A model generated the notes under the pieces. The model had not been told where the DNA came from. It made no database searches and saw only the letters and a list, made by a program, of their open reading frames with translations. DNA of 50,585 nt, taken from the NCBI GenBank assembly GCA_011049175.1, contig DSCJ01000128.1:1-50585 (forward strand), in the 5' to 3' direction. Of this stretch, positions 1 through 50,585 are shown in pieces. Each line of letters starts with the position of its first letter. The first letter of the stretch is position 1. Source of the stretch: Bacteroidota bacterium. GTDB lineage: Bacteria > Bacteroidota > Bacteroidia > Bacteroidales > VadinHA17. The position numbers were made by a program, and so were the translations under genes.

Positions 1-2
1 AA

Positions 3-107
3 GAAAGCGAGAAGGTTAAATTATGGTTCTGGCTGTCATTAAGTGTTGTAAATGCACTTGCTGAATTGAAAAAATTAAAAATGGGCACACCATATATTAG
101 TACATAG
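3..107 (+). CDS. C-terminal end of an unidentified protein (cut by window edge)
   Basis: One + strand frame is open from base 3 and ends at TAG (105-107), giving 34 residues that end in KMGTPYIST. The other two forward frames stop within about 40 bases. The peptide is rich in Leu, Lys and Val and looks like an ordinary helical C-terminus. No family was recognised. A perfect palindrome begins four bases after the stop. It could be a chance open frame, since the 5' part lies outside the window. Confidence 0.35.
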   Translation, partial: ESEKVKLWFWLSLSVVNALAELKKLKMGTPYIST

Positions 108-110
108 CCA

Positions 111-140
111 GACAACTACGTAGATATCTACGTAGTTGTC
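111..140. repeat. Perfect 30-base palindrome with TACGTA cores
   Basis: Bases 111-125 are the exact reverse complement of 126-140, with no spacer, centred on GATATC. The octamer CTACGTAG occurs at 116-123, 129-136 and again just outside at 140-147. As RNA it would form a 12-base-pair stem with a GATATC loop. It lies between a + strand stop codon (107) and the 3' end of a - strand gene (251), so it could act as a terminator hairpin. It could equally be a protein-binding site or a mobile-element end. Only a broken T-rich stretch follows it on the + strand. Confidence 0.8.
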
Positions 141-250
141 TACGTAGATGTGTTTTGTTCACCAGCATCCGGCCTTTCATTTCCCTGAGTACAGGTTTTC
201 ACTCGAACCAAAATGACGAAACCGCGAAACCAATAAACTCCCTTCCATCC

Positions 251-793
251 CTACTTCACCAGGCGCGAAATCGCCTTAAAGGCGTCGGTTCCTGATACCC
301 GGGCCAGTTCAAAAAGGATGGATTCGGTTGTGGTGAGCAGCACTTTTTCCTGTATCATGCGCCGGAGGGCAATGTCCCGGTCCCCTTCCTTTCTCGAGCC
401 CACACAATCGGTAACCACCACCGGCTGGTATCCGTTGGCCAGCAGGTCGAGGGCGGTTTGCAGCACGCATACATGGGCTTCGATGCCGGCAATCATCACA
501 AACCGTTTTGACATCAGGTTCAGCTTTTCTGCAAAACGGGGCTCGTCGCAGCAGCTGAAGGCGGTTTTTTCGATGAATTCGTCTGTTTCCAGCCATTTTT
601 TTACCGGTTCAACGGTACCGCCCAGCCCTTTCGGATACTGTTCGGTTACGGTGAGGGGTACCTTCAGGATCTGCAATCCACGGATCAGCAAAATCGTATT
701 CCGCTCAAGGACTTCATGGTTGTGTATGTGGGGCAGCAACCGTTCCTGGATATCGACGATCAGCCCCAGGCTGTGTTCCCGGGTTATTCTCAT
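251..793 (-). CDS. Isochorismatase-family cysteine hydrolase
   Basis: 180 residues, the usual length for a single-domain isochorismatase/nicotinamidase-like hydrolase. The catalytic triad is visible: Asp14 in LIVDIQERL, Lys76 in FIEKTAF and Cys109 in EAHVCVLQTA, the nucleophile motif of the YcaC/ribonuclease-like subgroup. It is soluble with no signal peptide. The start is the ATG at 791-793. It lies 15 bases downstream of the SIS-domain gene on the same strand, so the two are probably co-transcribed. The substrate cannot be read from sequence; amide or imine hydrolysis is expected from the family. Confidence 0.85.
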   Translation of the reverse strand: MRITREHSLGLIVDIQERLLPHIHNHEVLERNTILLIRGLQILKVPLTVTEQYPKGLGGTVEPVKKWLETDEFIEKTAFSCCDEPRFAEKLNLMSKRFVMIAGIEAHVCVLQTALDLLANGYQPVVVTDCVGSRKEGDRDIALRRMIQEKVLLTTTESILFELARVSGTDAFKAISRLVK

Positions 794-808
794 GGCAGGT
801 AATTTTTT

Positions 809-1441
809 TCAGGTTTGGGTTCGGGGTGTGGCATTTCTCGACTTGTGGCCCAGATACCCTCCGTGGTGGCGCTTAGCGTATTCGGCGGCCGTAAACCCGA
901 TCTTTTCCATCATCATGACTACCAGGACGTCGCCTATAACGGTCATTACGGTGGTGGAAGTGGTGGGGGTCAGGCCCAGGGGGCAGACCTCGGGTGGGTT
1001 GCCTGTGAACAGCGTGATGTCGGCTTCCGAAGGGAGGGTGCTGTTGGGATTTCCTGTGATCACAATGAGGGGGAGCCCCGAAAAAAGCCGTCGGGACAGG
1101 CTTACCAGTTCGATAATCTCGCGGGTTTTTCCCGAGTTGGAGATGAGCAGGAGCACATCGTTGGGCTGGATCACTCCCAGATCGCCGTGCTGGGCATCGC
1201 TGGGATGCAAGAAAACGGCCGGAGTGCCGGTAGAGCTGAAGGTAGTGGCCATGTTCTGGGCTATCTGCCCTGCCTTGCCCATTCCGCTGGCCACCAGCTT
1301 TCCGCCCTGGCGGTGAACTTTCTCGTAGATCAGATCGACCGCTTTCACAAAGTCGCCGTTCACGGGAATGTTGCTGATGGCAGCAGCTTCCTGATCCAGT
1401 ATGCGGCGTATTTTTTCGGTATGGTTGTTCAACGGGTCCAT
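809..1441 (-). CDS. SIS-domain sugar-phosphate isomerase, KpsF/GutQ/KdsD-like, without CBS domains
   Basis: 210 residues. The SIS core is clear: SGMGKAGQIAQNMA, STGTPAVFLHPSDAQHGDLG, then LLLISNSGKTREI, which matches arabinose-5-phosphate isomerases (KdsD/KpsF/GutQ). Those convert ribulose 5-phosphate to arabinose 5-phosphate for Kdo synthesis. Family members are usually about 320 residues because two CBS domains follow; here the protein ends just after the SIS domain (HHGGYLGHKS then a short tail). The His in HPSDAQHGDLG, which belongs to the active site, is kept. The start is the ATG at 1439-1441. It is first in a likely two-gene operon with the hydrolase. A role in Kdo synthesis is an inference from similarity. 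Confidence 0.8.
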   Translation of the reverse strand: MDPLNNHTEKIRRILDQEAAAISNIPVNGDFVKAVDLIYEKVHRQGGKLVASGMGKAGQIAQNMATTFSSTGTPAVFLHPSDAQHGDLGVIQPNDVLLLISNSGKTREIIELVSLSRRLFSGLPLIVITGNPNSTLPSEADITLFTGNPPEVCPLGLTPTTSTTVMTVIGDVLVVMMMEKIGFTAAEYAKRHHGGYLGHKSRNATPRTQT

Positions 1442-1461
1442 TTATCAAAGATTGTCTGACC

Positions 1462-1469
1462 CAAATGTA
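1462..1469 (-). promoter_or_regulatory. Candidate -7 box (TACATTTG) for the SIS-domain gene
   Basis: On the - strand this reads TACATTTG, an exact match to the Bacteroidota -7 consensus TAnnTTTG. It lies 20 bases before the ATG, which implies a very short leader. No clear TTTG is seen at the -33 position, so support rests on the -7 box alone. Confidence 0.45.
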
Positions 1470-1526
1470 TCAAATTTTCGGGAGTTGGCGGAAAATGTGG
1501 GAGGGAATGTGAGGGGGGTGTTATGC

Positions 1527-1614
1527 GGTAGTCATACGGTGGTCATGTGGTGGTCATACGGTGGTCGTGCGTTGGTTATACGGTGGTTATACGGTGGTCA
1601 TATGATGGTTCTGC
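1527..1614. repeat. 11-base tandem repeat, eight imperfect copies
   Basis: Eight consecutive 11-base units of the form GGTGGTCATAC start at 1527, 1538, 1549, 1560, 1571, 1582, 1593 and 1604. Most differ from the consensus at one to three bases, and the last copy is the most diverged. An 11-base period cannot keep a reading frame, and the forward open frames across it encode low-complexity peptides, so it is taken as non-coding. It fills much of the gap between the SIS-domain promoter and the 3' end of the first S74 gene. The rest of that gap (1615-1701) shows nothing recognisable. Confidence 0.85.
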
Positions 1615-1701
1615 AGTGGGGATGGCCTATTTGGGTATGTTCGGGGTATGTTCAAAAAAGTGTGTCATTTCCTTTCATTATCCCTCCCGCATGACCATGG
1701 C

Positions 1702-3285
1702 TTATTTTTCTTCCATAAGCTTCTCCACCAAAGCTTCCAGCATGCTGATCCTTTCCGCCTGGGCTTCGATCTGTGCCTGCTGTTCCTTGACGGCTTCCAC
1801 CAGCAGGGCGGGCAGCTTGTTATAATTCACTGCCTTGTACCCGTCGGCTCCGGTTTCCACCAGTTCAGGCACCACCTGTTCCACATCCTGGGCAATCAGT
1901 CCGATGTGTTTTCCTTCGCTGAAATGTTTACCGGGAAAGCCTTCCCGGTTCCATTCATACCTTACCCCCTGCAGGAGGGAAACCTGTTCCAGGGCATGGT
2001 CCAGCGATTCCACGGAGGTTTTGAAACGGATATCCGATCCGGTGATCAATTCTTCGCTGATTCTGAGATTTCCGTTAATATCCATGGCAATCCCCTCCAC
2101 GGGTTCTTTCAGAACGCCCACGAAGGCATTGAAGCGCAGCAAGTCCATGTTAAAATCACCCCATACAAGGGTTTTTGTCGGATCGGATTCGGAGTTGTCA
2201 ATGTATAGTTTATTGGAACCTGTTTCTCCCCTTCCGGCTTCGGGGCCCAGGAAAATATTTCCCGATCCGTTATTGGACAGGCCGGCATGTTGCCCGATAA
2301 AAATGTTGTTGCTCCCTTCCTTCACGGAATAACCGGCCTGGTAACCGATCAGTATGTTGTTCAAGCCAACTTCAAGATTCCGGCCGCTTTGATGACCAAT
2401 CAGATAATTGTCGCGCGTAAGCTGCATCAGGGGTTCGGCGTTTGTCTTGGCAGGAGTAAAACCACCCACGGCGAAACCTCCCTTGCTGGCTTTTCCCTGG
2501 GGGTTTTCCACGTAAATACGCACACTGTCGGGTGTGATCCGAAGGAACTCATTGGTTTCTCCCTTGGCCGGGTTGAACCCACCCACGGCGAAACCTCCCT
2601 TGGTGCCTTTGACCCAGTCGTCCTGCACCCAGATCCGCACCCCTTCATTGTATACAGAGAAAACCGGCTGGCCGTCATTCCGTTTAACCTCAAAAAGGGG
2701 ATCATCGTCCTGTGCCCCGGGGTTTCCCAGCACTTCCAGCTTGCCGGCAGGGGTTTCCGTACCGATCCCCACACTGAGCGGAGTGGAAACGTTTTCTCCC
2801 TGGGCCGACCATATCTCAGACAGGGGTGTGTTTCCTGCCTCCCTGGCGTACAGGGCATAGGGCACTGACACCAGCTCGGTGGTTCCCAGTTCGGTAAAGC
2901 CGCTGCCGGTGTTTACCTGTACCTGAAGAAAATGCGGGGCCGTTCCCCATTCAATATGTGCGAATTCAGCCAGGGAGCCTCCTGTGCGTTTTTCAGTCTG
3001 CCCTATCTGCACACTCACCAGGCCCTGGGGACCGGTAAGCAGGTTATGGTCTTCCTGCCACAGCAGCAGCCCCCCGGGGGTTTCGCTGTGAATGCCGAGA
3101 CGCAGGGTGACCTCTGTTTCGGCCAGGGGGTTGCCCGCGGCATCCCTCACTACTGCCTGGTACCCCAGCAGGTGGGGTGCCTGGGCGAAAAGAGGGTATG
3201 ATAACAGGAATAACCCGGTGATGATCACGGATAGTATCCGGGGTTTTCCGGATGATTTCGGCGAATGATTCAATCCTGTTTTCAT
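1702..3285 (-). CDS. Secreted S74-chaperone (tail-fibre-like) protein with short YadA-like head
   Basis: 527 residues. Residues 16-35 form a hydrophobic signal segment ending in LFAQAPH, after a 15-residue basic N-terminus. A conserved N-terminal domain follows (GYQAVVRDAAGNPL to SVPYALYA). Then come a paired motif KGGFAVGGF (about 229-237 and 268-276) and a short run of YadA-head-like units (LIGHQSG, LIGYQAG, FIGQHAG, FLGPEAG). The C-terminus is a Peptidase_S74 chaperone: GSDIRFK carries the Ser417/Lys422 dyad of the self-cleaving family, followed by IGLIAQDVEQVVPELV and a coiled coil. S74 domains trimerise fibres and often cut themselves off. There is no autotransporter barrel and no recognisable T9SS sorting domain. 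It is a paralogue of the next gene upstream. Confidence 0.8.
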   Translation of the reverse strand: MKTGLNHSPKSSGKPRILSVIITGLFLLSYPLFAQAPHLLGYQAVVRDAAGNPLAETEVTLRLGIHSETPGGLLLWQEDHNLLTGPQGLVSVQIGQTEKRTGGSLAEFAHIEWGTAPHFLQVQVNTGSGFTELGTTELVSVPYALYAREAGNTPLSEIWSAQGENVSTPLSVGIGTETPAGKLEVLGNPGAQDDDPLFEVKRNDGQPVFSVYNEGVRIWVQDDWVKGTKGGFAVGGFNPAKGETNEFLRITPDSVRIYVENPQGKASKGGFAVGGFTPAKTNAEPLMQLTRDNYLIGHQSGRNLEVGLNNILIGYQAGYSVKEGSNNIFIGQHAGLSNNGSGNIFLGPEAGRGETGSNKLYIDNSESDPTKTLVWGDFNMDLLRFNAFVGVLKEPVEGIAMDINGNLRISEELITGSDIRFKTSVESLDHALEQVSLLQGVRYEWNREGFPGKHFSEGKHIGLIAQDVEQVVPELVETGADGYKAVNYNKLPALLVEAVKEQQAQIEAQAERISMLEALVEKLMEEK

Positions 3286-3385
3286 GATGCAGATTTTTAG
3301 ATGATTTGAAAACTAAATTTACGCCATCGTTCAGTGAAAGTCAAATGATTGATGCCTGAGCCGTGTCTCTTTAACGAAAAGAAAA

Positions 3386-3412
3386 GAAAAAACGGCACCG
3401 TAAGATGCCGTT
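3386..3412 (-). terminator. Rho-independent terminator of the large S74 gene
   Basis: On the - strand a 7-base-pair stem (AACGGCA / TGCCGTT, plus-strand arms 3391-3397 and 3406-3412) is followed directly by six T. It lies 22 bases beyond the stop codon of the 3434-6088 gene and so separates the transcripts of the two S74 paralogues. Confidence 0.75.
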
Positions 3413-3433
3413 CTTCAGAATATCTCAAGTTTA

Positions 3434-6088
3434 TTATTGTTTCAGCAGTTCAACCTCCAGTTTGAGCTCTTCGATTTGTTTCTGTTGTTCCTTGATGGCT
3501 TCGATTAGCACGGCTGTAAGTTTTGAATAGTCGACGGATTTGAAACCATCCGGACCCTCGTGTACCAGTTCGGGAAATACTTTTTCAACATCCTGGGCAA
3601 TGACCCCAATCTGTTTTCCTTCGGGCATACCCATGGTTTCCTGATATTCAGGTTTCCATTCATAATATACTCCATTCACCTGGTTTAATTTATCCAGGGC
3701 ATTTTCAAACTGACGGATATTGGTTTTCAGGTGAACATCTGAACCGGACCATGTTCCGGAAGAACACCAGGTGGGGCCGTAAACGACAAGTCCATATGTA
3801 TCATCATCGTCCATGCCTATGGTTAGGCCAAAATATTGATTAATTCCATAATTAATTGAAGAATTTGCATTTATCCTTAATCGATTGAGATTAAAATCAC
3901 CGTAAATTAATGCATTATTATAATTGTCAGTGCCTGTATAACTTGTTTCAATCACCAGTTTGTCACTGCCGGTTTGATTTTTTCCTGCCCCGTAACCGAT
4001 GTATACATTTCGGCTTCCGTTACCGCTGGCATTTCCGGCATCTTCTCCCAGGTAAACGTTATAGGACCCGGTGATGGGACTTGCAGATAAGAAATCCTGT
4101 GCCCCGACAATGACATTATGGGCTGCCCCGGCGCTTTTGTATCCCGTATGATATCCGATAAAAACATTTTCAGTACCTGTTGCTGCTACAAAAGGTGAAT
4201 CATTGGATCCACCTGCAGAACCGCCGATGGCCACATTATCTGCTCCGGTGGTGAAAGCACGTCCGGCTCCTGAACCAAGAAAAACATTCTGCCGGCCTGT
4301 TACGTGCAACCCGGCTTCGAATCCCAGAAAAGTTCCACCCTGCCAGTCACTTAAAGCGTGTCCGGCCATGTAGCCCACAGCGGTGTTGTAACTTGATGCT
4401 CCGCTGGAGTATCCGGCCTGGTATCCCAGAAAGGTGTTGTAATCACCGGAGGTATTGTTATACCCTGATTCACGGCCGACGAATACATTGTAATTTCCTG
4501 TGGTGTTATTGTAACCTGTTTCATAACCGATCATTACGTTACTGGAGCCAGTGGTATTTGAGGCTCCCGACCGTCCGGCCTGGTACCCCAGGTAGGTGTT
4601 GTAGCTTCCCTGGCTATTGAAACCGGAATAGTAACCCAGAAAGGCATTGTACGAACCTTCCTGGTTATTGAACCCTGCATTTTGGCCTACGTAGGCATTG
4701 CTTACACCGGTTGTGTTGTAATATCCTGCCTGGAAACCGAAAAAGGCATTGTCGTTCCCTTCGGTATTGCTTCGGCCTGCCCGGTAACCCATAAATGTGT
4801 TACGCAGGCCAATGGTGTTGCTTTCTCCTGCCAGGTACCCGATAAATGTGTTGAAGTAACCTGTGGTGTTGGAGGTCCCGCTGTTTTCACCAATAAAAAT
4901 ATTCCGGTAGCCGGTTGTGTTTTTATTTCCGCTATTGATCCCGATGAAGATATTGGAGTACCCGCTGGTATTGCTGTATCCGGCTTCATTGCCCAGGAAC
5001 ACGTTATGGCTGGCGCCGAGGTTGGAATAGCCTGCCCTGTATCCCATGAAAATGTTGTTCGAGCCGGTGGTGTTTGCGAACCCGGCATTGTACCCGAAGA
5101 AGGTGTTGTAGATTCCCGTGGTGGAGGTTCCGCTTTCGTGGCCGATAAAATAATTGTCCTTGTTCAGGTACATCAGGTCGGTGGGGGTGGCTTTTCCGGG
5201 ATTGAACCCGCCCACGGCGAATCCTCCCTTGGAGCCTTTGGCAATGGATTCGTCAATGTATACCCGCACGCTGTCGGGGGTGACCCGGAAATATTCGTTG
5301 GTCACTCCCTTGGAAGGGTTGAACCCGCCCACGGCGAATCCCCCCTTGGAGCCTTTCACGGGGGAGTCGTCCACATACGCTCGGATGCCTTCGTTGTATA
5401 CGGCAAAAACGGTTTGCCCGTCGGCTCTTCTCACTTCGAACAGAGGTTCTTCCGGATCGGTTCCGTAGCCTGTCACGGCCAGGCGGCTGTGCATCACATC
5501 GGTTCCAATGCCCACATTTCCCTGCAGGAAAAAGATGGAATCCGTAGCCTTTTCCCAGCTGTCGGTATTGTCGAGCAGGGAGGTGAGGTCGGCCGTTCGG
5601 GTGCCTCCGGCATCCGTTATTGCGAGGGTGGTTTCCGAATATTCAAAATCTGTGATCAGTTCATTACCGGGGTCGGCATCGGCGTCTTCCCCGTACAGGG
5701 CATAGGGCACCGACAGGAGCTGGCTGGTTCCCATATCGGTGAATCCCTGCCCGGTATCCATTTCCACTTTCAGGAAGTAGGGCGGTGCGCCCCAGTCCAC
5801 TTCGGAAAAGGTTTGAGCGCTGCCCCCGGTGCGGTGTTCGTCGAGCCCGATCACCAGGTTGAACAGGCCCACCGTGCTGGTGGTGACTGCCTGGGATTCT
5901 TCCCATACCATGGTTCCGGTTTCACTGCCCTGGAGCAGGCTGAGCCTTATGGTAATGTTCTGTTCGGCCAGGACCTGGCCCGAAGCATCCCGGGCCACTC
6001 CCTGGTAGTTCAGTCCCAGGGGAGCCTGTGTCATACCCGGCAACATAAAGGCCAGGAACAGAAGGAGGGTAGAGGTTGTTGTTTTCAT
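3434..6088 (-). CDS. Large secreted S74-chaperone fibre protein with ~23 YadA-like head repeats
   Basis: 884 residues from the ATG at 6086-6088; the frame also has a TTG two codons earlier, but ATG gives the better signal peptide (MKTTTSTLLLFLAF, cut near MTQAPLG). The N-terminal domain (GLNYQGVARDASG to SVPYALYG) matches its paralogue. A pair of KGGFAVGGFNP motifs lies around residues 248-298. A long stretch (about 313-703) holds some 23 units of roughly 16 residues of the type FxGYxAGYxNTTG, like the trimeric left-handed beta-roll of YadA heads. The C-terminus is an S74 domain with GSDVHLK (Ser783, Lys788) and IGVIAQDVEKVFPELV, then a coiled coil. The expected product is a trimeric surface or extracellular fibre; how it is anchored is not visible. 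Confidence 0.8.
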   Translation of the reverse strand: MKTTTSTLLLFLAFMLPGMTQAPLGLNYQGVARDASGQVLAEQNITIRLSLLQGSETGTMVWEESQAVTTSTVGLFNLVIGLDEHRTGGSAQTFSEVDWGAPPYFLKVEMDTGQGFTDMGTSQLLSVPYALYGEDADADPGNELITDFEYSETTLAITDAGGTRTADLTSLLDNTDSWEKATDSIFFLQGNVGIGTDVMHSRLAVTGYGTDPEEPLFEVRRADGQTVFAVYNEGIRAYVDDSPVKGSKGGFAVGGFNPSKGVTNEYFRVTPDSVRVYIDESIAKGSKGGFAVGGFNPGKATPTDLMYLNKDNYFIGHESGTSTTGIYNTFFGYNAGFANTTGSNNIFMGYRAGYSNLGASHNVFLGNEAGYSNTSGYSNIFIGINSGNKNTTGYRNIFIGENSGTSNTTGYFNTFIGYLAGESNTIGLRNTFMGYRAGRSNTEGNDNAFFGFQAGYYNTTGVSNAYVGQNAGFNNQEGSYNAFLGYYSGFNSQGSYNTYLGYQAGRSGASNTTGSSNVMIGYETGYNNTTGNYNVFVGRESGYNNTSGDYNTFLGYQAGYSSGASSYNTAVGYMAGHALSDWQGGTFLGFEAGLHVTGRQNVFLGSGAGRAFTTGADNVAIGGSAGGSNDSPFVAATGTENVFIGYHTGYKSAGAAHNVIVGAQDFLSASPITGSYNVYLGEDAGNASGNGSRNVYIGYGAGKNQTGSDKLVIETSYTGTDNYNNALIYGDFNLNRLRINANSSINYGINQYFGLTIGMDDDDTYGLVVYGPTWCSSGTWSGSDVHLKTNIRQFENALDKLNQVNGVYYEWKPEYQETMGMPEGKQIGVIAQDVEKVFPELVHEGPDGFKSVDYSKLTAVLIEAIKEQQKQIEELKLEVELLKQ
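3982..5146 (-). repeat. Coding tandem repeats (~48 bases) for the fibre head
   Basis: This segment of the S74 gene encodes the head repeats: each unit ends in an FIG/FLG/YLG tripeptide, then three residues and Gly (GYQAG, GYRAG, GNEAG, GRESG). The unit is usually 16 residues, or 48 bases, with a few longer ones of 17-19. The units are diverged from one another at the DNA level, so this is an old expansion, although the NTTG core is often reused. On the opposite strand the repeats create a long spurious open frame. Confidence 0.75.
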
Positions 6089-6307
6089 GACCAATGGGGG
6101 TTAGATTTTTGAGAGGTTTCCCGTTTTTCCGGCAGGGGTTGGTTTGCCGGCTATATTGTTCATTATACGTAGAATACGCTGAAAATGTTCAGCATTCCGG
6201 TTTAACAATGAGAAATAAAATTAAAAATGGTTGATGAAAACCGCAAGCCTGTGAGATAAAATTTGATAAACATTATGGATTTTTCTGTGGGGCTATCATC
6301 CGGCATG

Positions 6308-8179
6308 CTATATTTTCAATCCTACCATCAGGATGTCGTCTACCTGTTGTTTTTTTCCTTTCCATTCCAGGAATCTGTTTTCCAGGATCTCCCGCTGGGT
6401 TTTCATGTCTCTCCGGTGGATTTCCAGAAGCCATTTTTTCATCAACCCGCTCGTAATCTTTTTGTCGGAAGGCCCTCCGAACTGATCGGCATACCCGTCG
6501 GTAAAGGCATACAGCCGGTCGTTTTTCTGCAGGTTGAACAGGTGGTTCGTGAAATGTTTGTTCATCTGTTCATGAATTCCGATAGGCATGCGCTCGCCTT
6601 TGAGCACGTGCAGTTTTCCTTCCCGGATGATCAGGAGGGAGTGGTAGGCCCCGGCAAATTCCAGTTCCAGTGAACCGGTATGGATGGTGAACAGGCTGAT
6701 ATCCATTCCGTCGCGGCTTTCTCCCACCCCGCCGCTCTGATGGAGGGAGTTGATCACATAGATCCTGAGGTAATACAGGATTTCTGCCGACTGGATGATA
6801 TGGCTCTTGTTCACGATCTCATTCAGATAGGCCATGCCCAGCATACTCATGAATGCGCCCGGCACACCGTGCCCGGTGCAGTCGGCCACGGCAATGATCA
6901 GCCTGTCGTTTTTTTCCGTAAACCAGTAGAAATCGCCGCTGACAATATCTTTGGGCAGGTTCATGACAAAGCATTCGGGAATAAAATCCGACAGGAAATC
7001 TTCGGGGGGCAGGATAGCCTTTTGGATGCGCCGGGCATACTTGATGCTGTCCCTGATATCCCTGTTCTGGTTCTCGATCCTTTTTTTCTGCCGCCTGGCC
7101 AGGTCGCGCTGTTTTTCGATTTCTTCTTTCTGTCTTATTACCTCCCGGGTTCTCTCGGTCACAAGGGTTTCCAGTTGCTGTTTTTCCTTTTCGAGCCGGT
7201 GGGTATTCCACCTGACGATGGAAAATATCCCCAGGGAGGCGAGTAGAAAATAGCTCAGCCAGGCCAGGGTGCTCCGGTACCAGGGAGGGGAAATCACGAA
7301 CTGCCAGTCAGCGGCGGGGCTCACCTGCCCGTAGCCATTCATGGCCCTGACCCGGAACACGTATTTTCCTTCCCTCAGATTATTGAAGGTTACACGGGGT
7401 TCGGGCGACCATGCCGACCAGTCATCCTGCAGTCCTTCCAGCAGGTAGCTGTACCGCGTTTTTTCCTCCATAATGAAGAAAGGGGCGGCGAATTCAAATC
7501 CCACCCGGTTTAGGCTCCAGGGCAGGCTTACCGGAGACAGGTCGCCCCGGGGCGGCGCTATTCCCCGGAAAAGCATAGAATCGGTTCCGGCCACAACCTT
7601 TCTGATCAGTGTATAAAATTCAGGATGGTCGAAGGCGGGATGCCCTTTCCGGTAGGAGTACAGTTCATTCGAAATCCCGAACCAGGTGATGCCTTCCGTG
7701 TCGGGGTAAACGGCATCCATCTCCCGGTGGGGAAGGGTTTTGAAGGGTAGGGTATCGGTGTGGAACGAGCCGCCGGGCATGGTTCGCAGGAGCTCCATCC
7801 AGTGCCGGTTCTCGCGGTAGCATGCCAGCCAGTATGATCCTTCCTCACCTGACACCATGCGGTGAATGCCCATGGAACCGTTCCGGTACCTTTCGGGGAA
7901 TGAAGAATCGGGCAGGAAGGTTTCCGTTCGATCATCGAAGCGGTAAATTCCTTTTGCGGTGGCGAAAACAACTCCTTTTTCCAGACGGCAGATGTGGTTG
8001 TTTTTCAGAGAAGGTAGCCCGTGCTGTGTACCGTATGTGGTTATGAGGGTGTCCGTTCCCGTAAAGGAAAGCCGTATCACTCCGTTGCCCAGGGTTCCTG
8101 CCCACAGGGTTTCCTCCCTGTCCTCGCAAATACTGCGAATTTCCATAGCGGGAAAGCTCTTGAAAGCAGGATCGTTCAT
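6308..8179 (-). CDS. C-terminal part of the split sensor: Y_Y_Y, membrane helix, SpoIIE phosphatase
   Basis: 623 residues counted from the ATG that directly follows the TGA. It begins inside a propeller blade (SICEDREETLWAGTLGNGV). Residues 240-298 are a Y_Y_Y domain (YLLEGLQDDWSAWSPE), 303-324 a membrane helix, 325-390 a coiled coil, and 395-623 a SpoIIE/RsbU-type PP2C phosphatase. The metal-binding acidic residues are present: Asp416 in SGDFYWF, Asp433 in VADCTGHGVPGAF, Asp561 in FTDGYADQ, Asp614/615 in VDDILM. If translated by itself it would lack the signal peptide and most of the sensor propeller. The TGAATG junction could allow re-initiation after the upstream fragment. Confidence 0.7.
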   Translation of the reverse strand: MNDPAFKSFPAMEIRSICEDREETLWAGTLGNGVIRLSFTGTDTLITTYGTQHGLPSLKNNHICRLEKGVVFATAKGIYRFDDRTETFLPDSSFPERYRNGSMGIHRMVSGEEGSYWLACYRENRHWMELLRTMPGGSFHTDTLPFKTLPHREMDAVYPDTEGITWFGISNELYSYRKGHPAFDHPEFYTLIRKVVAGTDSMLFRGIAPPRGDLSPVSLPWSLNRVGFEFAAPFFIMEEKTRYSYLLEGLQDDWSAWSPEPRVTFNNLREGKYVFRVRAMNGYGQVSPAADWQFVISPPWYRSTLAWLSYFLLASLGIFSIVRWNTHRLEKEKQQLETLVTERTREVIRQKEEIEKQRDLARRQKKRIENQNRDIRDSIKYARRIQKAILPPEDFLSDFIPECFVMNLPKDIVSGDFYWFTEKNDRLIIAVADCTGHGVPGAFMSMLGMAYLNEIVNKSHIIQSAEILYYLRIYVINSLHQSGGVGESRDGMDISLFTIHTGSLELEFAGAYHSLLIIREGKLHVLKGERMPIGIHEQMNKHFTNHLFNLQKNDRLYAFTDGYADQFGGPSDKKITSGLMKKWLLEIHRRDMKTQREILENRFLEWKGKKQQVDDILMVGLKI

Positions 8180-8743
8180 TCATCTGCCGTTTTCCCTTGT
8201 GAGGGAGATCAGCCCGGTTTTCAGTCCCACATAGAACTTACCGGGATGTGCTATCGAACGGTGCATAGAAAAACACTGGTAATATTTCCGGTCGTGTTCG
8301 CCAAACAGGGATTCTTCTTCCAATGACCGGATGTGTCCGGGGCCTTTTATTTCATAAATGCACTGCTGTGTTGCGGCCAGCAGGATTTTTTCTCCTGTGC
8401 GGGGATCGGTGAAAGGCACCAGCGACCAGCAGGTATGGGGGATCATTTCCACCTGTGTGAACACAGGTTTTTCATTTTCATTCAGATCCAGGTAATACAG
8501 GCCTGTGAGGGTGCCCAGGTACAGTACATTTCCAAGTTTCCGGATATCGAGGATGGAGCTTGCAAGCCCTGCCGTTTTATCGAAAACATGAACGGGCAGC
8601 CTGATACCCGCCGCTGCCAGTCCGTTACTCAAAGCCATCCACAGGGGATGTGCGGGATGAGGCCGTCCGTTGTGATACAGGTAGGCCACTACCTCGTTCC
8701 GGAGTCCTGATTCCTGATTGATTACACGAACGATCCCCCCCTG
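8180..8743 (-). CDS. Middle propeller fragment of the split sensor
   Basis: This is the 187-codon open stretch between the TAG and TGA stops, in the same frame as both neighbours. It starts QGGIVRVINQESGLRNEVVAYLY and contains propeller-blade sequence such as PLWMALSNGLAAAG and GLYYLDLNENEKP. The first usable start in it is a GTG at 8687-8689, which would yield 169 residues. No separate function is expected; it is the internal part of the broken gene. Confidence 0.6.
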   Translation of the reverse strand, partial: QGGIVRVINQESGLRNEVVAYLYHNGRPHPAHPLWMALSNGLAAAGIRLPVHVFDKTAGLASSILDIRKLGNVLYLGTLTGLYYLDLNENEKPVFTQVEMIPHTCWSLVPFTDPRTGEKILLAATQQCIYEIKGPGHIRSLEEESLFGEHDRKYYQCFSMHRSIAHPGKFYVGLKTGLISLTRENGR

Positions 8744-9583
8744 CTAATCAATGATAAGGGCTCCCCCTTCCAGGGTGGCGTATGCTGTATGGTTTCCTGG
8801 AAGGGATATTGCATGGTAGAGGGAATGTTCCTTGAGATACCGGTTGGCTTCCGGGGAAGGGAACCGGTGGGATATTTCCCCTGTTTCCGGATGGTAAAGA
8901 AATACGCCTTCGGAATAGGTTCCCACCTGCCACCACGAACCTTCCCACGGGAGGATGCTGAGTACCGGTTTGTAGGCAAAAAAATCGCCCCCGGGCATGG
9001 TAAGGAAGGTGTCGTTCTCCAGTGTCATTAACCCTTCCAGGTGGGTTCCCGCCACCACTTTTCCGTTAACGGGAAAGGTAAAAAGGGATGCATGGGGAAG
9101 TGCCACCGTTTTCACGTGTTTCAGGTTTTCGAAAACAAAGAGCCTGTCGAGTTCGCAGGAGAAATACACCCGGTTCCCGATGGAATAGATTTTCCATACA
9201 TCGGCAAAAGGCCGGTCGTTTGCGGGGATCTGTGACGACAGTGAGCGGTATGTCATCTTTCCGTCCGGATCTGTGGTCAGGTAGCCGAATTCATTTACCC
9301 CTCCTGCATAGATCACATCCCGGTGGATGTGCAGGGAGCGCACAATAGGATTTTCCGGCAGGGCGATCTGCTCCCACCGCACACCGTCGTATACCAGGAT
9401 CCCGAAATCGTTGTTCCCGAAATACATCACCCCTGTACTGTCCTGCACAATGGCCCAGTTCTGCTCCGACCCGCGGTATGTTTCGGGGGCGAAATTTCTG
9501 ATGTAGGGAACACCCCGGTAGCTGACCTGTGCGGAAAGGGAAACGGAGGCCAGGAATATGAATGGTATGAGGGCTGTTCGCAC
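8744..9583 (-). CDS. N-terminal fragment of the split sensor: signal peptide and propeller
   Basis: 279 residues from a GTG at 9581-9583; an in-frame TAA at 9596-9598 rules out a longer start. A signal peptide (MRTALIPFIFLASVSLSAQ) is followed by blades of the two-component-regulator propeller type: NWAIVQDSTGVMYFGNNDFG, then IYAGGVNEFGYL. It ends at TAG right after GGALIID. If translated alone it would be a secreted or periplasmic partial propeller. It lies 28 bases beyond the tRNA terminator, so it needs its own promoter; none is obvious in that short gap. Confidence 0.65.
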   Translation of the reverse strand: MRTALIPFIFLASVSLSAQVSYRGVPYIRNFAPETYRGSEQNWAIVQDSTGVMYFGNNDFGILVYDGVRWEQIALPENPIVRSLHIHRDVIYAGGVNEFGYLTTDPDGKMTYRSLSSQIPANDRPFADVWKIYSIGNRVYFSCELDRLFVFENLKHVKTVALPHASLFTFPVNGKVVAGTHLEGLMTLENDTFLTMPGGDFFAYKPVLSILPWEGSWWQVGTYSEGVFLYHPETGEISHRFPSPEANRYLKEHSLYHAISLPGNHTAYATLEGGALIID

Positions 9584-9610
9584 CCGGGTGATTGTTTATA
9601 TACGAATGTA

Positions 9611-9643
9611 ATAAAAAAATGGTCACCGGCAGTGACCATTTTT
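9611..9643 (-). terminator. Terminator of tRNA-Arg
   Basis: A 12-base-pair perfect stem (arms 9615-9626 and 9632-9643, core ATGGTCAC / GTGACCAT) with a five-base loop begins two bases after the tRNA 3' end on the - strand and runs into seven T. It is nearly symmetric, so it might also stop + strand transcription, but no + strand gene ends here. Confidence 0.8.
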
Positions 9644-9644
9644 G

Positions 9645-9718
9645 TGAACCCGGAGGGACTCGAACCCCCAACCTCCTGATCCGTAGTCAGGTGCTCTATC
9701 CAATTAAGCTACGGGTCC
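9645..9718 (-). tRNA. tRNA-Arg (anticodon ACG)
   Basis: The - strand folds as a complete cloverleaf: acceptor GGACCCG / CGGGTTC (one G-T pair), D stem GCTT / GAGC, anticodon stem CCTGA / TCAGG around loop CTACGGA with anticodon ACG, and T arm GGGGG-TTCGAGT-CCCTC. The discriminator base is A and CCA is not encoded. ACG is the usual arginine anticodon whose A34 is edited to inosine, reading CGU, CGC and CGA. Confidence 0.95.
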
Positions 9719-9730
9719 GGGATATGTGTG

Positions 9731-9761
9731 CAAAGATATTGTTTTTTTTCAATTCTGTAAA
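9731..9761 (-). promoter_or_regulatory. Candidate promoter of tRNA-Arg
   Basis: On the - strand, TATCTTTG (9731-9738) is an exact -7 box (TAnnTTTG). TTTA lies 19 bases further upstream (9758-9761), a 3 of 4 match to the -33 TTTG. Initiation would fall a few bases before the tRNA. Confidence 0.55.
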
Positions 9762-9833
9762 CGTCCCGGCCGAATCACCGATGTGTTACCATTAGCTTTG
9801 ATTTATTACCTTTACCATAAAATGTTTCCGGCT

Positions 9834-12662
9834 ATGAAAAAGGCATTGAAAATATTCTTTATTACGCTGGGTGTGATCGTTACCCTGCTTCTGGCAGCTG
9901 CCATTCTGATTCCCGTTCTTTTCAAAGGTCAGATTCTGGCAGCTGTAAAAAGTGAAATCAACAAAAACCTGAAAGCACAGGTAGAATTCAGCGACTTCAG
10001 GCTGAGTTTGTTACGGCATTTCCCCAACCTGTCTTTCCGGATGGATGACCTGTCGGTAATTGGTACCGGTGTTTTTAACGGAGATACTCTGGCCGGGTTC
10101 AGGTCATTCGGTGCCACGGTAAACCTGATGTCGCTGATCAAAGGGGAGGGCATCCAAGTGCGGTCGGTGCTGCTCGACAGGCCGGTGGTCATGGCCCGGG
10201 CGCTTTCCGACGGCTCGGTGAACTGGGATATCATGCTTCCTTCGGAGGAGGAAGTGGAAGCGGATACGGCTGCCATGGATATTCCCTCCATGCGGGTTGA
10301 ACTGCACAAGTTCGAGATCAGGGGGGGGCGGGTTGCCTATTTTGATGAAGCATCGAACCTGGCGGCCATGCTGGAACCGCTGGATTTTTTGCTGAGCGGC
10401 GATATGAACCGGGAACTTACCACTCTTGAGATGGACCTTGCCATTGGCGCCCTGGATGTGGAGATGGACGGGGTGAAATATCTCAACCGTGCACGTGCCG
10501 CATTCAGGGCAATGATCGCTGCCGACTTGAATAAAATGGAATTCACGTTGAAAGAAAACGAGCTGCAACTGAATGAAATTGTGCTGGGACTGGAAGGGAG
10601 AGCCGCCATGAAAGAAACAGGTTATCCGGTAGATCTGCGTTTTTTTGCGAAGGAGACCTCCTTCAAATCCTTGCTTTCCATGGTTCCTGCCATGTATACG
10701 GAAGATTTTGCCGGGCTGGAAACAACAGGGAGCCTTTCCCTGGAGGGAAGTGTTGCCGGAGAGTACATTGCGGTAGATACCGTTTATCCCGATATACGGC
10801 TTTCCCTGCTGGTGAACGATGCCATGTTCCGGTATCCCGGCCTTCCCCGTTCGGTGGAAGGGGTGAACATTGACACCCGGGTGTTTGTGGACGGGCACGA
10901 TATGGACCGGTCTACTGTGGATGTGGAACATTTTTCTTTCCGCATAGGGGATAATCCGTTTACAGCCGGTTTTCATGTCAGGACTCCCATCAGTGATCCT
11001 GAGCTGTCGGGGGAAGTGAACGGGCGGATCGACCTGGGTTCCCTGGCCGATGCCATTCCCATGGAAGAAATCACTCTGGAAGGAATACTCGATGCAGCGC
11101 TTACCATGGGGGGGCGGATGTCGTGGATCGAACAGGAGGATTATGAAAAATTCACTGCCGACGGTTCCCTGAAACTGGTAAATTTTGAGTTCAACACGCC
11201 GGCGCTGCCCGTGCCCGTGCAAATGCCGGTGGCCGAGATATTTTTCTCCCCGCGTTATGTTGAGGTCAGACAGCTCGACCTGTTGATGGGAGGGAGTGAT
11301 ATGCATTTTACGGGAAGAATGGAAAATTTCATTCCCTATGTGTTCCGCGAAAATGAAACGGTGCGCGGCCGGTTTACTTTTTCTTCCACCATGCTGAACC
11401 TGAATGAGCTGATACCCGAAACGGAGGAGGAAGAAACGGAGGAGGCTGACGACAGCCTGGCGCTGTCGGTGATTGAAGTGCCCGGGAATGTAGATTTTGA
11501 GCTTATTTCTGAGATCAGGCAAATTCAGTTCGGGAATATGGATATTTCGGATTTGCAGGGCAGGATCATTGTGCGTGACAAAAAAGTGCTGCTTGACCAG
11601 TTGCTGCTTGATATCCTGAACGGAACGGTGGGAGTGACCGGGGGATACCATACGGAAGATATGGAAGCACCATCGGTGGACCTGGATCTGAATGTGAGGG
11701 ATATGAGCATTCCTGCCGCATACAACAGTTTTGTGACCATTCAGAAGCTGGCCCCTCTGGCGGCCGGGCTCGAGGGAAATATGTCACTGGGAATGAAATA
11801 CAACAGTTTACTGGGAAGTGATCTGATGCCGGTACTTTCTACGGTAGACGGGGAAGGATCGTTGCGCTCCGATGAGGTTACCCTGGTCAATGTTTCCACA
11901 TTCGACAAAATCAGGAGTATGCTGAAGCTCAGGGAAGATCTTACGAACCGCCTGAAAGATATCCGTATCCTGTTCCGGATTGTCGACGGAAACCTGCTGG
12001 TGGAACCGTTTGAGATCAGACTGGGTGATATCGATATGGTGGTTGGAGGAAGGCAGGGACTGGACCAGAGAATGGATTTCCAGGTAAAAATGTCCGTTCC
12101 GAGGAGCTATATGGGTGAAGGGGCGAACCAGGTAGTGGATAACCTGGTGGCGAATGCCGCTTCCCGTGGACTGAATATTACTCCGGGCGACCGGGTGAAT
12201 GTGGATGTACGGATCACCGGCACGGTGAAAGATCCGGATATTTCGCTCAGCCTGAAGGAAAGCATGCAGGGGGCGGTGCAGGAGTTGAAGACCCAGGTAC
12301 GTGAACAGGCGGAAGCCGTGATCGAAGAGAAAAAAGAAGAAGTTTTGGAGAAGGTAGAAGAAAAAAAGGAGGAAGCGCTGGATGAAGCCAGGGTGAGGGC
12401 ACAACAGATCATTGAACGGGCTGAGAAAGCCAGGGACGAAGCCTTGATCCGGGCAGAGGCTGAACGGGATAAGGCTTATGCCGAAGCCGACAGGATAGAA
12501 CAGGAGGCAGGCAGCAACATGGTGGAGAAACTGAAAGCCAGAGCCAGGGCCGAAGGAATCAGGAAAACTGCCGATGCTGTCTATAACAAGGCCAGAGAAA
12601 TTGCTGAGAATGAATACCAGAAAGCCCTGGAACGGGCGCGGGAAGAGACGGAGAAGAAGTAA
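9834..12662 (+). CDS. AsmA-family protein with long C-terminal coiled-coil tail
   Basis: 942 residues from the ATG at 9834; an ATG at 9822 (MFPAMKK) is the alternative, and further upstream sequence runs into the tRNA promoter. An N-terminal membrane anchor (KKALKIFFITLGVIVTLLL) is followed by the AsmA pattern: LKAQVEFSDFRLSLLRHFPNLSFRMDDLSV near the start, and a C-terminal AsmA_2-like region with GNMSLGMKYNSLLGSDLMPVLSTVDGEGSL. AsmA-like proteins sit in the inner membrane, extend into the periplasm and act in lipid transport to, or assembly of, the outer membrane. After about residue 810 there is a charged Ala/Glu/Lys/Arg-rich helix of some 120 residues (EEKKEEVLEKVEEKKEEAL and onward), an unusual addition. 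A terminator follows. Confidence 0.8.
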   Translation: MKKALKIFFITLGVIVTLLLAAAILIPVLFKGQILAAVKSEINKNLKAQVEFSDFRLSLLRHFPNLSFRMDDLSVIGTGVFNGDTLAGFRSFGATVNLMSLIKGEGIQVRSVLLDRPVVMARALSDGSVNWDIMLPSEEEVEADTAAMDIPSMRVELHKFEIRGGRVAYFDEASNLAAMLEPLDFLLSGDMNRELTTLEMDLAIGALDVEMDGVKYLNRARAAFRAMIAADLNKMEFTLKENELQLNEIVLGLEGRAAMKETGYPVDLRFFAKETSFKSLLSMVPAMYTEDFAGLETTGSLSLEGSVAGEYIAVDTVYPDIRLSLLVNDAMFRYPGLPRSVEGVNIDTRVFVDGHDMDRSTVDVEHFSFRIGDNPFTAGFHVRTPISDPELSGEVNGRIDLGSLADAIPMEEITLEGILDAALTMGGRMSWIEQEDYEKFTADGSLKLVNFEFNTPALPVPVQMPVAEIFFSPRYVEVRQLDLLMGGSDMHFTGRMENFIPYVFRENETVRGRFTFSSTMLNLNELIPETEEEETEEADDSLALSVIEVPGNVDFELISEIRQIQFGNMDISDLQGRIIVRDKKVLLDQLLLDILNGTVGVTGGYHTEDMEAPSVDLDLNVRDMSIPAAYNSFVTIQKLAPLAAGLEGNMSLGMKYNSLLGSDLMPVLSTVDGEGSLRSDEVTLVNVSTFDKIRSMLKLREDLTNRLKDIRILFRIVDGNLLVEPFEIRLGDIDMVVGGRQGLDQRMDFQVKMSVPRSYMGEGANQVVDNLVANAASRGLNITPGDRVNVDVRITGTVKDPDISLSLKESMQGAVQELKTQVREQAEAVIEEKKEEVLEKVEEKKEEALDEARVRAQQIIERAEKARDEALIRAEAERDKAYAEADRIEQEAGSNMVEKLKARARAEGIRKTADAVYNKAREIAENEYQKALERAREETEKK

Positions 12663-12688
12663 CAGGCATCCATGACTGTAACAGCAAA

Positions 12689-12722
12689 TAAAAAAAAAGC
12701 CGCCTTTCGGGGCAGCTTTTTT
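12689..12722. terminator. Bidirectional terminator between the AsmA gene and rplS
   Basis: An A-run, a GC-rich hairpin (AAAAAAGC, CGCC, TTTC, GGGGC, AGCTTTTTT) and a T-run lie in the 75-base gap between convergent genes ending at 12662 (+) and 12738 (-). The outer arms (12693-12700 and 12715-12722) pair perfectly, so it can serve both strands. Confidence 0.75.
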
Positions 12723-12737
12723 CGGTGATACAGTACG

Positions 12738-13094
12738 TCAGTATTTCTTTTCCTGAATGCGGGCTTTTTTACCGGTGAGTTTCCTCAGGTAAAAAATTCT
12801 GGCGCGGCGCACTTTTCCTCTTTTGTTTACTTCAATCTTGTCGATGAAGGGGGAAGCGACGGGGAAGATTCTTTCCACACCAATGCTTCCCGACATTTTC
12901 CTTACGGTGAAGGTTTCGCCTGTACCGTATCCCCGGCGCTGGAGCACTACGCCGCGGAATTGCTGGATTCTTTCCTTGTTTCCTTCCTTGATCTTATAGT
13001 GTACCGTTATGGTATCGCCGGCCTTGAAGGCTGGGATATTTTCCAGCTGTCCTTCCTGCCGGAATGTGTTTTCAACCGTTCTGATGGGATCCAT
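12738..13094 (-). CDS. rplS: 50S ribosomal protein L19
   Basis: 118 residues, the normal L19 length. Typical L19 sequence runs throughout: [62 protein letters not shown] and a basic end [18 protein letters not shown]19 sits at the 30S-50S interface. The start is the ATG at 13092-13094. It stands alone, with its own strong promoter upstream and a shared terminator downstream, rather than in the rpsP-rimM-trmD-rplS operon known from proteobacteria. Confidence 0.97.
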
Positions 13095-13137
13095 GACTGC
13101 AGTGTGTTTGAATATTATCCTTCCGAAAAATCGACCG

Positions 13138-13169
13138 CAAACTTACATAAATTTTTCACACGGTGCAAA
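13138..13169 (-). promoter_or_regulatory. rplS promoter (Bacteroidota type)
   Basis: On the - strand, TTTG (13166-13169), a 20-base spacer and TAAGTTTG (13138-13145) match the Bacteroidota housekeeping consensus TTTG-N19/20-TAnnTTTG exactly. Initiation near 13131 would give a leader of about 37 bases before rplS. Confidence 0.8.
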
Positions 13170-13207
13170 ATTATCCGGATGATCTTTTTATCTCCCCTCC
13201 GTACAAA

Positions 13208-13246
13208 AAATAAGGCCGCATCCCGTACCGGGGAACGGCCTTATTT
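13208..13246 (-). terminator. Terminator of the C69 dipeptidase gene
   Basis: An 11-base-pair perfect stem (AAATAAGGCCG, 13208-13218, with 13236-13246) with an inner CCCG / CGGG pairing ends in TTATTTTTTG on the - strand. It lies 36 bases beyond the stop codon of the gene ending at 13282 and before the rplS promoter. Confidence 0.8.
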
Positions 13247-13281
13247 GAAGGAATTTTATCTGTCCGTTTCCCAAACGGGAA

Positions 13282-14994
13282 TTAATGGCCGCCGGTATCG
13301 TCCAGGTAAAGGAATTTGTCGCCGGTTTCCTTTACAATCATGCGGTACCATTCTTCTCCGTATCCTGGGTACTGTACCCTGGGGTTCACATACTTGTGGT
13401 CTTCCGGTTTTTCACTGGGTTCTTTGATATTTCCGTCAAGGTATTTGGTGAAAAGATGGCGGTAAAGCTTTTTCCATTCGGCCACGGTGTGGTTTCCGGC
13501 ATCTACCGAAAAGCGGGTCAGGAATTCGCGGACGAGTTCAGGGTTGGAGGCGTACATTTCCGAGGCAGCCCTGTCAACAAAAGGGACGGCATCGATATAG
13601 CCTATTTCCAGCTTTTCCTGTACTTTCTGAATATCCACGATCATGTCACTGTACCGGGTATAGGCAAAATTCGACACCTGGTTGAACACCCAGAAAGCTG
13701 CATCTTCAGTGAATTCCATCATGGAGCCGTTTCCCTTTGCAAAGCTATGTGGCACTTCCGTCATTCCGCAGTACATCGGGGTATAAACGGTGGTATAGGT
13801 ATCGTCCACTCCGAACCAGAGGATCCCGCCCACCGGGTCGGGAAGCCAGTTCCGGCTCTGGGTTACGAAGGAAAAGCCGGTTTGCTGGGTGGAAGTGGCT
13901 CGTTCGTTGAAATAGGTTTTCCCGTCCACTTCCCAGGTCAATGGCCTCCAACGGACGATAGATTCGTAGGGACCTGCCCCGATGTCCTGGGTCATGTCCA
14001 TGGGGGTTCCCTGGTAATAATCGCGCATGAGCTGCATAACATCGTGGACCGACAGTTTTTTATCGGGTTTGATCCATAATGGCATGCGGTTTTTGAGGTC
14101 TTTTCCCATGGCATAGTCCAGGTATTTTCCCATGCCGGAATTTACCCGGTTGAACATGGCAAACACACGGGCTTCGCAGAAGCGGGCGGCCCCGAAATCG
14201 ACGGGGGCAAAGAAATCGGAAAAGGAGAAATCCCTGTCTTTTCCTTTGTATCCCAGTTTGCGAGCCACATTGAATATATCGGCATAATATACTGTTTCAA
14301 TGCCGGGTTCGAATATTTTGTCGAGATGTCGCGATGAGATGGACGTTTTTCCGTCTTCCAGAGGGAAGGTGGTGATGCGGGCCTGATTGGCATGGCCGGA
14401 TATGTACCCGTCGGGTATCCGGCGGGCTACCCATACGGCTCCCTTATCGTCGTTGCCCCTGCCGATCAGTTCCATGATCCATACTTCATTGGGATCGGCA
14501 ATGGAGAATGATTCGCCCGAACTGTAGTATCCGTATTCGTCCAGTAATTCAGCAATGGTTTTAATGGCTTCCCGGGCGTTTTTAGCCCGCTGCAGAGTGA
14601 CGTAAATCAGGCTTCCGTAATCCATGATGCCGCCGTTGCCACGGGTTTCACGTATTCCGCCGAAAGTGGTTTCCCCGATGGCCAGCTGGTGTTCGTTCAT
14701 ATTTCCCACCACACTGTATGTATGCGTTGCCTGTTTGATACGGCCCAGGAATTTACCGGTATCCCATTCGAAAATGTCCATCATGGTACCTTCGGGCCAG
14801 GTCATGGCGGGCCAGAAGTACAGTTCCCCGTATAATACGTGGGAATCGGCAGAATATGTGATCATGGTGGAGCCGTCAACCGATGCTCCCCGGGTGATCA
14901 GGAAGTTGGTACAGGCCTTTCCCGTGCCTGCCGACGCAAGCAGGAGACCTGCCGCGAGAACAATGCTCTTCAGAATCTTGTTTTTTCTTCTCAT
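13282..14994 (-). CDS. Secreted C69-family dipeptidase
   Basis: 570 residues. A signal peptide (about 1-26, KSIVLAAGLLLASAGTGKA) is followed at once by Cys28 in ACTNFLITRGASVDGS. This is the N-terminal-nucleophile Cys motif of peptidase family C69 (PepD-like dipeptidases), and cleavage by signal peptidase would expose or nearly expose the Cys. Family sequence continues with GNMNEHQLAIGETTFGG, SFSIADPNEVWIMELIGRG and AVWVARRIPDGYISGHANQARI. It probably degrades dipeptides in the periplasm or outside the cell. The length suits a secreted Bacteroidota member with a C-terminal extension. It is monocistronic, with its own terminator. Confidence 0.88.
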   Translation of the reverse strand: MRRKNKILKSIVLAAGLLLASAGTGKACTNFLITRGASVDGSTMITYSADSHVLYGELYFWPAMTWPEGTMMDIFEWDTGKFLGRIKQATHTYSVVGNMNEHQLAIGETTFGGIRETRGNGGIMDYGSLIYVTLQRAKNAREAIKTIAELLDEYGYYSSGESFSIADPNEVWIMELIGRGNDDKGAVWVARRIPDGYISGHANQARITTFPLEDGKTSISSRHLDKIFEPGIETVYYADIFNVARKLGYKGKDRDFSFSDFFAPVDFGAARFCEARVFAMFNRVNSGMGKYLDYAMGKDLKNRMPLWIKPDKKLSVHDVMQLMRDYYQGTPMDMTQDIGAGPYESIVRWRPLTWEVDGKTYFNERATSTQQTGFSFVTQSRNWLPDPVGGILWFGVDDTYTTVYTPMYCGMTEVPHSFAKGNGSMMEFTEDAAFWVFNQVSNFAYTRYSDMIVDIQKVQEKLEIGYIDAVPFVDRAASEMYASNPELVREFLTRFSVDAGNHTVAEWKKLYRHLFTKYLDGNIKEPSEKPEDHKYVNPRVQYPGYGEEWYRMIVKETGDKFLYLDDTGGH

Positions 14995-15087
14995 ATGACT
15001 GGTTTATTGGTTCTGTAAAATGGTTTTTCCGAGGTTTCAAAAATAGAAAAATCAGTATACCTTCCTATGTTGCATAATATCTTTCCA

Positions 15088-16227
15088 TCACATCATATAA
15101 TTGACCAGTTTGAGGTGGTCGGCATTTGAGAGTTCATAGTTCCGGCCGGTAACCCGGTTGGCATGCATCAGATTCACGATTTGTGTTTTATGCGAATTGT
15201 CAATACCTATATCTGAAAGGTGCAGGGGGCAGCGCAACCGGGAGAACATTTTTCTTACCTCTTCAATGGTTCTGGCCGGTGTGTTTACACCGAACAGATT
15301 GTTCCCCAGGGTGGTGATCCGTTCCGGGATCCTTCCGGCATGGAGTTTTAGCCAGGCAGGGTAGGCAATGGACAGGGTGGCGCCGTGGGGTGTGTCGTAC
15401 AGGAATGAAAGGGTATGGCCGATGGCATGCACCCCCCAGTCACCGTAAGCTTTCCCCTGCTGGGTGAGCCCGTTGAGCGCGTTGGTGGCCGCCCACATGA
15501 TCCTGGCCCGGTATTCATAGTTCCGTGGATGCTTTAGCACCAGGGGACCCACTTCCAGCGCTTCCTGTATAATGCTGTAGATAAACCGGTCGGACAGGGG
15601 AGCATCTCCTTTTCCGAAGAAGTTCTCAAGGCAGTGGGCAATGAGATCGGCAATACCGTATGCCGTATAATCTTCGGGTACCGTGTACGTGTATTCCGGG
15701 TCGAGGAATGAATGAGCCGGGAAATTCAGCGGGTTCCAGTATCCCAGCTTTTCGCGTGTTTCGGGATTCTGAACAACGGCCGATCCGTTCATTTCGGTAC
15801 CGGTGGCCGCCAGGGTAAGCACGGCTATGAGGGGAATGGTTTTTACCGGTTCGGCGGTACCGGTCATGATATCCCATCCTTTCATATCATTGGCTATGCA
15901 CAGGGCGGTGATTTTAGCCGAATCGATCACGCTTCCGCCACCCAGAGCCACAACCAGTTCCGACCGTTCACGGCGGCCAAGGTCAGCCGCCTTCTCCACA
16001 TCGTCAATCACCGGATTGGGTTTGATCCCGCTGTATTCAGCCACCTGCATTCCGGCGCCGGTCAGTTGTTTCTTTACCTGGTCGTAATATCCGTTCTTAA
16101 CGGCCGAACCTTTTCCGTACATGAACAAAACCCGGTTACCGTAGCGGCTGGCGGCTTTTCCCAAATCGTTTACAACTCCCCTGCCAAAGTGTACTTTGGT
16201 AGGATTATGGGCAATAAAATTTTCCAT
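15088..16227 (-). CDS. Iron-containing alcohol dehydrogenase (YqhD/BdhA-like)
   Basis: 379 residues from the ATG at 16225-16227; a GTG two codons earlier is possible. The N-terminal nucleotide-binding half has VVALGGGSVIDSAK. The metal ligands of the YqhD group are all present and, from this start, fall at Asp194, His198 (GIADLIAH), His267 (GVHAIGH) and His281 (TPHG). The enzyme is expected to be a cytosolic NAD(P)H-dependent aldehyde/alcohol oxidoreductase, such as a butanol dehydrogenase, using Fe or Zn. It starts 50 bases after anmK on the same strand, so it may be the second gene of that transcript. Confidence 0.9.
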   Translation of the reverse strand: MENFIAHNPTKVHFGRGVVNDLGKAASRYGNRVLFMYGKGSAVKNGYYDQVKKQLTGAGMQVAEYSGIKPNPVIDDVEKAADLGRRERSELVVALGGGSVIDSAKITALCIANDMKGWDIMTGTAEPVKTIPLIAVLTLAATGTEMNGSAVVQNPETREKLGYWNPLNFPAHSFLDPEYTYTVPEDYTAYGIADLIAHCLENFFGKGDAPLSDRFIYSIIQEALEVGPLVLKHPRNYEYRARIMWAATNALNGLTQQGKAYGDWGVHAIGHTLSFLYDTPHGATLSIAYPAWLKLHAGRIPERITTLGNNLFGVNTPARTIEEVRKMFSRLRCPLHLSDIGIDNSHKTQIVNLMHANRVTGRNYELSNADHLKLVNYMM

Positions 16228-16277
16228 AGTCACAAAAATGTTTGATATTTAGAACGGGTAAAAATAAGAAAAAAAGC

Positions 16278-17351
16278 CTACACGCGATAAATAAACCCTC
16301 CCATGTTGTCGTGTTTGGCTCCCGTTACGCTTGCCAGGCAGTTGTTCCTTCCGAGGAAGCGTAGTACGGCCAGGAATCCGAATACCAAAGCTTCTTTGTA
16401 ATTGACCAGCAACCGATCGGGAAGTGTCAGCGGACGTCCGCCCTTTTCTTCGATCAGCTCCAGCAGGAAGGTGTTAAAGGCGCCTCCTCCCGTTACCAGC
16501 ACTTTCTCGAAAGGAAGCAATTCGAAATAAATCAGGTCGGAAATGTGTTCGTAAAGGGTGCGGAGGATATCTTCGTGTGTGGCCTGTGTACGTTTGATCA
16601 CAGGGAGGATGTTTCTTTCCACCCACTCCCTGCCCAGGGATTTCGGAGGTGGTTGGCGGTAAAAGATTTGCTGGTTCAGCCGGTACAGCATTTCGGGGAC
16701 GGGCCGGCCCTTTCTTCCCAGTTCCCCGTTCATGTCAAAGGGTACGGAAAAATGTTCCCGCACATAGTTGTTCAGCAGAATATTGGCAGGGCCGATGTCG
16801 TAAGCAATTCTTTTGTCATTTTTCCGGTAGGAAATATTTGAAAACCCCCCGATGTTCAGGCAGGCATCATATTCCCTGAACAATTCCTGATCGCCCATGG
16901 GCACCAGAGGCGCTCCCTGCCCTCCCAGCGATACGTCGCGGTGCCTGAAATTATAGATGGTGGTGATTCCTGTTTTGCGGGCAATGCTGGGCCCGTCGCC
17001 TATTTGTACGGTGATCTCAATCTCAGGGCGGTGAATGATGGTATGGCCGTGGGAACCGATCATATCGGCCGGCACAACCTGTTTATCCATAAATTTCTTC
17101 ACCTGTTCTCCGATCCATTCTCCGAACTCTACATGAAGATCTATCAGGCTCCTTTCCAGGTGATGATGCGCTTCGGCAAGCCGGGTAACCCACTCGGGGG
17201 AATAGGGTACTGTGGTGGCATCGATCAACTGGTATTTCCATCCCCGGGCGGTTTCGGTAAACCGGGCCAGCGCCATGTCCAGACCGTCGAGCGAGGTGCC
17301 TGACATAACTCCGACTGCAGTATAGCTTACGCGATGTTTGCGCTTTTTCAT
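16278..17351 (-). CDS. anmK: Anhydro-N-acetylmuramic acid kinase
   Basis: 357 residues from the ATG at 17349-17351. The frame is open 47 codons further upstream, but that part does not resemble the family and the family starts just before the phosphate-binding motif. Motifs: VGVMSGTSLDGLDMALARF, IGSHGHTIIHRP, VQIGDGPSIARKTGI, NIGGFSNISY, and the ATP-site segment VLVTGGGAFNTFLLELI. AnmK phosphorylates and opens 1,6-anhydro-MurNAc from peptidoglycan turnover to MurNAc-6-phosphate in the cytosol. It is divergent from the nucleotidyltransferase gene, with about 165 bases between them. Confidence 0.93.
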   Translation of the reverse strand: MKKRKHRVSYTAVGVMSGTSLDGLDMALARFTETARGWKYQLIDATTVPYSPEWVTRLAEAHHHLERSLIDLHVEFGEWIGEQVKKFMDKQVVPADMIGSHGHTIIHRPEIEITVQIGDGPSIARKTGITTIYNFRHRDVSLGGQGAPLVPMGDQELFREYDACLNIGGFSNISYRKNDKRIAYDIGPANILLNNYVREHFSVPFDMNGELGRKGRPVPEMLYRLNQQIFYRQPPPKSLGREWVERNILPVIKRTQATHEDILRTLYEHISDLIYFELLPFEKVLVTGGGAFNTFLLELIEEKGGRPLTLPDRLLVNYKEALVFGFLAVLRFLGRNNCLASVTGAKHDNMGGFIYRV

Positions 17352-17515
17352 GGTGGATGAAGATAAGAAATTTTTTAATATCCTCTTCAGATTATGTGTC
17401 ATGGGAAATGTGGCGGCAAAGGGTGGGTTTTTCAAATCATCCGCAATAAATTTTTCGGAAAATTGAACGGGAACCTGTAAATTCGGGGGCACAAAACCAT
17501 AAACATATAAGTCCC

Positions 17516-18433
17516 ATGATGAACCATCTCACTCTTTATGTCCTGGCGGCCGGTATGGGTAGCCGATATGGCGGGCTCAAGCAAATGGATGAAGTAGGGC
17601 CGTCGGGCGAAGCCATTATTGATTATTCCGTTTTCGATGCCATCAGGGAAGGATTTGACAGAGTAATATTTGTTATCAGGCGCGATATTGAAAAAGAATT
17701 CAGTGCATTGTTCCGGAAGCGATGGGCCGGCAGGGTGGAGGTGGATTTTGTTATGCAGGAACTGGATATGATCCCTGATGAATTCCGGGTACCGGAAGGC
17801 CGCACCAAACCCTGGGGAACGGCTCATGCCGTACTCGTGGGCGCCGGCAAGGTGGATTCTCCTTTTGTGGTGATCAATGCGGATGATTTTTATGGAAGAA
17901 ATGCCTACCGTATAACAGCCTCCTGGCTTCTGGAGAATAACCGCGACGAACGGGACACCCATTTTTCCATGGTGGGGTATTCTCTGAACAAAACCCTTAC
18001 CAGGTACGGCACGGTGGCAAGGGGTGTTTGCCGGACCAATGAGCAAGGATACCTTACCCACATCGAAGAGATCACCGATATCGGCTGGCGCGGCAACACG
18101 ATAGGATATACCGGACCCGACGGGAAGCTGAGAACACTCGGGGGGGAGGAACCGGTGTCCATGAATATTTGGGGTTTCACCCCGGCCATTTTCCCGTTGC
18201 TGGAAAAAAGCTTCCGGAACTTCCTGGAAAAGAACGCCGGCAATCCGAAAGCTGAGTTCTTTATTCCTACCCTGGTACAGGATGTGATCAGAAACGGGGA
18301 AGGGGATGTGAAGGTGCTGCCGGATGACGAACACTGGTTCGGAGTGACTTACCGGGAAGACAAGCCAAGGGTGGTGAAGGAAATTCAGGCTCTGGTCGAC
18401 AGCGGCGCATACCCTGCCAATCTATTTGCCTGA
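17516..18433 (+). CDS. Sugar-phosphate nucleotidyltransferase-family protein
   Basis: 305 residues; start at ATG 17516 or the adjacent ATG at 17519. The N-terminal signature LAAGMGSRYGGLKQMDEVGPSG is the NTP-binding loop of nucleotidyltransferases (GxGxRxGGxKQ), followed by KPWGTAHAVLVG and the metal-binding VVINADDFYG. The enzyme should couple a nucleoside triphosphate to a sugar phosphate or similar acceptor in the cytosol. The exact sugar cannot be assigned. Its stop codon overlaps the start of the glycosidase gene (TGATG at 18431-18435), so the two are probably translationally coupled. Confidence 0.8.
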   Translation: MMNHLTLYVLAAGMGSRYGGLKQMDEVGPSGEAIIDYSVFDAIREGFDRVIFVIRRDIEKEFSALFRKRWAGRVEVDFVMQELDMIPDEFRVPEGRTKPWGTAHAVLVGAGKVDSPFVVINADDFYGRNAYRITASWLLENNRDERDTHFSMVGYSLNKTLTRYGTVARGVCRTNEQGYLTHIEEITDIGWRGNTIGYTGPDGKLRTLGGEEPVSMNIWGFTPAIFPLLEKSFRNFLEKNAGNPKAEFFIPTLVQDVIRNGEGDVKVLPDDEHWFGVTYREDKPRVVKEIQALVDSGAYPANLFA

Positions 18434-19173
18434 TGTGGAAAGCTCTTCTTTTTCTTTGTCTGTTGTTTCATCTTATACCGAAAGCCGGTGGACAGTCGCC
18501 CCGTTTCCTGAACCGTGGCTGGGAATTGACCTGGCATGATGAATTTGAAGGGAACAGCCTCGATACTTCCCGATGGTCGATGGCAGAAGGAAGAAGAAGG
18601 ATGGGTATATGGATCTCTGATGCGGTGAAGGTTTGCGATGGGATACTGACCATTCGGGTCTTCCGGCGGCAGGGGCAAACCTACTCCGGGGCCATCCTGA
18701 GCCGTGGCAAGTTCGAATCCCGCTACGGATACTGGGAGATCAGGTGCCGTTTGCCACAGGAAGAAGGTCACTGGCCGGCATTCTGGATTCAAAACGATGG
18801 CATGGAAGAAAATCCCGGAACGGATGAACCGGGTGCGGAGATTGATATTATGGAGTATCACGCGCGGTGGGGCGATTCCCTTCTGCATGCCGTGCACTGG
18901 GGCGGATACGGCGAAAATATGCGGTCGGCTGAGAAAAAAGTGAGCGTACCGGGCCTGTCGGAAGGCTTTCATACCTTCGGTCTTCGCTGGACTCCCCGTA
19001 GTTACCGGTTTTATGTGGACGGGAAACAGACCTGGACCCTGCGGAAGGGTGTGTCACACCACCCGCAATATGTGATCATCAGTGAAGAGATCGGTCGCTG
19101 GGCAGGAGAAATCGGGAAGGCGGAACTGCCCGATCGTTTCGAAGTGGATTACATCAGGGTATATCACCGCTAA
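18433..19173 (+). CDS. Secreted glycoside hydrolase family 16 enzyme
   Basis: 246 residues. A signal peptide (MWKALLFLCLLFHLIPKAGG) is followed by the GH16 beta-sandwich: WELTWHDEFEGNSLDTSRW, YGYWEIRCRLP, GHWPAFWIQND, then the catalytic ExDxxE motif EIDIMEY (Glu136, Asp138, Glu141), and a terminal FEVDYIRVYHR. GH16 enzymes cleave beta-1,3 or mixed beta-1,3/1,4 glucans, agars or related polymers; the specificity cannot be told from this. There are no carbohydrate-binding modules or SusC/D neighbours, so this is not a typical polysaccharide-utilisation locus. It overlaps the upstream gene by one base. Confidence 0.9.
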   Translation: MWKALLFLCLLFHLIPKAGGQSPRFLNRGWELTWHDEFEGNSLDTSRWSMAEGRRRMGIWISDAVKVCDGILTIRVFRRQGQTYSGAILSRGKFESRYGYWEIRCRLPQEEGHWPAFWIQNDGMEENPGTDEPGAEIDIMEYHARWGDSLLHAVHWGGYGENMRSAEKKVSVPGLSEGFHTFGLRWTPRSYRFYVDGKQTWTLRKGVSHHPQYVIISEEIGRWAGEIGKAELPDRFEVDYIRVYHR

Positions 19174-19199
19174 CCGGATCTCTGCCGGAGCGCTGGATA

Positions 19200-20930
19200 T
19201 TACCAGTAAAAACGGGCGTGGTATACGGAGAAGTTTTCCTTTTCGTCCACCACCGTCAATACCAGTTCATGCCAGCGGTCACTTTCTACCCTTTCCGGGT
19301 CGAAGCGGTAGATCAGCAGATCGTTTTTCGGATCGTATTCGAAAAGGGCCCACCGGTTATCGATGTATCCGTGGTATGTCCTGATGCCTGAAAGATCGTC
19401 TTTTATTTTCACCCTTATATCCGCATTCCTTGTCATGTTTTTTTCATGGCGGATGTTCACGGGTTCGATCACGGGAGGCTGGGTGTCGGCCAGAACGGTA
19501 TATTTACCGAACTGACGGGTACGGGTGGTAAGGTATTTTCCTTCCCAGGATCCCCCGGCACACTGGTATTCTCCCTCTTTGTCAATATGTACCACACACA
19601 TTTTATTTTCCAGTCCGGTCGGAACGGAATCGGGGGCGATCCATATCTGAAACGGGTCATGGGCCGGAGTGGTGATCCGGTCGATGTGGTGCACCCTGCT
19701 GAAGCTTCCGTGTATTCTTTCCGTGCGTGCATAGGTGAAACAAAGGGTGTCGTAAAGGGCGCCTGCCGGGACTCTGATTTTGAATCCCTGTGATTCATAG
19801 ATGTTATCGTTTTGCCATTGGAACAGGGCAGTTTGGTGGGTGCGGCCGGATGTGGCCACTGGACCCGGCCTTTCCTGGTTCTGCACCGTAAAGGCCAGAT
19901 TCGACCGGTTTTCGTGCGAATCGGTAATGTCAATCGTGATGGTATGGACCAGGGTGTCGGTAAGGGTGATCCTTCCTGAATGCCGGATATCGTTTTCGTA
20001 GATGCTCAGGCGGTTGTTCGGGTCCAGAAAGGTTTTCTGTATGTTCTTCCCCGAGGTTACCCGTTCGGCATAGTCAATGTGGCTGTTGATGTAACGGGTT
20101 TCGGCAAAGGAGAACTCGCCGATGCGGTGGGCATAAATTTTCCGGCCATCGAGCTTCACTTCCAGGGAGTGGGTCCCGCATTTGTTCCAGGAATGATTGA
20201 CATAATCAATGGCTTCGATCCCGATACCGAAGGTTCCTGATACCGGTACAGGCTCAGGTGCATTCAGGGAATACCGGCCTTTGTTTCCGGAAACCGGAAT
20301 TTCTTTCTTTTCTGTCCTTCCCTGTACCGTACTGCCGGGTGTAAGAGGATAGAGATATATGTGCTGAATAACCGGCCGGATATCGTCTTCAATTTCCTGA
20401 AAAAAAGGAAGTGGGTCGATCGGATTCTGGTTCCGGCTGTTCCTGATTTCAAAATGAAGATGTGGGCCGGCTGAACTTCCTGTATTTCCAGAAAGCCCGA
20501 TCTGCTGACCACGCGTTACGGGAAATTGTTCCGGTTCGGGAAACAGGTTTATGGCATAGCTTTTTCTGGAATACTGTTCGTTTCTGACCCATGCCTCTAC
20601 CCCGGGCATAAAGGAATCCAGGTGTGCATAAACGGTAGTGTATCCGTTGGGATGGGCTATATAAAGGGCTTTTCCGAATCCATTGGGCGTAACAGCTATT
20701 CTCGAAATGTATCCGTCGGCACAGGCATAAACGGGAAGGCCGGAGCGCCCCCGGGTTTTGATATCTATTCCTGAATGGAAATGATCGGCCCGCAATTCAC
20801 CGAAATTGGCCGAAAGCAGCATCTGGATATCTACCGGTGGAACGAAAAGGCTTCCGGCATCGGTTGATGGCTGGGCCCGGACAGAAAGTAATATTCCCGC
20901 CAGGGAGGTGAACAATATCAGGTTCCTCAT
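19200..20930 (-). CDS. Secreted M23-family metallopeptidase
   Basis: 576 residues with a signal peptide (MRNLILFTSLAGILLSVRAQ). The LytM/M23 catalytic domain comes first, at about residues 35-180: zinc ligands His52 and Asp56 in HFHSGIDI, and the HLHF motif with His157 and His159. A long C-terminal region of about 380 residues follows, beta-rich by appearance and without a recognised family. M23 enzymes cut peptide bridges in peptidoglycan, or act as inactive activators; here the active-site residues are complete. It is convergent with the GH16 gene (26 bases apart) and divergent from the zapA cluster. Confidence 0.9.
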   Translation of the reverse strand: MRNLILFTSLAGILLSVRAQPSTDAGSLFVPPVDIQMLLSANFGELRADHFHSGIDIKTRGRSGLPVYACADGYISRIAVTPNGFGKALYIAHPNGYTTVYAHLDSFMPGVEAWVRNEQYSRKSYAINLFPEPEQFPVTRGQQIGLSGNTGSSAGPHLHFEIRNSRNQNPIDPLPFFQEIEDDIRPVIQHIYLYPLTPGSTVQGRTEKKEIPVSGNKGRYSLNAPEPVPVSGTFGIGIEAIDYVNHSWNKCGTHSLEVKLDGRKIYAHRIGEFSFAETRYINSHIDYAERVTSGKNIQKTFLDPNNRLSIYENDIRHSGRITLTDTLVHTITIDITDSHENRSNLAFTVQNQERPGPVATSGRTHQTALFQWQNDNIYESQGFKIRVPAGALYDTLCFTYARTERIHGSFSRVHHIDRITTPAHDPFQIWIAPDSVPTGLENKMCVVHIDKEGEYQCAGGSWEGKYLTTRTRQFGKYTVLADTQPPVIEPVNIRHEKNMTRNADIRVKIKDDLSGIRTYHGYIDNRWALFEYDPKNDLLIYRFDPERVESDRWHELVLTVVDEKENFSVYHARFYW

Positions 20931-20957
20931 GGTTTAATACATAACTGTGCCTGACGG

Positions 20958-20965
20958 CAAAACTA
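20958..20965 (-). promoter_or_regulatory. Candidate -7 box for the M23 peptidase gene
   Basis: On the - strand this is TAGTTTTG, an exact TAnnTTTG match 27 bases before the ATG. The -33 region is T-rich (TTTTCAG) but not a clear TTTG. Confidence 0.45.
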
Positions 20966-21002
20966 AGATTTATCCTGTTTTTACTGAAAAAACGATCATT
21001 AA

Positions 21003-21034
21003 TTTTTATATTTAGGCAATGGATGTTAATTTTG
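21003..21034 (+). promoter_or_regulatory. Candidate promoter of the coiled-coil/zapA operon
   Basis: TTTT (21003-21006), a 20-base spacer and TAATTTTG (21027-21034) fit the Bacteroidota pattern, with one mismatch in the -33 box. Initiation near 21041 would leave a leader of about 12 bases before the ATG at 21054. Confidence 0.55.
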
Positions 21035-21053
21035 TGTTCAGATCCTTTATTCT

Positions 21054-21347
21054 ATGGAGGGCAGTCAGGTATCTGTTATTCAGGAACTCAGGGGAAAAAT
21101 TGATCGTTTGATCCGTTCTTTTGAGTCGATCAGGGACAGGAACCGGGAACTGGAAGAAGAAGTAAGCCTGCTGAGGGAAAGGATCAGAGAAAAGGACGGG
21201 GAAATTGCCGAACTGACAGAAAAGAATAAGCAGCTTCAGTTATCCAGGGCTTTGATAACAGGAGGAGAGGATGAAACCGAAGCGAAGACAAATGTAAACA
21301 GGATTGTGCGGGAGATAGACAAGTGTATTGCTCTTTTGAACAGGTGA
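21054..21347 (+). CDS. Small coiled-coil protein next to zapA (possible ZapB-like partner)
   Basis: 97 residues, almost wholly a charged coiled coil from about residue 8 to 65 (RELEEEVSLLRERIREKDGEI), then a short conserved-looking tail NVNRIVREIDKCIALLNR. No enzyme motif is present. It starts at ATG 21054 and ends about 13 bases before the zapA ATG, so the two form an operon. Size, coiled-coil structure and position suggest a division-associated partner of ZapA, similar in build to ZapB. That role is inferred from context only. Confidence 0.7.
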   Translation: MEGSQVSVIQELRGKIDRLIRSFESIRDRNRELEEEVSLLRERIREKDGEIAELTEKNKQLQLSRALITGGEDETEAKTNVNRIVREIDKCIALLNR

Positions 21348-21360
21348 ATACAAAGTGGAT

Positions 21361-21654
21361 ATGGAGGACAAGCTTTCCATCAGGGTTAATCTGGCAGACA
21401 GGTATTATCCGCTGAAGATTGACCGGAAAGACGAAGAAAGAATTAGGAGGGCAGCCAAATTGATTAATGAAAAAATTCTGCAATACAAAAAACGATATAT
21501 CGACAAAGATATACAGGATTTTATGGCTATGGCCGCCCTTCAGTTTGTGACCCGGGTTCTGGAACTGGAAGAGAAACAGGAAGAAAATGAAATGATTGAC
21601 AGGATCAGGGAAATCAGTCGCGACCTGGAAACGTATCTGGAAAAGAGTAATTAG
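21361..21654 (+). CDS. zapA: Cell division protein ZapA
   Basis: 97 residues from the ATG at 21361; a GTG at 21355 would add two residues. It matches the ZapA pattern: an N-terminal beta-hairpin (KLSIRVNLADRYYPLKIDRKDEE), then RIRRAAKLINEKI, DFMAMAALQFVTRVLEL and a C-terminal coiled coil. ZapA binds and bundles FtsZ at the division ring in the cytosol. It is followed directly by the 6S RNA candidate, the same order as zapA-ssrS in many proteobacteria. Confidence 0.85.
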   Translation: MEDKLSIRVNLADRYYPLKIDRKDEERIRRAAKLINEKILQYKKRYIDKDIQDFMAMAALQFVTRVLELEEKQEENEMIDRIREISRDLETYLEKSN

Positions 21655-21670
21655 GTTCTTTACATACAAA

Positions 21671-21870
21671 GAGTTTGCCCGCATTAATTCTTCAATAATC
21701 TTTTGAAACTCAACAATTCAAAAATTGGAGGTATGCTCATGGCATCTATGGCAGGCCCCAATCCTTCGGGATTCTGAAAAGACAGGGGAAACCAGAAATG
21801 CATTGGCGCCTCCCCCCATGATTATCAGGGGTTTTCTAAAAGTGTTGGGGAATTTAATGCGGGTTTTTTT
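21671..21870 (+). ncRNA. ssrS: 6S RNA candidate (SsrS, 6S-Flavo type)
   Basis: The zapA-rny gap folds into a long rod. The closing stem pairs 21678-21690 (CCCGCATTAATTC) with 21850-21863 (GAATTTAATGCGGG, one bulge). Next come CTTTT / AAAAG, GAAA / TTTC and CTC / GGG (21700-21711 with 21829-21842). An open bubble of about 15 and 13 bases follows (around 21712-21726 and 21814-21828), then GGAGG / CCTCC, and an apical arm with CCCC / GGGG and a perfect AATCC-TTCG-GGATT hairpin. Seven T directly after the closing stem (21864-21870) form the terminator. Closing stem, central bubble and apical arm are the hallmark of 6S RNA, which mimics an open promoter and binds RNA polymerase holoenzyme. Exact ends are uncertain by several bases. 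Confidence 0.72.
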
Positions 21871-21898
21871 ATAACCGAAATTTTAAAATTATACAAAA

Positions 21899-23464
21899 AT
21901 GATATTCAATATACTACTGATGAGCGCCCTGCTGATCTATCTGATTATCGGGGTTGCGGCCCTGTTGGCCGGAGTAGGGGTGGGGTACTTTTTCTGGGAT
22001 CTGGCCCTGAAGAAAAAAAGCCGCGCTATCATTCGCGAGGCCGAATCGGAAGGGGAAATGATCAAAAAGGATAAGATCCTGCAGGCCAAGGAAAAATTTC
22101 TGCAACTGAAATCCGAGCATGAAAAAATCATTTCCGAAAAAAGCAACCGGTTATTGCAGTCGGAAAACCGCCTGAAACAGAAAGAAGCGGTCATATCGCA
22201 GAAGCTGGAGGAAGTGACCCGGAAAGGGAAGGAGCTTGACATACTCAGAGAGAACTTGACGAGCCAGCTGGAACTGGTGGAGAAGAAGAATGACGAACTG
22301 GAAAAGATGCACCAGCAGCAGGTGGAGCAACTGGAAACCATTTCGGGGCTGTCGGCTCAGGAGGCCAGGGACCAACTGATCGAGTCGCTGAAGGCTGAGG
22401 CCAAGACCGATGCCATGTCGTATGTCAATGAAATTATGGCCGAAGCCAAAATGACCGCAAACAAGGAAGCCAAACGGATCGTGCTGCAGACAATCCAGCG
22501 GGTGGCCACCGAATCGGCGGTGGAAAACTCGGTTACGGTGTTCCATATCGAGTCGGATGAGATAAAAGGCCGGATCATTGGCAGGGAGGGCCGCAATATT
22601 CGGGCGCTGGAAGCTGCTACCGGTGTGGAGATCATTGTAGACGATACCCCTGAAGCCATCATTCTTTCCGCCTTTGATCCGGTCAGGCGTGAGGTGGCCC
22701 GCTTGTCGCTGCACCAGCTGGTCACCGACGGAAGGATCCATCCGGCCCGGATCGAGGAGGTGGTGCAGAAAACACAGAAGCAGATCGAGGAAGAGATTGT
22801 GGAGGTGGGGAAACGTACTACCATTGATCTGGGGATACACGGATTGCATCCCGAACTGATCAGACTGATCGGCAAGATGAAATACCGGTCATCCTACGGG
22901 CAGAACCTGCTGCAGCATTCCAGGGAAGTAGCCAACCTGTCGGCCATCATGGCCGCCGAACTGGGATTGAATCCCAAACTGGCCAAAAGGGCCGGGCTGC
23001 TTCATGATATCGGGAAAGTGCCCGATGATGAACCTGAACTGCCACATGCCGTGCTGGGTATGAAACTGGCCGAGAAATTCAAGGAAAAACCCGAGGTATG
23101 CAATGCCATCGGCTCCCATCACGATGAGATAGAAATGACTACTATGATCGCTCCCATTGTGCAGGTTTGCGATGCCATTTCCGGAGCAAGGCCGGGCGCA
23201 CGGCGGGAAGTGGTGGAATCATACATCAAACGGCTGAAAAATCTGGAAGAACTGGCCCTTTCGTATCCCGGTGTCCTGAAAACCTACGCCATACAGGCAG
23301 GTCGCGAACTGCGGGTAATTGTAGGCAGTGACCGGGTGACCGATAAAGAGGCCGAAAGTCTGTCATACGATATTGCTCAGAAAATCCAGAATGAAATGAC
23401 CTATCCGGGTCAGATCAAAATTACAGTAATCAGAGAAACCAGGTCTGTGACCTTTGCCAAATAA
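21899..23464 (+). CDS. rny: Ribonuclease Y
   Basis: 521 residues, the typical RNase Y length. In order: an N-terminal membrane helix ([21 protein letters not shown]), a long charged coiled coil (about 40-190), a KH domain ([19 protein letters not shown] from about residue 222) and an HD domain with catalytic His369-Asp370 in [11 protein letters not shown]. RNase Y is a membrane-bound endoribonuclease that starts mRNA decay. It starts at ATG 21899; a second in-frame ATG lies seven codons later. Its stop overlaps the wecB start (TAATG at 23462-23466). Confidence 0.95.
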
Positions 23465-24627
23465 TGAAGCCGGCGCACAGAATATTCAATGTGGTAGGTG
23501 CACGCCCGCAGATCATCAAATCGGCTGCCCTCAGCAGGGCGCTGAGGGAACATTACGGAGGATTGATGGAAGAGGTAATGGTGCATTCGGGCCAGCACTA
23601 TGACAAGAAGATGTCGGACGTATTCTTTGATGAAATGGGCATTCCCCGGCCCGACCACCATTTGCATGTGGGATCGGGAACACACGGCCGGCAAACCGGT
23701 GAGATGATGCGGGGAATGGAAGACCTGATCCTATCGGAAAATCCCCGGCTGGTGCTGGTGTACGGAGATACAAATACCACCCTGGCGACAGCCCTGGCTT
23801 CTGCCAAGCTGAAAGTGCCCGTGGCCCACGTTGAGGCCGGCCTGCGCTCATACAACAAATCCATGCCGGAAGAGATCAACAGGGTGTTATGTGACCATGT
23901 ATCCACCCTGCTGTTTACCCCTACACGCCAGGCCGAGATCAATCTGGCCCGCGAAGGGATTGTTCACAGCGGGGAAGAACCTTTTGATATGGACCATCCG
24001 GCGGTAGTGCATACAGGCGATGTGATGTTTGACAATGCCCTGTATTACGGAAGAGAGGGAAAGGGCAATTCCCGGGTGATCGACAGGCTGGATATCAGAG
24101 ACAAACCTTATGTGCTGGTTACCCTGCACCGGGATATGAACACGGATGATCCGGGCCGGTTGCAGGCTATCATGGGAACACTGTTGAAACTTGCCGAAGA
24201 TGAAAAGATCACGGTGGTAATTCCCCTGCATCCCCGGACACGAAAAATGATGGCCGAGTTCAGGATGGGAAAGAGCATGGACAGCAGTCAGTGGTTCAGG
24301 ATCACCGATCCGGTGTCATACCTCGAGATGATCGCTCTGGAAAAAAATGCCCGTCTGATTATGACCGATTCGGGCGGAGTGCAGAAGGAAGCTCATTTTT
24401 TCAGAAAAGCATGCATTGTGTTCAGAAAAGAAACCGAATGGGTGGAACTGGTGAGCCACGGTACGGCACGCCTGGTGGATGCCTCGCCTGAAAAGATCAG
24501 GGAAGCATGGGAGCTGTTCAGGAATCAGAAAAACCTTGATTTTCCACCCTTCTACGGGGAAGGAAATGCCGCATCCCTCATTGCAGGTACTATTCTGCGA
24601 TTTCTTGAAAGGGAAAAAAGTACGTGA
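23464..24627 (+). CDS. wecB: UDP-N-acetylglucosamine 2-epimerase (non-hydrolysing)
   Basis: 387 residues. The family signature is clear: NVVGARPQIIKSAAL, VMVHSGQHYDKKMSDVFF, VLVYGDTNTTLATALAS, VPVAHVEAGLRSYNKSMPEEINR, and LIMTDSGGVQKEAHFF near the C-terminus. It interconverts UDP-GlcNAc and UDP-ManNAc for surface polysaccharide synthesis in the cytosol. It overlaps rny by one base and the sugar transferase by four, so it is embedded in one transcript with both. The name wecB follows family usage; the product of this pathway in this organism is not visible. Confidence 0.88.
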   Translation: MKPAHRIFNVVGARPQIIKSAALSRALREHYGGLMEEVMVHSGQHYDKKMSDVFFDEMGIPRPDHHLHVGSGTHGRQTGEMMRGMEDLILSENPRLVLVYGDTNTTLATALASAKLKVPVAHVEAGLRSYNKSMPEEINRVLCDHVSTLLFTPTRQAEINLAREGIVHSGEEPFDMDHPAVVHTGDVMFDNALYYGREGKGNSRVIDRLDIRDKPYVLVTLHRDMNTDDPGRLQAIMGTLLKLAEDEKITVVIPLHPRTRKMMAEFRMGKSMDSSQWFRITDPVSYLEMIALEKNARLIMTDSGGVQKEAHFFRKACIVFRKETEWVELVSHGTARLVDASPEKIREAWELFRNQKNLDFPPFYGEGNAASLIAGTILRFLEREKST

Positions 24628-25274
24628 GTGAATTGATCCACATGGAGGATCCCTTCAGGGGAAAAAAAGTTTATTTGTTTCTGAAACGACTTTTCGATAT
24701 CGTTTTCAGTGCGCTGGCCCTTGTGATCCTTTCTCCTTTTCTGGCTCTGACGGCTCTGTGGATCTACACCGACAGCCGGGGCCCCGTTTTTTTTCTGCAG
24801 GAAAGAATGGGCCGGAACGGAAAACCTTTCCGTATGGTGAAATTCCGCACCATGAAAAGAAATGCTCATGCCGCGGGACTGATCACCATCGGGAACCGGG
24901 ATGACAGGATTACCCGGGCCGGATACTACCTCAGGAAACATAAGCTGGACGAATGGCCGCAGTTATGGAATATTTTGAAAGGGGATATGAGTTTCGTGGG
25001 CCCGAGGCCGGAAGTACCCACCTATATCATAACCCTGCCTTCCAGCCTGAAGGAATTCCTTCTGATCAGGCCGGGACTGACCAGTTATGCTACCATTGCC
25101 TTTGTGAACGTGAACGAACAACTGGCCCGGGAGAAGTATCCCGAAAAGGTCTACCGCGAAGAGATCATGCCCCGTAAGGCGGAACTTAACCTGAAGTATA
25201 TGCGTGAAATGAGTATTACAACCGACTTCAGGATCATACTACAAACCGCCCGGCTGCTTTTTCAGCGTTTCTGA
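24624..25274 (+). CDS. Bacterial sugar transferase (undecaprenyl-phosphate sugar phosphotransferase type)
   Basis: 216 residues. It starts at the GTG (24624-24626) that overlaps the wecB stop; an ATG at 24642 is the alternative. An N-terminal membrane hairpin (LFDIVFSALALVILSPFLALTALWI) precedes the catalytic core: FFLQERMGRNGKPFRMVKFRTMK, LDEWPQLWNILKGDMSFVGPRPE and LLIRPGLTSYATI. Such enzymes move a sugar phosphate from a nucleotide sugar to the lipid carrier at the inner leaflet, starting capsule, O-antigen or exopolysaccharide repeats. With wecB it suggests a polysaccharide function, but no glycosyltransferase cluster follows. Its 3' end overlaps the convergent SirB1-like gene by 36 bases. 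Confidence 0.88.
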   Translation: MSELIHMEDPFRGKKVYLFLKRLFDIVFSALALVILSPFLALTALWIYTDSRGPVFFLQERMGRNGKPFRMVKFRTMKRNAHAAGLITIGNRDDRITRAGYYLRKHKLDEWPQLWNILKGDMSFVGPRPEVPTYIITLPSSLKEFLLIRPGLTSYATIAFVNVNEQLAREKYPEKVYREEIMPRKAELNLKYMREMSITTDFRIILQTARLLFQRF

Positions 25275-26126
25275 CAGTTTTTCCAGTTCACGGGCCTTCT
25301 CCCGGTTTTCCGTTTTCTGGTATGAAAAAATAAGATTGTTCAGCAGCCGGTCAATAATCTGGTTATTGGAACAGGGAGTAAAAAATTCTTTTCTGGCATC
25401 CAGCCCCTGCTGTTTCAGGAACAGGTCCAGTTCGGCCCTTCCCAGTACTGCCCCCCGGTTATAGGGATTGATGTAAAACAGGATGTGATCGTCCAGGTCG
25501 GGATCGTAGGTTTCTTTCGACCGGTATTCATCGCGGTAGGCAACAATGAAATTTTTTGGCAGATTTACTCCCAGGACCGGAATATTTACTTCCGCAGCTA
25601 CCAGGGAGTAAACTACTGATAGGGAAATGGGGTTCCCTTTCTTCGATTCCAGCACTGCATTAATGTAATTATTCCGGGGAGAATAAAAATGAGCATGGTT
25701 GGCTGAAAACCGGTGAACTTCAAACAGAATATGGTTGAGTATTCGTATTTTTTCCAGGGCTGTCAGGTTTTCCTGCAATTCCAGCCACAGATCCCTGGCA
25801 ATGTTTCTGATTTCCCGGCTGATATCTTCCAGCCTCAGGTCCGGGTACTGATAGCGTGCCAGCCAGAATACGCCCTCCAGTAAATCGTTGCCGGGGTTAT
25901 GATACCATTCAGTCAGCCTCAGGGTAACCTCGCGGAGCTGGATCTGATGGATGAGAACTTCTATGCGGTCCTGAAACAGTTCGTCGGGGCTGTTCTCCCA
26001 GGCTTCTTCCAGGTAGGGAACCACTGATGTGGCGCTTGCACGGAGGTTTTCAGCCACCATCTCGAAAACCTGATCGTCGGGATCGTCAAGCAGCTGTATC
26101 AGAGCCCTTATTTCCTGGGGTTTCAT
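25239..26126 (-). CDS. SirB1-like transglutaminase-core protein
   Basis: 295 residues, cytosolic. The N-terminal part is helical (RALIQLLDDPDDQVFEMVAENL, resembling a HEAT-like repeat). The centre has the Transglut_core2/SirB1 segment FYSPRNNYINAVLESKKGNPISLSVVYSLVAAE, then GVNLPKNFIVAY and IDPYNRG-like INPYNRGAVL. No catalytic Cys is seen at the expected site (the segment has SLSVVYS), as in SirB1 proteins, so enzyme activity is doubtful. It overlaps the upstream nucleoside phosphorylase gene by four bases (ATGA), so they are translationally coupled. Confidence 0.78.
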   Translation of the reverse strand: MKPQEIRALIQLLDDPDDQVFEMVAENLRASATSVVPYLEEAWENSPDELFQDRIEVLIHQIQLREVTLRLTEWYHNPGNDLLEGVFWLARYQYPDLRLEDISREIRNIARDLWLELQENLTALEKIRILNHILFEVHRFSANHAHFYSPRNNYINAVLESKKGNPISLSVVYSLVAAEVNIPVLGVNLPKNFIVAYRDEYRSKETYDPDLDDHILFYINPYNRGAVLGRAELDLFLKQQGLDARKEFFTPCSNNQIIDRLLNNLIFSYQKTENREKARELEKLSETLKKQPGGL

Positions 26127-27004
26127 GGGGTAAAATGATTATTAAGCTGATTCAGAGTATGTTCGATCATCCGGTCCACAACGGGCTTGTAATCGTTGAG
26201 GAATTCTCCGGTCATCCGGTTGGCAATGATAGCGCAAATGGAAGCGGCCCGGTGATCCATCAGCAAGGAAAGACCGAATATGGCCGAGGTTTCCATCTCA
26301 AAATTGACGATCCTCTGTTTCCGGTACCGGTAAGCGGCCAAACTCTCCAGTATATGCTCCCGTGCAACGGGGATCCTGACCGATCTTCCCTGGGGTCCGT
26401 AAAACCCGTTGGCAGAGATCGTGATTCCGGCAGCACTGTTGCTGCCCTTCAGCATGGAAAACAATTCCTCATCGGCCGGTACCAGATAGGGTTTCGCCAG
26501 TTCAGGAGGCCAGCCAACATGGCTGATGAATGGCCCGGGAAAATCTTTCCGCATGATCTTTTTCCCGCCTTTGTAGTAGTACAGCAATCCGTCGGTACCG
26601 ATGGCGTGTGATGAAACCACAAAGGTGCCAGGGGGAAGGTCTTCCTGGATGCTTCCGGAGGTGCCTATCCGTATCAGGATGAGTTGTTGCGGTTCTTCGT
26701 AAAAACTCCGGTTTTTCTGGTCATAATTTGCCAGCAGATCCAGTTCATTCAGAACAATGTCGATGTTGTCGGTCCCGATGCCGGTGGAAAGGGTGGTGAT
26801 TTTCAATTGCCTGTAGGTGCCGGTAAAGGAATGGAACTCCCGGTTTTTTCTTTCAATATCCACCGAGTCCATGAATTTTTTTATCTGATCAACCCGTCCG
26901 GGGTCGCCTACAAGCAGGACAATCCGGGAAATTTCGCCGGGTTTTCGTCCGATATGGAACACGCTTCCGTCGGGTTGAAATATGATCTGGGTTCTGTCGG
27001 CCAT
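26123..27004 (-). CDS. Nucleoside phosphorylase (uridine phosphorylase-like)
   Basis: 293 residues of the PNP/UDP phosphorylase family. The phosphate-binding start is ISRIVLLVGDPGRVDQIKKF; then come TLSTGIGTDNIDIVLNEL, LIRIGTSGSIQEDLPPGTFVVS, and the ribose/base site VNFEMETSAIFGLSLLMDHRA, with the Met-Glu pair typical of hexameric enzymes. It cleaves a nucleoside with phosphate, releasing base and ribose 1-phosphate, in the cytosol; pyrimidine preference is likely but not certain. It is first of a coupled pair with the SirB1-like gene, and divergent from the SPFH gene. Confidence 0.85.
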   Translation of the reverse strand: MADRTQIIFQPDGSVFHIGRKPGEISRIVLLVGDPGRVDQIKKFMDSVDIERKNREFHSFTGTYRQLKITTLSTGIGTDNIDIVLNELDLLANYDQKNRSFYEEPQQLILIRIGTSGSIQEDLPPGTFVVSSHAIGTDGLLYYYKGGKKIMRKDFPGPFISHVGWPPELAKPYLVPADEELFSMLKGSNSAAGITISANGFYGPQGRSVRIPVAREHILESLAAYRYRKQRIVNFEMETSAIFGLSLLMDHRAASICAIIANRMTGEFLNDYKPVVDRMIEHTLNQLNNHFTP

Positions 27005-27080
27005 TTTTCTTTCAAAATTACATATTATCCCCGATATGTTCGATACCCTGCAGGTCGTGCACCGAACATTTCAACTATTC

Positions 27081-27111
27081 TTGCGATTATTCTATCAATG
27101 GCGTATCTTCA
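27081..27111 (+). promoter_or_regulatory. Possible promoter of the SPFH gene
   Basis: TTG (27081-27083), a 20-base spacer and TATCTTCA (27104-27111) give a partial fit to the Bacteroidota consensus (-7 box 6 of 8). It lies 20 bases before the ATG at 27132. Confidence 0.35.
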
Positions 27112-27131
27112 CAGGATTAAAATAAGAAATT

Positions 27132-27944
27132 ATGAAAAGCTCAAAAAGTATCATTATCGCACTGATTGTTGTGGTCCTGTTACTGGTTGTTTTCGGAAGC
27201 AGGATCTTTTATGTGATCAAACCCGGTGAAAGGGCCGTGGTTTTTAAAACCATTTCCGGAGAACTGGAAAGGGACCATGTACTCGGGACGGGACTGAAAA
27301 TGATCGCTCCCTGGAACCAGCTGTACCGCTACAATGTCAGGGAGCAGCAACAGGAAGAGACCATGGATGTGCTGGATAAGAACGGTTTGTCTATCAAGAT
27401 GGATGTAACCGTCAGGTTTAATCCTGTATACACGCGGATAGGATATCTTCATGAAATATTCGGCGAAAATTTTGTAAGGTCGCTGGTGATCCCCGAAGTT
27501 CGGTCATCGGTAAGGAAAGTAACCGGTCGCTATACTGCCGAGGAGATCTATTCCACCAAGAGAAGCGAAGTGGAAAATGCCATCATTACCGAAACAGGGA
27601 AAGTTCTGCAGGATAACAATATCCAGATGACGGCGCTGCTGATCCGGTCGATCATTCTGCCCGACGATATCAAGAAAGCCATTGAAACCAAACTGACCCG
27701 TGAACAGGAAGCCCTGGCCATGACCTATGTTAATCAACGGGAACAGCTTGAAGCCGAAAGGAAGGAGATAGAGGCCAACGGGATTGCAAATTATAACCGG
27801 ATTGTGAATGTTTCACTTACCGACAGGATACTGAAGCAGAAAGGCATTGATGCCACCCTTGAGCTTGCTCAGTCACCCAATGCCAAAGTAGTGGTTATTG
27901 GCAGTACGGCAGATGGATTGCCCCTCATTCTGGGAAACAATTAA
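27132..27944 (+). CDS. SPFH/prohibitin-family membrane protein (HflC-like)
   Basis: 270 residues. One N-terminal membrane helix (IIIALIVVVLLLVVFG) is followed by an SPFH/band-7 domain: FYVIKPGERAVVF, GTGLKMIAPWNQLYRYNVR, LSIKMDVTVRFNP, and a helical C-terminal stretch REQEALAMTYVNQREQLEAERKEIEANG typical of prohibitins. These proteins form ring or cage assemblies in the inner membrane that regulate FtsH-type proteases or membrane domains. No hflK partner is adjacent, so a stand-alone prohibitin is more likely than a HflKC pair. A short gap of 44 bases leads to the DUF4293 gene. Confidence 0.87.
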   Translation: MKSSKSIIIALIVVVLLLVVFGSRIFYVIKPGERAVVFKTISGELERDHVLGTGLKMIAPWNQLYRYNVREQQQEETMDVLDKNGLSIKMDVTVRFNPVYTRIGYLHEIFGENFVRSLVIPEVRSSVRKVTGRYTAEEIYSTKRSEVENAIITETGKVLQDNNIQMTALLIRSIILPDDIKKAIETKLTREQEALAMTYVNQREQLEAERKEIEANGIANYNRIVNVSLTDRILKQKGIDATLELAQSPNAKVVVIGSTADGLPLILGNN

Positions 27945-27988
27945 ACGGAGCTAACGGTTTTGGTTAACCTGCTAAGATAGAGTGTACG

Positions 27989-28444
27989 ATGATACAAAGA
28001 ATCCAGACTCTCTTTCTGCTGCTGGCGGCGGCGTTGATTATTTCCATGTTCAATTTTCCCCTGGCCTATTTTATGACCGAATCAGGAGAGGTCCATGTAT
28101 TGAAAATAACGGGGATATTCAGCTGGGACGGAACACAGCAGATGAACACACTGCCTCTCCTGATCCTGTTCGGTTTGTCGGGAACTTTGCTTCTGGTGGA
28201 TATTTTTCTTTACAAAAGAAGAGTATTGCAGATGCGGGTGGCGGTTTATGTGATACTGATCCTGCTGGGCGGTACCGGGTTGATGGCTTACTATATCTGG
28301 CTGGGGCAAAAGGAACTGCAGGCAGACTGGACGTTGAAGGTAGCTTTTGTGTTTCCGGTGGTTTCGGCTGTCCTAACCTTCCTGGCATTCCGGAATATCA
28401 GGAAGGATGAAGCCCTGGTCAGGGCGTATGAAAGAATACGTTAA
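27989..28444 (+). CDS. DUF4293-family membrane protein
   Basis: 151 residues with four predicted membrane helices: LFLLLAAALIISMFNF, LPLLILFGLSGTLLLVDIFLY, VAVYVILILLGGTGLMAYYIW and VAFVFPVVSAVLTFLAF. The N-terminus MIQRIQTLFLL and the overall build fit DUF4293, a family found in Bacteroidota and without known function. It lies downstream of the SPFH gene on the same strand and may share its transcript. The 3' end is only four bases from the convergent pyrI stop. Confidence 0.8.
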   Translation: MIQRIQTLFLLLAAALIISMFNFPLAYFMTESGEVHVLKITGIFSWDGTQQMNTLPLLILFGLSGTLLLVDIFLYKRRVLQMRVAVYVILILLGGTGLMAYYIWLGQKELQADWTLKVAFVFPVVSAVLTFLAFRNIRKDEALVRAYERIR

Positions 28445-28448
28445 CAGT

Positions 28449-28913
28449 TTACAGGATTTCCAGGTGTTCCTGATCGGTAATCTTTTCGCAGTAATGACAC
28501 CTCAGTGAGATCCGGGGTTTGGAAATAACCCTGAAACGGGTTATCACGCTGTCGTTATTGGTGATGCACTTCGGGTTCATGCACCGGGCAATGCCGATGA
28601 TCTCATCGGGCACCTCCACCTGACGTTTGTCAACCACCTCATAATCCCGGATGATATTCAGCTTGGCTGTTGGAGCGATCAGTGCTATCTTGTTGATCTC
28701 GGTTTCTTTGAAAAATTTGTCGGCGATCTTAATGATCGCTTTCCGGCCCAGCTTTTTGCTTTCCAGGTTTGTGCCGAAGGTGATCTGATTGGGAATGCTG
28801 TCCAGCCCAAGTATGGAGATCACATTGAACAGCTTTTCCGCCGGGATGTGATCGATCACGGTGCCGTCTTTTATGGCACTAACGCTTAAGTGTTTCCGGT
28901 CTTTTTTCATCAT
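28449..28913 (-). CDS. pyrI: Aspartate carbamoyltransferase regulatory chain
   Basis: 154 residues, normal for PyrI. The N-terminal nucleotide-binding domain includes DGTVIDHIPAEKLFNVISIL. The C-terminal zinc domain has all four ligands: Cys111 and Cys116 in CMNPKC, Cys139 and Cys142 in CHYC. PyrI binds CTP/ATP and gives allosteric control to the catalytic trimers. It follows pyrB by four bases on the same strand. Its presence implies a PyrB6-PyrI6 type enzyme, with pyrimidine feedback. Confidence 0.95.
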   Translation of the reverse strand: MMKKDRKHLSVSAIKDGTVIDHIPAEKLFNVISILGLDSIPNQITFGTNLESKKLGRKAIIKIADKFFKETEINKIALIAPTAKLNIIRDYEVVDKRQVEVPDEIIGIARCMNPKCITNNDSVITRFRVISKPRISLRCHYCEKITDQEHLEIL

Positions 28914-28917
28914 GTGG

Positions 28918-29835
28918 TTACTTTTGGTCCAGTCCCAGAATGGAACAGATAATGGCCTGCCGTGTGAAAACTCCGTTCAGTGCCTGGGTAAAATAGTAGG
29001 CTTTCATGTTATCATCCACATCTTCGGTTATTTCATTTACCCTGGGCAAGGGATGCAGGATCTTCATGTTGGGTTTGGTTTGTTCGAGCATGTTGCTGCG
29101 AAGGACATATACATTCTTTACCTTTTCATAATCCATTGGATCAGAAAATCTTTCCTTCTGCACACGGGTCATGTATACAATGTCTGCCTCCGGGAGGATA
29201 TTGGTGAAGTCTTTGTGTTCATAATACTTCAGCCCCAGATTTTCCAGATGCATCTTGTATTCTCCGGGCATTTTCAGTTCGTCGGGGGATACGAAATGAA
29301 AGGTGGTGTTGAATTCCGACATTGCCTGAAGAAGGCTGTGAACCGTTCTTCCGTATTTCAGGTCGCCTACCATGATCACCACCAGGTTGTCAAGGGTTTT
29401 CTGTGTTTTTCTGATGGAATACAGGTCAAGCAGGGTCTGGGTGGGATGCTGGTTAGCGCCGTCGCCTGCATTGATCACCGGTACTCCCGATACCTCGCTG
29501 GCGTAGCGGGCGCTTCCTTCAATGGGATGACGCATCACAATGAGGTCGCAATAATTGCTTACCGTTTTGATGGTGTCTTTCAGTGATTCTCCTTTTGTCA
29601 CACTGGATGTTCCTGCTTCAGAAAAACCGATAATTCTGCCGCCCAGGCGGTTCACGGCGCTTTCAAAACTCAGCCGGGTGCGGGTGGAAGGTTCGAAAAA
29701 GAGGGTGGCCACTACTTTTCCCTGCATGATGTTGCTGACAGGCCGGGCTTCACACTGTTCGGCAAGGTCAAGAATGGCCAGGTAATCTTCTTTATTGTAG
29801 TCGTTTATGGAGACCAGACTTTTATTCCTGATCAT
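28918..29835 (-). CDS. pyrB: Aspartate carbamoyltransferase catalytic chain
   Basis: 305 residues. The carbamoyl-phosphate loop [13 protein letters not shown], the MRHP motif ([10 protein letters not shown]), [12 protein letters not shown] and HPLPRVNEI are all present, as in active ATCases. It condenses carbamoyl phosphate and aspartate to carbamoyl aspartate, the first committed step of pyrimidine synthesis. The start is the ATG at 29833-29835. It is the first gene of a pyrBI operon. Upstream are an exact -7 box and an overlapping inverted repeat. Confidence 0.96.
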
Positions 29836-29849
29836 GTGACGGATGGTTT

Positions 29850-29875
29850 TTGTTGTGTTTTATACAACAAATATA
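29850..29875 (-). promoter_or_regulatory. pyrBI -7 box with overlapping inverted repeat
   Basis: On the - strand TATATTTG (plus-strand 29868-29875) is an exact -7 match. A 7-base inverted repeat, TTGTTGT (29850-29856) and ACAACAA (29864-29870), overlaps its downstream edge and the expected initiation site. It might be a binding site, or a small hairpin at the start of the leader. No -33 TTTG is seen at the proper spacing. Confidence 0.4.
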
Positions 29876-29955
29876 TGGCAGGACAGCCGTAAAACGATAC
29901 GACTGTTAATATTTATTGAAAACTTCCGGAAGGCCTGGAAAGACTTTTATTGGGG

Positions 29956-30573
29956 CTATTCTGATTGCCTCACCCGAACGCTTTCGGCAGGCAGGCTGTT
30001 CAGCCTTGAAATGCAGGTTTCGCTCTTTTTCCTCTGTACAGAAAAAACAATGCGTCCGCTCCGGTCATAAAACTGATGTTCAATGCGCACCTTTTCCTCA
30101 TCCAGCACCTTCATAACCAGGGAAAGATCCTCGTAACCGAATACTACCTCGAACCGGTCCTCGGCTTCCACCCGCCGGATCGAGGCATTGTCCAGGGCAT
30201 CCCGGGCTGCCAATTTGTAAGCATGCATCAGGCCGCCTACTCCCAGTAACACTCCTCCGAAATACCTCACCACAACTACCAGAATATTTAGCAGGTTGAA
30301 CGATACGATCTGCCTCAGAATGGGCCGGCCTGCCGAATGGCTTGGTTCCCCGTCGTCGTGCATTCCTTCCCGTATTCCACCCTCACCGGCAATGCGGAAT
30401 GCATAGCAATGGTGGCGGGCATCGTGATATTCTTTCCTGAGGCGGTCGACAGTTTCTTTGACTTCCTGCTCATCCTTTACCGGAAAGGCAAAGGAAAGAA
30501 ACTTGCTGCCTTTCTCTTTGTAAAGCCCTGAAGAAGGGGTTGATAAGGTCAGATAACTGTCAGGTTCAGGCAT
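29956..30573 (-). CDS. YigZ/IMPACT-family protein
   Basis: 205 residues. The conserved UPF0029 N-terminal domain has KEKGSKFLSFAFPV, HHCYAFRI, DDGEPSHSAGRPIL and VVVVRYFGGVLLGVGGL. The C-terminal domain (EDRFEVVFGYEDLSLVMKVLDEE) is shorter and EF-G-like. The biochemical role of YigZ is not settled; eukaryotic IMPACT regulates translation control by GCN2. It overlaps the upstream transporter gene by eight bases. Confidence 0.9.
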   Translation of the reverse strand: MPEPDSYLTLSTPSSGLYKEKGSKFLSFAFPVKDEQEVKETVDRLRKEYHDARHHCYAFRIAGEGGIREGMHDDGEPSHSAGRPILRQIVSFNLLNILVVVVRYFGGVLLGVGGLMHAYKLAARDALDNASIRRVEAEDRFEVVFGYEDLSLVMKVLDEEKVRIEHQFYDRSGRIVFSVQRKKSETCISRLNSLPAESVRVRQSE

Positions 30574-31429
30574 AGTAAAGGAATGTGATGGAAAGGCAGG
30601 CCAGAATGAGACCGCTCAGGTTCAGGCGGGTGATCCTTTCCCTGAACAGCAGGATGCCCGAAAGGAAAGTAAGAAGAATGATGCCCAGGTGGTTCATTCC
30701 GAAAATGACCGAACTGTCGAAAGGAGCATGGTTAAGGGCCTGAACGAAAAAAAACAGGGAGGAAAAGTTAAAGATGCCCAGAAGTCCCCCGGCCACAAGG
30801 GTTCTGGTGCGAAACAGGGCTCGGTTCGACCTGAACCTCACTGCGATGGTCAGGGAAGTGGTGATCAGGGAAGTGAAAAACACCAGGGTGGAGAAAACAT
30901 AGGGCTGGTTACCTGTAAGATACTGCTGCTGGGTGAATTTGACCAGGGTATCGGTAAGACCGGTGCCCAGGAACAGAATAAAAGGCAGGAATATCACCAG
31001 TTTTTCCATATGGGGAAGCCGGTTTTTCACGGAAGCTAGCACCAGGGCGGGTAGGGCCAGCGCTATGCCGGCTATTTTGATCCAGCCAAGGGTTTCACGG
31101 TAGAAAACAATAGAGAAACAGATGGGAATGATGACACTGAGCCTGCTGGCAACGGCGGTTACAGTAACGCCCGATTTTCTGGCTGTGAGGCCTATCACAT
31201 AAAACATAACTACAAAAAGGATCCCGATGGTGGCGGCCAGGGGAAGAAATTCGTTGCCCGAAAAATGGACCGGAATATTTTTCCACCTGATCAGTACCCA
31301 TCCCAGAAGCGTGGCGAAAACATAATTCACGGCAATGGCATGAAATGTTCTGATGCCGTATTTATCCAGCCTGTTGAAGACCAGAATGATGCATGAGGAA
31401 GAAAGAATGCTGAGGATCAGGTAATGCAT
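30566..31429 (-). CDS. EamA/DMT-superfamily transporter
   Basis: 287 residues with about ten membrane helices and the two-fold repeat of the drug/metabolite transporter superfamily (VTVTAVASRLSVIIPICFSIVFYRE in the first half, SVIFGMNHLGIILLTFLSGILLFRE in the second; each ends in an FxE). The substrate is unknown; relatives move amino acids, nucleosides or toxic compounds. It is cotranscribed with the YigZ gene (eight-base overlap). The ATG is at 31427-31429, 42 bases after dnaA ends. Confidence 0.88.
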   Translation of the reverse strand: MHYLILSILSSSCIILVFNRLDKYGIRTFHAIAVNYVFATLLGWVLIRWKNIPVHFSGNEFLPLAATIGILFVVMFYVIGLTARKSGVTVTAVASRLSVIIPICFSIVFYRETLGWIKIAGIALALPALVLASVKNRLPHMEKLVIFLPFILFLGTGLTDTLVKFTQQQYLTGNQPYVFSTLVFFTSLITTSLTIAVRFRSNRALFRTRTLVAGGLLGIFNFSSLFFFVQALNHAPFDSSVIFGMNHLGIILLTFLSGILLFRERITRLNLSGLILACLSITFLYYA

Positions 31430-31471
31430 GGGTGATGCAGGATGAATGAGCTGTAAAAATATAAAAGATGT

Positions 31472-32905
31472 CTACATTTTCAGCTTCTTTTCAATTTCCT
31501 GCATCTGAAGTCTGAAACGTTTATCGGTATCGATCAGGTTGTTCACTGTTTTGCATGCATGCAGCACGGTGGCATGATCTTTTCCCCCGATCTGTGAGCC
31601 GATGGTGGCCAGCGATGCTTTGGTGAGATTTTTCGAAAAGTACATGGCCACCTGTCTTGCCTGAACGATTTCCCGCTTGCGGGTACGGCTCTGGATCAGA
31701 TCAATGGCAATATTGAAATAATCGCATACTACTTTCTGAATGTAGTCGATGGATATTTCGCGCCGGGTACTCTTGATCAGCTTGTCGATCATCTGGCGGG
31801 CCAGGTCGAGGGTGATTTCTTTTTTGTTCAGGGTAGACTGGGCCAGCAGGGAGATCAGTGCACCCTCCAGTTCACGGATATTGGTCGAAATGTGGGTGGC
31901 AATGTATTCCAGTACTTCTTCGGGCATATCGATGCCGTCGTTGTATATCTTGTTTTTCAGGATAGCCATACGGGTTTCGAAATCAGGGGACTGTAAATCG
32001 GCCGAAAGTCCCCATTTGAACCTCGACAACAGCCTCTGCTCCAGCCCCTGCAGTTCAACCGGGGGTTTGTCGGAGGTAAGAACCAGCTGCTTTCCCGACT
32101 GGTGCAGGTGGTTAAAGATATGGAAGAAGGTATCCTGGGTTTTTTCTTTTCCTGCAAATTCGTGCACATCGTCAATTATCAGCAGGTCGATCATCTGGTA
32201 GAAATGAATGAAATCGTTCCGGTTGTTGTTACGCACCGATTCCACGTACTGGGTCTGGAATTTGTTGGCATTGACATAAAGAACCGTCAGTTCGGGGTGT
32301 TTTTCCTTGGCATGGATCCCAATGGCCTGCGCCAGGTGCGTTTTTCCCAGCCCCGAATCCCCGTATATCAGCAGGGGGTTAAAAGCGGTTCCCCCCGGTT
32401 TGTTCCCCACGGCGTAACCGGCCGACCGTGCCAGACGATTGCATTCTCCTTCCACGAAATTGACAAAGGAGTAATCGGGGTTCAACTGGGGGTCGACATG
32501 CAGTTTTTTAATGCCGGGGATGATGAAGGGATTCTTAATGGTGCCTTCCTCCGTTTCGAAGGGAATGGAAAGCGGCTTGTTCTTGAGTTCCGATTTGTTT
32601 TTGGTGGGATATCGTACCGTGTACGGCTTGTTGTTGTTGTTGAAATGATTGTTTTCCATCACAATGGAGTACTCCAGCTTGGCATCGGCGCCCAGTTCCT
32701 TTCGAAGTGTCTTCTTCAGCAGATCGATGTACTGTTCTTCCAGATATTCATAAAAGAAAGGACTGGGCACCTGAATGGTCAGGATATTGTTTTCCAGTTT
32801 TAGTGGAATGATCGGTTCGAACCAGGTACGGTAACTGATGGAGGGTACATTATCCCGGATGACTTTCAGACAATTCTCCCAGACAAGCTGATACTTGTTA
32901 CTCAT
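31472..32905 (-). CDS. dnaA: Chromosomal replication initiator protein DnaA
   Basis: 477 residues. Domain I at the N-terminus (WENCLKVIRDNVPSISYRTWFEPI), a linker, the AAA+ domain with Walker A GDSGLGKT (182-189) and Walker B LLIIDDVHEF (from 241), an arginine-rich sensor segment TNIRELEGALISL, and domain IV with the DnaA signature IGGKDHATVLHACKTV near the C-terminus. It binds DnaA boxes at oriC and opens DNA for replication. The region upstream is very AT-rich but shows no clear DnaA-box cluster. Confidence 0.98.
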   Translation of the reverse strand: MSNKYQLVWENCLKVIRDNVPSISYRTWFEPIIPLKLENNILTIQVPSPFFYEYLEEQYIDLLKKTLRKELGADAKLEYSIVMENNHFNNNNKPYTVRYPTKNKSELKNKPLSIPFETEEGTIKNPFIIPGIKKLHVDPQLNPDYSFVNFVEGECNRLARSAGYAVGNKPGGTAFNPLLIYGDSGLGKTHLAQAIGIHAKEKHPELTVLYVNANKFQTQYVESVRNNNRNDFIHFYQMIDLLIIDDVHEFAGKEKTQDTFFHIFNHLHQSGKQLVLTSDKPPVELQGLEQRLLSRFKWGLSADLQSPDFETRMAILKNKIYNDGIDMPEEVLEYIATHISTNIRELEGALISLLAQSTLNKKEITLDLARQMIDKLIKSTRREISIDYIQKVVCDYFNIAIDLIQSRTRKREIVQARQVAMYFSKNLTKASLATIGSQIGGKDHATVLHACKTVNNLIDTDKRFRLQMQEIEKKLKM

Positions 32906-33272
32906 TGATTAATAGAATCTTACAGATTATACGTGGTTGCACAGAAGTAGAAGCAATTTTGTTAAAAAAATGGTAAAAAAAAAATCAAATTGCTGTTGTA
33001 TTTGTCAAAATTCCCCTATTGCTTTTATTATCATTCAATTAAAAATTAAATTTTTTTACAAAAAATTAATGTTATATAAATAATTGATTATCAAATTATT
33101 ACGTAGTATCTGGTTAAAAACTTGAATGTGAAATGATTATTCCGTTTACATGAAGGAACAGATGAAGGACCGGAGGTAACAGGAAACAGAAATGAAATTT
33201 CCGGTTTTCCTTCGTCAACAAAAAATAAAAGGCCGTCAAAAAATCAGGGTAACAGGTATTCGTATTTTGCGA
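32906..33272. other. AT-rich intergenic region upstream of dnaA
   Basis: 367 bases without a gene. The part from about 32950 to 33120 is extremely AT-rich with A and T runs, and must hold the dnaA promoter; TACTTCTG on the - strand (around 32957-32964) is a one-mismatch -7 candidate. I looked for DnaA boxes (TTATCCACA and close forms) on both strands and found none convincing, so I do not call an origin. The stretch 33121-33272, behind the MlaD gene, shows no clear terminator or gene. Confidence 0.6.
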
Positions 33273-34253
33273 TTATTTTTCTTTTTCGGTTCGGTCTTTT
33301 CCGAAATCGATCAGGGAAAAACGAACATACCGTTTCGGATGGGCTTTCAGGTCGGCCAGCAATTGTTCCAGTTCACGCGTGGCTCCTTCCAGGTGTCGGT
33401 AAAGGCTGTCGTTTACCATCAGCTGTCCCATGGTTCCTTCTCCGCTATTGATCCGGCTCAGCAGGATCTGGGTTTCGTTCAGTGTTAGGCTGAGGTTTTC
33501 TATAGCGGAGGTCATGTTGGATGCCGCCAGAGAATCGCTGATGGACCGGAGATTCTGAACGATCCGTGTCATGTCTTTTTTATTGGCTTCCATTTCGGCT
33601 GTAAGCGAACGGGTATCTTTCAAAATCTGGAAAATGGAGCCGTTTTCATTGGTGATCAGGGTATCCAGGGTGTACATCGACCGGTTGAGGCTGGCAATAG
33701 TGCTCCTGATCTTTTCAAAGCTTACGGAAAAATTATCCCGGAAATCCTGGTTGAAGGTGGTCTGGATAACGGCCATCACCGAGTCTATCGACAGCAGCAG
33801 GTTTTCTGCCTTGTGCTTCAGTGGAAGCATTTCTATGCTTACCTGTTCCTGCAGGCTGCCTTCAATGTCGCTGGCCAGGGTATCGCCCGGCAGGTGAAAT
33901 TCACCGGATGCCGACAGATTCAGCCTGATTGCCTTGCTTCCCATTAAATCGGCGCTGTATATCTGGGCCACCGTGTTTTTTGGAATGAGAAAATCTTTTT
34001 CCATCCAGATCTTGGCCAGGAGCCGGCCCGAACCGTCGGGTATCAGGTCGAGATAACTTACCTGGCCCACTTTGAATCCGTTTACCAGAACCGGACTTGA
34101 TTCGGTCAGTCCATTCACCTTGTCGTATACCACATAGTAGGTAGTCCCCGGTTTGAATACATTTTTCCCTTTGAGAAAGCTGTAGCCCCAAACAAAGGAG
34201 GCCACCACCAACATAACGAAAACACCGATTTTTACTTCTCTGGCAATTTTCAT
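33273..34253 (-). CDS. MCE/MlaD-family lipid-transport substrate-binding protein
   Basis: 326 residues. An N-terminal signal anchor (VKIGVFVMLVVASFVWGYSFL) is followed by one MCE domain (about 38-115: YVVYDKVNGLTESSPVLVNGFKVGQV to AQIYSADLMGSKAIRL), then a long helical region (about 140-310), as in MlaD-like proteins. These form hexameric rings in the periplasm and move phospholipids between membranes. No mlaE/mlaF permease or ATPase is in the window. It follows the amidase gene by 25 bases on the same strand. Confidence 0.9.
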   Translation of the reverse strand: MKIAREVKIGVFVMLVVASFVWGYSFLKGKNVFKPGTTYYVVYDKVNGLTESSPVLVNGFKVGQVSYLDLIPDGSGRLLAKIWMEKDFLIPKNTVAQIYSADLMGSKAIRLNLSASGEFHLPGDTLASDIEGSLQEQVSIEMLPLKHKAENLLLSIDSVMAVIQTTFNQDFRDNFSVSFEKIRSTIASLNRSMYTLDTLITNENGSIFQILKDTRSLTAEMEANKKDMTRIVQNLRSISDSLAASNMTSAIENLSLTLNETQILLSRINSGEGTMGQLMVNDSLYRHLEGATRELEQLLADLKAHPKRYVRFSLIDFGKDRTEKEK

Positions 34254-34278
34254 GGTTGCATTTTTTTATTCAGGAAGG

Positions 34279-35397
34279 TTATTCTGTTTGCCTGAGTGCA
34301 TCTGACAGGGGAATAACCGTGGTGTCGCGTACGGCAATAACAAAGGCGTCGGGGAATCGTTCCCTCACTGATTGGCTTAATTCCACGATTCGCCGGTAAT
34401 CGGTTTCCTCGCCCACGGCATATTTGTACAGGCCGTTGCCGGTGAATTCTTCCACATGGGAGAAACCGCTGAACATTTCGTGGTCAAGGGAGATACGTTT
34501 TCCCGAAGCGGCAACCTGTACTTTGTACCGTACCCCTCTGCGTGACAGGGCTTCGGCCTGGGAAAAAGCCATTTCCTCGCGGCTTTCGATTGACTGCTTG
34601 TAATCCCTGAATGCCCGGAAAATAGCCGAGGCAAGATAATCCTGTCCCTGTTCCGACATCAGATAAGCCTCTTCCTGAGGATTTGAAACAAATCCTACTT
34701 CTATCAGCACACTGGGCATGGTGGTCATCCAGAGTACTATGAAACCGGCCTGTTTTACACCCCGGTCGTGTCGCCTGGCTCTTTCGCTGAACTGATTTTG
34801 CACACAGGATGCGAAATGCAGGCTTTGCTCCAGGTGTTTATTCTGCATCAGATTGAAAATGATAAACGATTCGGCCGAATGCGGATCATATCCCTGGTAG
34901 CGGGTTGTGTAGTCTTCTTCCAGTGTGATCACTGCATTTTCTTTCATGGCTATTTCCAGGTTCCTTTCGTTGGTATGCAGTCCCATCACAAAGGTTTCGG
35001 CCCCGTATACGCGGGAATTACTGAGTCCGTTGGCATGAATGGAAATGAACAGGTCGGCTTTGTTTTCGTTGGCTATTTCAGCCCTTTTATCAAGCTCAAC
35101 AAATACGTCGCGGTTGCGTGTGTATATCACCTTTACATCGTCTATGTTCTGCTCAATGTATTTTCCCAGCTTCAGTGAAATAGCCAGAGCAATGTCCTTT
35201 TCCCTGCTGCGTTTCCCAAGGGCCCCCGGGTCCCTTCCACCGTGACCGGGATCGATCACCACCGTCCTCACCCGGTAGGGCCCGTTTTCCTGAGCATGAA
35301 CCGGTGGCAGGAAAAGGAAAATCAAACCGGTTAAAACAAGAAGACCCGTCACTTTTCGTTTGATATGAAAAAACCCGTGCATAATGATTCGTGTCAT
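34279..35397 (-). CDS. N-acetylmuramoyl-L-alanine amidase (Amidase_3) with SPOR-like C-terminus
   Basis: 372 residues. A signal peptide (about 1-36, KVTGLLVLTGLIFLFLPPVHAQ) precedes the zinc amidase domain: VVIDPGHGGRDPGALG, RNRDVFVELDKRAEIANE, FISIHANG, and VLIEVGFVSNPQEEAYL. The last 80 residues (VRYKVQVAASGKRI onward) look like a SPOR domain, which binds denuded glycan at division sites. It cleaves the MurNAc-L-Ala bond in peptidoglycan. The ATG is at 35395-35397; an internal ATG lies five codons later. It is divergent from lptD with only 40-74 bases between them. Confidence 0.92.
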   Translation of the reverse strand: MTRIIMHGFFHIKRKVTGLLVLTGLIFLFLPPVHAQENGPYRVRTVVIDPGHGGRDPGALGKRSREKDIALAISLKLGKYIEQNIDDVKVIYTRNRDVFVELDKRAEIANENKADLFISIHANGLSNSRVYGAETFVMGLHTNERNLEIAMKENAVITLEEDYTTRYQGYDPHSAESFIIFNLMQNKHLEQSLHFASCVQNQFSERARRHDRGVKQAGFIVLWMTTMPSVLIEVGFVSNPQEEAYLMSEQGQDYLASAIFRAFRDYKQSIESREEMAFSQAEALSRRGVRYKVQVAASGKRISLDHEMFSGFSHVEEFTGNGLYKYAVGEETDYRRIVELSQSVRERFPDAFVIAVRDTTVIPLSDALRQTE

Positions 35398-35419
35398 ACG
35401 ATCGTTGGTGATTTTTCCG

Positions 35420-35427
35420 TAGCTTTG
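35420..35427 (+). promoter_or_regulatory. Candidate -7 box for lptD
   Basis: TAGCTTTG is an exact TAnnTTTG match. Initiation near 35431 would give a leader of about 40 bases to the TTG start at 35472, but only about seven to the ATG at 35438. No TTTG is found at the -33 distance. Confidence 0.45.
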
Positions 35428-35471
35428 GAAGGACCGAATGAAATATTTTTTTTACAAAAATAGTATATAAG

Positions 35472-38159
35472 TTGCAATATCTTTTTCCCGGCCGGCAATT
35501 TCTGATACTGATCCTGCTATTTCTTTCCATGACCTTGAACGCACAGGTCAGGGATATATTGCCGGATTCGACCCTGAGTTTGCCGGATACGGCAGAGTAC
35601 CTGCCCCGGGCCGACAGCCTGCCGCCTGTGGCTGATACCCTGAACGCCGATACTACTTCGGGCGACCTGGAGGCGCCGGTGGATTATCATTCTGTTGATT
35701 CCATGGATATTGATATAAGGGAAAGGAAGGTGTATCTGTACGGGGATGCTGTGGTGACTTATATGAACATCGAACTGAAAGCCGATTATATTGAGCTGGA
35801 TATGGATAATAAGGAGGTGTATGCCAGCGGATTGCCCGACAGCACGGGAAAAATTGCCGGAAAACCGGTATTCAGGGAGGGTTCGGAGACTTTCGAATCG
35901 GAAATTCTCCGATATAATTTCGATACCAAACGCGGGTTCATCAGGGAAGTGATCACCGAACAGGAGGGGGGATACCTGCACAGCACCCGTACCAAAAGGC
36001 ATGAAGACGGGGCCATTCATCTGATGGACGGGAAGTACACCACCTGCGATGCCCCCGAACCACATTTTTATGTGGCCCTTACAAAAGCCAAGGTGCTGCC
36101 GAAGAATAAGATCGTTTCAGGACCTGCCTATCTGGTTATTGCCGATATTCCCCTCCCGGTGGCTCTTCCTTTCGGGTTTTTCCCCAACAAACAGGAGCAG
36201 GCATCGGGGATCCTGATCCCGGAATACGGCGAGGAAGTAAACCGGGGATTTTTTCTTAGAAACGGAGGCTATTACTTCGCACTGAGCGATTATTTTGATC
36301 TGAGAGTTACCGGCGATATCTATTCGAAGGGGACTTGGGGGTTGCGTGTGGGGTCGAACTACGTGAAACGTTACCGTTTCCGCGGGAATCTCAACCTGCA
36401 GTATTTCAATAATGTGACTGGCGACAAGCTGCTGGGGAACCGGAGCCGCACCAGGGACTATTCCATTTCGTGGAGCCACAGCCAGGATGCCAAGGCCAAT
36501 CCCACCAGCTCATTTTCAGCCAGTGTCAATATGAGTTCCAGTTCCTTCGATCGAAATCACAGTTATGAGACCGAAAAGTATCTGACCAATCAAAAAAGCT
36601 CCAGCATTTCGTTTTCCAAACGGTGGCCCGGAACCCCCTTTAATTTTTCGGGAAGCCTGAACCATAACCAGAACAGCCGGACCCAGTCGGTGGACCTAAG
36701 TCTTCCCCGGTTGGCATTCAATATGAGTCGTATCTATCCTTTCAAACGACAGAATCCCACAGGAGAAACCCGGTGGTATGAGAACATTGAGCTGAGTTAT
36801 TCCGCCAAACTGGATAACCAGATCAAAACCACCGATTCACTTATGTTCACTTCCGCCATGTTTCATGATATGCGGAACGGTTTCCAGCATTCCGTTCCCC
36901 TGTCAACCGTTATCAGGCCTTTCAGTAATTTTTCCATTTCCCCCAATGTGCAGTATACCGGGGTCCTTTATACACAATCCATTAAAAAGCGCTGGGAAAC
37001 TGATTATTACGATGCAGCGCTTGATTCTACCTACGGACGGGTTATGGTCGATACCATTCCGGGATTGCGGTATGCCCATGCCTATTCTCCCTCCATATCG
37101 GCTACTCTGAATCCCAAAATATATGGGATGTATCAGTTTAAAAACCCTGACTTTCCCGTCATGGCCGTGCGGCATGTTATAACACCCTCGGTCAGTTTTA
37201 GTTATACCCCGGATATGTCGTCTGTAACACCCGACTATTATGATACGGTGCAGACCAATGCCGAAGGAACCCGGCAGGAGGTGTATTCCTATTTTGAGGG
37301 CGCCCTGTACCGTACACCCTCTATCCGGGGGAAGCAGGGAAATCTGAACTTTTCCCTGAATAATAATCTGGAAATGAAAGTCAGGTCAAGGAACGACACG
37401 GCCTCAGAGGCCCGGAAGATCAAGATACTGGAAAGCCTCAATTTCGGCACATCGTATAACATTTTTGCCGATTCCCTGCGGTGGAATACCGTGAGTATGA
37501 GTGGAAGAACCAGCCTGTTCAACAAAATCAATATTACTTTTGGCGGGTCATTCGATCCGTATGCCCTGGATGAGAACGGCAGGAAGATCAACCGGTTTTA
37601 TTTTCAGGAAAGCGGCAAACTGCTGAGGCTTACCCGCTTTAACCTTTCTCTGGGTATGTCGTTGAATTCCAGGGCAGAGGGGGGAGGTTCCGAAACCACG
37701 GGCCGGCAGGGGGTTAGCCCCGAAGGTTCCGGTGAATTGTCACGTGAAGAGATGCCTGTTGTTGACAGGGAAAGGCCCATGCGGAGCCCCGATATGTACC
37801 AGGAATATGTGGACTTCAATGTTCCCTGGAACTTCAACGTCCGGTACAACCTGAACCTAACCCGGCCCAGGCCCGATCAGCAGACGATCACCCAGACCCT
37901 GAGTTTTTCAGGGAATATCAGCCTGACACCGAAATGGAAAATATCCCTGAGCTCGGGATATGATTTTGAAGGAAAGAAACTTTCGTACACATCGGTCAAT
38001 ATACACCGGGATCTCCATTGCTGGGAAATGCGTATCAGCTTTATTCCCATTGGTTACCGGCGTAGCTATACTTTCCAAATCAATGTGCTGTCGGCTGTTC
38101 TGCGCGACCTGAAATACGAAAAACGTCAGAGCTGGTATGACAATCCCTATGCCTACTAA
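35472..38159 (+). CDS. lptD: LptD-like LPS-assembly outer-membrane protein
   Basis: 895 residues from TTG 35472, the only in-frame start that keeps the signal peptide (FLILILLFLSMTLNAQ). The N-terminal part has an LptA/OstA-like domain (DIDIRERKVYLYGDAVVTYMNIELKADYIELDM) and the LptD segment FPNKQEQASGILIPEYGEE. The rest is a large aromatic-rich beta barrel. In Bacteroidota these proteins are taken to insert LPS into the outer leaflet. A better-looking ATG (35438) with GGAAGGA ahead of it is one base out of frame, after which comes an eight-T tract (35446-35453). An in-frame TGA at 35439-35441 blocks other upstream starts. See findings. Confidence 0.82.
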   Translation: MQYLFPGRQFLILILLFLSMTLNAQVRDILPDSTLSLPDTAEYLPRADSLPPVADTLNADTTSGDLEAPVDYHSVDSMDIDIRERKVYLYGDAVVTYMNIELKADYIELDMDNKEVYASGLPDSTGKIAGKPVFREGSETFESEILRYNFDTKRGFIREVITEQEGGYLHSTRTKRHEDGAIHLMDGKYTTCDAPEPHFYVALTKAKVLPKNKIVSGPAYLVIADIPLPVALPFGFFPNKQEQASGILIPEYGEEVNRGFFLRNGGYYFALSDYFDLRVTGDIYSKGTWGLRVGSNYVKRYRFRGNLNLQYFNNVTGDKLLGNRSRTRDYSISWSHSQDAKANPTSSFSASVNMSSSSFDRNHSYETEKYLTNQKSSSISFSKRWPGTPFNFSGSLNHNQNSRTQSVDLSLPRLAFNMSRIYPFKRQNPTGETRWYENIELSYSAKLDNQIKTTDSLMFTSAMFHDMRNGFQHSVPLSTVIRPFSNFSISPNVQYTGVLYTQSIKKRWETDYYDAALDSTYGRVMVDTIPGLRYAHAYSPSISATLNPKIYGMYQFKNPDFPVMAVRHVITPSVSFSYTPDMSSVTPDYYDTVQTNAEGTRQEVYSYFEGALYRTPSIRGKQGNLNFSLNNNLEMKVRSRNDTASEARKIKILESLNFGTSYNIFADSLRWNTVSMSGRTSLFNKINITFGGSFDPYALDENGRKINRFYFQESGKLLRLTRFNLSLGMSLNSRAEGGGSETTGRQGVSPEGSGELSREEMPVVDRERPMRSPDMYQEYVDFNVPWNFNVRYNLNLTRPRPDQQTITQTLSFSGNISLTPKWKISLSSGYDFEGKKLSYTSVNIHRDLHCWEMRISFIPIGYRRSYTFQINVLSAVLRDLKYEKRQSWYDNPYAY

Positions 38160-38179
38160 CCCAATAAATACCTGAACTT

Positions 38180-38560
38180 ATGAAAAAGATTATTTTCACA
38201 TCGGATGCTCCGAAAGCTGTCGGTCCTTACAGTCAGGCCATTGAGGTGAATGGTGTGCTTTATATTTCCGGACAGATTCCCATTGATCCTGTTACAGGAA
38301 ATCTGGTGGATGGAGGAATCAAGAAGCAAACCGAACAGGTTATGAAAAATATCGGCGCTATTCTGTCGGCTGCAGGTTACAGCTATGCAGATGTGGTCAA
38401 ATCGACCTGTCTGCTCCGGGATATGAGCGATTTCGGAGCTATGAATGAAGTGTATGCCGCCTATTATCCCGAGAGCCCTCCCGCACGTGTGGCTTATGGT
38501 GTGGTACAACTGCCCCTGGGCGCCCGGGTGGAAATTGAAACCATTGCAGTAAAAGGTTGA
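38180..38560 (+). CDS. RidA-family enamine/imine deaminase
   Basis: 126 residues, the usual size. Typical RidA sequence: [61 protein letters not shown], and the catalytic Arg region [22 protein letters not shown] (Arg in PPARVA). RidA trimers hydrolyse reactive enamine/imine intermediates made by PLP enzymes. It lies 20 bases after lptD and probably shares its transcript; the terminator follows at once. Confidence 0.93.
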
Positions 38561-38570
38561 AATGAAAGAT

Positions 38571-38597
38571 AAAAAAACCCGATTCGGGTTTTTTTTA
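38571..38597. terminator. Bidirectional terminator between the RidA gene and rplI
   Basis: Seven A, CCCGATTCGGG and a run of eight T form a compact symmetric hairpin between convergent genes ending at 38560 (+) and 38595 (-). On the - strand it begins at the rplI stop codon. Confidence 0.75.
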
Positions 38598-39041
38598 TTC
38601 GGAAACTACTTCGAATTCAATATCAACACTTACTTCCCTGTGAAGTTTGACTGTGGCTACATACTTGCCCACTTCCCTGATGGGTTCGTCCTTTATCAGG
38701 ATGCTTTTGCGGTCGATGTCAAACCCTTTTTCCTTTAATGCTTCGGCAATCTGTATGTTGTTTACCGATCCGAACACCTTTCCCTTGGAGCTGGTCTTGG
38801 CCCCGATGGTCAGGCTGATCCCTTCCATTTTTTGGGCCACGCCTCTGGCCTCTTCCATGATTTTCTCTTCTTTATGGGCCCGCTGCCTGATATTTTCAGC
38901 CAGGATCTTTCTGGCCGAGGCGGTAGCGGCAATGGCGTACCCTTTAGGAATCAGGTAATTCCTTGCGAAGCCGTCTTTTACCTGGATGATGTCGTCCTTG
39001 CCGCCCAGGTTGGGGATATCCTGTTTCAGTATGATTTCCAT
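38595..39041 (-). CDS. rplI: 50S ribosomal protein L9
   Basis: 148 residues from the ATG at 39039-39041. A GTG five codons earlier is in frame, but the GGAGGG between them is the ribosome binding site. Typical L9: MEIILKQDIPNLGGKDDIIQVKDGFARNYLIP (within the first 35 residues), the long linking helix, and a C-terminal RNA-binding domain GVYVATVKLH-like KYVATVKLHREVSV. It is third in the rpsF-rpsR-rplI operon. Confidence 0.96.
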   Translation of the reverse strand: MEIILKQDIPNLGGKDDIIQVKDGFARNYLIPKGYAIAATASARKILAENIRQRAHKEEKIMEEARGVAQKMEGISLTIGAKTSSKGKVFGSVNNIQIAEALKEKGFDIDRKSILIKDEPIREVGKYVATVKLHREVSVDIEFEVVSE

Positions 39042-39058
39042 GATGTTCCCTCCCACAA

Positions 39059-39328
39059 TTATTTTAACATATCGGTTACATAAGGCAGCAGGGCCAGGTG
39101 GCGGGCCCGTTTAACGGCCCTGGCCACTTTCCGCTGGTATTTGAGCGATGTGCCGGTGATCCTTCTCGGAAGGATCTTTCCCTGCTCATTCAGAAATTTC
39201 TTTAAAAACTCGGGATCCTTGTAATCAATGTATTTGATCCGGTTCTTCTTGAAGCGGCAGAATTTTTTCTTTTTGATCTCTACCGAAGGCGGGGTGAGAT
39301 ATCTGATTTCCGACTGATTCTGTGCCAT
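39059..39328 (-). CDS. rpsR: 30S ribosomal protein S18
   Basis: 89 residues. The S18 core is clear: [23 protein letters not shown], then [35 protein letters not shown]. It pairs with S6 on the 30S platform. The single Cys near the N-terminus shows the form that lacks a complete zinc site. It starts three bases after rpsF ends, so translation is probably coupled. Confidence 0.97.
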
Positions 39329-39331
39329 GGC

Positions 39332-39685
39332 CTATTCCTCCTCCTTTTTTTCGGTTTGTTTCTGTTTCCTTTTCTTCTCGGCATATTCCACGGCGTATTT
39401 TTCCATTTTGAACGTCAGGAAGCGGATAATCCGCTCATCACGCCGGTATTCGGTTTCCAGTTTGTTAACCACTTTTCCTTCTCCCTCGAACTCAATCAGG
39501 TAATAGAAGCCGGTTGACTTTTTTTGAATGGGGTAGGCCAGTTTCTTCAGCCCCCAGTTTTCCTCATGCACGATCTTTGCACCCTGATCGGTGAGGATCT
39601 TTTTGAATTTTTTGACCGCTTCCTTCATCTGAACATCAGACAAAACGGGAGTTGCAATGAAAACGGTCTCGTAATGATTCAACAT
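39332..39685 (-). CDS. rpsF: 30S ribosomal protein S6
   Basis: 117 residues. S6 signature: [52 protein letters not shown], and a Lys/Glu-rich tail. It is the first gene of the rpsF-rpsR-rplI operon, with a perfect promoter upstream. The predicted leader is only about 24 bases, too short for the S6:S18-binding leader known from other phyla. Confidence 0.97.
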
Positions 39686-39716
39686 GGTCTCAATATTTGG
39701 GTTTTGATTTGGCTCG

Positions 39717-39747
39717 CAAAAATAGAAATAATTTGTGATTATTCAAA
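39717..39747 (-). promoter_or_regulatory. rpsF operon promoter (Bacteroidota type)
   Basis: On the - strand TTTG (39744-39747), a 19-base spacer and TATTTTTG (39717-39724) match the housekeeping consensus exactly. Initiation would fall near 39709, about 24 bases before the rpsF ATG. Confidence 0.8.
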
Positions 39748-39822
39748 CCCCGTTCCGGCTGTTTTTTTTCCACAACCTGGCGATATTCACCCGGATTTCA
39801 CGGATTATTGTTTCCCAATGAA

Positions 39823-39830
39823 TATATTTG
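39823..39830 (+). promoter_or_regulatory. Candidate -7 box for dnaX
   Basis: TATATTTG is an exact TAnnTTTG match, 57 bases before the ATG at 39888. No TTTG lies at the usual -33 spacing. Confidence 0.5.
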
Positions 39831-39887
39831 TAGGTGAACCTCCCTGTTCGTCGCGGGGAAATAATAATTAGCTGATTGACAAAGATT

Positions 39888-41633
39888 ATGGGAAAATTTA
39901 TTGTATCTGCCAGAAAATACCGGCCGGTTCGTTTCGACCAGGTCATCGGCCAGGAATCGATTACCAAAACGTTGAAGAATGCCATCCGCCAGAACCAGCT
40001 GGCACATGCCTACCTGTTCTGCGGACCCAGGGGAGTGGGAAAGACCACCTGCGCCCGGCTTTTTGCAAAAACCATCAATTGCATGAACCTGGGCGACGAT
40101 ATGGAAGCCTGCAATGCCTGCGAATCATGCCTGGCATTTAACGAATCCCGTTCCTACAATATTCACGAACTGGATGCGGCTTCCAATAACAAGGTGGAAG
40201 ATATCAGGAACCTGATCGATCAGATCCGTGTGCCACCCCAGATCGGGAAATACAGCATTTATATCATCGATGAGGTGCACATGCTGACTACATCCGCCTT
40301 CAATGCTTTCCTGAAAACCCTGGAAGAGCCTCCCGCACATGCCATTTTCATCCTGGCCACCACCCAGAAGGAAAAGATCATTCCCACCATCCTGTCCCGT
40401 TGCCAGATCTTCGACTTCAACCGAATCAGGGTGCCCGATATCATGAGCCACCTGCAGCATGTGGCTGAAAAAGAGGGAATAGAAGCGGAACCCGAAGCCA
40501 TGAACATCATTGCCCAGAAAGCCGATGGGGCTATGCGTGATGCCCTGTCTGTTTTCGATCAGATATCCAGTTACTCGGGCAAAAAGATGAGCTATGAAAA
40601 AGTGATCGAAAGCCTGAATGTACTGGATTATGAATATTATTTCAAAATGACCGCGGCTTTTCTGGAAGGGAATGTTACGGAAACCATGCTGTTGTTCAAT
40701 GAGATCATGGAAAGAGGTTTTGATGCGCAGCATTTTATTATGGGACTGACCAGGCATTTCAGAGACCTGCTCATGTGCAAAGATCCGCAAACCTTTTCCC
40801 TGATGGATGTGGCGGCTTCCATTGCCGGGAGGTACCGGGAGCAGACATCCCTGACTTCCTCCGATTTTCTGTTCAGAGCGCTGGATATCTGCAATGAATG
40901 CGACATATCATACCGGCACAGCAAAGACCAGAGGCTGCATGTTGAGATTGCCCTGATCAAACTTTGCCGCCTGGCAGAGAAAAAAGAAAAAATGGAGAAA
41001 AAGGTGATGCATGCTCCTTCTGCAAAATCTGCTGAAACAAAAGAATCCGGTTCCGGGAATGATGAAAAACAGGTAAAAACAAACAACATTCCTCCCCCCT
41101 CTCCCGTAATGAAGGATAAACCCGATACCGGAAAGAAAAACGTATATACAAACCATAGCCTGTCCATAAAGGACGTGCTCAGAGGAAATAAAAAAGAATA
41201 TGCCTCTCCGCCGGATGAAAAGAATACCAGTGCCGATCCGGCCACGGAAACAGAGGAGTCCGGGACAGAGGATTTTACTCCGGAACAACTCACCAAAGCC
41301 TGGACAGGTTTTGCCGAATCGGTAAAGGAAGATTACCCCCGGATATACAGTGCCATGAAGAACCAGAACCTCCAAATGAATGAAGATTTCGTTATTCCAC
41401 TGATCATGAGTAACCGGGTGCAGGAGGAAGATTTTAACCGGGAAGTCAAGCCCGATTTGCAGAAACATCTTCGCAGCGTGCTGGGGAATAAACGGATCAC
41501 CATTAAAACCACCGTACTGGAAGACGAAGAAAAAACCCAACCCTATACCTCCGAAGAAAAATTTGAGCACATGTCAAAAAAAAATCCGGTACTGAAAGAT
41601 CTGAAACAGAAGTTTAATCTGGATTTTGACTGA
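39888..41633 (+). CDS. dnaX: DNA polymerase III subunit gamma/tau
   Basis: 581 residues from the ATG at 39888; a TTG four codons earlier is less likely. AAA+ clamp-loader domain: YRPVRFDQVIGQE, Walker A GPRGVGKT (46-53), zinc Cys65, Cys75, Cys78 and Cys81 (CNACESC), Walker B YIIDEVHML, and the SRC motif in ILSRCQIFDF. Domain III ends near residue 365. The rest is a charged linker and a C-terminal tau-like domain (FTPEQLTKAWTGFAESVKEDYPRI), so the full-length product is tau-like. It is divergent from rpsF and followed 24 bases later by the histidine kinase gene. Confidence 0.95.
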   Translation: MGKFIVSARKYRPVRFDQVIGQESITKTLKNAIRQNQLAHAYLFCGPRGVGKTTCARLFAKTINCMNLGDDMEACNACESCLAFNESRSYNIHELDAASNNKVEDIRNLIDQIRVPPQIGKYSIYIIDEVHMLTTSAFNAFLKTLEEPPAHAIFILATTQKEKIIPTILSRCQIFDFNRIRVPDIMSHLQHVAEKEGIEAEPEAMNIIAQKADGAMRDALSVFDQISSYSGKKMSYEKVIESLNVLDYEYYFKMTAAFLEGNVTETMLLFNEIMERGFDAQHFIMGLTRHFRDLLMCKDPQTFSLMDVAASIAGRYREQTSLTSSDFLFRALDICNECDISYRHSKDQRLHVEIALIKLCRLAEKKEKMEKKVMHAPSAKSAETKESGSGNDEKQVKTNNIPPPSPVMKDKPDTGKKNVYTNHSLSIKDVLRGNKKEYASPPDEKNTSADPATETEESGTEDFTPEQLTKAWTGFAESVKEDYPRIYSAMKNQNLQMNEDFVIPLIMSNRVQEEDFNREVKPDLQKHLRSVLGNKRITIKTTVLEDEEKTQPYTSEEKFEHMSKKNPVLKDLKQKFNLDFD

Positions 41634-41657
41634 TCGGCCACTCATTGATCCGGTTCC

Positions 41658-44012
41658 ATGAAAACCAGGAAACCCAGGCCTGTGAAGGCAAAGAAAGAAG
41701 TTCCCGGCAGTAGTGCCGGCAAATCATCTTCCCCCCGTCGTGTTGCTGATGAACAGGAAGTGCCTTACCGGAATATACTCGAATCGCTGGATCAGGAGGC
41801 GGTATTTTTCTCCCCGCACATGGAAATGTTATGGGCCAATGCAGCTGCCCGTAAATCGATTGCAGGAAAATACTGGAAACAGAGCCGGGGAGGAAGATGC
41901 CTGGCCGCCCTGAAAAAACTGAACCGCCCCTGCGATCATTGTCCGGTGCGGGAAGCTTTGGATACGGGGAAGGTGGTTGCCCGCGGCCTAACTTCCTCCG
42001 ATGGACGATGCTGGCTGGTAAGCGGAATCCCCGTGCGGGAAGATAACGGGAAATTACTGGGAGGGCTGGAGATCGCCAGAGAAATGGATCCGGGAGAAGG
42101 AAGGGATAAAGAAGCGGAAGAGGCACGCAGAACGCTTGAGCTTGTGATCAATAATGTCCCCCAAAGGATTTTCTGGAAAGACAAAAACCTGAAATTTCGG
42201 GGATCGAACCGCTGGTTTGCTCTGGATGCCGGACTGAGCTCATCGAAAGATATTGTTGGAAAAGACGATACACAGCTGGGATGGAAATCCAATGCCGAAG
42301 CCTATCAGTCTGATGACCGCGAAGTACTGAGAACCGGTAAACCCAAAATGGGGTATGAAGAACCCCAGACAACACCCGACGGCGATATCATCTGGCTGCG
42401 CACAAATAAGGTGCCTGTAACCGATGAGGAAGGGAATATCACCGGTATCCTGGGTACTTATGAAAATATTACCCGGGAAAAGAAACTGATAGAGGAACTG
42501 AAGCTCAGTGAAGAACGCTGGAAGTTTGCCCTGGAAGGCAGCGGCGATGGAGTGTGGGACTGGAACATCCCTGAAAATGAAGTCTTTTTTTCAAACCGTT
42601 GGAAAGAAATGCTGGGATACCGCAGGGAGGAAATTCCCAATGACATTTCTTCCTGGGAAAAGCTGGTACATCCCGATGATATTTCACAGGTGCAACATGA
42701 ACTGCAACGGCACCTGGAGGGGGAAACCCCCTATTACAGTATCGAATACCGTATTCTGACAAAAAAGGGGGAATACCGGTGGATCCTCGACCGGGGAAAA
42801 GTGGTGGAAAAAAACGGGGAAGGGAAACCCCTGCGAATGATCGGGACACATTCCGATATACATTTCCTGAAAGAAACACAGCTTGCGCTGGAATACAGGG
42901 AGCAGCAACTGAAGCTGGCTATGAGAGCGGCCAAGTATTACACCTTTTTCTACGCCCCACAGGAACACTCCCTGATGTTTTCCGATAACTTCTGGGAGGA
43001 TCTGGGATACAGGAAGAAGGCTTCCCCTGAGGAAAATGATATTTATGCATACCTGCATCCCGACGACCGCGGGCCTTTTGAGAAATCGCTGGAGGCATAC
43101 CGGGAAAAGAATCCTTCCGATTATTATTACGAATTCCGTTTCAGAGCATCGGAGGGGGTGTATCGCTGGTATGGGGTATCGGGCCGGCAGATGCGGTCCA
43201 TCGACGGGGAGGAATCGTATGCCCTGCAGGGGCTTTTAACGGATATCACTGCCAGAAAGGAAACCGAGCAGGCCATCCGGAGAATGAATGAAGAACTGGA
43301 AGAAAGGGTTAAAGCCAGAACAGCCGAGTTGCGTGAGGCGTACCGTGAACTGGAATCGTTCAGTTATTCCGTTTCACATGATCTGAGGGCCCCCCTCCGG
43401 CATATCGACGGGTTTGCGGAAATGCTCAGGGAGCGGAGCTACGATCAGCTCGACGCAACCGGGAAACAGTACCTTTTGAATATTTGCGAATCGGCCAAAC
43501 GCCTGGGTGAAATGATTGAAAACCTTCTGGTGTTTTCCCGGGCAGGGAGGTCGGAACTGCACCCTATTCGTTTCAATCTGAACCTGTTGTTTGCGGAAGT
43601 GATCAACGAATTTTTGCCTGAAACCCGCGACAGAAATATCCATTGGGAGATCGAACCTCTGGGGGAAGTGGTTGCCGACCCCTCCCTCCTGCGGCAGGTG
43701 GTGTACAATTTGATTTCCAACGCGGTAAAATATACCGGAAAGAAAGAAAAGGCGGTGATTTCCGTGGGAAAAAAAATACTCGGCGGTCGCACAGTGTATT
43801 TTGTAAAAGACAACGGTGTGGGATTCCGGATGAAATACGCCGAAAGGATTTTCGGTGTGTTCCAGCGACTGCACCTGGATGATGAATTTGAAGGGACCGG
43901 AATCGGACTGGCCCACGCAAAAAAAATCATACAGCGGCACGGGGGCAAAATCTGGGCCGAAGGAAAAGAAGGGGAAGGTGCCGTGTTTTATTTTTGCCTG
44001 GCCTCCGGATGA
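41658..44012 (+). CDS. Multi-PAS sensor histidine kinase
   Basis: 784 residues, no signal peptide or membrane helix, so cytosolic sensing is expected. About four PAS modules come in series: the first with a Cys pair in RPCDHCPVREAL, then about 150-275, 280-410 and 415-540, each of the later ones ending in a DIT- or NIT-type motif (ENITREKK, THSDIHFLK, TDITARKE). A coiled-coil linker leads to the dimerisation box FSYSVSHDLRAPLRHIDGF with phospho-acceptor His574, followed by the ATPase domain (N box NLISNAVKYT, G boxes VKDNGVGF and GTGIGLAHAKK). The Cys pair suggests a metal, cofactor or redox role in the first PAS, which is a guess. It is followed by the hybrid kinase 97 bases later. Confidence 0.9.
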   Translation: MKTRKPRPVKAKKEVPGSSAGKSSSPRRVADEQEVPYRNILESLDQEAVFFSPHMEMLWANAAARKSIAGKYWKQSRGGRCLAALKKLNRPCDHCPVREALDTGKVVARGLTSSDGRCWLVSGIPVREDNGKLLGGLEIAREMDPGEGRDKEAEEARRTLELVINNVPQRIFWKDKNLKFRGSNRWFALDAGLSSSKDIVGKDDTQLGWKSNAEAYQSDDREVLRTGKPKMGYEEPQTTPDGDIIWLRTNKVPVTDEEGNITGILGTYENITREKKLIEELKLSEERWKFALEGSGDGVWDWNIPENEVFFSNRWKEMLGYRREEIPNDISSWEKLVHPDDISQVQHELQRHLEGETPYYSIEYRILTKKGEYRWILDRGKVVEKNGEGKPLRMIGTHSDIHFLKETQLALEYREQQLKLAMRAAKYYTFFYAPQEHSLMFSDNFWEDLGYRKKASPEENDIYAYLHPDDRGPFEKSLEAYREKNPSDYYYEFRFRASEGVYRWYGVSGRQMRSIDGEESYALQGLLTDITARKETEQAIRRMNEELEERVKARTAELREAYRELESFSYSVSHDLRAPLRHIDGFAEMLRERSYDQLDATGKQYLLNICESAKRLGEMIENLLVFSRAGRSELHPIRFNLNLLFAEVINEFLPETRDRNIHWEIEPLGEVVADPSLLRQVVYNLISNAVKYTGKKEKAVISVGKKILGGRTVYFVKDNGVGFRMKYAERIFGVFQRLHLDDEFEGTGIGLAHAKKIIQRHGGKIWAEGKEGEGAVFYFCLASG

Positions 44013-44109
44013 TCCCCGGGGAACGTTTGTTAACAACGGATTACCGGAAAACACCGGTTGTTACGTTTCAGACAGTGCCTGACAGTTAAGATAACATGAT
44101 TTTAACAAT

Positions 44110-47100
44110 ATGGGTAAACCTTATCACTTTCTGTATCTGGAAGACAGCGATTTCGACGTACAGATATTCACTTCTGCCCTGCAAAAGGGAAATATCGATT
44201 TCGACCTGGTGCATGTTAAAACCCGCGAGGATTATGTAAAAGCCCTGGAAACGGATCATTTTGATATCATCTTTTCCGATTATGCCCTGCCTGCCTTCGA
44301 CGGGATGTCGGCGCTGGAAATGGCCAGAGAAAAGGCGCCCACCACGCCGTTTATCATTGTATCGGGGAACATCGGTGAGGAGCTGGCCATCGAAACACTT
44401 AAAAGGGGGGCTACCGATTATGTACTGAAAAGCCACTTTGCCCGGTTGATCCCTTCTATTCAACGGGCCCTGGAAGAAAAGTCGGAAAAGGAACATCGCA
44501 GAACCGCCGAAGAGATCAAAAGCCGGTATGATTTTATTGTGAACAGTTCCCGCAATTTCCTTTCGCTGGTAAACCGTGATTATGCCTACGAAGCCATTAA
44601 CAATGCCTTCTGTTCGGCACACAACCTGGTACGTGAAGAGATCATAGGAAAGAAACTTTCCGAAATATGGGGAGAAGAAAATTTCCATAAGGAGATCAAG
44701 AAAAATCTTGACCAGTCGTTTGCAAACAAAGAGATACATTACCAGGCCTGGTTTGAAACCCCCAGGGACGGGTTGCGTTGTTTTGAAGTATCTTTCTTTC
44801 CGTACAAGAACAAAAAGGGAGAGATTACCCATACGGTGGTCAATACGGTTGATATTACCGAAAAGAAAAGAGCCGAGCAGGCCCTGAGGGAAAGCGAGGA
44901 AAAATACCGCACAGTGGTTGAAAAAGCCCGCGACGGAATCGTTATCCTGGTTTCCGGGAAAGTGGTTTTTGCTAACAGCCACCTGCTGGAACTGTCGGGT
45001 TATTCCATGCAGGAGGTGATGGAACAGCCTTTTGAACGGTTCATTCATCCCGGTTACCGTCGAAAAGTGGTGGAAATGTATCACATGAGGAATAAGGAGC
45101 CGGGTATTCCCAGTCTGTATGAAACCGTTCTGCAAAAGAAGGACGGGACCGAACTGCTGATGGAAGTGAATGTGGGTCTTACCCGATTTCAGGGGAAAAA
45201 TGCCGAACTGGTTGTTCTCAGAGATATCACCAGCCGGAAAAAGACTGAAGAAGCCCTGCGCATTTCGGAAATGAAATTCAAAAGTTTTGTTGAACAAACC
45301 CCTGAAGGGATCGTCATTGTTGATGAATCGGGTAGGGTGGCGGAGTGGAATCCCGGAAGCGAACTGCTGACCGGAATCAGGCGGGTGCAGGTGCTTCACC
45401 GGTATGTATGGGACCTGCAGGCAGACATCAACCGGCTGATGGGAATTAACGGCAATGCTGCAAAGTACCGGGAATTAACGGAAAAAGCCCTGACAACCGG
45501 TAAAGCCGACTGGTTTTACCGCATTGAAGAAAAGGAAATCCTCAGAAACGGGGAAAAACTGTTTATCCAGTTATCGGTATTCCCCATCAAATCATCCAGA
45601 GGATTTATGCTGGGAGGGGTGTTCAGGGATATCACCGACCGCAAAAAAGCGGAGGTCATGATCAGGAAACAGACCGAAGACCTCAGCCTGATCAATGATC
45701 TGAACAATGCTGTGAACAAGGGGAAAACCCTGAAACAAATTATGGGCATGCTATCCAGAAAAACCCAGAAGATTTTTTCCGGGAACGGAGTGAGCGTTTT
45801 TATGCTATCGGAAAACCACCATGAGCTGGTATCCGGATATATGGGAATGGATGCCCGCGATGTGGCTGCCACAGCCGGTGTAAAACTTCCGGCAAATACC
45901 CATCTGATGAGCATTCCTCTGAAATCATCACACCCTTTCCTGGATGCATTGAATAAAAAGAAACCGGCCCGGATTACACAAGAAGAGGTTATCCTGAAAA
46001 TCATATCTTCTTATTTCCTGGAAGCACTCTCAAAAAGTACGCTCAGGAAAATAAAGAAAGCGCTCGACATCATGGCGGTTCTGATTATTCCGCTATACAT
46101 TGAGAACGAACCGGTGGGTGTTATGGTCCATTCACGCGGTAAACCCTATGAAAAAGAGGAAGTCGACCGGCTTTTCCGGCTGGGCGGGCAGGTAAGCTCC
46201 ATTATTATCCGTAAACGTAACGAAGAACGGATGCGTGACAGCGAAATACGCTACCGGACCGTATTTGAAACGGCCAACGATGCCATTTTCCTGCTGAAAG
46301 ACGGAAAGGTCTTCGATTGCAACCGGGAGGCACTTCGTATGTTCGGCTATTCCAAAAATGAATTCCTGGGTATGGAACCGGCCGGCTTTTCTCCGCCACA
46401 ACAGCCCGACGGGAGACCATCCTCTACCTCTTCCTATGAAAAAATGAAAAATACCATACGGAAAGGCCCGCAGTATTTCGAGTGGATACACCGGCGGGCA
46501 GGCGGATCTGATTTCTTTGCAGAGGTCAGCCTGAATACCGTGCGCCTGAAAGGAGAAGATTATATTCAGGCTATCGTACGGGATATCTCCGAGAAGAAAA
46601 AAGCCGGGGAGGAACAACGAAGGCTGATTACGGCCATTGAGCAATCGGCAGAGACCGTTATGATCACCAACCGTGAAGGGATCATCCTGTATGTTAATCC
46701 GGCTTTTGAACAGGTTACCGGTTATTCCCGGAACGAAGTCACCGGCAAAACACCCGGAATACTGAAAAGCGGTAAACAATCTGAAGAATTCTATGCCGAA
46801 CTATGGGAAACCATAAGCCATGGGAAAGTGTGGAAGGGAAAAATCGTAAACAGGAAAAAGGACGGAAGCCTTTTCGAGGAATATGCCACCATTTCGCCGG
46901 TGAGAAACGAAAGCGGAATAGTGGAGAACTATGTGGCGGTAAAAAGGGATATTACCAGGGAGTCAAAACTGGAAACACAACTGAGGCAGGTACAGAAAAT
47001 GGAGACCATTGGTACCCTGGCCGGCGGCATAGCACACGATTTTAACAATATTCTGGGCACAATCATGGGATATACCGATATGCTCAAAAAGGAATTATCT

Positions 47101-47712
47101 GAAGAGTCGGGTGCTCACCGTGATCTGGAGCAGATCATGAAAGCTTCCCAGCGGGGCAAGGACCTGGTCAATAAGATCCTGACCTTCAGCCGGCAGGTGG
47201 ATCACCGGATGGAACCGGTTCATTTTGACCGGATTGTCAGGGAATCGATCGAAATGCTCAAACCTTCACTGAGTCCGAAAATCAGGATCAGATCGCGCAT
47301 TGCTGCCGACTGTCCTCCGCTGGAAGGAGATCCAACCCAGCTTCAGCAGGTGGTGATGAACCTGTGTACCAATGCAGCCTACTCCATGCGTAAAAATGGC
47401 GGTGTGATGGCTATTGCCCTTGACTGGATAGAATCCGGACATCCGGAACTGGATAAACAGGTACAGTTGCCCGCCGGAAAATACCTTATGCTGGTTGTGC
47501 GCGATGAGGGAACGGGAATGGCGTCCGATGTGGTACCGAGGATTTTTGAACCGTTCTTTACCACCAAACCGGTGGGAGAGGGGACCGGCCTGGGTCTTTC
47601 GGTAACACATGGTATTGTGAAGAGAATGGGGGGAGAGATCATCGTGGATACCGAAGAAGGGGAAGGTTCCACTTTCCGGGTGTTTTTTCCTTACCGGGAA
47701 CCTGTTTCATAA
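44110..47712 (+). CDS. Hybrid sensor kinase: REC - PAS x2-3 - GAF - PAS x2 - histidine kinase
   Basis: 1200 residues, cytosolic. An N-terminal receiver domain (1-120) has acidic Glu11/Asp12 and phospho-acceptor Asp57 (FSDYALPAFDG). PAS modules follow at about 135-255, 265-380 and 385-520, each closing with DITxKK-type motifs. A GAF-like domain lies at about 525-700, two more PAS modules at about 705-835 and 840-955, then the kinase core GGIAHDFNNILGTIMGY with His976 and an NtrB-type ATPase (NLCTNAAYSM, VRDEGTGM, GTGLGLSVTHGIV). A receiver placed at the N-terminus lets another kinase control this one, and the kinase just upstream is the obvious candidate. Confidence 0.9.
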   Translation: MGKPYHFLYLEDSDFDVQIFTSALQKGNIDFDLVHVKTREDYVKALETDHFDIIFSDYALPAFDGMSALEMAREKAPTTPFIIVSGNIGEELAIETLKRGATDYVLKSHFARLIPSIQRALEEKSEKEHRRTAEEIKSRYDFIVNSSRNFLSLVNRDYAYEAINNAFCSAHNLVREEIIGKKLSEIWGEENFHKEIKKNLDQSFANKEIHYQAWFETPRDGLRCFEVSFFPYKNKKGEITHTVVNTVDITEKKRAEQALRESEEKYRTVVEKARDGIVILVSGKVVFANSHLLELSGYSMQEVMEQPFERFIHPGYRRKVVEMYHMRNKEPGIPSLYETVLQKKDGTELLMEVNVGLTRFQGKNAELVVLRDITSRKKTEEALRISEMKFKSFVEQTPEGIVIVDESGRVAEWNPGSELLTGIRRVQVLHRYVWDLQADINRLMGINGNAAKYRELTEKALTTGKADWFYRIEEKEILRNGEKLFIQLSVFPIKSSRGFMLGGVFRDITDRKKAEVMIRKQTEDLSLINDLNNAVNKGKTLKQIMGMLSRKTQKIFSGNGVSVFMLSENHHELVSGYMGMDARDVAATAGVKLPANTHLMSIPLKSSHPFLDALNKKKPARITQEEVILKIISSYFLEALSKSTLRKIKKALDIMAVLIIPLYIENEPVGVMVHSRGKPYEKEEVDRLFRLGGQVSSIIIRKRNEERMRDSEIRYRTVFETANDAIFLLKDGKVFDCNREALRMFGYSKNEFLGMEPAGFSPPQQPDGRPSSTSSYEKMKNTIRKGPQYFEWIHRRAGGSDFFAEVSLNTVRLKGEDYIQAIVRDISEKKKAGEEQRRLITAIEQSAETVMITNREGIILYVNPAFEQVTGYSRNEVTGKTPGILKSGKQSEEFYAELWETISHGKVWKGKIVNRKKDGSLFEEYATISPVRNESGIVENYVAVKRDITRESKLETQLRQVQKMETIGTLAGGIAHDFNNILGTIMGYTDMLKKELSEESGAHRDLEQIMKASQRGKDLVNKILTFSRQVDHRMEPVHFDRIVRESIEMLKPSLSPKIRIRSRIAADCPPLEGDPTQLQQVVMNLCTNAAYSMRKNGGVMAIALDWIESGHPELDKQVQLPAGKYLMLVVRDEGTGMASDVVPRIFEPFFTTKPVGEGTGLGLSVTHGIVKRMGGEIIVDTEEGEGSTFRVFFPYREPVS

Positions 47713-47847
47713 CCTTGCGACTAAATCTCCCGCTTTTCTCTGCAAAAAGAGTATCTTGCCTTTCTGAATTTTCTGGACGGTTTCTTTCAGGATAACCAAT
47801 CGAACCTTTTATCCGTAGAAACGTTTATAACTTTCATAAAAGGGGCT

Positions 47848-48225
47848 ATGAGCAAAACGATACTGTTGATTGATGATGACGCCGACTTCCGTCTGATGCT
47901 GAAGAAGTTGCTGGAAACTAACCGTTACCGTGTATTCGATGCAAAGAACGGAACAGAAGGAATGTCGATCATGCAAACGGAAGAGATTCAACTGGTGGTT
48001 ACCGATATCATCATGCCCGATATGGACGGTATCGAAACCATTATGAAGATCCGTTCCGATTACCCCGGCACGCCGATGATCGCCATTTCAGGCGGGGGAA
48101 GGATCGGTCCGGCCGATTACCTGAATGCCGCCCATACCCTGGGCGCTTCACGTGTTATGGCCAAGCCCTTTACCAACGAAGATTTTCTTGAGCAGGTGCA
48201 GGAAGCGCTGGCCGAATCATCTTAA
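47848..48225 (+). CDS. Single-domain response regulator (CheY-like)
   Basis: 125 residues: one receiver domain only. The acidic pocket is LIDDDADF, the phospho-acceptor Asp53 sits in [12 protein letters not shown], the switch Ser in IAISGGG, and the conserved Lys in VMAKPF. There is no output domain. It lies 135 bases after the hybrid kinase, with a weak -7 candidate (TAACTTTC, 47828-47835), and is probably the phospho-acceptor or phosphate shuttle for that kinase pair. The target further down is not in this window. Confidence 0.92.
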
Positions 48226-48245
48226 CCTGTCATTTCCTTAAGTTT

Positions 48246-49508
48246 ATGGGCGATACGATACAAATGAAAGGGGGTAAGCCGGAGGTTCCCGACCGGGTGG
48301 TGATCCCCTTTATCGAAGGCGACGGTACGGGTCCGGATATTTGGGCTGCTTCGGTGCGGGTTTTTGATGCCGCCGTGGAAAAGGCGTACGGTAAAAAGAG
48401 AAAAATCCTCTGGAAAGAAATCATGGCCGGCGAAAAAGCATACCGGGAAACCGGGCAGTGGCTGCCCGGGGAAACCCTCGATACCATCCGGCGGTATCGG
48501 GTGGCTATCAAGGGACCCCTGACCACTCCCGTGGGCGGGGGGATCCGTTCACTGAATGTGGCCCTGAGGCAGGAACTGGACCTGTATACCTGCCTCCGTC
48601 CGGTTAGGTATTACCAGGGCGTTCCATCCCCGGTGAACCAGCCCGAAAGGACCAATATGATCATTTTCAGGGAGAATTCGGAAGATATCTATGCCGGGAT
48701 AGAATGGATGGCGGAAACTCCTGAAGTGAAAAAAGTTATCCGGTTCCTGTCGGAGGAAATGGGGGTGAAGAAGATCCGTTTTCCGGAAACTTCCTCCATA
48801 GGGATCAAGCCCGTTTCACGGGAAGGGACCGAACGGCTGGTAAGGGCCGCCCTGCAGTATGCCATCGATCACAGCAAGCCATCGGTAACACTGGTGCATA
48901 AGGGAAACATCATGAAATTTACTGAGGGAGCTTTCAAGACCTGGGGCTACGAACTGGCCGAAAGGGAATTCGGCGAAAGGGTCTTTACCTGGGCTGCCTA
49001 CGACAGGATCAGGGATGAACAGGGCGATGAAGCGGCCGTGCTGGCCCAGCGGGAGGCCGTGCTGCAGGGCAGGGTGATTGTCAAGGATGTAATAGCCGAT
49101 GCCTTTTTGCAACAGATACTTACCCGCCCCGATGAATATTCGGTAATTGCCACTCTCAACCTGAACGGAGATTATATTTCCGATGCCCTGGCTGCTATGG
49201 TAGGCGGGATCGGGATTGCCCCGGGCGCCAATATCAATTATGAAACCGGTCATGCCGTTTTTGAAGCTACCCATGGAACAGCTCCCAAATATGCCGGCCT
49301 TGACAAGGTCAATCCCGGCTCATTGATTCTTTCCGGCGTTATGATGCTGGAATACATGGGATGGGACGAAGCGGCCCAAACCATAGTTGATGCCCTTTCA
49401 AGCACCATCGTTTCCGGAAAGGTGACCTATGATTTCGAGCGCCTGATGCAGGGAGCCACCCTGCTGAAAACTTCCGAATTCGCAACGGAAATCATCGGAA
49501 ATATGTGA
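48246..49508 (+). CDS. icd: NADP-dependent isocitrate dehydrogenase
   Basis: 420 residues, of the dimeric E. coli type. Substrate loop with Ser102 in [33 protein letters not shown], catalytic Tyr/Lys region [16 protein letters not shown], and metal site [20 protein letters not shown]. The cofactor determinants HGTAPKYAG (Lys-Tyr) and VTYDFERLM (Tyr and Arg four apart) point to NADP. It makes 2-oxoglutarate and NADPH in the TCA cycle. It lies 20 bases after the response regulator, so it could be on the same transcript. Confidence 0.96.
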
Positions 49509-49577
49509 ACATAAACACCATTTCCTTTGTTATGAAGCATAGTATTTAATATGGTTCATATTTTAAAGGAAACGATT

Positions 49578-50081
49578 ATGCTGTCACAAAAAATTGAAGA
49601 AATCTGCAACAGGCAGGTGGAAAGGGAAGGCTATTCCTTCATTCTGTATCTTGCCATGGCCTCATGGGCGGAAACACGCGGCTATCCGGGAATCGCCCGC
49701 TGGCTGTATGCCCAGGCCGATGAAGAGAAAATGCACATGCTGAAGTTCATTGCCTACATCAATGAAAGGGGTGGAAGGGCAGTGATTCCTACTTTCAGGA
49801 AACCTCCGGAAGAGTATGAGTCGGTGCAAAAGCTTTTTACCGAAGTGCTTAAGCACGAACAGTTTATTACGGGGTCGATCCATGAGATCGTGGAACGTTG
49901 CCTGGAGGAAAAGGATTATACTACCCATAACTGGGTGCAATGGTTCGTGACCGAGCAGATTGAGGAAGAATCGTCTGTGATGGATATCCTTGATAAACTG
50001 AACCTGGTGGGGGAAAAGAATATGTATATGTTCGACCGGGATATATTCGGCTTGCGGAGCGAAGCTGAGCCGGAGGGTTGA
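49578..50081 (+). CDS. Ferritin (FtnA-like, non-haem)
   Basis: 167 residues from ATG 49578, preceded by the ribosome site AAAGGA. The frame is open nine codons upstream, but the ferritin fold starts at MLSQKIEEICNRQVEREGYSF. Ferroxidase ligands are visible: Glu in QVEREG, Glu and His in DEEKMHM, Glu in LKHEQF, Glu in TEQIEEE. It stores iron as a 24-mer shell and oxidises Fe(II). It lies 69 bases after icd, with a TTTG at 49526-49529 as a possible -33 element but no good -7 box. Confidence 0.93.
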   Translation: MLSQKIEEICNRQVEREGYSFILYLAMASWAETRGYPGIARWLYAQADEEKMHMLKFIAYINERGGRAVIPTFRKPPEEYESVQKLFTEVLKHEQFITGSIHEIVERCLEEKDYTTHNWVQWFVTEQIEEESSVMDILDKLNLVGEKNMYMFDRDIFGLRSEAEPEG

Positions 50082-50528
50082 GGCATGGGTGAGCCGTAAT
50101 ACGAGAGCTGGCTAATCCGGATGTTGGTGCATGGCCCACCTTCCCCGCACTATTGCGAACGAAACGGGCCTGTGGGACTGATGGAAGGAATATATCAAGT
50201 TCCTGCAAACAGGCCAATGCCAAAAGTGTCTCGATAAATTGGCTGATTCTTCTCTTCCACAAACAAGCAGCTCCTACGAAGCTATGTTCCGGGAACGGAG
50301 CGAAACAGGGGCCGGTGGGATGTAACTATCAATGGGTTAAGTGGCAAGAACGAATTATTATCTCACCAGACAGGTGATGGCTATTTTTCTGTAATTGATT
50401 GAAAAAATATAACAAATAATAATATCTCATATTGACTTGCGAATATAAGGACGTAGTATGCAACGTAGACAACTGGCTTTGTTATGACATAATCAGCAAT
50501 TATTTGTATATTTGAAAAAAATGCTGTT
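50082..50528. other. Degenerate intergenic region, possible mobile-element remnant
   Basis: About 450 bases without a credible gene. From 50087 to about 50350 the base composition differs from the ferritin gene and short open stretches are all interrupted; one forward frame from about 50180 (MEGIYQVPANRPMPKVSR) stops after 18 codons. The stretch GAGCCGTAATACGAGAG (50091-50107) recalls the start of group II intron domain V, but the rest of that fold is missing. From 50378 on it is AT-rich and holds the promoter of the next gene. Nothing definite can be called. Confidence 0.4.
50507..50514 (+). promoter_or_regulatory. Candidate -7 box for the right-edge gene
   Basis: TATATTTG is an exact -7 match, 15 bases before the ATG at 50529. 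The nearest TTTG (50478-50481) is 25 bases upstream, too far for a standard -33 box. Confidence 0.5.
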
Positions 50529-50585
50529 ATGGAATTGTCAGAAATTAAACAGGCTATTGAAAAACTCAGTGAAGAGGAGCGTCAA
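50529..50585 (+). CDS. N-terminus of a small protein cut by the window edge (possible antitoxin)
   Basis: From ATG 50529 the frame is open to the last base and gives 19 residues, MELSEIKQAIEKLSEEERQ. A second ATG at 50521 is in another frame. The helical, Glu/Lys-rich start resembles the N-terminus of small addiction-module antitoxin-like proteins, but 19 residues are too few for a family call. The exact -7 box just upstream supports a real gene with a very short leader. Confidence 0.5.
   Translation, partial: MELSEIKQAIEKLSEEERQ

Follow-up and report, generated by a model that had tools for sequence, protein, structure and literature searches.

A probable 6S RNA between zapA and rny in a Bacteroidota bacterium and a conserved boxA-like element upstream of it

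Introduction

6S RNA switches structure upon pRNA synthesis, and in E. coli and B. subtilis the main pRNA starts in the 5' strand of the central bubble, with pRNA* from the 3' strand as a second kind. The element boxA is the NusB/S10 site in rRNA and also occurs in CRISPR leaders. In Bacteroidota, the −7 motif of promoters is TAnnTTTG.

Within this phylum, 6S RNA and two classes of pRNA, of the 5'-strand as well as the 3'-strand kind, were seen by dRNA-seq in B. thetaiotaomicron, as described in PMC7366714, and 6S RNA was detected in F. psychrophilum (PMC9723704). The families 6S-Flavo (RF01685) and Bacteroidales-1 (RF01693) come from PMC2864571; for the latter, the Rfam text has "6S-Bacteroidales RNA suggested." The gene order zapA-ssrS is described for proteobacteria in PMC7641849. 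As for boxA, it is also used on the suhB leader (PMC5725501); that boxA survey differs in scope from the present analysis in that it covers gamma-proteobacteria and, by its own statement, leaves non-coding RNAs aside. Among the open-licence papers listed in searches, no title links boxA or antitermination with 6S RNA.

Results

A candidate 6S RNA downstream of zapA

In the window, by which we mean the whole stretch of 50,585 nucleotides that was analyzed, zapA (ending at 21654) and rny, the gene of RNase Y (starting at 21899), are separated by a gap of 244 bases, in which a preliminary description of this DNA had placed a candidate 6S RNA while giving the length as 245 (Table 1). The only match to TAnnTTTG on the plus strand of 20901-21900 is the one at 21027, upstream of a gene that we call zapB-like, a name suggested by its position and its coiled coil. 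The motif is absent between zapA and the 6S RNA and likewise from 21871-21898, between the T-run of the RNA and rny, so that expression of RNase Y possibly relies on transcription passing the 6S terminator. A sigma-70 promoter and a hairpin terminator were both discarded as candidates: a scan for them returned two promoter-like sites on the minus strand, which is the chance level, and zero terminators, the latter because its loop limit was 3-8.

Table 1. Features of the zapB-zapA-rny region, in coordinates of the window
Feature	Coordinates	Strand	Evidence or remark
Candidate operon promoter TAATTTTG	21027..21034	+	Matches TAnnTTTG, 5' of zapB-like gene
zapB-like coiled-coil gene	21054..21347	+	97-aa ORF; Pfam DivIC 24.9 bits, below cut-off of 28.9
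zapA	21355..21654	+	Pfam ZapA 60.2 bits (cut-off 23.8)
boxA-like element GTTCTTTACATA	21655..21666	+	Directly 3' of zapA stop; same position in relatives
Probable 6S RNA, 194-nt unit by homology	21677..21870	+	Fold, covariation, Rfam, R1, sequence profile
Closing stem, 5' strand GCCCGCAUU	21677..21685	+	Covariation and fold
GAAACUC, 5' strand of helix below central bubble	21705..21711	+	Alignment and consensus structure
Central bubble, 5' strand	21712..21726	+	Unpaired in single-sequence fold, nearly unpaired in consensus
GGGGUUUUC, partner of GAAACUC	21828..21836	+	Consensus structure, fold
Closing stem, 3' strand AAUGCGGGU	21856..21864	+	Covariation and fold
T7	21864..21870	+	With closing stem, proposed intrinsic terminator
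rny (RNase Y)	21899..23464	+	Pfam RNase_Y_N 125.2, HD 72.9, KH_1 29.1 bits

Positions 21671-21870 fold at −70.8 kcal/mol, compared with −51.95 ± 4.2 for shuffled sequences (z = −4.49), and the unit defined by homology, 21677-21870, gave a z of −4.51; in neither case was any of 200 shuffles as good. The predicted rod consists of a long closing duplex, an open 5' strand of the bubble, a short hairpin in its 3' strand, an apical arm (CCUUCGGG) and the terminal T7, which bears out the rod with bubble, UUCG-capped arm and T7 that had been described beforehand. The closing stem of 13 pairs named there was approximate, since more pairs are formed in the single-sequence fold and, in the consensus, the part below the bubble is made up of helices of 7, 9, and 8 pairs. 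The outer helix has seven pairs, five of which are invariant across 21 sequences, and AAACUCAACA, within the GAAACUC region, is invariant in the alignment (A1) described below. Between 21809 and 21836, the model allows a GGGG to pair either with GAAACUC, giving the closed rod, or with a CCCC just upstream, giving the 3'-bubble hairpin, an alternative that resembles the structural switch of 6S RNA.

Of 60 related genomes searched at the DNA level, 39 contained the region of the zapA gap. Alignment A1 holds 21 RNAs out of 34 that were delimited; left out were near-copies or incomplete sequences (L002, L008, L016 [with N], L019, L027, and L028), distant or repeated ones (L033 to L035 and L037 to L039, as well as L036, a repeat of L001), and three loci that were not delimited (L009, L013, and L020). 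The RNAalifold consensus of A1 has 43 pairs, with 95.9% of cells paired and double changes in 23 of the 43. The rod with its closing stem, central bubble and apical arm is kept by compensatory changes, for which the preliminary description had proposed to look in related zapA-rny gaps: A1 contains 93 double-change cells, compared with 26.9 ± 4.3 in 500 shuffles and with 13 to 20 when the strands were slid against each other, the latter comparison being one in which the consensus is favored because it was derived from A1 itself. A sequence profile of the other 20 A1 sequences matched the RNA of the window at an E value of 4.2e-40; a close relative of the window's copy (G001) is absent from A1.

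At curated cut-offs, Rfam finds only tRNA in the window. Below them, the best match against all of Rfam is Bacteroidales-1, which aligns end to end with 36.1 bits where the cut-off is 60 (E = 1e-4 for 271 bases). As regards the two covariance models that had been put forward beforehand, 6S/SsrS (RF00013) aligned end to end but weakly (18.5 bits, cut-off 46.4; E = 0.072), and 6S-Flavo gave no match in this genome, by which direct membership of 6S-Flavo is ruled out. A covariance model built from A1, and so containing the window sequence (R1), places the limits of the RNA at 21677-21870 and scores it at 171.6 bits, its own sequence being in the model. The proposal of a 6S RNA between zapA and rny is supported by covariation, by the match to RF01693 below its cut-off and by R1, through which the link to the 6S models is an indirect one, and weakly by RF00013; judged from sequence and modeled structure, 21677-21870 is the probable 6S RNA of this bacterium.

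A probable single family, usually in the zapA-rny gap

R1 matched a locus recognized by RF01685 (L037, 47.2 bits), two recognized by RF01693 (L031, 58.0 bits, and L032, 38.4 bits) and, at about 30 bits, the more distant loci L169 to L171. In one genome (G071), RF01693 and RF01685 match one and the same place in the zapA-rny gap. Because R1 reaches loci of both, Bacteroidales-1 and 6S-Flavo seem to belong to a single 6S family of the Bacteroidia, which in most cases sits in the zapA-rny gap. The Rfam models by themselves yielded little: of 296 genomes from the phylum, 6 had a match to RF01693, and of 119 from the class, 3 had one to RF01685; R1 found its RNA in 33 of the 119 genomes drawn for it, under filters that lose weak matches (that in G071, for one).

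zapA and/or rny adjoin the RNA in 38 of 49 sampled loci. The likeness to zapA-ssrS that had been pointed out for the window holds, in that ssrS of E. coli also directly follows zapA and the rod architecture is that of 6S/SsrS, but a zapA-rny placement is widespread in the Bacteroidia and nothing special to this locus, and the next gene is fau in E. coli and rny in the window. The 6S-Flavo matches L037 and L038 sit in the zapA-rny gap and carry the upstream box described below. The two Bacteroidales-1 loci above the cut-off (L031 and L032) differ: their flanks show no match to zapA or rny, a TAnnTTTG promoter stands at −23, and the box is lacking. A second, weaker R1 match (35.3 bits) was seen at L230:972-1179 (G394:C93:5472-5679), besides the zapA-linked copy of that genome (L199); it may represent an additional 6S RNA that lacks the box and has a TAnnTTTG promoter to itself.

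A conserved box upstream of the RNA

Directly after the zapA stop lies a boxA-like element that was absent from the preliminary description. At this position, relatives have [AG]CGTTCTTT(A)ACATA or similar, and most sampled loci carry a GTTCTTT(A)ACATA-like sequence 5' of the RNA. In a set of 49 loci that had been collected with Rfam models, with R1 or through their rny gene, and never through the box, GTTCTTT was the commonest 7-mer in the 120 nt 5' of the RNA, with 17 of 24 family labels (23 families, "f116b" being the second match in G394) and 32 of 49 loci, counts that are not independent since the loci are related; in 50 mononucleotide shuffles, no word exceeded 8 labels. Farther upstream, in the adjoining 120 nt, the same word occurred at a single locus, and downstream at none; GYTCWTW sites added up to 43 within the first 120 nt, compared with 9 over the 280 nt beyond. 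A box at the conserved position was counted in 40 of the 49, with the words of L228 (the T-run of an upstream hairpin) and L222 (GCTCATA at −110) judged spurious by eye and excluded. In 100 bases around the E. coli zapA-ssrS junction, GYTCWTW is absent.

Genome-wide, CGTTCTTTNNNATA was not enriched, with 167 matches compared with 183 for the reversed control (summed over 36 genomes), and the box as the mark of a genome-wide regulon was rejected. A scan of the collection for box plus RNA core gave at least 118 stretches. Among the matches listed (80 loci), 69 had zapA and/or rny (50 had both) and 11 neither, these 11 including all five loci that, by title, are not Bacteroidota (L072, L087, L094, L100, and L129); going by titles, the matches listed extend over Flavobacteriaceae, Bacteroidales, Marinifilum and Salinivirgaceae, which speaks for breadth and not for frequency, since the box was part of the scan pattern. 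The box of L018 and L024 (GTTCTTTAA) includes the stop codon of zapA. Long stretches between box and RNA often fold into one or two hairpins (L199, L201 to L204, L206 to L209, L211, L213, L216, L218, L219, and L224), possibly as a processing site or a spacer.

The presence of the box was then set against genomic setting and promoter. In its loose form GYTCWTN, for which equal base composition would predict about 0.1 sites in 120 nt, it was found within 120 nt at 36 of the 38 loci linked to zapA or rny (L033 and L034 being without it). In all of these 38, the 77 nt next to the RNA are free of TAnnTTTG, the motif standing at −78 and −81 in two of them. Among the 11 loci with no zapA or rny in the examined flanks, 4 carry the box (L209, L210, L215, and L220). 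At the unlinked loci L031, L032, L226, L227, L228, and L230, which are box-free (the word of L228 discounted), TAnnTTTG stands between −12 and −44; all that L222 shows is a variant, GATCTTTGA. Box and RNA are 14 to 108 nt apart, a spread that speaks against a core promoter element. A TAnnTTTG match 45 nt upstream of the box in L215 and, by eye, TACATTAG before the box in L210 and L220 would place the box inside the transcript. In an overlapping set of 29 Bacteroidia rny loci, the box was present in 14 of the 16 with the RNA core (that of L170 being counted by eye); among the 13 without the core, one (L194), a short zapA-rny gap lacking the RNA, holds GTTCTTATATAAA.

Resemblance to rRNA boxA

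The rRNA boxA sites of the same genome, GTTCTTTGAACGATTG and GTTCTTTGACGTATTG, both share the core GTTCTTT with the box of the window, which is one base short and reaches only p = 0.305 against the rRNA-derived matrix, so that the strict 14-mer form of the matrix misses it. At p ≤ 0.01, this matrix matched the upstream stretch of 18 of 49 loci, whereas either of two control stretches was matched at a single locus of 49; the other 31 upstream stretches did not reach that level. The rRNA sites of other genomes are GTTC[TA]TTGA(C/A)ATATTG-like. The two kinds of site have in common the GTTC[TA]TT core and the relation to a structured untranslated RNA, and they differ after the core, where rRNA sites have GA, often followed by ATATTG, and many 6S boxes have A or T for the G.

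Within single genomes, the box and rRNA boxA could be compared only in some, since 16S was found in 10 of 21 and in 20 of 42 genomes; the pattern for the rRNA start had no match in L232 and L250, the former of which was read separately. Agreement in GTTCATT between the rRNA and the 6S sites was seen only for G088 and G147, as against five flavobacterial genomes (G080, G084, G116, G143, and G162) in which rRNA has GTTCAT- and the 6S box GYTCTT-. L033 and L034 have a variant rRNA boxA (GATCATTGACAT) and, although linked, no box at the 6S RNA. A NusB gene is present in the genome of the window (PF01029, 74 bits).

Discussion

For the 6S RNA of this bacterium, we consider it likely that transcription starts at the zapB-zapA promoter, that boxA shields it and that it ends at the RNA's own closing stem and T-run. 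In the simplest reading, a single transcript would run from the promoter at 21027 through zapB, zapA and the 6S RNA, with read-through into rny. The RNA, for which no promoter of its own is recognizable, is most likely the untranslated tail of the zapB-zapA mRNA. Translation would end at the zapA stop and leave the RNA 3' of it open to Rho; recruitment of NusB and S10 by the boxA-like element may then carry RNA polymerase through this structured RNA that is not translated, in the manner of rRNA operons. The closing stem and T7 would end most of the transcription, and rny would be expressed by read-through or from a promoter not seen here. Judging by its family, the rod would imitate an open promoter and keep hold of the housekeeping RNA polymerase until it has served as template for a short pRNA.

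That the RNA is 6S but the box serves as an RNase processing signal freeing it from the zapA mRNA, or as a site of another protein, appears rather unlikely. Most loci lack a promoter beside the RNA, so that some processing would be expected, and many loci with long spacers have hairpins between box and RNA, but the box resembles the rRNA sites of the same genomes and is found in four unlinked loci, including L215, where TAnnTTTG precedes the box GTTCATCGACATATCATTG. A role of the box as part of a 6S promoter is quite improbable: its variable distance from the RNA, its lack of likeness to the TAnnTTTG that unlinked box-free loci carry, and the TAnnTTTG match upstream of it in L215 speak against this, even though it stands 14 to 40 nt 5' of the RNA in many loci and a promoter there would account for independent 6S expression.

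Two further explanations concern the RNA itself. A cis-acting 5' leader of rny, working as an attenuator or in autoregulation of RNase Y, would suit a structure that lies directly 5' of rny, ends in a terminator-like stem and T-run and has no TAnnTTTG after it; it is nevertheless highly unlikely, given that the RNA family occurs at 11 of 49 loci without a zapA or rny match in the examined flanks and that R1 and Rfam connect the RNA to 6S families. The Rfam scores below curated cut-offs would also be compatible with a chance fold or a decayed, functionless copy, an extremely improbable reading that is contradicted by the covariation and by the failure of all 200 shuffles to fold as well.

Beyond this locus, we lean towards the view that in much of the Bacteroidia 6S RNA is under boxA antitermination from the zapB-zapA operon, which would make it the third kind of non-coding RNA so controlled, after rRNA and CRISPR arrays. 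Since S10, on which boxA relies, is a ribosomal protein, the output of 6S RNA would be tied to the synthesis of ribosomes, and the sequences compared here hint at such a tie between 6S production and the ribosome-making machinery. Where 6S RNA moved elsewhere, with a promoter at its start, the need for boxA is proposed to have been lost.

If these readings hold, 6S-Flavo and Bacteroidales-1 are joined into one RNA with a common genomic home, annotation pipelines could find Bacteroidota 6S RNAs that current models miss (that of the present genome is below the cut-off), and the antitermination machinery of ribosome making acquires a testable link to an RNA that restrains RNA polymerase.

Elsewhere in the genome of the window, a boxA match, GTTCTTTGACATATTGGAAG, lies between cas2 and a CRISPR array (G000:C23:45810; L293:1011-1030), the array showing two repeats before the end of the contig.
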